Assembly (NCBI GenBank): GCA_937142855.1
Contig: CAKZQZ010000071.1
Span: 1-40,239, forward strand
Origin: an uncultured Alphaproteobacteria bacterium
GTDB taxonomy: Bacteria > Pseudomonadota > Alphaproteobacteria > Puniceispirillales > Marisalimonadaceae
Direction of reading: 5' to 3'
DNA: 40,239 nucleotides
Shown here: one piece after another, positions 1 through 40,239 of the stretch
How the letters are laid out: each line of letters opens with the position of its first letter
Numbering within the stretch: the first letter of the stretch is position 1
Program-made: the position numbers and the translations under genes
Notes under the pieces: generated by a model
Seen by the model: the letters and a program-made list of their open reading frames with translations, nothing else
Told to the model about the DNA's origin: nothing
The model's database searches: none

Positions 1-230
1 TTGCCAGCAAAATTTCCCATTAATAAAAAAAGAGGAATTACTGATAGAGAGTAGTTTGAAAATAGATGCCATGCACTCGTTTTGACTTGAGACAAAATTG
101 GTAGCCAGCCTGCTATTAAAATAGTCCCCGAACAGCCTACAATTAGCATTGAAAGACCAATAGGAATTCGTAACGCCATCATTAAAAACAAAATTGGGAA
201 AGCTATTATGCCAAGTGTAAATTTATCCAT
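1..230 (-). CDS. dctM: TRAP transporter large permease DctM, N-terminal part (cut by window edge)
   Basis: This is the membrane channel subunit of a tripartite ATP-independent periplasmic transporter. It moves an organic acid or similar solute with a sodium or proton gradient. Reading the minus strand from the ATG at 230 gives about 76 residues. They start MDKFTLGIIAFPILFLMMAL and include the family hallmark SVIPLFLLMGNFA near the edge. The start lies 5 nt beyond the stop of the DctQ gene, so the two are probably translationally coupled. The rest of the gene lies outside the window. The family call is firm; the substrate is unknown. Confidence 0.9.
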   Translation of the reverse strand, partial: MDKFTLGIIAFPILFLMMALRIPIGLSMLIVGCSGTILIAGWLPILSQVKTSAWHLFSNYSLSVIPLFLLMGNFAG

Positions 231-235
231 TATAA

Positions 236-757
236 CTAATGTTCCAATATTTCATTTATTTTTAAGATAAACGTATAAAAACAACAAATTGTAAGCAGGA
301 AAAATGAAAGAATTACTGGTAAAAAGGGAACCCAAATAGGAAAGGCTAGAAGCATGGTTTCTTCTTGGTAAACATACATATCTTTTGCTCCTAGAATCAT
401 TCGAGAGCTAAAGAAAAAAGCAACTAAACCAAAAACAAGAGAGCTGGCGGCATCTAAAATATTAATGTTACGGGAAGATAATTTAGTTGTAAAATAGTCA
501 ACCTTAATATTTCCATTTTTTAGATGACAAAGAGGAAGAAAAGAGCCAATTGCAATCGCACAAGCCATTTCAATTAATTCAAAATCACCAATAATAGGAG
601 ATGAGAAAACAACTCTTCCAAAAATTGAAAAAATGCTGATCAGAGCAGCTATTAGTAAAGCAATACCCCCCAAAAACGCAAAATATCTAGATGTTAGATT
701 TAAAAGATGACCAAAGTTTTTGTATAAGCTAATTTCAGTTGATTTTTCTTTAAACAT
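236..757 (-). CDS. dctQ: TRAP transporter small permease DctQ
   Basis: Small integral membrane subunit of the TRAP transporter, 173 aa, the usual family length. Four hydrophobic segments are visible, at about residues 25-50, 60-78, 100-122 and 138-165. The stretch DFELIEMACAIAIGSFLPLC followed by HLKNGNIKVD is the typical DctQ central motif. The gene sits between dctP (13 nt upstream) and dctM (5 nt downstream), so it belongs to a dctPQM operon. DctQ and DctM form the membrane complex that receives solute from the DctP receptor. No strong Shine-Dalgarno sequence precedes the ATG, so translation may be coupled to dctP. Confidence 0.92.
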   Translation of the reverse strand: MFKEKSTEISLYKNFGHLLNLTSRYFAFLGGIALLIAALISIFSIFGRVVFSSPIIGDFELIEMACAIAIGSFLPLCHLKNGNIKVDYFTTKLSSRNINILDAASSLVFGLVAFFFSSRMILGAKDMYVYQEETMLLAFPIWVPFLPVILSFFLLTICCFYTFILKINEILEH

Positions 758-770
758 TTTAAAATTAAAT

Positions 771-1805
771 TTAGCTCATTTTTTCATATTTTGAAATTAA
801 TGATTTAGCCGCATCATATAGTTTTTGTCCGTCAAGGCCTTTATCATTAGCATCTTTAATCCAGTCTAGAATAACATCGTCAGCAGCTTTTTTTACTTCT
901 TCTAATGGTGCCCCTGATAGGATATGAAATTTTCCACCAGCCTTAACTGCTAAATCACGAGCTGGGCCTTCGAATTTATCCCATAAAATTCCAGCTTGTT
1001 TTGCAAGAGACATTCCAGAGTTTTTATTAATAATTTCCTTATGGCTTTTTGATAATGCGTTATATCTATTTTTGTTCATTATAAATAAGAAAGGAGCTGT
1101 ATAGATTCCTCTGTTACCCGCAACTTCAGTATGAGATTTTGTAAGTTCTTGAAGTTTAAAAGATGGCATTATTTCCCAAGGTACAACCATTCCATCAATG
1201 ACACCTTTAGATAAAGATGGGGCAACTTTTGGAATTGGCATCCCAACTGGCGTGGCTCGTAATTTTTTTAATAGGTTTGTTGCTGATCTAGTAGGGCCTC
1301 TTAATTTAAGTCCTTGAAAATCCTTTAACGACTTAATTAGAGTATTTTTTGTATGAATAGTACCAGGTGAGTGTACGTGTACTGCAAGGATTTTGTAATC
1401 TTTGAGATCTTCTGCACCTATGGTTTCTACAAATTCTTGAACTGCTTGGGCGGTAACTTTAGCGCTGGTTGGCATAAACGGTAATTCAAAAACTGAGAGT
1501 CTTGGAAATCTTCCGGGAGTATAGCCCGCTACTGTCCATATAACGTCCACAACTCCTTCACGAACCTGGTCAATAAGTTGTGGTGGTTTTCCTCCAAGTT
1601 GCATAGAAGGATAAAATTCAGTAATTATCTCGTTATTACTTTCTTTTTTGACTTTGTTAAACCAAGGTTTAACAAAATTAGCTATTGTATTGGAAGGCAT
1701 TGGAAGCATTGTATGAAATTTCAAGGTTATTTTATCTGCTAGCGATGGAAAAGAGAGTGCAGTTGAAAATAAATAAACGATTATAAAAAATACGAATTTT
1801 TTCAA
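771..1805 (-). CDS. dctP: TRAP transporter substrate-binding protein DctP
   Basis: Periplasmic solute receptor of the TRAP system, 344 aa. A signal peptide covers about residues 1-23 (hydrophobic core FVFFIIVYLFSTALSF, likely cleavage after SLA). The mature part has the DctP pattern, including GLKLRGPTRSATNLLKKL, whose conserved arginine usually binds a substrate carboxylate, and a late FIMNKNRYNALS segment. The start is TTG at 1805, preceded by GAGGAAAT at a normal distance. It is the first gene of the operon and diverges from the FAA-hydrolase gene at 1995. That neighbour suggests the imported solute is degraded by a hydrolase pathway for ketoacids, but the ligand cannot be read from the sequence. 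Confidence 0.93.
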   Translation of the reverse strand: MKKFVFFIIVYLFSTALSFPSLADKITLKFHTMLPMPSNTIANFVKPWFNKVKKESNNEIITEFYPSMQLGGKPPQLIDQVREGVVDVIWTVAGYTPGRFPRLSVFELPFMPTSAKVTAQAVQEFVETIGAEDLKDYKILAVHVHSPGTIHTKNTLIKSLKDFQGLKLRGPTRSATNLLKKLRATPVGMPIPKVAPSLSKGVIDGMVVPWEIMPSFKLQELTKSHTEVAGNRGIYTAPFLFIMNKNRYNALSKSHKEIINKNSGMSLAKQAGILWDKFEGPARDLAVKAGGKFHILSGAPLEEVKKAADDVILDWIKDANDKGLDGQKLYDAAKSLISKYEKMS

Positions 1806-1889
1806 TGATATTTCCTCATATTAAAAAGAATTTGTAATAAGAATAAATTTAAATTTTATAGAAATTAATTAGCATTTAATTTGTACCTA

Positions 1890-1904
1890 GTCTACTTAGT
1901 AGAC
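1890..1904. promoter_or_regulatory. Palindrome, candidate operator between divergent TRAP and hydrolase genes
   Basis: GTCTACT-T-AGTAGAC is a perfect 7+1+7 inverted repeat, about 85 nt from each divergent start. Its size and odd-centre symmetry resemble sites used by GntR-family dimers, which often control TRAP/catabolic gene pairs. No regulator gene of that kind is in the window. The repeat is seen directly; the regulatory role is inferred. Confidence 0.4.
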
Positions 1905-1994
1905 ATGGTTCAATAAATAATTTATTTAAGTTCATAAGCTCTTGTTTTTTATTGGATAGATCTATTTTTTTAAATTATGTAAAGGAAAAAAAGA

Positions 1995-2852
1995 ATGAAA
2001 TTATTAAGTTTTATCAGATTGGGTAAACCATCCTTTGGAGCAGTTGTTAAAGATGGTGTAATTGATTTAACTAGCAAACTTGATCCAGACGTAAATACAT
2101 TGAAAGACTTAATTTCTCTTAACTTAGAAAATGAAGCTGAGGAATATATTGCCGGTAAGACAAAAGACCTCTCATTTTCAGATATAACCTTTATGCCAGT
2201 TATTCCTAATCCAGAAAAAATAATGTGTGTTGGTTTAAATTATTTAGAACATAAAAAAGAAACTGGTAGGCCAGACGTCGATAATCCTACTATTTTTACA
2301 AGATTTGCAGATTCTCAAGTTGCCCACCTTCAACCATTAATAAAACCAGATAACTCTGATCGTTTTGACTATGAAGCTGAAATGGCAATCATTATAGGAA
2401 AGGGTGGAAGATTTATTTCTGAAGAGGATGCGCTTAACCATATTGCAGGTTATTCATGCTATAATGATGGTAGTGTAAGAAATTACCAAAGACATACTTC
2501 ACAATATACCCCAGGTAAAACATTTCCAGGCACGGGTGGTTTTGGTCCTTACATGGTCACTCCTAGCGAAGTTGGAGACTACAGGGAATTACCTATTGAA
2601 CTAAGGTTAAATGGAAACGTCATGCAAAAAGCTAAGTTGTCTGACTTAATTTTTCCAATACCAAGGCTTATAAGTTATGTTTCTGAGTTTACAGCTTTGT
2701 CTGCAGGAGATGTAATCGTTACTGGAACGCCTGGTGGTGTAGGCGATAAAAGAAACCCACCAGTTTATATGGTCCCTGGGGATGTTGTAGAGGTTGATAT
2801 AGGATTGTTAGGTGTTTTAAAAAATCCAGTTGTTGCTGCACCAAAGTTATAA
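1995..2852 (+). CDS. Fumarylacetoacetate hydrolase family protein
   Basis: 285 aa. The N-terminal 70 residues form the small FAH-type domain and residues about 73-280 the catalytic fold. Metal ligands are visible as E127 and E129 in DYEAEMA and D158 in CYNDGS, followed by K175 in the GKTFPGTGGFGP loop. The ending VTGTPGGVGDKRNPPVYMVPGD is typical of the family. Members cleave or decarboxylate acylpyruvates and 2-oxo-enoates such as fumarylpyruvate or oxaloacetate, or hydrate 2-keto-pentenoate. The exact substrate cannot be told. It diverges from a TRAP operon and probably acts on the imported compound or a product of it. The ATG has only the purine-rich GGAAAAAAAGA upstream as ribosome site. 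Confidence 0.9.
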   Translation: MKLLSFIRLGKPSFGAVVKDGVIDLTSKLDPDVNTLKDLISLNLENEAEEYIAGKTKDLSFSDITFMPVIPNPEKIMCVGLNYLEHKKETGRPDVDNPTIFTRFADSQVAHLQPLIKPDNSDRFDYEAEMAIIIGKGGRFISEEDALNHIAGYSCYNDGSVRNYQRHTSQYTPGKTFPGTGGFGPYMVTPSEVGDYRELPIELRLNGNVMQKAKLSDLIFPIPRLISYVSEFTALSAGDVIVTGTPGGVGDKRNPPVYMVPGDVVEVDIGLLGVLKNPVVAAPKL

Positions 2853-2874
2853 GTCCACAAATTAAAATAAATTT

Positions 2875-3561
2875 ATGATGAACAAATCTTTAATTACAAA
2901 TTTAGTATCAATCTTTATTATTTTAATCGGCTTTTTATACCGTGATGATCTTTCTTTCATTCTTCTAGTTGGGGTTTTTGCTTTATCAGGAAGCATTACT
3001 AATTGGTTAGCTATCCATATGTTGTTTGATAAGGTCCCTTTTTTATATGGATCTGGCGTTATTCTAGATAGATTTGACGATATAAAATTAGGCATTAAAA
3101 ATTTAATTCTAAAAGAATTATTTTCAGCTGACCAAATTGAAAAATTTATACTTGATAACAAACAAAAGGCTTCCGGTGGTATTATAGATAAAATAGATTT
3201 TGATAGAGTATTTATTGGTCTTGTTGAATCAATAGAAGGTTCTCAGTTAGGTGGAATGCTTGCTATGATTGGAGGAAGAAAGGCTTTAGAGCCCCTAAAA
3301 GATCCATTTGTTAAAAAGCTCAAAGTAATTATTGAAGATTTTATCAAAGACAATTCTGGAAATAATAATTCTACTGACGAATTACTACTTAAAATTGAAA
3401 ATATTTTAGACGCAAGGCTAGCAGATTTATCACCCAACGATATAAAAATCATTATTCAAAAAATGATAAGAGAACATTTAGGTTGGCTAGTAGTTTGGGG
3501 TGGTTTTTTTGGAGGTCTTTTAGGATTGATTTTCAGTCCAGTTGGCTTGAATTTAATCTAA
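2875..3561 (+). CDS. DUF445 family membrane protein
   Basis: 228 aa with a membrane hairpin at the N-terminus (about 5-25 and 28-50) and a final hydrophobic segment (about 205-228). The signature GSITNWLAIHMLF lies at the end of the first hairpin and matches the DUF445/YheB-like family. Its role is not well defined; some members are cell-envelope proteins. The gene starts 22 nt after the FAA-hydrolase stop on the same strand, so it may be co-transcribed without sharing a pathway. It ends at a strong bidirectional hairpin. The family call is good; the function is unknown. Confidence 0.8.
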   Translation: MMNKSLITNLVSIFIILIGFLYRDDLSFILLVGVFALSGSITNWLAIHMLFDKVPFLYGSGVILDRFDDIKLGIKNLILKELFSADQIEKFILDNKQKASGGIIDKIDFDRVFIGLVESIEGSQLGGMLAMIGGRKALEPLKDPFVKKLKVIIEDFIKDNSGNNNSTDELLLKIENILDARLADLSPNDIKIIIQKMIREHLGWLVVWGGFFGGLLGLIFSPVGLNLI

Positions 3562-3589
3562 AAAGAAGAGTGTCTAAACACTCTTCTTT
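3562..3589. terminator. Bidirectional intrinsic terminator
   Basis: A perfect 12-bp stem, AAAGAAGAGTGT / ACACTCTTCTTT, closes a 4-nt CTAA loop between the convergent DUF445 and SDR genes. A-rich on one side and T-rich on the other, it can terminate transcripts from both directions. Confidence 0.85.
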
Positions 3590-3597
3590 CAAAATTT

Positions 3598-4308
3598 TTA
3601 GGATATTAACCAACCACCATCAATATCTACGGTTGTGCCGGTTATAAATTCATTTTCTATAGCAAAAATAATACCTTTTGCAACTTCATCAGGAGTGCCT
3701 GCTCTAGGGATTAAGTTATTATTTGTAACGTTCTTATAATAATCTTTTCTTTCACTTCCCTGAAGGGGGCTCATAGGAGTGTCAATAATACCAGGAGAAA
3801 CAATATTTATTCTTTTAGGGGCTATTTCAGGCGCTATACCACGTGCAAAGGCTTCAACAGCTCCGCCTACTGAAGAAATTGCAATTTGTCCCGGCCTACA
3901 TTTTCTGGCAGGAGAACCACTTACTAGTACAATATTTCCATCATTTTTTAAACTTTTAGTTCCATATCTAACAACGTTTGTGTAACCCCATAATTTATCA
4001 AAAGAGGCTTTATATCCATCTAAATCCATATCTAGAAAAGGACCAACTGCTCTAGAGCCACCAGTTGCTGAGTTTACTAAAATATCGTACTCTCCTTCTT
4101 CTTCAAAAAACTGTTCAATAGCCTCTCTATCAAGTACATTAATTTTTTTTGTAGTAACGTTTTTAGGAACTTCTTTTAACTTTTCTGGATTTCGACTAAC
4201 TGCAATAACATGCGCACCTTTATCAGATAGCATTTGAGTTGCAGATAAACCAATTCCAGATGTTCCTCCAAATACGATAGCTTTTTTGCCATTTATATCC
4301 ATATTCAT
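3598..4308 (-). CDS. SDR-family protein lacking the catalytic YxxxK pair
   Basis: 236 aa with a clear Rossmann fold: nucleotide motif GGTSGIG at 14-20, a D60-type residue, an NSATGG motif in place of NNAG at 79-84, and SPGIIDTP at 171-178. The catalytic Ser is present (VLVSGS, S130), but the position of the Tyr is I144 and of the Lys is G148 (AISSVGGAVEAF). Classical ketoreductase chemistry is therefore unlikely. It may bind NAD(P) without reducing, or use another mechanism. The C-terminal IDGGW motif is normal. Start: the first of two ATGs, with AAGGA 6 nt upstream. The gene faces DUF445 across a terminator and diverges from alaX. Confidence 0.88.
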   Translation of the reverse strand: MNMDINGKKAIVFGGTSGIGLSATQMLSDKGAHVIAVSRNPEKLKEVPKNVTTKKINVLDREAIEQFFEEEGEYDILVNSATGGSRAVGPFLDMDLDGYKASFDKLWGYTNVVRYGTKSLKNDGNIVLVSGSPARKCRPGQIAISSVGGAVEAFARGIAPEIAPKRINIVSPGIIDTPMSPLQGSERKDYYKNVTNNNLIPRAGTPDEVAKGIIFAIENEFITGTTVDIDGGWLIS

Positions 4309-4404
4309 TTTATCCTTTTACGATTAAATATAATTAATTAATTACTTATAACATTTTGCATATATAATTGTTAAGAAAGTTTAAAATATTTTGAAGGTGA
4401 TAAC

Positions 4405-5097
4405 GTGACTGTTGAACTATTTAGAGATGATTCTTACACAAAAGAGCTTGATGTAATAGTATCTGAGGTGATCCCTGAGGGTTTAATTTTTGATAAAACT
4501 ATTTTTTATCCTGAGGGAGGTGGTCAGCCTGGAGATGAGGGATTTGTAAAAAATGACGAGAATAAAACGAGGGTTTTGGGTACTAAATATATTAATCAAA
4601 AATTAGTTCATTTAGTTGAAGAAACACAAGATTTCAAAAAAAATGACAAAGTAAAATTAGAATTAGACTGGTCTAGACGGTACAGTCATATGCAAGTTCA
4701 CACTTGTCTTCATTTGCTCTGTTCTATAATTCCATATCCTGTAACAGGAGGTTCAATAGGAGATGGAAGGGGACGCTTAGACTTTGATTTAGAAACGAAG
4801 CCTAATAAAGAAGATGTTTTGAATAGTTTAAATAAACTAATCAGTGACGATCATACTATTTCTATATCAAGTATTACAGACGATGAATTGGACCAAAATC
4901 CTGATTTAGTTAGGACTATGTCGGTTAAACCTCCTCGTGGTTCAGGCACAATAAGAATGATAAAAATTGGTGAAGATATAGATTTTCAACCCTGTGGTGG
5001 AACTCACGTAAAAAAAACTTCGGAAATTAAATTGGTCAAATCAGTTAAGATAGAAAATAAAGGCAAAATGAACAAAAGAATAATAGTTAATTTTTAG
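4405..5097 (+). CDS. alaX: Alanyl-tRNA editing protein AlaX
   Basis: 230 aa, a free-standing homologue of the editing domain of alanyl-tRNA synthetase. It hydrolyses Ser- or Gly-tRNA(Ala) in trans. The GGGQPGDEG motif is at 38-46. The zinc ligands are H99 and H103 in HTCLH, and C197 and H201 in CGGTH. All four are present, so the protein should be active. The length fits the AlaX type that includes the N-terminal beta-barrel part. The start is GTG at 4405, preceded by GAAGGTGA with 5 nt spacing; no better in-frame ATG exists. It converges on the methyltransferase gene with only 6 nt between stops. Confidence 0.92.
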   Translation: MTVELFRDDSYTKELDVIVSEVIPEGLIFDKTIFYPEGGGQPGDEGFVKNDENKTRVLGTKYINQKLVHLVEETQDFKKNDKVKLELDWSRRYSHMQVHTCLHLLCSIIPYPVTGGSIGDGRGRLDFDLETKPNKEDVLNSLNKLISDDHTISISSITDDELDQNPDLVRTMSVKPPRGSGTIRMIKIGEDIDFQPCGGTHVKKTSEIKLVKSVKIENKGKMNKRIIVNF

Positions 5098-5103
5098 AAA
5101 TAA

Positions 5104-5928
5104 TTATTTTTCGCAGACTATTTCAAATGGTAGTGTTCGATTTTCCTTTATTGATCGCATTGAGTTAATTGATCTTTCATGCATGGAAGAGCCTCCAATT
5201 ACATGTATTCCTAAAGTAGGTTTTTCAGATTTTGGTTGTTTTTGAATGAGTTTTTCATAGCCCTCAATATACTTATCACCTGTTTCAATAAGCTTAATAT
5301 TTATAAAACCTATTTCCTTCAAAATAGCGTTTGTGTTTTCTAGAGGTAATAAAAAACTCATCTCTTGGTTGTCAGCCCACGGTAATGGAAAAATTGGATC
5401 GCCTTCTGGTCCTAAGCCATGTTCAGTAAAAGCAAAGAAGCTTCCTTTTTTTAATACTCTATAGATTTCAGAGAAAAATTTCATTCTATCTGATATGTTC
5501 ATCGTCACATGTTGTGAGTACGCTCCATCAAAAACTTCATCTTCAAATTCTAATTTTTCTCCATTACCAACGTAAAGGTCTACCATGGTTGACATTGATG
5601 TAAGTCTATTAAAGTTATTACCTATTTCAATAAAGCTTGGTGTTATATCTACTCCTGTTATGTGGCATTTGAATTCTTTGGCATAATATCTGGCTGGACC
5701 ACCTAACCCGCACCCAACGTCCAGAATTTTTTGATTTTTTGTAATTGGCATTCTTTTACCAAGATCTTTGGTAGCTCCAATTCCACGCGCATGATATTGG
5801 TCAATTGGGAATAAATCTTCTATTTCTAGTTTTTTATTATTTAAACCAGAATCTAACATTGCCTGATTAATTCTTGAATGAAGATCACCTCTGGTCCAAA
5901 AATTTTCAATTTCAGTTATGCTGACCAT
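5104..5928 (-). CDS. Class I SAM-dependent methyltransferase
   Basis: 274 aa. Motif I is ILDVGCGLGGPARYYAKEF at about 68-86, followed by the acidic motif ITGVDIT. DGAYSQHVTMNI matches motif IV, and YRVLKKGSFFAFTEHG is the usual post-IV strand. The N-terminal DLFPIDQYHARGIGATKDLG precedes the Rossmann domain and is shared with small-molecule methyltransferases of the glycine/sarcosine and tocopherol type. The substrate is unknown. The gene begins 18 nt after the GMC oxidoreductase stop on the same strand, so the two are probably one operon. The neighbour recalls choline/betaine metabolism, but this is only suggestive. Confidence 0.85.
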   Translation of the reverse strand: MVSITEIENFWTRGDLHSRINQAMLDSGLNNKKLEIEDLFPIDQYHARGIGATKDLGKRMPITKNQKILDVGCGLGGPARYYAKEFKCHITGVDITPSFIEIGNNFNRLTSMSTMVDLYVGNGEKLEFEDEVFDGAYSQHVTMNISDRMKFFSEIYRVLKKGSFFAFTEHGLGPEGDPIFPLPWADNQEMSFLLPLENTNAILKEIGFINIKLIETGDKYIEGYEKLIQKQPKSEKPTLGIHVIGGSSMHERSINSMRSIKENRTLPFEIVCEK

Positions 5929-5946
5929 TATATAATCTATTTTATT

Positions 5947-7542
5947 CTAGCTATTAAGAATAAAATCAGCACAACGTTCACCAATCATCATGCAAACAGC
6001 GTTTGTATTTCCTGAAACTAATGTTGGCATTATAGAAGCATCTGCAATACGAAGCCCTTTGATTCCATGAACTTTTAGGCTTTTATCAACCACAGCTTCT
6101 TGGTCAAATCCCATTTTACAAGTTCCTGATGGGTGATAAACAGTTTCTGCTTTTTCTTTGATAAAATTTAAAATATCTTCATCGGTATCTAAATTTTTAC
6201 CAGGCTGAACTTCTTCTCCACAGAATTCTTGCATTGTTTCAGAATTCATAAGTTTTCTTATCAATTTTACACCTGAAACAAGTGTTTCTCTATCTAGAGA
6301 GTTAGATAAAAAATTAAATTTAATAGCAGGAGGTTCCTCTGGATTCGTAGATTTTATGTGAATGCTACCCCTACTTTCTGGTAAGTTTTGATTAACTGTA
6401 CATGTTATACCAGGCTCTACTCCTAATTTTCTTTTACCATTTTCTAAAACTACCTTGTAAGGTATGAAATGAACTTGAATGTCTGGAGCGGCTAATTCTT
6501 TTTTTGTTTTAAAAAAACCAACAACGGGAGCTGATGGTAGTGTTAAAAAACCGTCTCTTTTAAATACATAATTAGCAATCTGTTTAAGAAGGTTAAGGCC
6601 TCTTGCTTTATCATTATAAGCAATTCCAGGTTTAGTAATTTTATATACAATTCTTGGAGCAATGTGATCTCTTAAATTTTCACCAACTCCTTTCAACTCA
6701 TGAATAACTGATATACCCTTCTCTTCTAATATATCACGATTACCTATCCCAGATAACTCTAAGATTTGAGGAGAATTTATTGCGCCACCACAAAGAATTA
6801 TTTCTTTGGTAGTCAAATATCTGATCGATTTATTTTTTTGTTTAACTTCTAAGCCAACACATTTTTTTTCTTCAAAAAGTAATCTTGTAACTAGGCTATT
6901 TGTTACGATGGTGAGGTTTTTTCTGGATTTTATAGGTCTCAAATAAGCAACCTCAGCACTCATTCGCTCTCCCCTAAAAATAGTGGTTTGTGTATATCCA
7001 ATACCCTCTTGTTCTTCTCCGTTATAATCTTTATTTAAAGGAATATTATTTTCCTCAGCTGCTTTAAACAATCCATCATAAATAGGGTTTCTATCACTTA
7101 CTTCAGACACTTTAAGTGGTCCATCACTACCTCTTATATCAGTAACTTCGCCTTGGTAGTTCTCCATTTTTTTAAAAAAAGGTAATACGTTATCATATGA
7201 CCATCCAGTATTCCCCATTTGGGCCCATGTATCATAGTCTAGTTTATTCCCTCTTACATAGACAAGACCATTAATTGAGCTTGAGCCACCAAGTAACTTT
7301 CCCCTAGGTATTGGTATTTCTCTATTTGCAGTTGATTCTTCAGGTTCAGATCTATAACGCCAATTTGCAAGTGGATTATCTATTAACAAAGCAAAACTCG
7401 CAGGAAGTCTGGAAACGGGATGAGAAGCTCTCCCAGCTTCAATTAATAAAACTTTATTTTTTGGGTTTTCAGACAATCTATTAGCAACAGCACATCCTGC
7501 AGAGCCAGCTCCCACAACAATATAATCGAAATTATTATCCAT
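5947..7542 (-). CDS. GMC-family FAD-dependent oxidoreductase (choline/alcohol dehydrogenase type)
   Basis: 531 aa, full length. The FAD-binding VVGAGSAGCAVANRLSE lies at residues about 9-25. GMC signature 1 (PRGKLLGGSSSINGLVYVRG) and signature 2 (GGAINSPQILELSGIG) are both present. The active site near the C-terminus has HPSGTCKMG and SGNTNAV, a catalytic His with an Asn partner, as in choline dehydrogenase and polyethylene-glycol/alcohol dehydrogenases. It oxidises an alcohol, passing electrons to a quinone or cytochrome. The ATG is preceded by AGGAAGGAT. It is upstream of the methyltransferase and diverges from TerC. Choline is possible but not proven; I leave the symbol blank. Confidence 0.92.
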   Translation of the reverse strand: MDNNFDYIVVGAGSAGCAVANRLSENPKNKVLLIEAGRASHPVSRLPASFALLIDNPLANWRYRSEPEESTANREIPIPRGKLLGGSSSINGLVYVRGNKLDYDTWAQMGNTGWSYDNVLPFFKKMENYQGEVTDIRGSDGPLKVSEVSDRNPIYDGLFKAAEENNIPLNKDYNGEEQEGIGYTQTTIFRGERMSAEVAYLRPIKSRKNLTIVTNSLVTRLLFEEKKCVGLEVKQKNKSIRYLTTKEIILCGGAINSPQILELSGIGNRDILEEKGISVIHELKGVGENLRDHIAPRIVYKITKPGIAYNDKARGLNLLKQIANYVFKRDGFLTLPSAPVVGFFKTKKELAAPDIQVHFIPYKVVLENGKRKLGVEPGITCTVNQNLPESRGSIHIKSTNPEEPPAIKFNFLSNSLDRETLVSGVKLIRKLMNSETMQEFCGEEVQPGKNLDTDEDILNFIKEKAETVYHPSGTCKMGFDQEAVVDKSLKVHGIKGLRIADASIMPTLVSGNTNAVCMMIGERCADFILNS

Positions 7543-7668
7543 CTTAAATCCTTCCTGGGGGCTATAATAACTATTTGTATAGTCATATCAATCTCTAAAT
7601 CCGTTTAATTATTGATTAAAAATATAAACAATGTTACCCGTCTAAAATTAATAAGAGGAAACTTTATC

Positions 7669-8268
7669 TTGACAGAATGGCTCTTGGAGATCTTACAGAT
7701 TATAATTGCAGATATAGTTTTATCTGGTGACAACGCTCTTATTATTGGAATGGCTGCATCTGCGGTTCCAGAACAGCATCGAAAAAAAGTTATTTTTATA
7801 GGCTTAATGGCTGCTGCAGTTCTAAGGATTTTGTTTGCTCTTGTGGCGTCTTATCTAATTAGTATACCAGGATTACTACTTATTGGAGGTTTGTTGCTTT
7901 TTTGGGTATGTTGGAAATTTTATCAAGATATAAAAGAATTTTCTTCAAATGATGAAGATAAAAAAAAATTACAAAAAGACGTCTCTGGAAAAGGTTTAAA
8001 AGGAGCTTTAATTACAATAATTGTTGCTGACGTCTCGATGTCTCTTGATAATGTAATTGCCATTACAGCTATTGCAAGGGACAACACAACCTTACTTATT
8101 TTAGGTATTGGTTTTGCTATTTTATTAATGGCTTTTTTCGCAACGGCAATTGTTAAATTATTAACAAAGTTTAAATGGTTATCTTACTTAGGTCTAATTT
8201 TCTTAGTTTACCTCTCTTCTAAGATGACATTTGATGGTTGGCTCCAGCTTTTACCATTTCTTAATTAA
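7669..8268 (+). CDS. TerC family integral membrane protein
   Basis: 199 aa with six to seven membrane helices. Two repeated acidic motifs, IVLSGDNALIIGMAA (D21, N22) and DVSMSLDNVIAITA (D127, N128), are the TerC hallmark and sit in the membrane. Family members such as YjbE, Alx and MeeF are linked to manganese and other metal export or to tellurite resistance. I chose the TTG at 7669, which follows AGAGGA and gives an N-terminus of normal length (MTEWLLEILQ). A longer reading from 7612 adds 19 polar residues with no support. It converges on the TRAP permease gene with 9 nt between stops. Confidence 0.9.
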   Translation: MTEWLLEILQIIIADIVLSGDNALIIGMAASAVPEQHRKKVIFIGLMAAAVLRILFALVASYLISIPGLLLIGGLLLFWVCWKFYQDIKEFSSNDEDKKKLQKDVSGKGLKGALITIIVADVSMSLDNVIAITAIARDNTTLLILGIGFAILLMAFFATAIVKLLTKFKWLSYLGLIFLVYLSSKMTFDGWLQLLPFLN

Positions 8269-8277
8269 AAACTTTAT

Positions 8278-10314
8278 TTAACCAGACAACATTTTAGGAA
8301 ACCAAAGTGCTATGTCTGGTATAAATAAAACTAACATCATCCCAATAATTTGCAGGCCAATAAATGGTAGGACTGCCATAAAAATTTCCTGTAATTCAAT
8401 TTCTGGTGGAGCAACAGATTTTAACCAAAAACATGCAGGACCGAAAGGTGGAGATAAGAAATAGATTTGTATATTCATAACAAATAATACACCAAACCAT
8501 ACTGCTGCCCAAGCTGGATCCAATCCAAGCTCTGGAGCCATGCCGACAACGACTGGCGCAAATACTGGAACTGTTATAAAAGCAATTGCTATCCATTCCA
8601 TAAATGTACCTAAAATAACTAATATAAGCATCATTAAAGCAACAACGGCTAATGGTGAAAGACCAAGTCCGGTGAATAAAGATCTCATAAAATCTGCACC
8701 ACCAATTAGGTTATATATACCAACAAAAGCTACAGCACCTAATATTAGCCAGACTATTGTTCCAACAGTCGACATTGTTCCTGCAAGAGCTTTTTGCAAA
8801 AGGTTCCAGCTAAAAGAGTTTCTAACAAATGCAACTACTATTGCACCTATTACTCCAACTGCAGCTGCTTCAGTAACCGAAGCTATTCCAGCATAGATAG
8901 ATCCCATAACACAAAAAATTAAAAATACACACATCATTACAGCGGATTTTTTCTCTTTATTTAATTTCATTTCTTTTCCACGAGCCTTAGCTACTTCTTC
9001 AGCGTTAGGGGCAAGAGATGGATTTATATAACATCTGATAAGAGTAAAAATAGCATAAAAAGTAGCGAGCATTAGACCTGGGACAGCACCAGCCATAAAT
9101 AGATCACCAATTGCTACATTTGCTGATAAACCATATACGATCATAATAATACTTGGAGGAATAAGAGTAGCCAATGCACCTGACGCACACACAACGCCAA
9201 TAGCCAATTTTCTATTATATCCGAGACGCATCATTTGAGGAAGTGCTACTAATCCAAGCATAACAATCTCTCCACCCATAACACCTGACATTGCAGCAAG
9301 AATAACAGCAACAACAATTGTTTGAATTGCAACACCACCACGAAGTTTACCTGCAAAAATTTGCATTGCGTCAAATAAGTCTTCTGCCACTCCAGCTTTT
9401 TCTAATATCGAAGCCATTAAAACGAACAATGGCACGGCTATAAGAGGATAAGCCTCTAAAAGCCCAAACGCATTTGTTGAAACTAGATATAATCCATTAA
9501 ACCCAAAATAGAACAGTGCACTTAATATAGATACAAATAATGTTACAATCCCAAGAGGCATCCCAGTCGTCATCAATAAAATCATTAGCCCAACTATTAA
9601 TATACTTGCCCATTTAATGCCTATATCTCTAATATCGATATATTTAGTTGGCTCTAAATAAGCTGCTATAGAGCTAAGATGCTCGTTGATTGCCGTAACG
9701 CCCTTTAACTCAAAGGCATGTTCAAAAAACACTAAGATTAGTCTGAAAATAATAAAAGCGGCGATGCCAGAAATTATATTTTTTGCAACTTTAGAGTCAA
9801 AATGTCTGTAAAGGTTTACCAAAAGTTGAGTTAAATATACCATAGATCCTAGAACTAACATTGTTTTTAGTATTAGAGGTTGGGGTGAATTCCAAGCAGT
9901 GCCTGCTCTTTCAACCATCATTACAGATTCTATTGCCCTTACAAGAGTATCATCAACAAACATCCACAAGGCTATTACACCTATTACATAAGCAAAAAGG
10001 TCCAAATACCATTGCTTAGCCTTACTCACCATAATATAGATTACTGTTATTCCTATATGTCGCTTATGGAGAGTGATATAACCTGCAGACAACATCCATG
10101 CAGATGCGCACAAAACCATTACAGCTTCAAAAGCCCATTGTGTTGGTGCATCAAAGACATATCGTGATATTACTTCATAACATGTTATTAATGCGCAAAG
10201 AAGGTATAGCTGGGAGACAGCTAGTCCTAAAAATTTACTGATGTGATCTACAAAATTGAGTTTGTCTGTGGTAGGAGGAAATTGATCATTGTTTACTACT
10301 TTGCTAACTTCCAT
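8278..10314 (-). CDS. TRAP transporter fused permease (DctQ-DctM fusion)
   Basis: About 678 aa. Residues 1 to about 180 form a DctQ domain (CYEVISRYVFDAPTQWAFE, then ITLHKRHIGI). Extra helices follow to about 240, and then a full DctM domain (AYPLIAVPLFVLMASILEKA, SGVMGGEIVMLGLVALPQMM, ASGALATLIPPSIIMIVYG). It imports a solute in symport with Na+ or H+. Start: the ATG at 10314 follows GGGGGA with good spacing. An ATG at 10326 would add four residues but lacks a ribosome site. Its receptor gene (10624) is on the opposite strand, diverging from this one, rather than in the same operon as usual. Confidence 0.92.
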   Translation of the reverse strand: MEVSKVVNNDQFPPTTDKLNFVDHISKFLGLAVSQLYLLCALITCYEVISRYVFDAPTQWAFEAVMVLCASAWMLSAGYITLHKRHIGITVIYIMVSKAKQWYLDLFAYVIGVIALWMFVDDTLVRAIESVMMVERAGTAWNSPQPLILKTMLVLGSMVYLTQLLVNLYRHFDSKVAKNIISGIAAFIIFRLILVFFEHAFELKGVTAINEHLSSIAAYLEPTKYIDIRDIGIKWASILIVGLMILLMTTGMPLGIVTLFVSILSALFYFGFNGLYLVSTNAFGLLEAYPLIAVPLFVLMASILEKAGVAEDLFDAMQIFAGKLRGGVAIQTIVVAVILAAMSGVMGGEIVMLGLVALPQMMRLGYNRKLAIGVVCASGALATLIPPSIIMIVYGLSANVAIGDLFMAGAVPGLMLATFYAIFTLIRCYINPSLAPNAEEVAKARGKEMKLNKEKKSAVMMCVFLIFCVMGSIYAGIASVTEAAAVGVIGAIVVAFVRNSFSWNLLQKALAGTMSTVGTIVWLILGAVAFVGIYNLIGGADFMRSLFTGLGLSPLAVVALMMLILVILGTFMEWIAIAFITVPVFAPVVVGMAPELGLDPAWAAVWFGVLFVMNIQIYFLSPPFGPACFWLKSVAPPEIELQEIFMAVLPFIGLQIIGMMLVLFIPDIALWFPKMLSG

Positions 10315-10470
10315 TATTTCCCCCATATTTTACTTGTTAATATAAAGTTTAGTATTTAAAAAAAAATGGTAAAGAAAAATTTATATTTTCTTATATAAAA
10401 TTTAAATTTTTAGAAAAAAAGTTGATATCTGATAAATTATTCTTCATGCTATTAATAATGGGAGGAACTT

Positions 10471-10593
10471 ATGGAAAATCAAGGAAGAAACGATCACGTT
10501 CAATATTATGGGCCATGGGGTTGGATTGGTGGTCTAGCCCTAGGCGCAGTTATTATTTTTACAATGTTTTCAATAGCTGATGGTTTTATGTAA
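10471..10593 (+). CDS. Small single-pass membrane protein, 40 aa
   Basis: An ATG at 10471 follows a near-perfect ribosome site (GGGAGGAACTT) and opens a 40-codon frame ending TAA at 10593. The N-terminal 15 residues are polar (MENQGRNDHVQYYGP). A hydrophobic segment follows at about 16-36 (WGWIGGLALGAVIIFTMFS), ending in ADGFM. It lies 30 nt upstream of the DctP receptor gene on the same strand, so the two are likely co-transcribed. I do not recognise the family. Its position suggests an accessory part of the TRAP transporter, but that is inference. The ribosome site and tidy membrane topology make a real gene likely. Confidence 0.7.
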   Translation: MENQGRNDHVQYYGPWGWIGGLALGAVIIFTMFSIADGFM

Positions 10594-10623
10594 GTTTATT
10601 AATTAATTATAAAGGAGTTTTAA

Positions 10624-11655
10624 ATGAAAACTAAATTAACAAGTATTTTAGGCATTACGGTTGCAGCATCTATAATGGTGTCTGATGTAAATGCTAAAAA
10701 CATAAAAGTGCAAGCAAGTTCTAAATCAGGGGACTGGGCTCATTTATTTATGACTGAAAATTATGCACCTCGTCTTAAAGCAATGACAGGTGGTGCGCTA
10801 TCTATAACTGTATTACCTACTAAAGCTGTTGTTCCTCACAGAGAGACAATTGACGCTGTTGCTAATGGTATTTTAGATGGTGACTTAAATGCTATCTCTT
10901 ATTTTGCAGGAAGAGATCCTGCATTTGCAATGATTGGTGATTTGATCGCTGGTTGGGATACGCCTGAGCAACTTCAAACATATTGTATGCATGGCGGTGG
11001 TAAAGAGATACTTCAGAAAATGTACGATACTTTGAAAGTAACCTCAGGTAAAATTCACGTTATTGGATGTAGTCCATATTCAAGAGAAGCATTAGTTTCA
11101 AAAAATAAGATTACGACTGTTGCAGGTCTTAAAGGCATTAAAATCAGATCACCTGAAGGTCTAGCTGCAGAAGTTTTTAGACTTGTTGGCGCTTCCCCTT
11201 CTTCAATTCCTTTCTCAGAAGTTTATACTTCTTTAGAAAAAGGTATTGTTGATGCAGCAGATGCATCTGCTTATGTAAATAATAACGCTTCTGGAATGCA
11301 TAAAATTGCAAAATTTCCAATTTATCCTGGTATTCACTCAATGGCTAATCTTCAATTCATAATGAATAAGAAGCTATTCAATAAGTTATCAAAAGATAAT
11401 CAAGTTGCTTTAGAAACTTGGTATATTGCCGCTTATACTGAAATGAGAAGAGCTGCTGACATTGAGGATAAAGAATTAGTTGCTAAGCATAAAGCTGGTG
11501 GTGATATTACTGTAGTTGATTGGGCACAAGAAGAAAGAGATAAGTTTCGTAAGATCTCAGTTGGTGCTTGGGAAAACTATGCTAAGAAGAGTCCTTTAGC
11601 TAGAGAAGCCCTTAATTCACAGTTAGCTTTCATGAAGAAAATGGGAATGCTTTAA
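10624..11655 (+). CDS. dctP: TRAP transporter substrate-binding protein DctP
   Basis: 343 aa periplasmic receptor. Signal peptide about 1-24 (SILGITVAASIMVSDVNA). The mature protein shows the receptor pattern of TRAP systems with fused permeases: SSKSGDWAHLF, LKGIKIRSPEGLAAEVFRLV with the carboxylate-binding Arg, and VYTSLEKGIVDAADAS. The start has AAGGAG 6 nt upstream. It partners, by location, with the fused permease at 8278-10314 transcribed the other way. It ends just before a strong hairpin shared with the amidase gene. The ligand is unknown; binding proteins of this subgroup often take 2-oxo acids, but the sequence does not decide. Confidence 0.92.
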   Translation: MKTKLTSILGITVAASIMVSDVNAKNIKVQASSKSGDWAHLFMTENYAPRLKAMTGGALSITVLPTKAVVPHRETIDAVANGILDGDLNAISYFAGRDPAFAMIGDLIAGWDTPEQLQTYCMHGGGKEILQKMYDTLKVTSGKIHVIGCSPYSREALVSKNKITTVAGLKGIKIRSPEGLAAEVFRLVGASPSSIPFSEVYTSLEKGIVDAADASAYVNNNASGMHKIAKFPIYPGIHSMANLQFIMNKKLFNKLSKDNQVALETWYIAAYTEMRRAADIEDKELVAKHKAGGDITVVDWAQEERDKFRKISVGAWENYAKKSPLAREALNSQLAFMKKMGML

Positions 11656-11674
11656 ATAATTAATAATTAAGATT

Positions 11675-11709
11675 AAAAAGCTTGCTGTAAAGATTTCAGC
11701 AAGCTTTTT
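11675..11709. terminator. Bidirectional intrinsic terminator
   Basis: Perfect 13-bp stem AAAAAGCTTGCTG / CAGCAAGCTTTTT with a 9-nt loop. A-tract and T-tract flanks let it work on both strands. It ends the dctP transcript and also overlaps the last bases of the convergent amidase gene. Confidence 0.88.
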
Positions 11710-13024
11710 ATATTCTACCAAGCATATATTCAGAAATTTTTAGTAACTTTGAATCGTCTTTCCAAGAAGTTATTACTTGGATACCGATTGGCAAATTATC
11801 ATTTCCTTTTAAAATTGGAAGACTAATTGCGGGGACCCCCATCATTGTCCAATATCCATTAAATATTGCATTACCAGTATTCATTAGATCTCTTGGTGCT
11901 TGACCGGGAGCTGCTGGCGTAATGATTGCATCAAATTTTTCGAAAACTTTTTTAAGACTTTGTTCCATTAATTTTGCGTTTTCAATTGCTTCGATATAAT
12001 CCTTAGCTGAAACTGGCAAACCTGCTTCGACCCTAGAAATTGTAAAAGGGTGAAGTTTATCTTTTTCATTTTCATAATATTTAGACAATGATCTAGCAAT
12101 GGAGCCATTCATTATAATCTCATGACTCTTTGCTGCACTTTCAAAAATAGAATTCAGTTCAAGATCTACGATATTCATAGAAGAGTTCTTTACAAAATTT
12201 GTTATACCTTCTCTCATGTCTTGTTCACCGTAGTTCCAAACTGGTCCTTTAATAAATGCAAATTTAGGAGAAGGATCTATTTTACTATCGTTCTTATATT
12301 CAAAATTTTTGATCATATCTAAATCATTCTGATCATATGATAAAAGAACAGAGGCTACTAAATCAATATCATCAATTGTGTTAGCATATATTCCAGGATG
12401 ATCTAATCTTTGTGATATTGGAGACATACCATATCTAGAAATTGTACCAAATGTTGGCTTGTAACCAAGAATACCATTAAACGACGCCGGCCTTAGAACG
12501 GAACCTCCTGTTTGAGAGCCAATAGATAAAGGTATCATATTGTCACACACCGCGGCAGCTGACCCAGAAGATGAACCGCCAGGAGTGCATTCAAGGTCAT
12601 TTGGGTTTTTAGTTTTCCCAGGTCCTGAAAGAGCAAACTCAGTCGTTACACATTTACCCATTATAACTGCACCAGCTTCTCTTAATAATTTTACAAGGTG
12701 AGCGTCTTCTGTGGGTTTCCTATTTTTGCATGCTTTGGAGCCATTCTCAGTAGGCATGTCTTTAGTATCAATGATATCTTTAATACCAATTGGAAGGCCA
12801 TTTAATTTGCCTGCATTTTTATTCTTCCAGCGTTTATCTGCCTCTTTGGCTTGTGCAATAGCAAGTGCAGGTTCTATGAAAGCCCAAGCTCCAACAAGCG
12901 GTTCTCTTTTTTCTATATGTTCTAAAAAAGCACTTACATATTGTTCTGAAGAAAGCTCTCCTCTCTTCATCATTTCAAGTGCTTTAGTGGCATTTAATTT
13001 AATCAAATTCATTTTTAGACTCAT
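11708..13024 (-). CDS. Amidase-signature family hydrolase
   Basis: 438 aa. The Ser-cisSer-Lys triad is visible: Lys in GLPIGIKDIIDT, the cis-Ser in GGSSSGSAAAV and the nucleophile Ser in SIGSQTGGSVLRPASF. It hydrolyses an amide, releasing ammonia or an amine. The family includes GatA, but the absence of gatB and gatC nearby and the catabolic setting argue for a free amidase. Start ATG 13024, with another in-frame ATG four codons later; neither has a strong ribosome site. It lies 3 nt after the RidA gene, which suggests coupling. Its final codons overlap the terminator stem. Confidence 0.9.
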   Translation of the reverse strand: MSLKMNLIKLNATKALEMMKRGELSSEQYVSAFLEHIEKREPLVGAWAFIEPALAIAQAKEADKRWKNKNAGKLNGLPIGIKDIIDTKDMPTENGSKACKNRKPTEDAHLVKLLREAGAVIMGKCVTTEFALSGPGKTKNPNDLECTPGGSSSGSAAAVCDNMIPLSIGSQTGGSVLRPASFNGILGYKPTFGTISRYGMSPISQRLDHPGIYANTIDDIDLVASVLLSYDQNDLDMIKNFEYKNDSKIDPSPKFAFIKGPVWNYGEQDMREGITNFVKNSSMNIVDLELNSIFESAAKSHEIIMNGSIARSLSKYYENEKDKLHPFTISRVEAGLPVSAKDYIEAIENAKLMEQSLKKVFEKFDAIITPAAPGQAPRDLMNTGNAIFNGYWTMMGVPAISLPILKGNDNLPIGIQVITSWKDDSKLLKISEYMLGRI

Positions 13025-13027
13025 GAT

Positions 13028-13408
13028 TTATTTTGTAATAACTGCTTCTGCTTCAATTTCAACCTTCATTCTTGGGTCCACTAGGGCTGAAATCTCTAAT
13101 AAAGTTGACGCTGGTTTATGATCTCCAAAATATTCTATTCTTTTGGGATTAATAATAGTTCTGTCGTCTATATTAGTCAGAAACACTCTGACTTTTACTA
13201 CATCTTTAGAGGAGCCTCCTGCAGCTTCTAAGCAGGTATTTAAATCTCTCATCGCTATATCAAATTGATCCTTAGTATTTTCTGGAATGCTGCCATCAAA
13301 GTTCATACCTACTAAGCCTGAAACCCAAATAATACCATTAGCCTCTACGGCATGACAATAATGACTTACAGGTTGAAGTATATCAGGTATAAGTATTCTT
13401 TTAATCAT
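13028..13408 (-). CDS. RidA/YjgF/UK114 family protein
   Basis: About 126 aa, the usual length. Recognisable parts are GIIWVSGLVGMNFDG, LNTCLEAAGGSSKDVVKVRVFLTN and the late PASTLLEISALVDPRMKVEIEAEAV. In RidA proper the Arg before the last segment binds the carboxylate of 2-aminoacrylate; here the segment reads DPRMKVEIE. Family members hydrolyse enamines/imines or act in degradation of N-heterocycles. Start: the ATG at 13408 follows GAGG 6 nt upstream. A GTG four codons earlier overlaps that ribosome site and is less likely. It forms an operon with the amidase, so the pair probably breaks down an amide that passes through a reactive imine. Confidence 0.88.
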   Translation of the reverse strand: MIKRILIPDILQPVSHYCHAVEANGIIWVSGLVGMNFDGSIPENTKDQFDIAMRDLNTCLEAAGGSSKDVVKVRVFLTNIDDRTIINPKRIEYFGDHKPASTLLEISALVDPRMKVEIEAEAVITK

Positions 13409-13429
13409 TTTGTACCTCACAAATTTTAT

Positions 13430-13453
13430 AGAGTAATAATTTTTTATTATTCT
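13430..13453. promoter_or_regulatory. Inverted repeat in divergent promoter region
   Basis: AGAGTAATAA-TTTT-TTATTATTCT pairs over 10 positions with one mismatch. It lies between the divergent RidA and 2-hydroxyacid dehydrogenase genes and could be an operator for both. It is AT-rich, so chance is possible. Confidence 0.25.
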
Positions 13454-13557
13454 ACTAAATTTTACTATTAAATATAGTTTTAAAAAATTGTCTTATATAC
13501 TTTGCAAGAGAGGTTAAAAAGAATATCATGTTAAGGATTTACTAATAAGAGGATTCT

Positions 13558-14580
13558 ATGCCAACTATAGTCTATCTGGATACTCTTCCGGCACAAAATG
13601 GATTAGATATTTTATACTCTCAATCCAAAGTAGAAATTTTAAAAATCAGTAGTTCTGATAGTGAAGAAAAGTGCTTTTCTATTCTTCAAAAAGCTGATGC
13701 ATATCAAGTTGGGGCAGCTCGAGATGAGGTTCCTAAGTATTTGCAGGTAGATAAAGAGTTTTTAAAAAAAGTGCCTAATTTAATCGTTGTTTCTTCTTCT
13801 GGTGCTGGTTATGACACTGTTGATGTTGAGGCATGTACAGAAGCAGGTGTTTTAGTTGTAAATCAAACTGGTGGAAATGCTGAAGGTGTTGCAGAGCATG
13901 CTGTGGCGATGATTTTAAGCTTATTTAAAAGAATTGGTGAAGCAGACCATGCTCTTAGAAGAGGATGGAATGATGCTAGAGTAAATTTTATAGGTAAAGA
14001 CCTCCTTAATAAAACAGTTGGTATTATAGGTCTTGGTAACACTGGAGGTAGAGTAGCTGAAATTTGTAAGGTTGCTTTTAATTGTAATATTTTAGCTTAT
14101 GATCCCTACATAAGTGATGAAACTTTTGAAAAGAAAAACAGTACTAAATCTGAAATTGATAATTTGCTAGCACAAAGCGACGTTGTTTCTGTTCACATAC
14201 CATTAAATAAAGAAACTAATAATATGATCAATAAAAGTTGGTTTCAAAAAATGAAGAAAGGTAGTTATTTTGTAACAACATCTAGGGGCTCCATTCATAA
14301 CGAAGATGATTTATACGAAATAATGAAAGAAGGTCATATAGCAGGAGCAGGTTTAGATGTATGGGAGTTTGAACCACCACCTTCCTCTCATAAGCTTCTT
14401 AAATTAGATAATGTAATAGCCAGTCCTCATACTGCTGGCATCACAAGAGATAGTCGTGATAAGATGTCAGAATATGTTGCTACTCAGCTTTTAGACCTTT
14501 TTGATGGTAAGGATCCTGCAAGGCCAGTTAATGTTGAAGTCTTAGATATTTACAGGGAAAAATTTAAACAAATTATATAG
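13558..14580 (+). CDS. D-isomer-specific 2-hydroxyacid dehydrogenase
   Basis: 340 aa, NAD(P)-dependent reduction of a 2-oxo acid to a D-2-hydroxyacid or the reverse. The nucleotide-binding GLGNTG is at 158-163. The catalytic residues are R243 (TTSRGSIHNE), E272 (VWEFEPPP) and H291 (SPHTAG). VSSSGAGYDTVDV at 78-90 is the substrate-binding region. The ATG has AAGAGGA 4-5 nt upstream. It is followed 14 nt later by an SDR gene, so the two are likely co-transcribed and may handle successive redox steps on one substrate. The exact substrate (glyoxylate, hydroxypyruvate, phosphoglycerate-like or other) is not decided by sequence. Confidence 0.92.
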   Translation: MPTIVYLDTLPAQNGLDILYSQSKVEILKISSSDSEEKCFSILQKADAYQVGAARDEVPKYLQVDKEFLKKVPNLIVVSSSGAGYDTVDVEACTEAGVLVVNQTGGNAEGVAEHAVAMILSLFKRIGEADHALRRGWNDARVNFIGKDLLNKTVGIIGLGNTGGRVAEICKVAFNCNILAYDPYISDETFEKKNSTKSEIDNLLAQSDVVSVHIPLNKETNNMINKSWFQKMKKGSYFVTTSRGSIHNEDDLYEIMKEGHIAGAGLDVWEFEPPPSSHKLLKLDNVIASPHTAGITRDSRDKMSEYVATQLLDLFDGKDPARPVNVEVLDIYREKFKQII

Positions 14581-14594
14581 ATATAGAGGAAAAA

Positions 14595-15329
14595 ATGAAA
14601 AATATTTTAATCACAGGTGCAAGTCAAGGTATAGGTAAAGCAACAGCTATAGAAGCTGCCAAGGCAAAAATGTTTGTTGGTATAAATTATAACCAAAATG
14701 CAAAAGCAGCAGATGAGTGCTTGGCTGAAGTAAAATCAGCTGGTGGTGATGGTATAATTCTGCAATGTGATGTTGCTGATAGTAAGGCTGTCACAAGTAT
14801 GTTTGAACAATTTAAGGAAAAGGCAGGCTCTATTGATGCTGTTTTTAATAATGCTGGTATAACTGGTCCAATTTCACCTATACAAGATTTAGATCCTGCG
14901 GAACTTAAAAAACTTATTGATACAAACGTTTCTGGAGCTTTCTTCGTTGCTCAAGAGTCTGCAAGAGCAATGATAAGTCAAAAATATGGAAATATTGTTA
15001 ACATGTCCTCTATTGCTGCTGATATTGGAGGCGGTGGAGAGTTTGTTCATTATGCAATGTCAAAAGGTGCAATCCATTCCTTAACATATGGAATGGCTAA
15101 AGAATTAGGTAAACATGGAATAAGGGTGAATGCAGTTGCACCTGGGTTAATTGATACTGAAATACATGCTAAAGCAGGAGATGCATCTCGTGTTGATAGA
15201 TTAATGCCTTCTGTGCCATTAGGAAGAATAGGTGGTGCTGACGAGGTTGCTAAAACTGTAATGTGGTTGCTAAGCGAAGATTCTAGTTATATTTCTGGTT
15301 CTATTGTACCAGTAACTGGTGGAAGATAA
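14595..15329 (+). CDS. Short-chain dehydrogenase/reductase (active site intact)
   Basis: 244 aa classical SDR: TGASQGIG at 7-14, NNAG at 85-88, catalytic S139, Y153 and K157 in HYAMSKGA, and VAPGLIDTEIH. It resembles FabG-like and 3-oxoacyl or sugar reductases; the natural substrate is unknown. AGAGG lies 7 nt before the ATG. It is the second gene after the 2-hydroxyacid dehydrogenase. It converges on the EamA transporter, with the two stops 1 nt apart. In contrast to the SDR at 3598-4308, all catalytic residues are present. Confidence 0.92.
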   Translation: MKNILITGASQGIGKATAIEAAKAKMFVGINYNQNAKAADECLAEVKSAGGDGIILQCDVADSKAVTSMFEQFKEKAGSIDAVFNNAGITGPISPIQDLDPAELKKLIDTNVSGAFFVAQESARAMISQKYGNIVNMSSIAADIGGGGEFVHYAMSKGAIHSLTYGMAKELGKHGIRVNAVAPGLIDTEIHAKAGDASRVDRLMPSVPLGRIGGADEVAKTVMWLLSEDSSYISGSIVPVTGGR

Positions 15330-15330
15330 G

Positions 15331-16245
15331 TTAAATAGAAATGTTACTATTTGTGTTTAACTCCTCTTTCTTTTTTTGTGCTTGACGAATACCAATGTAA
15401 GTTGAAGCACCTAATATTAAAGCTGCCCCAAACCATAGTCCAGCGTGTGGTAATTCATTGAAGAAAATAAAGCCCATTGAAACTGACCAAATGAGTCTTA
15501 AATAGTCTAGTGGAAGTAGAGCTGAAATTTCGGCTCTCTTTAAGGCTTCATTTAAAAACCAATGAACTAATGTCCCTGCTATAGCAATCATAAGAAACAT
15601 AAATAATTGACTTAAATTAGGCCATTGCCATACCGGAACAGCCAAAATAAATGTAGCTGGAATTAAGCCTGCTGCTTGCCAGAAAGTAATACTAGATATT
15701 GAGTCAGTCTTAGTTAAAGTTTTTGCCATTAGCATTGAAGATGACCACATTAGTGATGCGCATAGAATTAATAAGGGACCAAAACCAAGTTCAACATCTG
15801 GTCTTAATACAATTACTGCTCCAGTAAAACCAACAATCATAGCCAACCATCTTCTTATTCCAACAATTTCTTTTAAAAATAAAATAGCTAAAATTGTTGC
15901 AAAAATAGGAACTGTGAACATTAGGGCTGTTGCTTTTGCCAATTCGGTTATACTGAGGCCATAAAACATACAAAGCATTGCTACACTTCCAACGATTGCT
16001 CTAAAAGTCTGTAATTTTATATTATTAGATTTTAGAGAACTTATTCCATTTCTAGCTACAAGAGGTAAGAAAATAATAAGCACAAAAATAGTTCGAAAAA
16101 AAGCAACTTCAAATGGATGATGATCCTCAGTTGCAAATCGAATAAGGCAATGCATCGTGGTTGCAAAAAAACCAGAAAAAATCATAAAAAAAACAGCTAA
16201 AACTGGAGGTGTAAAAAAAACTTTAGAATTATTTTCTTTATTCAT
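15331..16245 (-). CDS. EamA/DMT superfamily transporter
   Basis: 304 aa with ten hydrophobic helices in two EamA repeats, at about residues 15-150 and 160-290. The first repeat begins with a helix pair and HPFEVAFFRTIFVLIIFLP, and contains EIVGIRRWLAMIVGFTGAVIVLRP. The second has LLPLDYLRLIWSVSMGFIFF. This is a drug/metabolite transporter of inner-membrane exporter or uptake type; RhaT/YdcZ-like members move metabolites. It is transcribed alone, converging with the SDR. Charged residues are concentrated at the C-terminal tail. The substrate is unknown. Confidence 0.9.
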   Translation of the reverse strand: MNKENNSKVFFTPPVLAVFFMIFSGFFATTMHCLIRFATEDHHPFEVAFFRTIFVLIIFLPLVARNGISSLKSNNIKLQTFRAIVGSVAMLCMFYGLSITELAKATALMFTVPIFATILAILFLKEIVGIRRWLAMIVGFTGAVIVLRPDVELGFGPLLILCASLMWSSSMLMAKTLTKTDSISSITFWQAAGLIPATFILAVPVWQWPNLSQLFMFLMIAIAGTLVHWFLNEALKRAEISALLPLDYLRLIWSVSMGFIFFNELPHAGLWFGAALILGASTYIGIRQAQKKKEELNTNSNISI

Positions 16246-16354
16246 AAATGATTACTTTATGTTTAAAATGTAATAGTTTTAAGAATGTTTAAGTTTATTA
16301 AACAGGTTAATGTAGGTAATTAAATACTTAACATATTAATTGATTGGAAGCAAA

Positions 16355-17080
16355 ATGTTAAAAGTTAAAGCTTTATTGTTTGATGTCTTTGGTACTGTTG
16401 TGGACTGGAGATCAGGTATTGCAAACGAAGTTAAAAAAATTGCTAACAAAAATAAGATTGTAATTAACGCTAACGATTTTGCCGATGCGTGGAGAGCAGA
16501 ATACCAACCCGCAATGGAAGAAATTAGGAAAGGTAATAGGTCATTTACAATTTTAGATATATTGCATATGGAAAATTTAAAAAAAATCTCGTCGAGATTT
16601 GGTTTAGATAAACTCTCAAGTGACGATTTTGACCTTCTTGTTAAAGCTTGGCATAGGCTACCTGGATGGCCTGATAGCTCTGAAGGTCTTAATAAGCTGA
16701 AAACTAAATTTATTATCGCAACACAGTCGAATGGCAATATAGCGCTTATGGTAAATATGGCTAAGTATTCTAATCTTAATTGGGACGTTATATTGGGTGC
16801 GGAAGTTGTGGGCCATTACAAGCCTGAACCAGAGGCATACCTTAAAGCATGTAGAGCCCTTCATTTAAACCCAGAAGAATGTATGATGGTTGCTGCCCAT
16901 GATGATGATTTAAAAGCAGCTAGCCTTCAAGGAATGAAAACAGGATACGTTCATAGACCTTATGAGTATGGTAAAGATAAGTTATTTGATATTAGTGAAG
17001 TAAATGATTATAAAGGTGATAGAAGTTGGGATTTTATTTCTAAAGATCTTAATGATTTAGCATATCAATTAGGCTGTTAA
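16355..17080 (+). CDS. Haloacid dehalogenase type II (HAD superfamily)
   Basis: 241 aa. The nucleophile is D10 in the HAD motif LLFDVFGTVVDW, motif II is IATQSNG and motif III/IV is GHYKPEPEAYLKA followed by AAHDDDLKAA. The pattern AEYQPAMEEIRKG and the H-D-rich end match (S)-2-haloacid dehalogenases, which turn 2-haloalkanoates into 2-hydroxyacids. Many close homologues have other small-molecule activities, so the substrate is tentative. Start: the ATG at 16355 follows GGAAG 4 nt upstream; a TTG at 16340 is less likely. The product class (2-hydroxyacid) fits the 2-hydroxyacid dehydrogenase 2 kb away. Confidence 0.88.
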   Translation: MLKVKALLFDVFGTVVDWRSGIANEVKKIANKNKIVINANDFADAWRAEYQPAMEEIRKGNRSFTILDILHMENLKKISSRFGLDKLSSDDFDLLVKAWHRLPGWPDSSEGLNKLKTKFIIATQSNGNIALMVNMAKYSNLNWDVILGAEVVGHYKPEPEAYLKACRALHLNPEECMMVAAHDDDLKAASLQGMKTGYVHRPYEYGKDKLFDISEVNDYKGDRSWDFISKDLNDLAYQLGC

Positions 17081-17120
17081 TTAAAGTTACTACACAAATA
17101 TAGAAAGCTCATTATTTAAT

Positions 17121-17891
17121 ATGTCCTCAATTAAACCAATAATAGGAATTTCTACTAATGAAATAACTAACTTTGGCGGAAGACAAGTTTCACATTCAAC
17201 TGGATTAAGGTACGTAAACGCCGTTGCAAAATTTACAAATGGCATACCAATTTTAATTCCATCTTATATAAATAATGATGATTTAGACCAACTTTTAAAA
17301 AAATTAGATGGTATTGTATTGACTGGTGGTAGGGCTAATATAGAGCCACACCATTTTGGAGGAAAGCCATTTCCCCCGGACGAACCAATAGATGTTGGAA
17401 GAGATGAAATTGTATTAAAATTGATACCTAAATGTGTAAGTTTAGGAATTCCAATTTTTGGTATTTGTAGAGGTATACAAGAAATGAATGTTGCCTATGG
17501 TGGCACTCTTCATTACAGAGTACATCTGTTGCCAGAAAAAAATGATCACAGAATGCCAAGAGAAGATGATGTAACTATAAAAGAGATATTTAAACTAAGG
17601 CACAGAATAGATTTTACTAAAAATGGATATTTTTATAATTTAATAAATAAAGAAAATTGTATGGTTAATTCTCTTCATGGCCAAGCAATAAACGCTTTAG
17701 CCCAAAATTTAAAAATTGAAGCTCTTTCTGATGATGGTGTTATAGAGGCAATAAGTATTCCGGAACATCCTTCATTTGCAGTAGGTGTTCAATGGCATGC
17801 GGAATATGAACCTGAGAATAATGACCTCAATAGATGTTTGTTTAAAGAGTTTGGTCTTGCTTGTTCGGAGTACGTTAAAAAAAATAAATGA
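17121..17891 (+). CDS. Gamma-glutamyl-gamma-aminobutyrate hydrolase family (PuuD-like, peptidase C26)
   Basis: 256 aa class I glutamine-amidotransferase-like hydrolase. The nucleophile is C116 in FGICRGIQEMNVAYGG. The catalytic His and Glu are in GVQWHAEYEPEN near residues 226-228. LHGQAI and LTGGRANIEP are typical of PuuD, which cleaves gamma-glutamyl amide bonds in putrescine breakdown. No other puu genes are here, so it may act on another gamma-glutamyl conjugate. It starts 40 nt after the dehalogenase on the same strand. No clear ribosome site precedes the ATG. It converges on the GST-like gene. Confidence 0.9.
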   Translation: MSSIKPIIGISTNEITNFGGRQVSHSTGLRYVNAVAKFTNGIPILIPSYINNDDLDQLLKKLDGIVLTGGRANIEPHHFGGKPFPPDEPIDVGRDEIVLKLIPKCVSLGIPIFGICRGIQEMNVAYGGTLHYRVHLLPEKNDHRMPREDDVTIKEIFKLRHRIDFTKNGYFYNLINKENCMVNSLHGQAINALAQNLKIEALSDDGVIEAISIPEHPSFAVGVQWHAEYEPENNDLNRCLFKEFGLACSEYVKKNK

Positions 17892-17898
17892 AATATCT

Positions 17899-18834
17899 CT
17901 ATGAAATTGAAGTTTGTGGCCCAATTGGAATTATTCTAAACGGATTAATATTTTCATGAGAGTAAAAATAGTGACGTTTGATATGTTCAAAATTGGTTGT
18001 TGATTTAATAGCATCTTCTTCAAGTAAATTTCTTAAATACCTACTTATATTTTTATACTCACTTATTTTTTTTAAGTTACACTTAAAATGAAAATAATAA
18101 ACACAGTCAAATCTAATTAACGTAGGAACAAGGCGGATATCTGCTTCAGTAAGTATGTCTCCAACTAAATAGTTACGTCCTTCTAAAATATCATTTACCA
18201 TATCAAGAGAGGTGAAGAGATTTTTTACAGCCTCTTCATACGAGTTCTGTGTTTTTGAAAAACCTGATCTATATACTCCATTATTGATGTTTTCATAAAT
18301 AGTATCATTAATAGAGTCGATTTGATCACGAAATTTTTCAGGATAGTAATCATCTTTATTTTTTGTAATATCATTAAAAGCATCATTCATAATTCTTATT
18401 ATTTCAGCCGATTCATTATTGACTATTGTTCTCGTTTTTTTATCCCATAAAATTGGAACAGTTGCTTTTGTTGATATGTCTTTGTCAGATAATTGATAAA
18501 TTTCATGAACATATCTTTTATTATGAAGACTATCACCAGACGTTCCAGGAAAGTTTTTTTCAAAAGACCAACCCATTTCAAGCATGTCGGGGTGAACATA
18601 ATCAACAGAGATATGACTTTCTAAATTTTTTAATTTTCTAAATATCAGTGTTCTGTGAGCCCATGGGCAGGCGTAGCTAACGTATAAATGGTATCTATTT
18701 GTTTCAGGTAAGTATGTTGAATGATTAGAGCTAATTTTGTTTCTAAAAACACTGCTGGCTCTTTTAAAACTCCCTTTTTGGTCATTGCTGGACACCGAGC
18801 CTTTTACCCACACACCATCAATAAGTTGTCCCAT
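17899..18834 (-). CDS. yqjG: Glutathionyl-hydroquinone reductase (Xi-class GST, YqjG/Ecm4 type)
   Basis: 311 aa. The catalytic Cys is C56 in YACPWAHRTLIFRKLK. The sequences EMGWSFEK, ATVPILWDKKTRTIVNNESA and AEIIRIMNDAF define the Xi-class GST. This class removes glutathione from glutathionyl-hydroquinones. A C-terminal helical domain follows (about 160-300) with LTEADIRLVPTLIRFD. The enzyme is cytoplasmic and uses glutathione. It stands alone on the minus strand and diverges from the hydroxyacyl-CoA dehydrogenase. Its setting beside a dehalogenase is typical of xenobiotic or aromatic degradation islands but is not proof of it. Confidence 0.9.
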   Translation of the reverse strand: MGQLIDGVWVKGSVSSNDQKGSFKRASSVFRNKISSNHSTYLPETNRYHLYVSYACPWAHRTLIFRKLKNLESHISVDYVHPDMLEMGWSFEKNFPGTSGDSLHNKRYVHEIYQLSDKDISTKATVPILWDKKTRTIVNNESAEIIRIMNDAFNDITKNKDDYYPEKFRDQIDSINDTIYENINNGVYRSGFSKTQNSYEEAVKNLFTSLDMVNDILEGRNYLVGDILTEADIRLVPTLIRFDCVYYFHFKCNLKKISEYKNISRYLRNLLEEDAIKSTTNFEHIKRHYFYSHENINPFRIIPIGPQTSIS

Positions 18835-18964
18835 TTATGTGTCCTTTAAGATTAATTTTTTTATGTTATGGTAGCATGTTTTTTAAAATTAAATAAATTC
18901 AAATTATTCAGTTAAAATTTTAAAAAAATAATTATAATTAACTTTCACAATTAAAGGAAAAATA

Positions 18965-19897
18965 ATGAAAAATGTTGGTGTAATTGGGGGAGGTTTAATA
19001 GGTGCTAGCTGGGCAGCTATATTTTCAAAAAGTGGGTTTAATGTCCTCGTTCATGACAGTCATCCTGAAGTCTTCGAAAGTTTTGAAAGTAGAGTCCAAT
19101 TATTTTTAGAAGAATTAAAAAGCATAGATGATTCCATTAATGTTGAAGAGAGTTTAAAGAGAATTAAAATTAATGTCACCATTGAAGAGTTATGTAGTAG
19201 CGTTAACTACATTCAAGAAAGCGCCCCAGAAATCTTATCTGTCAAGCAAGAGCTTTTTGCTAAGTTAGATAATCTTGCATCGGATGATATAGTTATAGCT
19301 TCATCTTCTTCGGCTATGCCTATATCGAGTATAACTCAAAATTTGAGAGGGCAACATAGGTGTATTATTGCTCATCCAGCTAATCCTCCCCACCTAATTC
19401 CTTGTGTTGAATTGTGCCCGAGTGAAAACACTTCTCAAAAAACAATAGAAAAAACACAAGAAATTTTTAAATCATCCGGAGCTTCTATTGTAAATGTTAG
19501 AAAAGAGATAGATGGTTTTATTTTAAATAGATTACAAGGAGCTCTTTTAAATGAAGCAATGAGGTTATACTCAGAAGGTTATGCTAATTCAGATGAGATA
19601 GACGCCACCATTAGAGATGGATTAGGATTGAGGTGGGCATTTATGGGACCTTTTGAAACTATAGACTTAAATGCTCCAGGAGGGATCAAGGATTATATTG
19701 CTAGATATGGTCCTATGTATGTTGAGATGGCTAAAAATCAAACTTCTGTTCCAGACTGGTCTGTAAAAGTAGGAGAAAAATTAGAGGCCGAAAGAAGAGA
19801 AAAGCTAAGTCATAATGAATTAATTGAAAGAGCTAACAAAAGAAATCATCTTCTAAAATCATTAAGGAAAGTAAAAATAGATAATAATGAAGTATAA
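18965..19897 (+). CDS. 3-hydroxyacyl-CoA dehydrogenase family (carnitine/gulonate dehydrogenase-like)
   Basis: 310 aa. The dinucleotide motif is VGVIGGGLIGASWAAIF at residues 4-20. The active-site region IAHPANPPHLIPCVELCPSE holds the catalytic His, and the C-terminal domain (about 190-300) begins GFILNRLQGALLNEAMRL. The length and the HPANPPHL form match the short L-carnitine, L-gulonate and 3-hydroxybutyryl-type dehydrogenases rather than the FadB fusion. AAAGGA lies before the ATG. It is first in a plus-strand run with a CaiB/BaiF CoA-transferase 22 nt downstream, so the substrate may be a CoA-activated or carnitine-like 3-hydroxyacid. Confidence 0.88.
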   Translation: MKNVGVIGGGLIGASWAAIFSKSGFNVLVHDSHPEVFESFESRVQLFLEELKSIDDSINVEESLKRIKINVTIEELCSSVNYIQESAPEILSVKQELFAKLDNLASDDIVIASSSSAMPISSITQNLRGQHRCIIAHPANPPHLIPCVELCPSENTSQKTIEKTQEIFKSSGASIVNVRKEIDGFILNRLQGALLNEAMRLYSEGYANSDEIDATIRDGLGLRWAFMGPFETIDLNAPGGIKDYIARYGPMYVEMAKNQTSVPDWSVKVGEKLEAERREKLSHNELIERANKRNHLLKSLRKVKIDNNEV

Positions 19898-19919
19898 TTA
19901 ATGAGAGGTCTTTTGAGTT

Positions 19920-21104
19920 TTGTTACCACTAGATGATTTAAAAATTTTAGATATGTCACGTCTTGCTGCAGGAAACATGGTAAGCCACATGCTTGCAGAT
20001 TTTGGCGCTGATGTAATCAAAGTTGAGAAACCTGGTAAAGGAGATGATCTTAGAAACTGGAAAGTTAATGATGTTTCTCATTGGTGGGCAGTTTATTCAA
20101 GAAATAAAAGAAGTCTTGCTCTTAATTTAAAGCAAGAAGAAGGACTTGGAATTTTAAAAGACCTAGTCAAAAGTGCAGATGTATTCATTGAAAATTTTGT
20201 TCCTGGGACCCTTGAGAAATGGGGAATTGGTCCTGATCAATTAATGGAATTGAATAAAAATTTAATAATCCTTAGGATATCTGGTTGGGGTCAGACTGGA
20301 ATATATAAGAACTCACCTGGTTTTGGATCTTTGGTTGAAGGAATGAGTGGCTTTGCTTCAATGACTGGGGAAGAGAACCAGACACCATTACTCCCACCGC
20401 TTGCACTAGCAGATATGGTTGCTGGGTTAACAGGTTTTGGGGCTATCTTAATGTCAATAATAGTATCTAAAAAAAATCAAACTGGTGGGCAAGTTATTGA
20501 TCTATCATTGTTTGAGCCTCTTTTTTCAATTTTAGGACCATGGGCTGCAAGTTATGATATATCGGGGAAAATTCCTCCTCGTATGGGAAACAGAAGTAAT
20601 GTGGCAGCACCAAGAGGAATATACAAAACAAAAGACAGTAGGTATGTTTCACTATCGGCTTCAATGCAGTCAATGTGGGAAAAACTTGCAGTTACTATTG
20701 GAGCTGAAGATTTGATTACAGATCCAAGGTTTATTTCAAATAGCGATAGACTAAGAAATCAAGAAGATTTGGATGATGTTATCTCAAAGTTCATTAAAAA
20801 GTTTAATAGAGATCTTTTATTAGAGAAATGTTCAGAAGCTGGTATTACTGTTGGGCCAGTCCTTGATATATCAGAAATAATTGAACATCCTTATGTTAAG
20901 GATCGACAGATTTTAACTAAACATTTTAATAAAGAGTATGGTGAAATATTAATGCATGAAGCTTTTCCAAGGCTAAGTAAGACGCCAGGAAAAATTAATA
21001 AGCCTGCACCTACAGTTGGAGAAAATACGGACGATATTCTAAAAGAGATTGGAATATCACAGGAACAAATTAATCAACTCAGAGAAAAAGATATTATTAG
21101 CTAG
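19920..21104 (+). CDS. CaiB/BaiF family class III CoA-transferase
   Basis: 394 aa. Hallmarks are DMSRLAAGNMVSHMLADFGA at the start, ADVIKVEKPGKGDDLRNW, and the catalytic Asp D165 in LALADMVAGL. It moves CoA between acyl-CoA and a free acid. The only usable start is TTG at 19920; a TGA lies in frame two codons upstream. The ribosome site is weak (GAGAGG about 12 nt back). Downstream of the hydroxyacyl-CoA dehydrogenase, it would activate an organic acid as the CoA thioester before oxidation. The substrate is unknown. Confidence 0.9.
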   Translation: MLPLDDLKILDMSRLAAGNMVSHMLADFGADVIKVEKPGKGDDLRNWKVNDVSHWWAVYSRNKRSLALNLKQEEGLGILKDLVKSADVFIENFVPGTLEKWGIGPDQLMELNKNLIILRISGWGQTGIYKNSPGFGSLVEGMSGFASMTGEENQTPLLPPLALADMVAGLTGFGAILMSIIVSKKNQTGGQVIDLSLFEPLFSILGPWAASYDISGKIPPRMGNRSNVAAPRGIYKTKDSRYVSLSASMQSMWEKLAVTIGAEDLITDPRFISNSDRLRNQEDLDDVISKFIKKFNRDLLLEKCSEAGITVGPVLDISEIIEHPYVKDRQILTKHFNKEYGEILMHEAFPRLSKTPGKINKPAPTVGENTDDILKEIGISQEQINQLREKDIIS

Positions 21105-21183
21105 TAACATCATATAGCAAATCATTTATTGACATAAAAAAATTAAAATAACAGACTATTTATTAATATTGGGAGGATTATTA

Positions 21184-22941
21184 ATGGATGGTTTTAAAAA
21201 AGAATCAGATACCTTTGATTTAATTATCAGAAACGGTCTACTGGTAGACGGAACAGGTAATAAATCTCAAAAAGCAGATATTGCTGTGAAAGATGGACTA
21301 ATAGCTGCTATAGGGCATGTTGATGGCAAGTGTCATCAACAAATAGATGCAAAGGATCTAGTAGTAACTCCTGGGTTTGTCGACATTCATACACATTATG
21401 ATGGACAAGCTATATGGGACAGTCAATTGAAACCATCATCAATCCATGGTGTGACTACAGTTGTGATGGGGAATTGTGGCGTTGGTTTTGCGCCTTGTAA
21501 GCCAGAAGATAGAGTTAAATTAGTTGAGCTAATGGAAGGCGTAGAAGATATTCCAGCTCCAGTTATGCATGAGGGGCTTGACTGGCAATGGGAAACTTTT
21601 GAAGAATACATAGAGGCTTTAGAAAGAAATAAACTTGATATTGATGTTTGCGCTCTTTTACCTCATGCCGCCTTAAGGGTATATGTTATGGGGCAAAGGG
21701 CAATTAATCATGAAGCCGCAACTGTTAATGATATGAATATGATGAGAAAACTTGCCAAAGAAGCTGTGGAAGCAGGTGCTTTTGGTTTCTCAACTTCTAG
21801 AACAATTAGTCATAAAAGTTTAAAGGGTGAATTTACGCCAACCTTAAGAGCACATGAAGATGAATTAACAGCTATAGCCATGGGACTTTCAGACGCAGGC
21901 GCAGGTTTCATGGAAATAGTTTCGGACTGGAATGAACCAGATCCTGAAACAGAATTTGAAGTGTTAAAGCGCATTGTAAAAAAATCTGGTAGGCCTGTAG
22001 TTTTTAGTTGTACACAAAGACATGATAGACCAGATTTCTGGAAAGATTTGATGGAAATGGCTAGAGAGGCTCAAAAAGAAGGTTTGCCAATTAGGCCAGT
22101 AGTTACGCCAAGACCAATAGGATTACTTTTGGGCCTAAATGGAAGCCAAAATCCCTTTTCAGGAACAGATACCTATAAGTCTCTTTCTGATTTACCACTT
22201 GATGAACGTGTTGTTGAAATGAAGAAAAAGGAGATAAAAGAAAAAATTTTATCCGAGGATCCTATAAAGGGAAGCACTTTCCCATTAATTAATAGAATTG
22301 GATATTCACAAATGTATAGGTTTGGCTCTCCACCCAATTATAAACCTAAACAAGAAGATTCCATAGAAAACCTGGCTCGTGTTAAGGGTGTTTCTGCTGC
22401 AGAAATGGCTTATAATATCCTTTTGGAAAATGAAGGGAATAACTTTATTTATGCACCTTTAGTTAATTATGCTGATCATACATTTAATGTGTGTCAAACC
22501 ATGCTAGAAGATAAAAATGCAATTATGGGTTTAGGTGATGGTGGTGCTCATGTTGGTTTTATTTTAGATGCTGGATATCCTACATGGCTTATATCGTATT
22601 GGTCAGTGAAGAAAAAAGTTTTTTCTATGGAGGAAACAATAAGAAGATTAACTTCTGATACTGCTATAGCAGCGGGGTTGAGTGATAGAGGTCTTTTGAA
22701 AGTAGGATTAAAAGCAGACATTAACATAATTGATTGGGATAATGTTGGATCTTCAGACCCTTTTATGACGCAGGATTTACCCGCAGGAGGCAAGCGATTA
22801 ATGCAACATACTAAAGGTTATGTTGCTACTATTGTGGCTGGGAAAATAACTTATGAAAATGGTAATTCTACAAAAGAGAGACCGGGAATTTTAGTTAGAT
22901 CGGTAAAAGATAGTCAAAAAGTGTTTGCCTTATCAAATTAA
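21184..22941 (+). CDS. Amidohydrolase, D-aminoacylase / N-acyl-D-amino-acid deacylase family
   Basis: 585 aa. Typical ends are LIIRNGLLVDGTGNKSQKAD at the start and the metal motif DIHTHYDGQAIWD (two His). An HGVTTVVMGNCGVGFAP segment follows, then a GDGGAHVGFILDAG motif with the late Asp/His ligands and KADINIIDWDNV near the C-terminus. Members deacylate N-acyl-D-amino acids or open cyclic imides and hydantoins. Arginine codons here are mostly AGA/AGG (4 of about 24 are CGN), the norm for this window. Start: the ATG at 21184 follows GGGAGGA 6 nt upstream; the TTG at 21169 overlaps that site. It is in line with the CoA-transferase. Confidence 0.9.
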   Translation: MDGFKKESDTFDLIIRNGLLVDGTGNKSQKADIAVKDGLIAAIGHVDGKCHQQIDAKDLVVTPGFVDIHTHYDGQAIWDSQLKPSSIHGVTTVVMGNCGVGFAPCKPEDRVKLVELMEGVEDIPAPVMHEGLDWQWETFEEYIEALERNKLDIDVCALLPHAALRVYVMGQRAINHEAATVNDMNMMRKLAKEAVEAGAFGFSTSRTISHKSLKGEFTPTLRAHEDELTAIAMGLSDAGAGFMEIVSDWNEPDPETEFEVLKRIVKKSGRPVVFSCTQRHDRPDFWKDLMEMAREAQKEGLPIRPVVTPRPIGLLLGLNGSQNPFSGTDTYKSLSDLPLDERVVEMKKKEIKEKILSEDPIKGSTFPLINRIGYSQMYRFGSPPNYKPKQEDSIENLARVKGVSAAEMAYNILLENEGNNFIYAPLVNYADHTFNVCQTMLEDKNAIMGLGDGGAHVGFILDAGYPTWLISYWSVKKKVFSMEETIRRLTSDTAIAAGLSDRGLLKVGLKADINIIDWDNVGSSDPFMTQDLPAGGKRLMQHTKGYVATIVAGKITYENGNSTKERPGILVRSVKDSQKVFALSN

Positions 22942-22957
22942 TATTGAAAGTTAAATT

Positions 22958-24358
22958 TTGAGTAAAATTAATTATTCAAATAATTTGATTGTACTTCCTT
23001 TTTCTAAAATTTTTTTTAAATTAGCCATACCAAATTTATATTCTACTTTAATAGCTGCTATGACTATAGTTTTTGATCTTTGGTATGTTGGTCAAATTGG
23101 TGTTTCAGAGTTAGCAGGGGTAGCTTATATTTTTCCAGTTTATATGCTTACTAGCATGTTATCTAATGGTGCATTTGGCGGAGCTATAAGTGGCTCTGTT
23201 GCAAGAGCTTTTGGTAGTCAAAATTTTTTTCAAGCATCATGTGTCTTCAGATCTGCAATAATAATTGCAATTTTCGGATCGTTAATAATGATGAGTTTGT
23301 ATTTTTTTTACTCAGAGAGTTTCTTTGACTTCTTCAAAGTTGATGAACAAGTAGCATTATCCGCCTTGATTTATGGTGATATCTTATTAGGTGGCATTAT
23401 TTTTATTTGGCTTTTTAATGTTACGATATCTGTAACTAGAGGTTCTGGTAATACAATTATACCTGCTATTGGTTGGACAATAGTTTTGCTAATACACATT
23501 TTAGCAGCAGCTATTAATTTCAAATTTGATTCTGGAAATATTTATCTAATTGATGAGGTAATTTTTTTTGGTGGTTTATTGAGTTTTTCATCTCTTCAAT
23601 GGGCAATAATTTCACTAATATTAGGTTATGTTTTTGGAATCATTTTTATGATTACTTATTATATTTTTGGAAAACATCCTTTTGCTTTAGCTATAAAAGA
23701 CATTTTGAAATTTAATGGAATTTTTCGATTAATTAGGTCTGGTTCCCTAGCGAGTTGTCAATCATTGATGACTATAGCTTTAGCCTTGTACTGTACTACA
23801 ATAGTAAGCAAATTTGGAACAGACTGGATAGCTGGTTTCGGTATAGCAATAAGATTAGAGTTGTTACTAATTCCTATAATTTTTGGAATTGGGGGTGCAC
23901 TTATTGCTATAGTTGGCGCAAATGTTGGAGCAAAAAAGATAGAAAGAGCATTAAATATGACATGGAAAGGCACACTCTTTTCAGTTTGCGTTGTAGGCTT
24001 TATAGGTATTCTATTCTCTTTATATCCTAATTTTTGGTCTTTGTTATTTACAGATAAAAAAGAAATTTATGACGCATCAAACCTTTACCTAAATATTGTC
24101 GCGCCCTTTTATGCCTTTTTTGCTCTTGGGCTAGGACTTTATTTTGTTTCACAAGCTTTTAATACCCTTATCTGGCCAGTTATGGGAACTTTAATTAGGT
24201 TAACGTTTGTAGTTTTGATATCACAAATATTATTTAGTTTTGACTTAGCATCACCAACTAATATTTTTATCATCATGTCAGTAGGGATGATGATTTATGG
24301 TGTTTTTATTAGTCTAACCCTATATTTTGGTTCTTGGAAAAAAATGATTAATATTTAA
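22958..24358 (+). CDS. MATE family multidrug efflux transporter
   Basis: 466 aa with about twelve helices in two halves. The first half has FKLAIPNLYSTLIAAMTIVF and GAFGGAISGSVARAFGSQNF. The second has GIGGALIAIVGANVGAKKIE and the final segment VMGTLIRLTFVVL. Such pumps exchange cationic or other small molecules for Na+ or H+. The start is TTG (MSKINYSNN) with a weak upstream GAAAG. Only 16 nt separate it from the amidohydrolase stop, so it ends the plus-strand run begun at 18965. Its last four bases overlap the convergent alcohol dehydrogenase gene. Confidence 0.9.
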   Translation: MSKINYSNNLIVLPFSKIFFKLAIPNLYSTLIAAMTIVFDLWYVGQIGVSELAGVAYIFPVYMLTSMLSNGAFGGAISGSVARAFGSQNFFQASCVFRSAIIIAIFGSLIMMSLYFFYSESFFDFFKVDEQVALSALIYGDILLGGIIFIWLFNVTISVTRGSGNTIIPAIGWTIVLLIHILAAAINFKFDSGNIYLIDEVIFFGGLLSFSSLQWAIISLILGYVFGIIFMITYYIFGKHPFALAIKDILKFNGIFRLIRSGSLASCQSLMTIALALYCTTIVSKFGTDWIAGFGIAIRLELLLIPIIFGIGGALIAIVGANVGAKKIERALNMTWKGTLFSVCVVGFIGILFSLYPNFWSLLFTDKKEIYDASNLYLNIVAPFYAFFALGLGLYFVSQAFNTLIWPVMGTLIRLTFVVLISQILFSFDLASPTNIFIIMSVGMMIYGVFISLTLYFGSWKKMINI

Positions 24359-25404
24359 GGAATAAAGACACCCTTACCATCAGATTGAAGGTCAAAAAGC
24401 TTGTAGGCCTCATCAGCTTGGTCTAATGACCAAGAGTGAGTGAATAATTTATCTACATCAATTTTTTTCTCAGTTACAAAATTTGCACAATCAGCCTGTC
24501 CATGTTTAGAAAATGTCCAGCTACCAATCAAGGTAACCTGTCTTCTCAAGAGATCGTTGCTTACATCTAAAGTTACTTCACCACCTTCTCCTACAAAACA
24601 AGCTTTCCCCCAAGTTTTTACACATTTAACAGAGTAAGATCTTGCTGAAGGTGCGGACGAGGCATCAATGGACGCGTCAACACCTAATCCATTTGTATGT
24701 TCTTTAATTTCTTCTAATAAATTTTGATGATTTTCTGGGTTTATTGTTATATCAGCTCCAAATTCGATAGATCGATCCAATCTTTTTTGATTTGTATCTA
24801 GGGCAATAATTTTAGCTCCCATTTTATGCGCCAACATTACAGCTGACAAACCAACAGGTCCCATACCAAATATTGCAATTGTTTGACTAGCTTTTAAGGA
24901 TAATCTATCTAAGGCCCCCCATGCTGTACCTGTTCCGCAGGAGATTGCTGCCCCTGAAATAAATGAAATTTCTTCTCTTAGCGGCACTAATGTACTTGCG
25001 GGACATCTCATATACTTTGCATGAGCACCATTGCCAGTAACACCAAACACAGCTTTAACACCATCATTACAAAGTTGTTGCCATCCAGTAGAACAGTGAA
25101 AACAATTACCACATCCTTCATAATGATGTTGCATGACTCTCATGCCTTTATAGAAGGAGTTTTTAGAAACATTTGATCCTATATCAACAACGACTCCACA
25201 GGGCTCATGTCCAGCTATAACTGGCTTATCATCACCCCCGAGACCTAATGATGAAGGTCCACTATTTGCCCTGTAAAATTTCAGGTCACTGCCACACATG
25301 CCAGATGCTTTTATTTCGATTATTACATCATTTGGACCTGGCGTTGGGTCTTTGAAATCTTGTATTTCTAATTTTTTATTTCCTAAAAAAACTATTCCCT
25401 TCAT
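24355..25404 (-). CDS. Zinc-dependent alcohol/polyol dehydrogenase (MDR superfamily)
   Basis: 349 aa medium-chain dehydrogenase. Catalytic zinc ligands are C37 and H66 with E67 (GHEPCGVV). The structural zinc has four cysteines, C98, C101, C104 and C112 (GCGNCFHC...LC). The NAD site is IFGMGPVGLSAVML. The layout resembles threonine or sorbitol dehydrogenases and other sugar-alcohol enzymes. The specificity is not decided. It follows a cytochrome c' gene on the same strand with a 22-nt gap. Its end overlaps the MATE gene by 4 nt, convergently. Confidence 0.9.
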   Translation of the reverse strand: MKGIVFLGNKKLEIQDFKDPTPGPNDVIIEIKASGMCGSDLKFYRANSGPSSLGLGGDDKPVIAGHEPCGVVVDIGSNVSKNSFYKGMRVMQHHYEGCGNCFHCSTGWQQLCNDGVKAVFGVTGNGAHAKYMRCPASTLVPLREEISFISGAAISCGTGTAWGALDRLSLKASQTIAIFGMGPVGLSAVMLAHKMGAKIIALDTNQKRLDRSIEFGADITINPENHQNLLEEIKEHTNGLGVDASIDASSAPSARSYSVKCVKTWGKACFVGEGGEVTLDVSNDLLRRQVTLIGSWTFSKHGQADCANFVTEKKIDVDKLFTHSWSLDQADEAYKLFDLQSDGKGVFIP

Positions 25405-25426
25405 AGATTTTTCCTTAAATTAAGAT

Positions 25427-25876
25427 TTAATTTCTGAATTTTTGATGACAGCCTTTACAAGTATTAGCTAAGTTTCGAAAGGCTTGAATTGAAGTATCTG
25501 AGTTTTCTGTTTGTGCTTGGTTTACCAACTCCAAAGAGGCCTCTTCAAAATTTTTGATTGCCATACTAAACCCATTAGGATCCAACCAAATATTTTTAGA
25601 TGCTTCGGAAGGAGAAACGTCACTACCTTCAGGAAAATACTTTGACATCTCTCTGCTCCAAGACAATAACTTTTGGGCAGATTTTTCTATATTTTCAAAA
25701 TCATTTTCTCTTAAACCAACATTGATTTGCTTCATCATAGTTTTGCTCATTTTAAATTTATCCATTCGTTCTTTGATCACTCCCGTGGCACCCTCGTGAG
25801 CAAATATTGGATTAACTGAAACAAAGACTAGCAAAATTAATGAATTTAAAATTATAAATATTTTATTAGTTTTCAT
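25427..25876 (-). CDS. Cytochrome c' family (class II c-type cytochrome)
   Basis: About 149 aa. A signal peptide covers residues 1 to about 26 (FIILNSLILLVFVSVNPIFA). The mature part is helical with the single haem motif CKGCH close to the C-terminus, the class II arrangement, and a late FRNLANTCKGCHQKFRN. Start: the ATG at 25876 precedes the signal peptide and follows AAAGG; an upstream in-frame Met adds 35 unlikely residues. It is periplasmic, and may bind NO/CO or carry electrons. It diverges from the chromate transporter gene and lies upstream of the alcohol dehydrogenase. Confidence 0.85.
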   Translation of the reverse strand: MKTNKIFIILNSLILLVFVSVNPIFAHEGATGVIKERMDKFKMSKTMMKQINVGLRENDFENIEKSAQKLLSWSREMSKYFPEGSDVSPSEASKNIWLDPNGFSMAIKNFEEASLELVNQAQTENSDTSIQAFRNLANTCKGCHQKFRN

Positions 25877-25998
25877 ATTGATTAAACCTTTTGTAAATTT
25901 AAACTTTAAATCAATTACAATATTAATGTAATTAATAATCAATGAAAATTGTATATTATTAGTGGTAATAAGAAATATCATTTTATAGGAAATATATT

Positions 25999-27207
25999 TT
26001 GCTACCTAAAACTTCACCTAAAGTTGGTCATATTGATATTTTAATATCTTTTTTTTTGTTAGGTTTAACTTCTTTTGGAGGACCAATAGCCCATATCAGT
26101 TATTTCAGAAATACTTTTGTTAAGGATAAAAAGTGGATAGATGATGATACCTATATGGAATTTGTATCATTATGTAATTTTTTACCTGGACCTTCATCTA
26201 GTCAAGTGGGTATGTCTATCGGGTATCACTTTAAAGGAGTAAGTGGTGCTCTATTAGCGTGGGTAGGTTTCACAATCCCGTCGGCATTTATATTAATTCT
26301 CTTTGGTTATTTTGTTATAAATTTTGATGATGTAATTCCCTCAGGTTTTATTCAAGGTTTAAAGTCTGTAGTTGTGATAATTGTATTGCAAGCCATTTTG
26401 GGAATGCAAAAAAATTTCTTAAAAGATTTTTATAGTTATTCTATTGCTTTTTTTACAGCTCTGATTTTAATCTTATTTCCTTCCTCTTTGAATCAATTAT
26501 TATGCTTAATAATGAGTGGTTTATTAGGGATGTATTTTTATAAAGATGTGGAAATATCAGAAATATCTTTTCATAAACCTATAAGTATAACTTTATCGAG
26601 TTATATTTTCTTATTTTTGTTTTTTTCTTTTCTTTTTTTCCTTCCAATAATTAATTCAATTTTTGAAACAGAAATTACTTCTTTAGCTAATATTTTTTAT
26701 AAAGTAGGTTCGCTTGTTTTTGGAGGAGGGCATGTTGTTTTGCCATTATTACAAGAAGAATTTGTATCAAAAGGTTTAATAGAAAAAGATATTTTCCTTG
26801 CCGGTTATGGAGCAGCTCAAGCAATCCCGGGTCCATTATTTACTTTTTCTTCCTATTTAGGGATATTTTTAGCTAATGAAAATAATTTTCTTTTAATAAG
26901 TATTTTGTGTCTGATTTTTATTTTTCTACCGTCTTTTTTTTTAATAATTGGCACACTTCCTATTTGGTCTAGAATAAGAAAAATAAATAAAGTTGTGCAT
27001 GCTTTTAAAGCAATTAATGCCAGTGTAATTGGAATCCTTGTAGCGGCTTTCTATGATCCGATAATTTTGTCTTCTTTTAAAAGTGTATCAGATTTCATTC
27101 TTATTTTTATCGCTTTTATAATATTATTTTTGACAAAAACGCCCCAATGGTTAGCAGTTTTAATGTTAATCTTTTGTGGATTTGGACTTTCAGTCATTAG
27201 TTTCTAA
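25999..27207 (+). CDS. chrA: Chromate transporter ChrA
   Basis: 402 aa, the long two-domain CHR type. The N-terminal half has GLTSFGGPIAHISYFRNTFV and NFLPGPSSSQVGMSIGY. The C-terminal half repeats the pattern as GSLVFGGGHVVLPLLQEEFV and GYGAAQAIPGPLFTFSSYLG. It is an inner-membrane exporter of chromate or a related oxyanion. The start is TTG at 25999 with AGGA upstream; no in-frame ATG is near. It overlaps the convergent MOSC gene by 4 nt. Confidence 0.92.
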   Translation: MLPKTSPKVGHIDILISFFLLGLTSFGGPIAHISYFRNTFVKDKKWIDDDTYMEFVSLCNFLPGPSSSQVGMSIGYHFKGVSGALLAWVGFTIPSAFILILFGYFVINFDDVIPSGFIQGLKSVVVIIVLQAILGMQKNFLKDFYSYSIAFFTALILILFPSSLNQLLCLIMSGLLGMYFYKDVEISEISFHKPISITLSSYIFLFLFFSFLFFLPIINSIFETEITSLANIFYKVGSLVFGGGHVVLPLLQEEFVSKGLIEKDIFLAGYGAAQAIPGPLFTFSSYLGIFLANENNFLLISILCLIFIFLPSFFLIIGTLPIWSRIRKINKVVHAFKAINASVIGILVAAFYDPIILSSFKSVSDFILIFIAFIILFLTKTPQWLAVLMLIFCGFGLSVISF

Positions 27208-27695
27208 TAATCAATTGGTATTATTTTATCACCTTTTTTAATTATTCCACCTTTTTCTACAGAACAATTTAGACCAGATCTATTATAAAGTGGTAGCACT
27301 AATGGTTTTTTTAGAAGATCAGCTAAATACTTGCAGGGAAAGTTTAATCTCCCTCCTTTTAATATAACTTCACCTACTTTAAAGCGTTTTCCAACTAAAT
27401 AATTTAAGGGTACACCGTAAGTTGTTAAGTTTCTTCTATGCTCAATTGGTTTTAAAATTATAGGCTTTTCTTGTAGGGGTGGTTGGTTAGCTGCCAAAGC
27501 TTCTAAAACCTCACTTTCTATTAAAGTTATATCCCTAATATCTGGTTTTGAGGAGTATGTTCCTGTTTCATTATAATAACGATCATTTACAATTCCTTTC
27601 CCTGCAACTAATTCAGCTTCTTCAAGTTCAATCATTTTCGATGAAGCTTTATGAGCTATGTGTATATGTAATAAATTTCCACTTTCCCACTTCAT
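27204..27695 (-). CDS. MOSC domain protein
   Basis: 163 aa, a single MOSC domain. Matching segments are GKGIVNDRYYNETG, RRNLTTYGVPLNYLVGKRFK, and GEVILKGGRLNFPCKYLADL with the conserved Cys. MOSC proteins bind molybdenum cofactor through sulfur, or act in reactions such as N-hydroxylated substrate reduction. No beta-barrel N-terminal domain is present, so this is the short type. It stands alone, converging with chrA by a 4-nt overlap. The function is not specified. Confidence 0.82.
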   Translation of the reverse strand: MKWESGNLLHIHIAHKASSKMIELEEAELVAGKGIVNDRYYNETGTYSSKPDIRDITLIESEVLEALAANQPPLQEKPIILKPIEHRRNLTTYGVPLNYLVGKRFKVGEVILKGGRLNFPCKYLADLLKKPLVLPLYNRSGLNCSVEKGGIIKKGDKIIPIDY

Positions 27696-27836
27696 AAAAA
27701 ATCTTCCTAACTACATTATTTAATTAAACTTTAATTAAAATTAACAAGTTTTAAAATAAATTTTGACAAAAAAATTAAATGATTTAATAGAGCTATACTA
27801 TTTTTTATATTTCACATTTCATATTAGGAAAAAAAC

Positions 27837-28244
27837 ATGGAAGATAAGAGTTTGAAAGTTATATCTGATCAAGTTGTTGACCCTGCTTCAACACTTGCTG
27901 GTAGCACCATGACAAAAGCCGGCAGGCTAGCTATGGAATTGTCTCATGAGAAAAAAAGATTAAAACAAGAATTAGAAGAACTTCAAACAGAATATGATGA
28001 GATTAAGCCCACAACACCAACGGGTACGAGGGACTGGTATGTAAAATGGGCTTCAATGTTATTAGCTGTTGCGGGTATTTTTCTTATAAGTGCATCTTTA
28101 ACATTGTATGGACAAATAGCTTATATAGTTAGTTGTATAGGATGGATATATGTTGGAATGCAGTGGGGAGATAGAGCAATTATGATAGGTTCAGCTATTA
28201 GTGCAACTGCAATAGCAATGAATTTAGTTAATACTTTAACGTAA
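27837..28244 (+). CDS. Small three-helix membrane protein with N-terminal coiled coil
   Basis: 135 aa. Residues about 30-58 are a charged helix likely to form a coiled coil (LSHEKKRLKQELEELQTEYD). Three hydrophobic segments follow, at about 68-86, 88-108 and 112-132. The WYVKWAS start, GWIYVGMQWGDRAIMIG and a final helix resemble a small unnamed membrane family that I recall in marine Alphaproteobacteria; I cannot verify this. AGGA lies 8 nt before the ATG. It is monocistronic. Function unknown. Confidence 0.7.
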   Translation: MEDKSLKVISDQVVDPASTLAGSTMTKAGRLAMELSHEKKRLKQELEELQTEYDEIKPTTPTGTRDWYVKWASMLLAVAGIFLISASLTLYGQIAYIVSCIGWIYVGMQWGDRAIMIGSAISATAIAMNLVNTLT

Positions 28245-28245
28245 A

Positions 28246-28449
28246 TCACTTTTTAGTGCTTTTTTTTAATAAGAAACTTTTTAATGAAAATTGATTTTTT
28301 TGATTGTTTTTAGTTAAGTAGCTAACTACTAGTATGCAAAACATAAAAATAATAACGGATACAAAAGTTAAATTTAAATCTTTGTTTTTTATTAAATATG
28401 CTAGAAAGAAAGGAAGTAAAATTGATAGTATTATAATAAGATTCTTCAT
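28246..28449 (-). CDS. Hypothetical two-helix membrane protein, 67 aa
   Basis: 67 aa with two hydrophobic segments (about 3-20 and 28-46) and a strongly basic tail (NQKNQFSLKSFLLKKSTKK). It converges on the previous gene with 1 nt between stops. No clear ribosome site precedes the ATG at 28449. Plausible because it fills the gap neatly, but it may be a spurious AT-rich frame. I recognise no family. Confidence 0.4.
   Translation of the reverse strand: MKNLIIILSILLPFFLAYLIKNKDLNLTFVSVIIFMFCILVVSYLTKNNQKNQFSLKSFLLKKSTKK
28247..28267. terminator. Weak hairpin with T-run
   Basis: CACT-TTTT-AGTG followed by C and eight T residues lies directly past the stop of the 135-aa membrane protein. The stem is only 4 bp, so termination would be weak. 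Confidence 0.35.
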
Positions 28450-28491
28450 AATTGTATTTTAATATTAGAAATTATTATAACAACTTTTAAA

Positions 28492-29019
28492 TTAAATATT
28501 TGAATCACATTTAAAGATATCAGCGGTTACGCTTGATAGCATATTAGTTTCCTTTATGAGTGTATTTTTAATATCATCACTATTCTTTTTAACAATTCTT
28601 TGATTAGTATAAGTTACTTCCTTATTTTCTTTTAGATCCTGAATTCCAATTGCGTTTCCACCCATTGTTTGAGCTCTTTTTTTAAGTTCATACATTAATT
28701 GATCATAACTTAAACTACCCACAACTTTAACTCTGATTATATCAACACAATCAGCATCACCTTTCAAAAACTTAGTTGAGGAAAAATTAATATCTTTAAA
28801 AATATCAGAATTAGGTTTGGTATAATTTTTTAGGGTTTGTTCTTTTTTGGCTAATTTATTAGATGCCTTGTTTGAAATATTTTCACTTTTAATTTCTTTT
28901 ACTTCTTTTTGATTTGGGTTTAATACAATGCTTTGACCATATCTTGAAACATAAGATGAACCTTGATGACAACTAGATAAAAAAATTAATAAGAAAGTTA
29001 ACAAAGCTATTTTAATCAT
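28492..29019 (-). CDS. Predicted lipoprotein, RcsF/DUF4156-like C-terminus
   Basis: 175 aa. A lipoprotein signal peptide ends at the lipobox LSSC with the lipidated Cys at 17. A polar linker (about 20-90) follows. The C-terminal domain has VDIIRVKVVGSLSYDQLMYE, the motif KKRAQTMGGNAIGIQDL and a terminal ADIFKC. The L..RA...GGNAI pattern with late Cys recalls RcsF and DUF4156 outer-membrane lipoproteins. The resemblance is by eye and only moderate. It is third in a minus-strand run with the Rap1a-like gene (82 nt) and the surface protein, and probably sits in the outer membrane. Confidence 0.65.
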   Translation of the reverse strand: MIKIALLTFLLIFLSSCHQGSSYVSRYGQSIVLNPNQKEVKEIKSENISNKASNKLAKKEQTLKNYTKPNSDIFKDINFSSTKFLKGDADCVDIIRVKVVGSLSYDQLMYELKKRAQTMGGNAIGIQDLKENKEVTYTNQRIVKKNSDDIKNTLIKETNMLSSVTADIFKCDSNI

Positions 29020-29101
29020 TTTAATTCTCTAAATTTTAATTCAACTATAGATACGACTTATGTTTAATTATATTTAATTTAGTTTTTTTTATCATCTCAG
29101 A

Positions 29102-29446
29102 TTAATTATTGCAGCCAAAGTTATTAATAAAAAATTTACCAACAACTTTGTTTGCTTCTACACTCATTAATTCAGCATTATCTATTATGAAGTTAATAAT
29201 AGATGATCTAATATTCTTTATTGATAAATTTTGGGGAATACACAAGTTAGTTTTTTTTTGATCAATACTGTAAATGACATCATTAACTGCTATAATATAA
29301 CCATCACATATTCCTTGTTCATATAAGTTATCACTTTTGCAATAACTAATAAGTTGTGCTGAAGTGAAGAATAAATTATTAGAAGCTGCCAATGTTTTAT
29401 TACTGATTAAAACACTCAAAAATATTGCACAAAAAAGCTTTACCAT
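29102..29446 (-). CDS. Rap1a/Tai-family periplasmic protein
   Basis: 114 aa with signal peptide about 1-20 (LFCAIFLSVLISNKTLA). The mature part follows the Rap1a/Tai immunity fold pattern: FTSAQLISYCKS, then GICDGYIIAVNDVIY, then NLCIPQNLSIKNIRSSIINF, and a final NNFGC. Four conserved cysteines are expected to form disulphides. Family members bound to T6SS amidase effectors give immunity; many others occur in genomes without such a system. The start codon lies inside the end of the upstream surface-protein gene (7-nt overlap), so translation is coupled. No T6SS genes are in the window, so an immunity role is unproven. Confidence 0.75.
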   Translation of the reverse strand: MVKLFCAIFLSVLISNKTLAASNNLFFTSAQLISYCKSDNLYEQGICDGYIIAVNDVIYSIDQKKTNLCIPQNLSIKNIRSSIINFIIDNAELMSVEANKVVGKFFINNFGCNN

Positions 29447-30690
29447 GACACGCCTATTGATAATTTACCCATATTATAATCACCTGAAAAAGCACTTCCT
29501 AAAGAAAAATCAAGTGGTAAATGTAATCCATCATATATGCCAACAAAATTTAATCCAAAAGCAATTTCATTATTTGTTGAAGTGCTACTAAGATTAAGGG
29601 CATGTTTGTTTCCATATAGTGGAAGTCTTGTATCTAATGCTGCTGCCATAAGGCTAACTTTATCTGCATAACTTCTAGTTGCTGCGTGATTAGATGCTGA
29701 GGGTTCTTGTATTATAAGATCTCCCATAACAGTAGTTGTGTCTGAAGTACTATTTCCTATTTGAATATGGCCAGTGGATGAAGCCATAATATCCTTGCCA
29801 TACGTAGATGAGTCATAAAAAAGCATAGAATTACTTCCAATATGAACAATATCATTAGCTGTATCTTTATATAAAAATCGTTCACCATTACTATCTTCAA
29901 AAGTGTTAGCCTTAATTGTGTTTGCAGATAAAGTATTAAATCCACTTATATTTTTTTCGCTATCTACAACTATAGCTTTGTTAGCAGAAACAGTTCCAGC
30001 GGTTATGTCATCTATCACTTCTAATTCACTTTCTTCTATATTAGCATTGCCTATAATAAAAGAACCGCTTGCTGAAATGTTACCTGAACTAGAAATAGTA
30101 CCAGAGCTTAATGTGCCAATCCCTGATGCATTTCCATTACTATCTATTGAATAATTACTTCCTGAAAAAGAACCGTTGATAACCAAATCGTCATTAATAG
30201 TTACTGTATTAGTTGAGAAATCACCATGGATTAACGGGGTATTACTGGAACTGTTAGCTATATATAGTTGATTAGAAACATCTCCTGAAGCTGGTCCTGC
30301 CTCATAACCTATAAATATATTTCCTGAACCTGATGAATTGTTAGAACCAGAATTATATCCAATAGCTGTGTTATTATTTCCTACCGTAAGAGATGAGAGG
30401 CTGTCTGAGCCTATCGCAGTATTATAACTACCAGTATTTATTATCTTGCCGGCTTCATAACCTAAAACTGTATTTGCATCACCGGTGGTTATGTCCATTC
30501 CAGCACTATGATATCCATGAGCTGTATTATAATTAGCTTCTCCTGTAGTTATATCAGGAAAGATTGAAGCTTGGCCACTATCTGAACCACAATTTGAAGT
30601 TTCTGTACAAGTTGCATAGGCTGAGTAATCGGCAAAAATACTAAAACCCAAATAAATAAAAATAAATAATTTTATAAAAATTAAGACCAT
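29440..30690 (-). CDS. Surface protein: tail-fibre-like repeats plus YadA-like C-terminal anchor
   Basis: 416 aa. Signal peptide about 1-27 (KLFIFIYLGFSIFA...AYA). At 54-132 there are five repeats of the form NTAIGYxxG (for example NTVLGYEAG, NTAIGYNSG, GNIFIGYEAG). These lead into QLYIANSSSNTPLIHGDFST, a pattern of tail-fibre and S74-type proteins. A Ser/Gly/Asn-rich stalk follows (165-335), and then NHAATRSYADK. The last 70 residues read LMAAALDTRLPLYG, then alternating strands ending GKLSIGVSW with a terminal aromatic. That fits a YadA-type trimeric barrel anchor. There is no S74 chaperone domain. It is probably a trimeric adhesin-like outer-membrane protein, first in an operon with the Rap1a-like and lipoprotein genes. 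Confidence 0.75.
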   Translation of the reverse strand: MVLIFIKLFIFIYLGFSIFADYSAYATCTETSNCGSDSGQASIFPDITTGEANYNTAHGYHSAGMDITTGDANTVLGYEAGKIINTGSYNTAIGSDSLSSLTVGNNNTAIGYNSGSNNSSGSGNIFIGYEAGPASGDVSNQLYIANSSSNTPLIHGDFSTNTVTINDDLVINGSFSGSNYSIDSNGNASGIGTLSSGTISSSGNISASGSFIIGNANIEESELEVIDDITAGTVSANKAIVVDSEKNISGFNTLSANTIKANTFEDSNGERFLYKDTANDIVHIGSNSMLFYDSSTYGKDIMASSTGHIQIGNSTSDTTTVMGDLIIQEPSASNHAATRSYADKVSLMAAALDTRLPLYGNKHALNLSSTSTNNEIAFGLNFVGIYDGLHLPLDFSLGSAFSGDYNMGKLSIGVSW

Positions 30691-30725
30691 ACATAGTAGT
30701 ACGACCTAAAAAATATTTATTAAAT

Positions 30726-31310
30726 TTATACTTTCATATAAACATCATATCTAACGGTTTTCCCTAAGATTTGATGTGAATATTTTCTGATTTCATCATT
30801 AGGTTCTGCATATCTAGGTTGTTTAACTACAACTCTATTTTTTGTACATTCTAATGCAATCTTAATTAATTCAATTTGATCTAAATCTGAACCAACGATT
30901 TCTCGAACAAGTCTCATATTATTTTTTACAAGAGCAGATTTTTTTCTCTCATTGTACATAGTATCAACTAAAATTACTTCTGGTGATAATTTTGGTATTA
31001 TAATTTTTGAGTCTCCAAAAATTAAATCCATTCTATTTACTATTGAACTAATATGCCCACCATATTCTTTTGCCTCATTTATTCCTTCTTGCAGTAATTT
31101 ATGAATTTTTTCCGAACGCTCTATTAAAGTAACGTTTGCGCCCAGCGACGCTAAAATAAATGAGTCGTATCCTAATCCAGCTGTTGCATCTACTATGGTT
31201 CTATTTTTATTGGATTTCATTCCAACCGCTTTGGCAAGGTTTTGGCCTCTACCTTTACCGTATTTTAATCTATGTAAGATTGCGCCTTCAATAAAAGAAC
31301 ATTTAAGCAA
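30726..31310 (-). CDS. rsmJ: RsmJ-like 16S rRNA (guanine-N2)-methyltransferase, short N-terminus
   Basis: 194 aa. GKGRGQNLAKAVGMK and DATAGLGYDSFILASLGANV (motif I, 41-60) followed by IERSEKI match RsmJ, which methylates G1516 of 16S rRNA. KSALVKNNMRLVREIVGSDLD and NRVVVKQPRYAEP also match. It lacks the N-terminal region of about 55 residues present in E. coli RsmJ. The usual DPMFP motif IV reads DTMYN here (116-120). The start is TTG, 3 nt after the sulfurtransferase stop, and an in-frame TAA just upstream prevents extension. The activity may be altered. The two genes are co-transcribed. Confidence 0.8.
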   Translation of the reverse strand: MLKCSFIEGAILHRLKYGKGRGQNLAKAVGMKSNKNRTIVDATAGLGYDSFILASLGANVTLIERSEKIHKLLQEGINEAKEYGGHISSIVNRMDLIFGDSKIIIPKLSPEVILVDTMYNERKKSALVKNNMRLVREIVGSDLDQIELIKIALECTKNRVVVKQPRYAEPNDEIRKYSHQILGKTVRYDVYMKV

Positions 31311-31313
31311 GGT

Positions 31314-32201
31314 TTAGTCTATCTCCATTGGTAGGCCATCATCTGCAGCCCATTCACTGAGGGAGTTGTCATATATTGTTAAATTTTTATAACCAAGTTG
31401 ATATAAGACAAATGCTTCAAGAGAGGCAGCTATTCCTCCTCCGCAGTAATTAATGACATTATTTTCACATCTAATATTATTTTGTTGAAAAATTTTTGAT
31501 AGTTCTTCGATTTGTAAAAACTTACCTGTTTTAGGGTCAAGTAATCTGTGAAAGGGGATATTAAGACTATTTGGAATTCTTCCGGGGCGACCATATCTTG
31601 GGTTTTGACCCTTATGTATGTCTTCTGTTAATGAATTCAGTATTTTTGTGTTTTTATCTTCTAAAGATTCAATTATAGTTTCCTTGCCTACAAAAATATT
31701 ATCTCTTGGTTTAAAGGTAAAATCTGCTTCTGGAAATTCTAAGAATTTATCAGTTGTAGGTAATCCCATTCTTATCCATTCATTAAAGCCTCCATCAAGA
31801 ATGCTTACATTATCTACACCTACTGATCTAAGCATCCACCATATGCGGGCAGACCATTGTGTTCCATTTCTTGAGTATAAAATGATATGAAAATTTTCTC
31901 CAATCCCAAGTTTTTTAAAATTTTCTGATAAGACTTTTAAATTAGGCATTGTGAATCTATACGGACTACTATTATCTGATAAATCGGATTGCAAGTCTAT
32001 ATAACTAGAATGAGGTATATGACTTGTTTCGTATTTTTTCCTTCCACTCTCTACTAAATAGGGTAAAGAGGGGTCATTATCTCTGTAGTGTAAATAAGTG
32101 GTACAATCATATATTCTAATATTTTTATTATTTAAATTTTTAGATAACCATTCACAGCTAACAATTGCGTTAGGGAATTTCCATACTATTTTATCTTTCA
32201 T
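31314..32201 (-). CDS. sseA: Sulfurtransferase with two rhodanese domains
   Basis: 295 aa. The inactive N-terminal rhodanese domain spans about 10-145 (YDCTTYLHYRDNDPSLPYLV, HIPHSSYIDLQ, DGGFNEWIRMGLP). The active C-terminal domain spans about 165-290. The active-site Cys is C253 in INYCGGGIAAS; the loop CGGGIA is closer to 3-mercaptopyruvate type (CGSGVT) than to thiosulfate type (CRKGV). It forms persulfide and transfers sulfur in the cytoplasm or periplasm. The protein has no signal peptide. An AAAGG ribosome site lies 9 nt before the ATG. It is upstream of rsmJ. Confidence 0.88.
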   Translation of the reverse strand: MKDKIVWKFPNAIVSCEWLSKNLNNKNIRIYDCTTYLHYRDNDPSLPYLVESGRKKYETSHIPHSSYIDLQSDLSDNSSPYRFTMPNLKVLSENFKKLGIGENFHIILYSRNGTQWSARIWWMLRSVGVDNVSILDGGFNEWIRMGLPTTDKFLEFPEADFTFKPRDNIFVGKETIIESLEDKNTKILNSLTEDIHKGQNPRYGRPGRIPNSLNIPFHRLLDPKTGKFLQIEELSKIFQQNNIRCENNVINYCGGGIAASLEAFVLYQLGYKNLTIYDNSLSEWAADDGLPMEID

Positions 32202-32222
32202 TACAATAGGCCTTTAATTTTT

Positions 32223-33197
32223 TTAAGTTTTTAAAAAAATACTCCCTCCACCTTTTCTAGACTCTAGCATGTCATGAGCTAAATTAGCATCCTGAAGGTT
32301 AAAAGGAGTTAATGTTGGTGTTTTTATGTTTCCATTTTTAAATGCATGAAATACAGATTGTGCCATTTTATTATAAGTTTCTGTTTCTGAGATATAATCA
32401 AAAATTATTGGCCTTGAAATTGTAAGTGATTTACTTGCAAGCAAGGACATTTCTATTGGCTCTATAGGGCCAGAGGACTGCCCAAAATTTATAATATGAC
32501 CACAAGTACTAACACTCTTTAGGGAGTTTTCAAAAGTATCTTTCCCAACAGAATCAAAAACCTTATCTACACCTTTGCCGTTTGTTATATCTAATATTTC
32601 ATCTATAAAATTAGGTTGATCATATGTCAGTGTATAATCACAACCAAATGATTTTCCTAAAACTTCCTTTTCTTTACTTCCAACGGTTCCTATTACTCGG
32701 ACTCCTTTAGATTTTGCCCACTGTGCAAAAATTTTACCCACACCACCCGTAACAGCTGTTATTAATATAGTATCAGAAGCTTTAACTTGTGTTACCATTT
32801 CCATTAACATTTGGACTGTGATAGCTCGAGAAAAGTTTGTCGCAATTATTTCATCAGATATGAAATCAGGAACTTTAAAACATAATTTTTTCTTTATTAC
32901 TCTATGAGTGGCGTATGCCCCGTAATTTCTGTCAATATAGCCAACCTTGTCTCCGGGAGAAAAATCAGAAACATCTTTACCAATTTCTTCCACAACGCCT
33001 ACGGCTTCTAAACCTGGGATGCCAGGTAAAGTCAAAGTCTTGTAAAGCCCAGTCCTTACGTAGATATCATGAAAATGAACAGCAATTGCGGTTTGTTTTA
33101 ATAGAAGTTCGTCTTTATTTGGTTTCTTAACTTCTATGTCTTCTAATTTCAGTTGATCAGTATCTCCATATTTTCTTAAAACAATTGCTTTTCCCAT
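32223..33197 (-). CDS. NADPH:quinone oxidoreductase (zinc-less MDR)
   Basis: 324 aa QOR/QorA type. KPNKDELLLKQTAIAVHFHD and YVRTGLY mark the GroES-like domain; the usual zinc cysteines are absent. PGLEAVGVVEEIG and the NADPH site ITAVTGGVGKIFAQWAKSKG (about 145-165) are clear, and GCDYTLTYDQPNF follows. It reduces quinones or enones with NADPH. It is upstream of the sulfurtransferase with a 21-nt gap, so the three genes down to rsmJ may form one operon. The long gap (246 nt) before it shows no feature beyond AT-rich DNA. Confidence 0.9.
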   Translation of the reverse strand: MGKAIVLRKYGDTDQLKLEDIEVKKPNKDELLLKQTAIAVHFHDIYVRTGLYKTLTLPGIPGLEAVGVVEEIGKDVSDFSPGDKVGYIDRNYGAYATHRVIKKKLCFKVPDFISDEIIATNFSRAITVQMLMEMVTQVKASDTILITAVTGGVGKIFAQWAKSKGVRVIGTVGSKEKEVLGKSFGCDYTLTYDQPNFIDEILDITNGKGVDKVFDSVGKDTFENSLKSVSTCGHIINFGQSSGPIEPIEMSLLASKSLTISRPIIFDYISETETYNKMAQSVFHAFKNGNIKTPTLTPFNLQDANLAHDMLESRKGGGSIFLKT

Positions 33198-33443
33198 TTA
33201 TGCCTCAATTTAAGTTTTTGATCACTTCACATTGTATAACCTGAAAATCTTAATATAATTTACAACAATACAAAATCCGTTTTAAAAAAAATTAAGTTAT
33301 ATGTATTTATAGGCATGATAGTGATCGGTATTTGATAAATGTACTTAAATATCTATCAAAGCATAACGCTATACTTAATTTTTTATTTCCAAAAGAAATT
33401 GTGTATAGATGTGATTTTATAATTAACTCTTATTAAAATTTTT

Positions 33444-33824
33444 TTATATAAATTTTAGTCCCATTAAAATCAAACAAATTAAAGATGCTGCCCATATACC
33501 TGTTCTTATGTAATTAATTCCCAAAACATATACGGGAACATATATTATCCTAAATGTTAGCCAGAATAACGCGATAGAAGAATTATCAACATCTTTAATT
33601 AAAGATAAAATGGCTAATCCTATAAAAATTGGAAATGTTTCTAATAAATTTTTTAATGCTCTGTTTGCTCGTTGTGCATGAGCTGATATCTTTGTGTTTT
33701 CGTCTCTTGAAGAAAGAAAGTATTTTAAATTAGTATTTTTAGTTAAAAGCTCAATTAACATAGGGATAGTTAGCTGAATCATAACTAATAAAAAAGATAA
33801 TATAAGGATATTTTCTAAGGCCAT
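33444..33824 (-). CDS. MAPEG family membrane protein
   Basis: 126 aa with four membrane helices (about 4-24, 60-78, 82-101, 105-125). The hallmark is AHAQRANRALKNLLETFPIF at 49-68, with the conserved Arg-Asn-Glu pattern of the MAPEG fold (glutathione transferase/leukotriene synthase-like). Bacterial members are mostly uncharacterised. AAGGAA precedes the ATG. Monocistronic. Confidence 0.85.
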   Translation of the reverse strand: MALENILILSFLLVMIQLTIPMLIELLTKNTNLKYFLSSRDENTKISAHAQRANRALKNLLETFPIFIGLAILSLIKDVDNSSIALFWLTFRIIYVPVYVLGINYIRTGIWAASLICLILMGLKFI

Positions 33825-33889
33825 TTTTTTTCCTTTTTAAAATTTAATTCGTAAAATATTTTTCTTAAATCCACTCAAATATACTATAA

Positions 33890-34051
33890 TTATTTATTTA
33901 ACAACTCCAGCTTATCTAACAAATATTTTATATATTCATCTGCTTCAGCTAATTTTTTTTTTAGATCTTTATTATTCTCATTTAGAAAATAGTTTTGTCT
34001 TTTTAACCATTCATTATATTCAATTTCTTGAGGGTAATTTTTTTTATTCAT
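33890..34051 (-). CDS. Small charged coiled-coil protein, 53 aa
   Basis: A 54-codon frame from the ATG at 34051. The product starts MNKKNYPQEIEYNEWLKRQN, and the rest is strongly helical with heptad-like leucines (NNKDLKKKLAEADEYI, then YLLDKLELL). It probably forms a coiled coil. There is no convincing ribosome site (only A-rich sequence upstream). Function unknown. The regular heptads and good codon content make it plausible, but it could be spurious. Confidence 0.45.
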   Translation of the reverse strand: MNKKNYPQEIEYNEWLKRQNYFLNENNKDLKKKLAEADEYIKYLLDKLELLNK

Positions 34052-34107
34052 TTTATTTTTTTTTATAATATCAACTTTATAATTTATGTTTAAGTATCAC
34101 TAATAGA

Positions 34108-34275
34108 CTAACTTTCTTTTTCGTTTGGATCTTTAGTAAGATATACGCCATAGCAAAATCCACCAATAGCAAAAAAATTTAGAACAAAATTAGCTTCTGC
34201 CAAATCCAGGCTTCTTATTATCCCCCATAACAAACACAAACTAATAATTGCCCAACCTATAAATTGCTTGTTCAT
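34108..34275 (-). CDS. Small two-helix membrane protein, 55 aa (paralog of the 35961-36134 gene)
   Basis: A 56-codon frame with a strong ribosome site, AAGGAGAG, 4 nt before the ATG at 34275. Helix 1 is about residues 5-20 (FIGWAIISLCLLWGII). Helix 2 is about 30-47 and ends IGGFCYGVYLT, followed by a charged tail KDPNEKES. The second helix and tail match the 57-aa gene 1.8 kb away (IVGFCYSVYIT), so the two are likely paralogs. Function unknown. It diverges from the CIA30 gene. Confidence 0.65.
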   Translation of the reverse strand: MNKQFIGWAIISLCLLWGIIRSLDLAEANFVLNFFAIGGFCYGVYLTKDPNEKES

Positions 34276-34362
34276 AAAACTCTCCTTATTTGTTAAGCTT
34301 ATAAAAGAATATTTTAAAATTAAAGCGAAAGTATCCTTTTATATTAATGAAAGATATTTCAA

Positions 34363-34905
34363 ATGTATTTGTTAAAGTTTATATTAATTTTATTTGTTAT
34401 GACCTCAGAAACTTTTGGCGATATTATTTTTAAAGACAATTTCACAAGCCGTGAAAATTGGAAATTGATAACAGATCAAGTAATGGGAGGGATTTCAACT
34501 GGAGAAGTTAAATTTATTAATAGAAAAAATAATAGTTATGTAAATTTAAAAGGGAATGTTTCAACAAAAAATAGAGGGGGCTTCATTCAAATCAGAAGTG
34601 ATTTGAGAAATGTTAATTTAGAAGAAGCAAAATATATACATATTGAAGCAAAAGGTAATAATCAAAATTACTTTTTGCATATTAGAACCAAGGGAACTTT
34701 CCTTCCATGGCAATATTATTCAATGAATTTTAAAGTTAATGAAACTTTCAAATTTTATAAGTTGGCAATCGAAAATTTTAAACGATCAAGTTCTTTTATA
34801 TCAAAAAAAATAAAACCAAAAAATATTACATCCATAGCAATCGTCGCCTTTGGAAGGGACCATCTAGCGAGTATTTTTGTAAAAGAAATTCAATTTTCAA
34901 ATTAA
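34363..34905 (+). CDS. CIA30-domain secreted protein
   Basis: 180 aa. Signal peptide about 1-19 (KFILILFVMTSETFG). The rest fits the CIA30 (complex I intermediate-associated protein 30) domain: NWKLITDQVMGGISTGEV, then GNVSTKNRGGFIQIRS, then YFLHIRTKGTFLPWQYYSMNF. It ends SIAIVAFGRDHLASIFVKEI. CIA30 is a beta-sandwich akin to carbohydrate-binding folds; bacterial secreted members have no known role. The gene is alone on this strand and converges on the 64-aa gene. Confidence 0.82.
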   Translation: MYLLKFILILFVMTSETFGDIIFKDNFTSRENWKLITDQVMGGISTGEVKFINRKNNSYVNLKGNVSTKNRGGFIQIRSDLRNVNLEEAKYIHIEAKGNNQNYFLHIRTKGTFLPWQYYSMNFKVNETFKFYKLAIENFKRSSSFISKKIKPKNITSIAIVAFGRDHLASIFVKEIQFSN

Positions 34906-34920
34906 TATATTAAATTTTAT

Positions 34921-35115
34921 TTAACTAAGTAGCGTAGCTCTTTTAAACTCAACTTTTTGTGGTCTTATTGTAAAAAACCTAGAAATTCTATGTTGTTCCA
35001 AGGCCTCATCAATAATTTTCTGTAATTCACCTAGTTGACCTTCTATTGGTTGGCTATTCCATTCTCTATTATCAACAGATAAAGTTATAATATATTTTTG
35101 TTTTTTGTTAGTCAT
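34921..35115 (-). CDS. Small soluble hypothetical protein, 64 aa
   Basis: 64 aa, soluble alpha/beta-looking protein. It begins with a beta strand (KQKYIITLSVDNREWN) and has a charged helix (GELQKIIDEALEQH) and a basic end (RPQKVEFKRATLLS). TAGGTAAAG lies before the ATG. It begins 4 nt after the zinc-peptidase stop on the same strand, so it is likely co-transcribed. I recognise no family. Confidence 0.6.
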   Translation of the reverse strand: MTNKKQKYIITLSVDNREWNSQPIEGQLGELQKIIDEALEQHRISRFFTIRPQKVEFKRATLLS

Positions 35116-35119
35116 AACT

Positions 35120-35797
35120 TTACCTAATTCTTGATAATAGTAACCAAATAAACCTTATGGATACAAAGTTTCTTATGACACCAATAACATATGTAAAAGC
35201 TGCAGCTTTGAGTATGGATCGACACGCATCATGATATTCAGGTGGAACTTTTTCAATTATGATTGGTAAGGCTTTATTAAAGCTTGCATCCATTTCTACC
35301 TCAAGTGTAATAACGTGAATAAAAATACCAATTAACAAAGAAATAAAAGCTAAAATAAGACAGATTTTAATAAGGGGATAAGACCCTGTAGCTAAGATTG
35401 TAGGAATACCCATCATTAAAATTGCGCTACCTAACTGTGAAATCCATGCTGTATTTTTTACTAAAGTAGTTCTTTGTTCTAGGGGTTTATATTTTTCTTG
35501 ATGCTGAATTGCGTGACCAATTTCATGGCAAACTATAGATATAGCTGTAAGGCTTTTCTTTGAAAGCCTATCTTCTGATACTCTAACCTTCCTTTCTTTT
35601 AGATCGTAGTGATCTACTGAAAGTGATTTTTCTATTTTAACACCTTGAAGTCCTTTTTCATCAATAATCATTTGCCCAAATTGAAGTCCATTAAACGGCA
35701 TGTTAATTAATATCTTATCATTTTTGCTAAATACATAATTAAGCCAAATCATGGGTGTTATAGATAACAATAAAAATAAAATTAAGTAAATTACCAT
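35120..35797 (-). CDS. Zinc metallopeptidase, YugP/Zn_peptidase_2 family
   Basis: 225 aa membrane-bound peptidase. Helix 1 is at about 2-22. The sequence around GLQGVKIEKSLSVDHYDLKE and the zinc motif HEIGHAIQH (H91, E92, H95) are typical. Three or four more helices follow (about 115-130, 140-165, 195-222). A third zinc ligand, Glu or Asp, is expected later (LEVEMDASF). The family acts at the inner membrane; substrates are unknown. It is followed by the 64-aa gene. Confidence 0.88.
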   Translation of the reverse strand: MVIYLILFLLLSITPMIWLNYVFSKNDKILINMPFNGLQFGQMIIDEKGLQGVKIEKSLSVDHYDLKERKVRVSEDRLSKKSLTAISIVCHEIGHAIQHQEKYKPLEQRTTLVKNTAWISQLGSAILMMGIPTILATGSYPLIKICLILAFISLLIGIFIHVITLEVEMDASFNKALPIIIEKVPPEYHDACRSILKAAAFTYVIGVIRNFVSIRFIWLLLSRIR

Positions 35798-35960
35798 GAT
35801 ACCGTTAGTTGAACAAAAGAAAGAAATAGAGAAACTGATATTATATTTGTTAGTTTACGATTGCTTTTCAAGGATAAACACAACAATTTAGTGAAATTTA
35901 ATTTATAATTTCTTATTTGCATTTAAACGCATTTTATGTGTTTGCATGCATTACGTGTAA

Positions 35961-36134
35961 TTAGTCTTCTTTTGATCTAGCTATTTGTGTGATATACACA
36001 GAATAACAAAAACCTACTATTGCTGCTATATCTACCCAGTTAAAGCCTTTATCTGACCCACCAATAATTCTATAAATTCCATACACGAAGCAAACTATTC
36101 CTAATAACCAACTTTGTGCATATTTAAAATCCAT
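35961..36134 (-). CDS. Small two-helix membrane protein, 57 aa (paralog of the 34108-34275 gene)
   Basis: A 58-codon frame from the ATG at 36134. Helix 1 is about residues 8-22 (SWLLGIVCFVYGIY). Helix 2 ends IVGFCYSVYITQIARSKED, matching the tail region of the 55-aa gene (GFCYxVYxT, then a charged tail ending in an acidic residue). GAGA lies about 9 nt before the start, a moderate ribosome site. The function is unknown. The two lie on either side of the CIA30 and zinc-peptidase genes. Confidence 0.62.
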   Translation of the reverse strand: MDFKYAQSWLLGIVCFVYGIYRIIGGSDKGFNWVDIAAIVGFCYSVYITQIARSKED

Positions 36135-36249
36135 TATAAATTCTCTAATTTATGTTAAAAATTTAATTTTATCCGTTATTGATATTATATTCAAATTTAT
36201 AAATGTAAGCCGTTTAAATCAAATATATAGTTTATACTTATAATTTTGC

Positions 36250-36265
36250 CTTGAATTAACCTTTT
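36250..36265. repeat. 16-bp direct repeat, left copy
   Basis: CTTGAATTAACCTTTT occurs here and at 38992-39007, bracketing the oxidase and ATP-grasp genes (2.7 kb apart). It may mark an insertion boundary. About one 16-bp repeat could arise by chance in a window of this size and composition. Confidence 0.35.
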
Positions 36266-36346
36266 TATTTACAAATTTTGAACTAATTTTTTTTATTTAA
36301 ATAGATTCATAAAAGAAAAAAGTTTTTCATTTATAAACCTCCTAAG

Positions 36347-36374
36347 GGCATTAACTATTTATATAGTTAATGCC
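36347..36374. repeat. Inverted repeat, 12-bp arms
   Basis: GGCATTAACTAT-TTAT-ATAGTTAATGCC, a perfect 12-bp stem with a 4-nt loop. No T-run follows on either strand, so it is not a standard terminator. It may be an operator, a recombination site or an RNA stem upstream of the tiny minus-strand frame. Confidence 0.5.
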
Positions 36375-36469
36375 TTAAATCATTCAAATAAGGTTAAATT
36401 CAGTTATATTCTTTGTCATATAAGGTGTTATATTGCATATTTGAAAGATTAACTCTATGCAATGCAAAT

Positions 36470-37714
36470 ATGAATACGCTTGATGTTACAATAGTTGGAG
36501 GAGGGATTATAGGAATTTGTTCCGCCTTATCCCTACAAGATCGTGGGATCAATGTTCGCTTAATTGACAGAGAAAGTCCTGGACAAACTACCTCTTTTGG
36601 CAATGCGGGAGTTATCTCCCCTTGGTCAATTATCCCTCAGAGTAAACCTGGATTATTAAAAACTATACCAAAGATGATGTTTTCAGGTTGGAAACCTTTA
36701 TCTATTAGGGCTGGAATTTGGTCTAGTATGATACCATGGGGTTTAAAATTTTTATCAAAAGGTACAGAAGTAGGTGTTCGCCAAACTGCTGATGCTATGT
36801 CACTACTATGTACGCCTTCAATTGAACTTTATCGTAAGCATTTAAAAAATACAGGGGATGAAGGATTGGTTAAAGATACCGCGTATTTACAGTTAATCAA
36901 ACATGCGGAAGATGCTTCTTTAGATGATATAGCTAGCCAAATTCGGTTAAAAAAAGGGGCAAATATTGAGATTATCAAAGGATCAGCCTTACGTAGTTTA
37001 GAACCTGCTCTATCATCGACTTTTGAAGCTGGTATTGTTATTTATAATACTGCCCGTACTATTTCTCCTGGTAGATTAGGAGCTGTACTTGCAAAAAAAG
37101 CACAATCACAAGGAGCCAAGATAATCAAAGATCAAATTAATGAAATAAGAAGAGATGGAGACAATTGGTTTTTGAAAGGAAAAGTTTCTAAATATAACAC
37201 TAAATTACTCGTTATTGCTGCAGGAGCGTGGAGCAAAGAATTATTGTCTAGTATTGGAGTGCGAGTACCATTGATAGCAGAAAGAGGTTACCACATTCAT
37301 TGTGCGAATCCAGGAATAGATGTGATCAATTCCGTAGTATACTCTGAAGGAGGTGTAATTGCGAGCTCAATGGAAGGTGGCGTAAGAATAGCAGGGCAAG
37401 TCGAATTTGGACCAATTGATGCTTCGCCTGACCCAAAACGTGAATTACGTCTTAAAGGAATTGCCCGTAAAATTTTTCCTGACATTAGTTTAACCAAGAC
37501 TAAATTCTGGATGGGACGCCGGCCAAGCTTTCCTGATAGTATACCAGTGATAGGGACAGTACCTAAACAGCCAGGATTATTCGTTAACTTTGGTCATTCT
37601 CATCATGGTCTTATGATGGCACCAAAGTCTGGTGAGGTATTAGCAAATACATTGGTTCAGAACCCAATAAATGAGGATGTAAGTTCTATTTCTATAAAGA
37701 GATTTATGAACTGA
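36470..37714 (+). CDS. FAD-dependent D-amino acid dehydrogenase-like oxidoreductase (DadA type)
   Basis: 414 aa from the ATG at 36470; a TTG at 36413 would add 19 unconserved residues. The FAD site is VTIVGGGIIGICSALSLQDRG at the start, then SFGNAGVISPW, the DadA-like loop. RTISPGRLGAVLAKKAQSQG and WMGRRPSFPDSIPVIG follow, and GHSHHGLMMAPKSG is near the C-terminus. It oxidises D-amino acids or a related amine, passing electrons to the membrane. Codon use is odd: 13 of 21 arginines are CGN, against the AGA norm here. No ribosome site is clear. This suggests recent transfer. It is followed by an ATP-grasp gene 222 nt away. Confidence 0.9.
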   Translation: MNTLDVTIVGGGIIGICSALSLQDRGINVRLIDRESPGQTTSFGNAGVISPWSIIPQSKPGLLKTIPKMMFSGWKPLSIRAGIWSSMIPWGLKFLSKGTEVGVRQTADAMSLLCTPSIELYRKHLKNTGDEGLVKDTAYLQLIKHAEDASLDDIASQIRLKKGANIEIIKGSALRSLEPALSSTFEAGIVIYNTARTISPGRLGAVLAKKAQSQGAKIIKDQINEIRRDGDNWFLKGKVSKYNTKLLVIAAGAWSKELLSSIGVRVPLIAERGYHIHCANPGIDVINSVVYSEGGVIASSMEGGVRIAGQVEFGPIDASPDPKRELRLKGIARKIFPDISLTKTKFWMGRRPSFPDSIPVIGTVPKQPGLFVNFGHSHHGLMMAPKSGEVLANTLVQNPINEDVSSISIKRFMN

Positions 37715-37744
37715 TAGTTCTTTTGGTTCTTAAATTTCTTTACC

Positions 37745-37757
37745 ACCTTGTCTACAG
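37745..37757. repeat. 13-bp direct repeat, left copy
   Basis: ACCTTGTCTACAG occurs after the oxidase gene and again at 39055-39067 near the tRNA gene, so the two copies bracket the ATP-grasp gene. Its similar position behind each of the two genes suggests a shared junction sequence. A chance match is possible. Confidence 0.3.
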
Positions 37758-37936
37758 TAAAAATTTTTGAAAAATAAATAGAAATTAATTCTGGTTATTT
37801 AAATGATTTAAGATTAATTAATTATTTTTATTATCACAAAAAAAATAATTTCTATGGTCAAAACAATTTACTTAATATTTATTTAATTACTAATTAATTT
37901 AACGAAAATTTATTATTTTTGAGAGGAAATTATTTT

Positions 37937-38905
37937 ATGAAAAATAAATTGAAATCATACATTATTCATGAAAATGAAGAATGGTTGATACCTCTACGTA
38001 AAGCTCTTGAGAAGTTTGATGTTCAATATGAAGAATGGCTCTTAGATGAAATGACAATAAATATTGATCAAGCTCCACCAAACGGAATTTTTTTCTCTCG
38101 AATGAGTGCATCAAATTACACGCGAAATCACCTACATTCTAACCAAAGCTCAAACATAATTTTAACATGGTTAGAAAATCATAATAGACGTGTCATAAAT
38201 GGAACTAATGTTCTTAAAATTGAATTTTCTAAGGTATTGCAACAATTGTTATTAAAACAAAGTGGTTTCAAAACTCCAAAAACAATTGTTGCTGTTGGAA
38301 AAAATAAAATTAAAGAGGCTGCTTCCAATTTAAATGTTTACCCTATGATAATTAAACCTAATCAAGGTGGCAAAGGTTTTGGTGTGAAACTAATCAACAC
38401 AATGAATGAGCTTGATAAACTTCTTGAAGATAAATTATTTAATTCTTCTAAAGATGATACTTGGTTATTACAGGAAAAAATTACTACAAATGAAGAGTTT
38501 ATAACTCGAATGGAATTTATTGGAGGGAATTTTATATACTCATTAAAAGTCTTCAGTAAAAACAGTTTTGAATTATGTCCAGCAGATGCTTGTGAAGTTG
38601 ATTTAGATCAATTTTGCCCTGTAGATGAAATTAATGATATTAACAATTCTCAACCTAGTTTCTTTATCGATGACGACCCTGATAAAGGTTTAGCAGAACA
38701 ATTAACCATCTTTTTAAAAAAACATCGAATAGAAGTGGCAGGGGTTGAGTTTATAAGGAACAAAGATGGCGTTCCAATCTTCTATGACATAAATACAAAT
38801 ACAAACTATAATCTCAATGCTGAAAAACAATCTAAAATTAACAAAAATGGTATGGAAGAAATTGCCTTATTTTTAAAATCAGAAATGAATAAAATAAGTA
38901 TATAA
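37937..38905 (+). CDS. ATP-grasp ligase (RimK-like), substrate unknown
   Basis: 322 aa from the ATG at 37937, which follows GAGAGGA; the upstream TTG frame overlaps the ribosome site. The N-terminal domain is about 1-95. RVINGTNVLKIEFSKVLQQL and GFKTPKTIVAVG precede the ATP-grasp core: MIIKPNQGGKGFGVKLI (about 137-153), LLQEKI, then the metal-binding end GVEFIRNKDGVPIFYDINTN, TNYN. It joins an amino group to a carboxylate with ATP, as in peptide and amino-acid ligases. Six of eight arginines are CGN, like the oxidase upstream. I cannot name the product. Confidence 0.85.
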   Translation: MKNKLKSYIIHENEEWLIPLRKALEKFDVQYEEWLLDEMTINIDQAPPNGIFFSRMSASNYTRNHLHSNQSSNIILTWLENHNRRVINGTNVLKIEFSKVLQQLLLKQSGFKTPKTIVAVGKNKIKEAASNLNVYPMIIKPNQGGKGFGVKLINTMNELDKLLEDKLFNSSKDDTWLLQEKITTNEEFITRMEFIGGNFIYSLKVFSKNSFELCPADACEVDLDQFCPVDEINDINNSQPSFFIDDDPDKGLAEQLTIFLKKHRIEVAGVEFIRNKDGVPIFYDINTNTNYNLNAEKQSKINKNGMEEIALFLKSEMNKISI

Positions 38906-38991
38906 AATCATAAAAAAATAACTTTCCACTACCCATAGTACGGTCATAAATGGGCATTGGTCCGTGGTTCTTAGTTTTTAAATAGCTTTAT

Positions 38992-39007
38992 CTTGAATTA
39001 ACCTTTT
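38992..39007. repeat. 16-bp direct repeat, right copy
   Basis: Second copy of CTTGAATTAACCTTTT, between the ATP-grasp gene and the tRNA gene. See the left copy at 36250-36265. Confidence 0.35.
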
Positions 39008-39034
39008 AATAACATACAAAATCATATTTATTTT

Positions 39035-39067
39035 GGTATACAGTTCGGTATACAACCTTGTCTACAG
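39035..39067. repeat. Tandem GGTATACA repeat and second ACCTTGTCTACAG copy
   Basis: GGTATACA-GTTC-GGTATACA gives a 12-bp period (39035-39042 and 39047-39054), followed directly by ACCTTGTCTACAG (39055-39067). This lies about 50 nt beyond the 3' end of the tRNA-Arg gene, where integrase arm sites or attachment sites often sit. The role is inferred. Confidence 0.4.
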
Positions 39068-39118
39068 CAGACATAATTTAAAAATAATATATTAATATCA
39101 ATGTATTATAAAAGAAGA

Positions 39119-39195
39119 TGGTGCGCTCGAGAAGATTCGAACTCCTGACCCCTAGATTCGTAGTCTAGTGCTCTATCCAGCTGAGCTACGAGCGC
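39119..39195 (-). tRNA. tRNA-Arg(ACG)
   Basis: 77 nt with CCA encoded. The 7-bp acceptor stem is GCGCTCG / CGAGCGC, with discriminator A then CCA. The D-stem is GCTC/GAGC, the anticodon stem CTAGA/TCTAG with loop CTACGAA (anticodon ACG), and the T-arm AGGAG-TTCGAAT-CTTCT. It reads CGN arginine codons. The 3' end faces the oxidase/ATP-grasp side, so that is where an integrated element would start. No second copy of its 3' end is in the window. Confidence 0.95.
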
Positions 39196-39251
39196 ACGTA
39201 AAAAGCATTTAAAATCAATAACTTAAAAATACCTAAATTTCTCTAATTTGG

Positions 39252-39272
39252 GTACCCCCATAAGTACCCCCA
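39252..39272. repeat. Direct repeat GTACCCCCA x2
   Basis: GTACCCCCA-TAA-GTACCCCCA, two 9-bp copies with a 12-bp period. It is GC-rich in a very AT-rich gap and lies 57-77 nt upstream of the tRNA 5' end. Short C5-rich direct repeats of this kind could be binding sites for an integrase or a regulator. Function unknown. Confidence 0.5.
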
Positions 39273-39371
39273 CCAATATAGCTATTTAATGAAGGTTTTA
39301 TGGAAGTTATTAAATTAACTTCAACTTTGTTTAACATATATCATTTATTCTTTAAACAATCGAATAAACAA

Positions 39372-40239
39372 TTAACTAACTACACTTTCACATTTTTTTA
39401 TATAATTCTTAAACTCGTCTTTTAATTCTTGAGGTTCTATTATTTTTACCTCTCCTAAATAATCTGGGTGCAACACTTCATAAATAATCTCTTGCCAACC
39501 TTTGCATTTCAAACTTAACCTTAAAGTTTTATCTTTCCAGAATTTCATTTTTTGAGAGGGGTGAAATGTTATCTTGCTTGCTCTTTCTGATACCTTTGGA
39601 CTAAATTCAATCACAACATTAATCATCTTATCTCCATGAAAAATTCCAAAACTTTCAGCACACCATTTTTTAAAATTAAACGTTAAAGGTCTAACTCCAA
39701 CCTTATCAGTTTCTTTAACATCTTGAAGCAAGTCTAACCTATAAATAATCGGCTTTTCTGACATTCCCAGACACACTAAATAACCAAAACGTCCAAACAG
39801 CAGTCCAAGAGGTAAAGTCTTTGTCTGGGTTGCTCTCTTGCTTGTCTGGGTTTTATATTTAAAAGATATAATTTGTTGATACTGGATTGCTTTTTCAATT
39901 ATGGCTATCTGGGTTTCATCTATCTTCATTTTGGGTTGAACACTCCCAGTATGAGCAGTTTGGTCTATTAGTTCTTGGGTTTTATGGAGTATTGTCTTAG
40001 TTAATGGTTCTCTATCAGCTAATATTTTTGATATACCTCGTCTAACAAATTTATCTGTATTTGCATCAATATTTGGATTAGCCAGATATCTCTCTAATGC
40101 GCTTCTCTCGTCATCAGTTAAATCTAATCCTTTAGTTGGTAGATGTTTCAATTTATAATATTTTTTATTGTAATGTTCGCCATCTCTATCGGTATATTCA
40201 ACTTCTAAACCTAAATCCATTAAATGTGAAAGCCATCTA
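39372..40239 (-). CDS. WYL-domain transcriptional regulator, N-terminus cut by window edge
   Basis: At least 288 aa; the frame stays open to the window edge, so the N-terminal helix-turn-helix is outside. The WYL domain is at about residues 110-185 counted from the Met at 40220: IISFKYKTQTSKRA, LPLGLLFGRFGYLVCLG, IYRLDLLQDV. A C-terminal WCX-like domain follows (INVVIEFSPKVSERA, then LHPDYLGEVKIIEP). Such proteins bind DNA and sense nucleotide-like ligands; many sit beside phage-defence or mobile genes. Arginine codons are mostly AGR (about 10 of 12), unlike the oxidase/ligase pair. The gene lies upstream of the tRNA on the same strand. Confidence 0.85.
   Translation of the reverse strand, partial: RWLSHLMDLGLEVEYTDRDGEHYNKKYYKLKHLPTKGLDLTDDERSALERYLANPNIDANTDKFVRRGISKILADREPLTKTILHKTQELIDQTAHTGSVQPKMKIDETQIAIIEKAIQYQQIISFKYKTQTSKRATQTKTLPLGLLFGRFGYLVCLGMSEKPIIYRLDLLQDVKETDKVGVRPLTFNFKKWCAESFGIFHGDKMINVVIEFSPKVSERASKITFHPSQKMKFWKDKTLRLSLKCKGWQEIIYEVLHPDYLGEVKIIEPQELKDEFKNYIKKCESVVS

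Follow-up and report, generated by a model that had tools for sequence, protein, structure and literature searches.

A conserved small membrane protein encoded with TRAP transporters in SAR116 bacteria and other Alphaproteobacteria

The stretch of DNA analyzed here (40,239 nucleotides from an uncultured alphaproteobacterium, referred to below as the window) contains a TRAP transporter locus in which a short gene lies between a fused permease gene, dctQM, and the gene of a solute-binding protein, dctP (Table 1). A preliminary description had proposed a ribosome-binding site and an ATG opening a short frame with one membrane helix, placed 30 nt before dctP and facing the fused permease. The locus has this arrangement: the frame encodes MENQGRNDHVQYYGPWGWIGGLALGAVIIFTMFSIADGFM, followed by a TAA stop, dctP begins 30 nt 3' of that stop, and dctQM is divergent. 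Matches to PF03480, PF04290, and PF06808 are all above their cut-offs, which means that the P, Q, and M components of a TRAP transporter are all present, and DctQM aligns with the solved TRAP permeases 9pym, 7qha, 8y4w, 8thi, and 7qe5. The spacer between the divergent genes presumably holds the promoters of both; a promoter scan of it found five sites compared with 6.8 expected from shuffled sequences, and no terminator. A second TRAP system is located at the left edge of the window (239-1805, minus strand; DctQ at 239-757 and DctP at 774-1805 by Pfam), where a search of the window's own genome found no homologue of the peptide. That genome yielded 18 DctM matches, some of which are pieces of one gene, and the peptide occurs beside the window's dctQM only.

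Table 1. Features of the TRAP locus in the window, in order of position.
Feature	Position	Strand	Basis and remarks
dctQM, fused TRAP permease	8278..10326	-	PF04290 and PF06808; divergent from the small gene
Spacer between divergent dctQM and small gene	10327..10470	.	Sequence and promoter scan
Ribosome-binding site GGGAGGA of the small gene	10460..10466	+	Sequence; four bases 5' of the ATG
Small gene, 40 codons, single-pass membrane protein (predicted)	10471..10593	+	Homologue survey, alignment, dN/dS, AlphaFold2; TAA at 10591-10593
Spacer with dctP ribosome-binding site AAAGGAG (10611-10617)	10594..10623	+	30 nt; RNA structure unremarkable
dctP, TRAP solute-binding protein	10624..11655	+	PF03480; closest PDB sequence match 4pe3

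The window peptide has a single hydrophobic stretch, as do the 28 members examined. AlphaFold2, run with 15 related sequences, predicted one helix (residues 15 to 38; mean pLDDT of 77.6) and left the N-terminal tail poorly defined. Among the members compared, the C-terminal tail has at most eight residues and gene length ranges from 39 to 60 codons; 22 of 28 have an N-terminal tail of negative net charge, which in six of them lies between -7 and -10. Close homologous copies carry a purine-rich site at the equivalent place upstream, which is weaker in L035 to L039 and L041. By our own criteria, the 40-kb window holds three short frames that combine a ribosome site with a hydrophobic stretch. 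One 55-codon frame with both features lies at position 34275 on the minus strand. This combination is weak evidence by itself; conservation decides whether such a frame is a gene.

We searched 101 genomes with the peptide (the window's own and 100 relatives), and 53 matched at an E value of ≤1. From these we retained 48 loci in 47 genomes (E ≤ 6.7e-4) and left out eight weak places (E of 0.116 to 0.7). All 48 copies are exactly 40 codons long, with ATG, GTG, or TTG as the start codon, and 12 of the 40 positions are invariant in an alignment of 15 copies. Median dN/dS was 0.16, with no value above 1, for 39 distinct genes (741 pairs, of which 393 were usable and are non-independent). The five other frames of the same DNA gave medians of 1.01, 1.19, 1.22, 0.51, and 1.45. 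Because length is fixed in every copy and dN/dS is low relative to the other frames, we conclude that the frame at 10471-10593 is a genuine gene under selection as a protein. The probability that it is open by chance is negligible. Hydrophobic short frames behind a ribosome site do recur in the window, but fixed length and dN/dS already refute a chance origin, and conservation of the peptide extends to other families and to a genome of another class.

One feature of the start region varies. At 28 of the 48 loci (L008 to L034 and L040), the ribosome site is itself part of a stretch in frame with the gene (MSRTK...), and translation from an additional ATG 24 nt upstream could also yield a 48-codon form.

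The small gene is tightly linked to the TRAP genes in close relatives. dctP adjoins it in 48 of 48 loci and dctQM in 47, the one exception being a locus where the contig ends 30 nt before the peptide. A test set beforehand was whether the frame occurs upstream of close dctP homologues (E ≤ 1e-80); it was present in all 45 genomes, among the same 101, that have one, and in the remaining two peptide genomes (G027 and G028) dctP is cut by the contig end. Of the 48 stretches, some of them cut short, only 33 show the amidase gene beyond dctP. At the thresholds used, peptide and dctP are both missing from 10 of 39 genus mates, some of them with incomplete genomes, and the system is therefore dispensable. 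A pattern scan of genome contigs returned 41 loci labelled SAR116 cluster, alpha proteobacterium, Alphaproteobacteria, or Rhodospirillaceae; it used one pattern from the conserved end, which finds close copies only, and many of the loci are shared with the 48.

When L001 and L002 (from the two closest genomes, G000 and G030) were compared in 120-nt bins over window positions 8971 to 12090, dctP was 96 to 100% and dctQM 83 to 100% identical, the peptide bins 80 to 83%, and the spacer 64%, with the downstream amidase region within 64 to 83%. Either the peptide would be less constrained than dctP or its flanks may have recombined.

More distant members place the gene differently. Using a profile built from SAR116 copies only, a position-blind search of 386 genomes of the class matched 11 of them at E ≤ 0.01. 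The profile already included two of these, and G155, G272, G409, and G480 were dropped as chance matches in frames of 206 to 562 codons. Among the five genomes that remained, G134 has the layout of the window, and in G201, G457, and G138 the small gene comes immediately behind dctQM or dctM. In the fifth, G282, the peptide is on a different contig from the clade dctQM, which sits at a contig end; we kept this genome as a probable member despite the lack of an adjoining permease. A wider profile applied to 397 genomes of the phylum found eight places in seven genomes. Five places were new to the profile, all of them directly 3' of dctM or dctQM, and one was in a genome of another class by its kinship label. 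With a third profile, the class set yielded 12 genomes at E ≤ 0.001, namely ten with the peptide beside this TRAP system, G282, and one chance match (G453, a 251-codon frame, dropped); since this profile contained several of those genomes, the result is a confirmation and no independent test. Up to 19 candidates per genome were scored in the class searches and up to 17 in the phylum search, and up to 3 in the DctQM search described below, such that misses are possible.

Across these searches and named database records, three arrangements recur. The gene is divergent from the permease and ahead of dctP in the window, G134, and Sulfitobacter dubius; it follows a fused dctQM in G201, G457, Acuticoccus, and Thalassospira; and it follows a separate dctM in G138, the f35 genomes, G349, and Marinovum. 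The preliminary placement "ahead of dctP" is thus accurate for the window, SAR116, G134, and Sulfitobacter dubius, but not for distant members, where the gene comes after dctQM or dctM. Because distant members place it there, gene order indicates that the constant neighbour of the peptide is the permease rather than dctP and that the peptide is not a dctP leader. In the furthest members, no more than 14 to 22% identity to the window copy is left. Database entries for the gene read "hypothetical protein" in Acuticoccus, Sulfitobacter, and Marinovum, and it is absent from the Thalassospira gene table, which is known to be incomplete.

Some individual loci depart from these layouts. G282 (L138) and G370 (L107), both of family f78, share a variant peptide (MLEEDPNDPMPDRM... 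/ MIEEDPNDPMPDRM...), which is convergent to dctM in G370 and lies beside a threonine-aldolase-like gene, as read from the sequence, in G282. G695 (L153) encodes two clade permeases, one fused and the other with dctM as a separate gene, and behind each lies a divergent peptide copy of its own.

The association was also examined from the permease side. We searched the 386 genomes of the class with DctQM, making no use of the peptide and scoring at most three candidates per genome, and obtained 38 places at E ≤ 1e-120. Twelve fell in the DctM clade of the window, and the peptide adjoins 11 of these (convergently in G370); it was beside none of the 26 places outside the clade. Such consistent genetic linkage was mirrored by a separate scan of the 500 nt 3' of dctM for short frames that have a ribosome site and a hydropathy of 2.0 or more. 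Frames of this kind followed dctM at 7 of 35 loci; all seven are among the 9 clade loci, and the 26 loci outside the clade had none. Among plasmid records (8 examined of 84 with a DctQM match), the peptide was found in all five that belong to the clade (Acuticoccus, Thalassospira, Sulfitobacter, Marinovum, and Allorhizobium) and in none of the three outside it (Azospirillum, Ruegeria, and Skermanella).

We then placed 60 rows in a DctM tree, which was built by a quick method from sequences chosen partly via the peptide and partly via DctQM, and which includes 8 of the 48 close loci (L046 and L104 are one gene). A branch with SH-aLRT support of 100 separates 31 rows, 30 of them with the peptide, from 29 rows that all lack it. 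The sole row without a peptide inside the branch is L106 of G282, and the clade includes both fused and unfused systems. These comparisons indicate that the peptide follows one clade of TRAP permeases, for which a single gain at the base of the clade would be the simplest reading.

The window peptide matched no Pfam or NCBIfam family above cut-off. The best match of eight further members in Pfam was PF14141 (YqzM; E = 0.076, 13.5 bits against a cut-off of 27), and that of 15 members in NCBIfam had an E of 0.061, below cut-off. We found no TRAP accessory peptide in the literature searched, which was largely that outside subscription journals and bioRxiv. The suggestion that a small transporter-associated protein of this kind is undescribed for TRAP systems fits both this result and the gene linkage.

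Tiny one-helix subunits encoded in the operon of their own complex, of the KdpF and CydX types, provide one comparison. The peptide is likewise tiny, operon encoded, and predicted to form one helix, but its members fall below every Pfam and NCBIfam cut-off, and the partner here is an elevator-type secondary transporter. A second comparison is with AcrZ, which is tied to AcrB, and with SgrT, MgtS, MgtR, MgtU, MntS, WatS1, and LucB. These regulators are small and tied to a transporter, as the peptide appears to be, and AcrZ is also a single helix (PMC10710835, accessible part). The accessible part of that paper names no TRAP partner for AcrZ and its kin, and our sequence comparison with them consisted of the Pfam and NCBIfam scans. 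TRAP systems such as DctPQM and SiaPQM are described as P plus Q plus M, and Q together with much of M makes up the permease scaffold (PMC10942642, accessible part). All three components are present at the window locus, which differs in encoding a fourth, small membrane protein with the permease. HiSiaQM likewise has an extra helix beside Q and M, the fusion helix, but according to the accessible part of the same paper that helix is part of the fused chain, whereas the peptide is separate and accompanies fused and unfused permeases.

We consider it probable that the peptide is a dedicated inner-membrane protein of one TRAP clade, a fourth protein besides P, Q, and M, whose helix packs against DctQ and DctM and stabilizes or tunes transport. 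This proposal draws on selection at the protein level, occurrence with this TRAP clade, and the way the gene stays with the permease across several gene orders; what we infer is that the peptide resides in the inner membrane, binds DctQM physically, and affects transport. By analogy, the peptide would be a single-helix accessory subunit or modulator of DctQM, acting as AcrZ does for AcrB, and the short single-pass helix expected of an AcrZ-like mode is predicted here. The helix would lie against the Q/M scaffold of the permease, a view that one helix, a short C-terminal tail, and a mostly acidic N-terminal tail all fit. The acidic tail weakly hints at a periplasmic N terminus. More tentatively, and on balance doubtfully, one TRAP branch might be a four-part system in which the acidic tail of the peptide, which may be periplasmic, affects how the substrate-loaded P component docks or is released, and in which the peptide is needed for normal transport.

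Neighbourhood to a gene is no proof of binding, and other functions have to be weighed. The peptide could instead be no fixed part but a conditional regulator, like SgrT, MgtR, and MgtU, that would bind the permease only occasionally, either to inhibit it or to control whether it is degraded or protected. Its size, one helix, and transporter linkage are those of known small regulators (PMC10710835, accessible part). We regard this as unlikely, however, because throughout the clade the small gene adjoins that of the permease or of P, frequently within one operon, and constant co-production fits that arrangement better, although a regulator might be produced in this way too. Leader and arrest peptides are found upstream of the gene they control, with RNA structure that hides the next ribosome site. 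It is very improbable that translation of the small gene controls dctP in this way: the gene does lie just upstream of dctP in SAR116, G134, and Sulfitobacter dubius, and its last residues are strongly conserved in SAR116 copies, but elsewhere dctP comes first and the peptide follows dctQM or dctM, the conserved end ADGF is lost in distant members, and the window spacer has no Rfam match and an RNA structure z score of +1.29 relative to shuffles. For the same spacer, an RNA element or attenuator is likewise unsupported.

Hardly credible, finally, is a membrane protein of separate function that just happens to be encoded in the operon, such as a general insertion or stress factor. The variant locus of G282, with its threonine-aldolase-like neighbour and a permease on another contig, would suit such a protein, but whether the peptide is present goes with the DctM clade rather than with the genome (11 of 12 places versus 0 of 26), across families and gene orders.

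Possible origins within the permease were considered separately. Replacement of the fusion helix is out, since the peptide occurs with fused dctQM as well as with separate dctQ and dctM. An hhalign comparison of peptide alignment A2 with DctQM showed no relation (probability of 0.05%, E = 0.83), and we therefore rejected descent from a DctQM helix. Nothing points to a lost M helix that the peptide would replace, since in two sequence-based alignments the M domain matches solved permeases from end to end. Among clade-specific DctM residues, 16 positions passed our filter and indicated no peptide interface; some of them may lie near the transport site of TRAP structures.

Gene content offers some indication of what the clade transports. 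IlvD/Edd dehydratases are encoded nearby at L105, L108, and L114 (by Pfam) and in Marinovum (by annotation), and other neighbours include a glycerate kinase in the Sulfitobacter dubius record and 2-hydroxyacid dehydrogenases (by Pfam). These neighbours suggest a sugar acid or other hydroxy acid as the substrate, which we consider a fair guess.

The clade spans SAR116 bacteria, other Alphaproteobacteria, and one genome of another class. With a conserved fourth protein, the set of proteins to be expressed in studies of these importers would change, and if the four-part reading is true, attempts to reconstitute them from P, Q, and M without the peptide would be unsuccessful or misleading. The peptide would also provide a small, defined handle on the stabilization or gating of an elevator-type secondary transporter.
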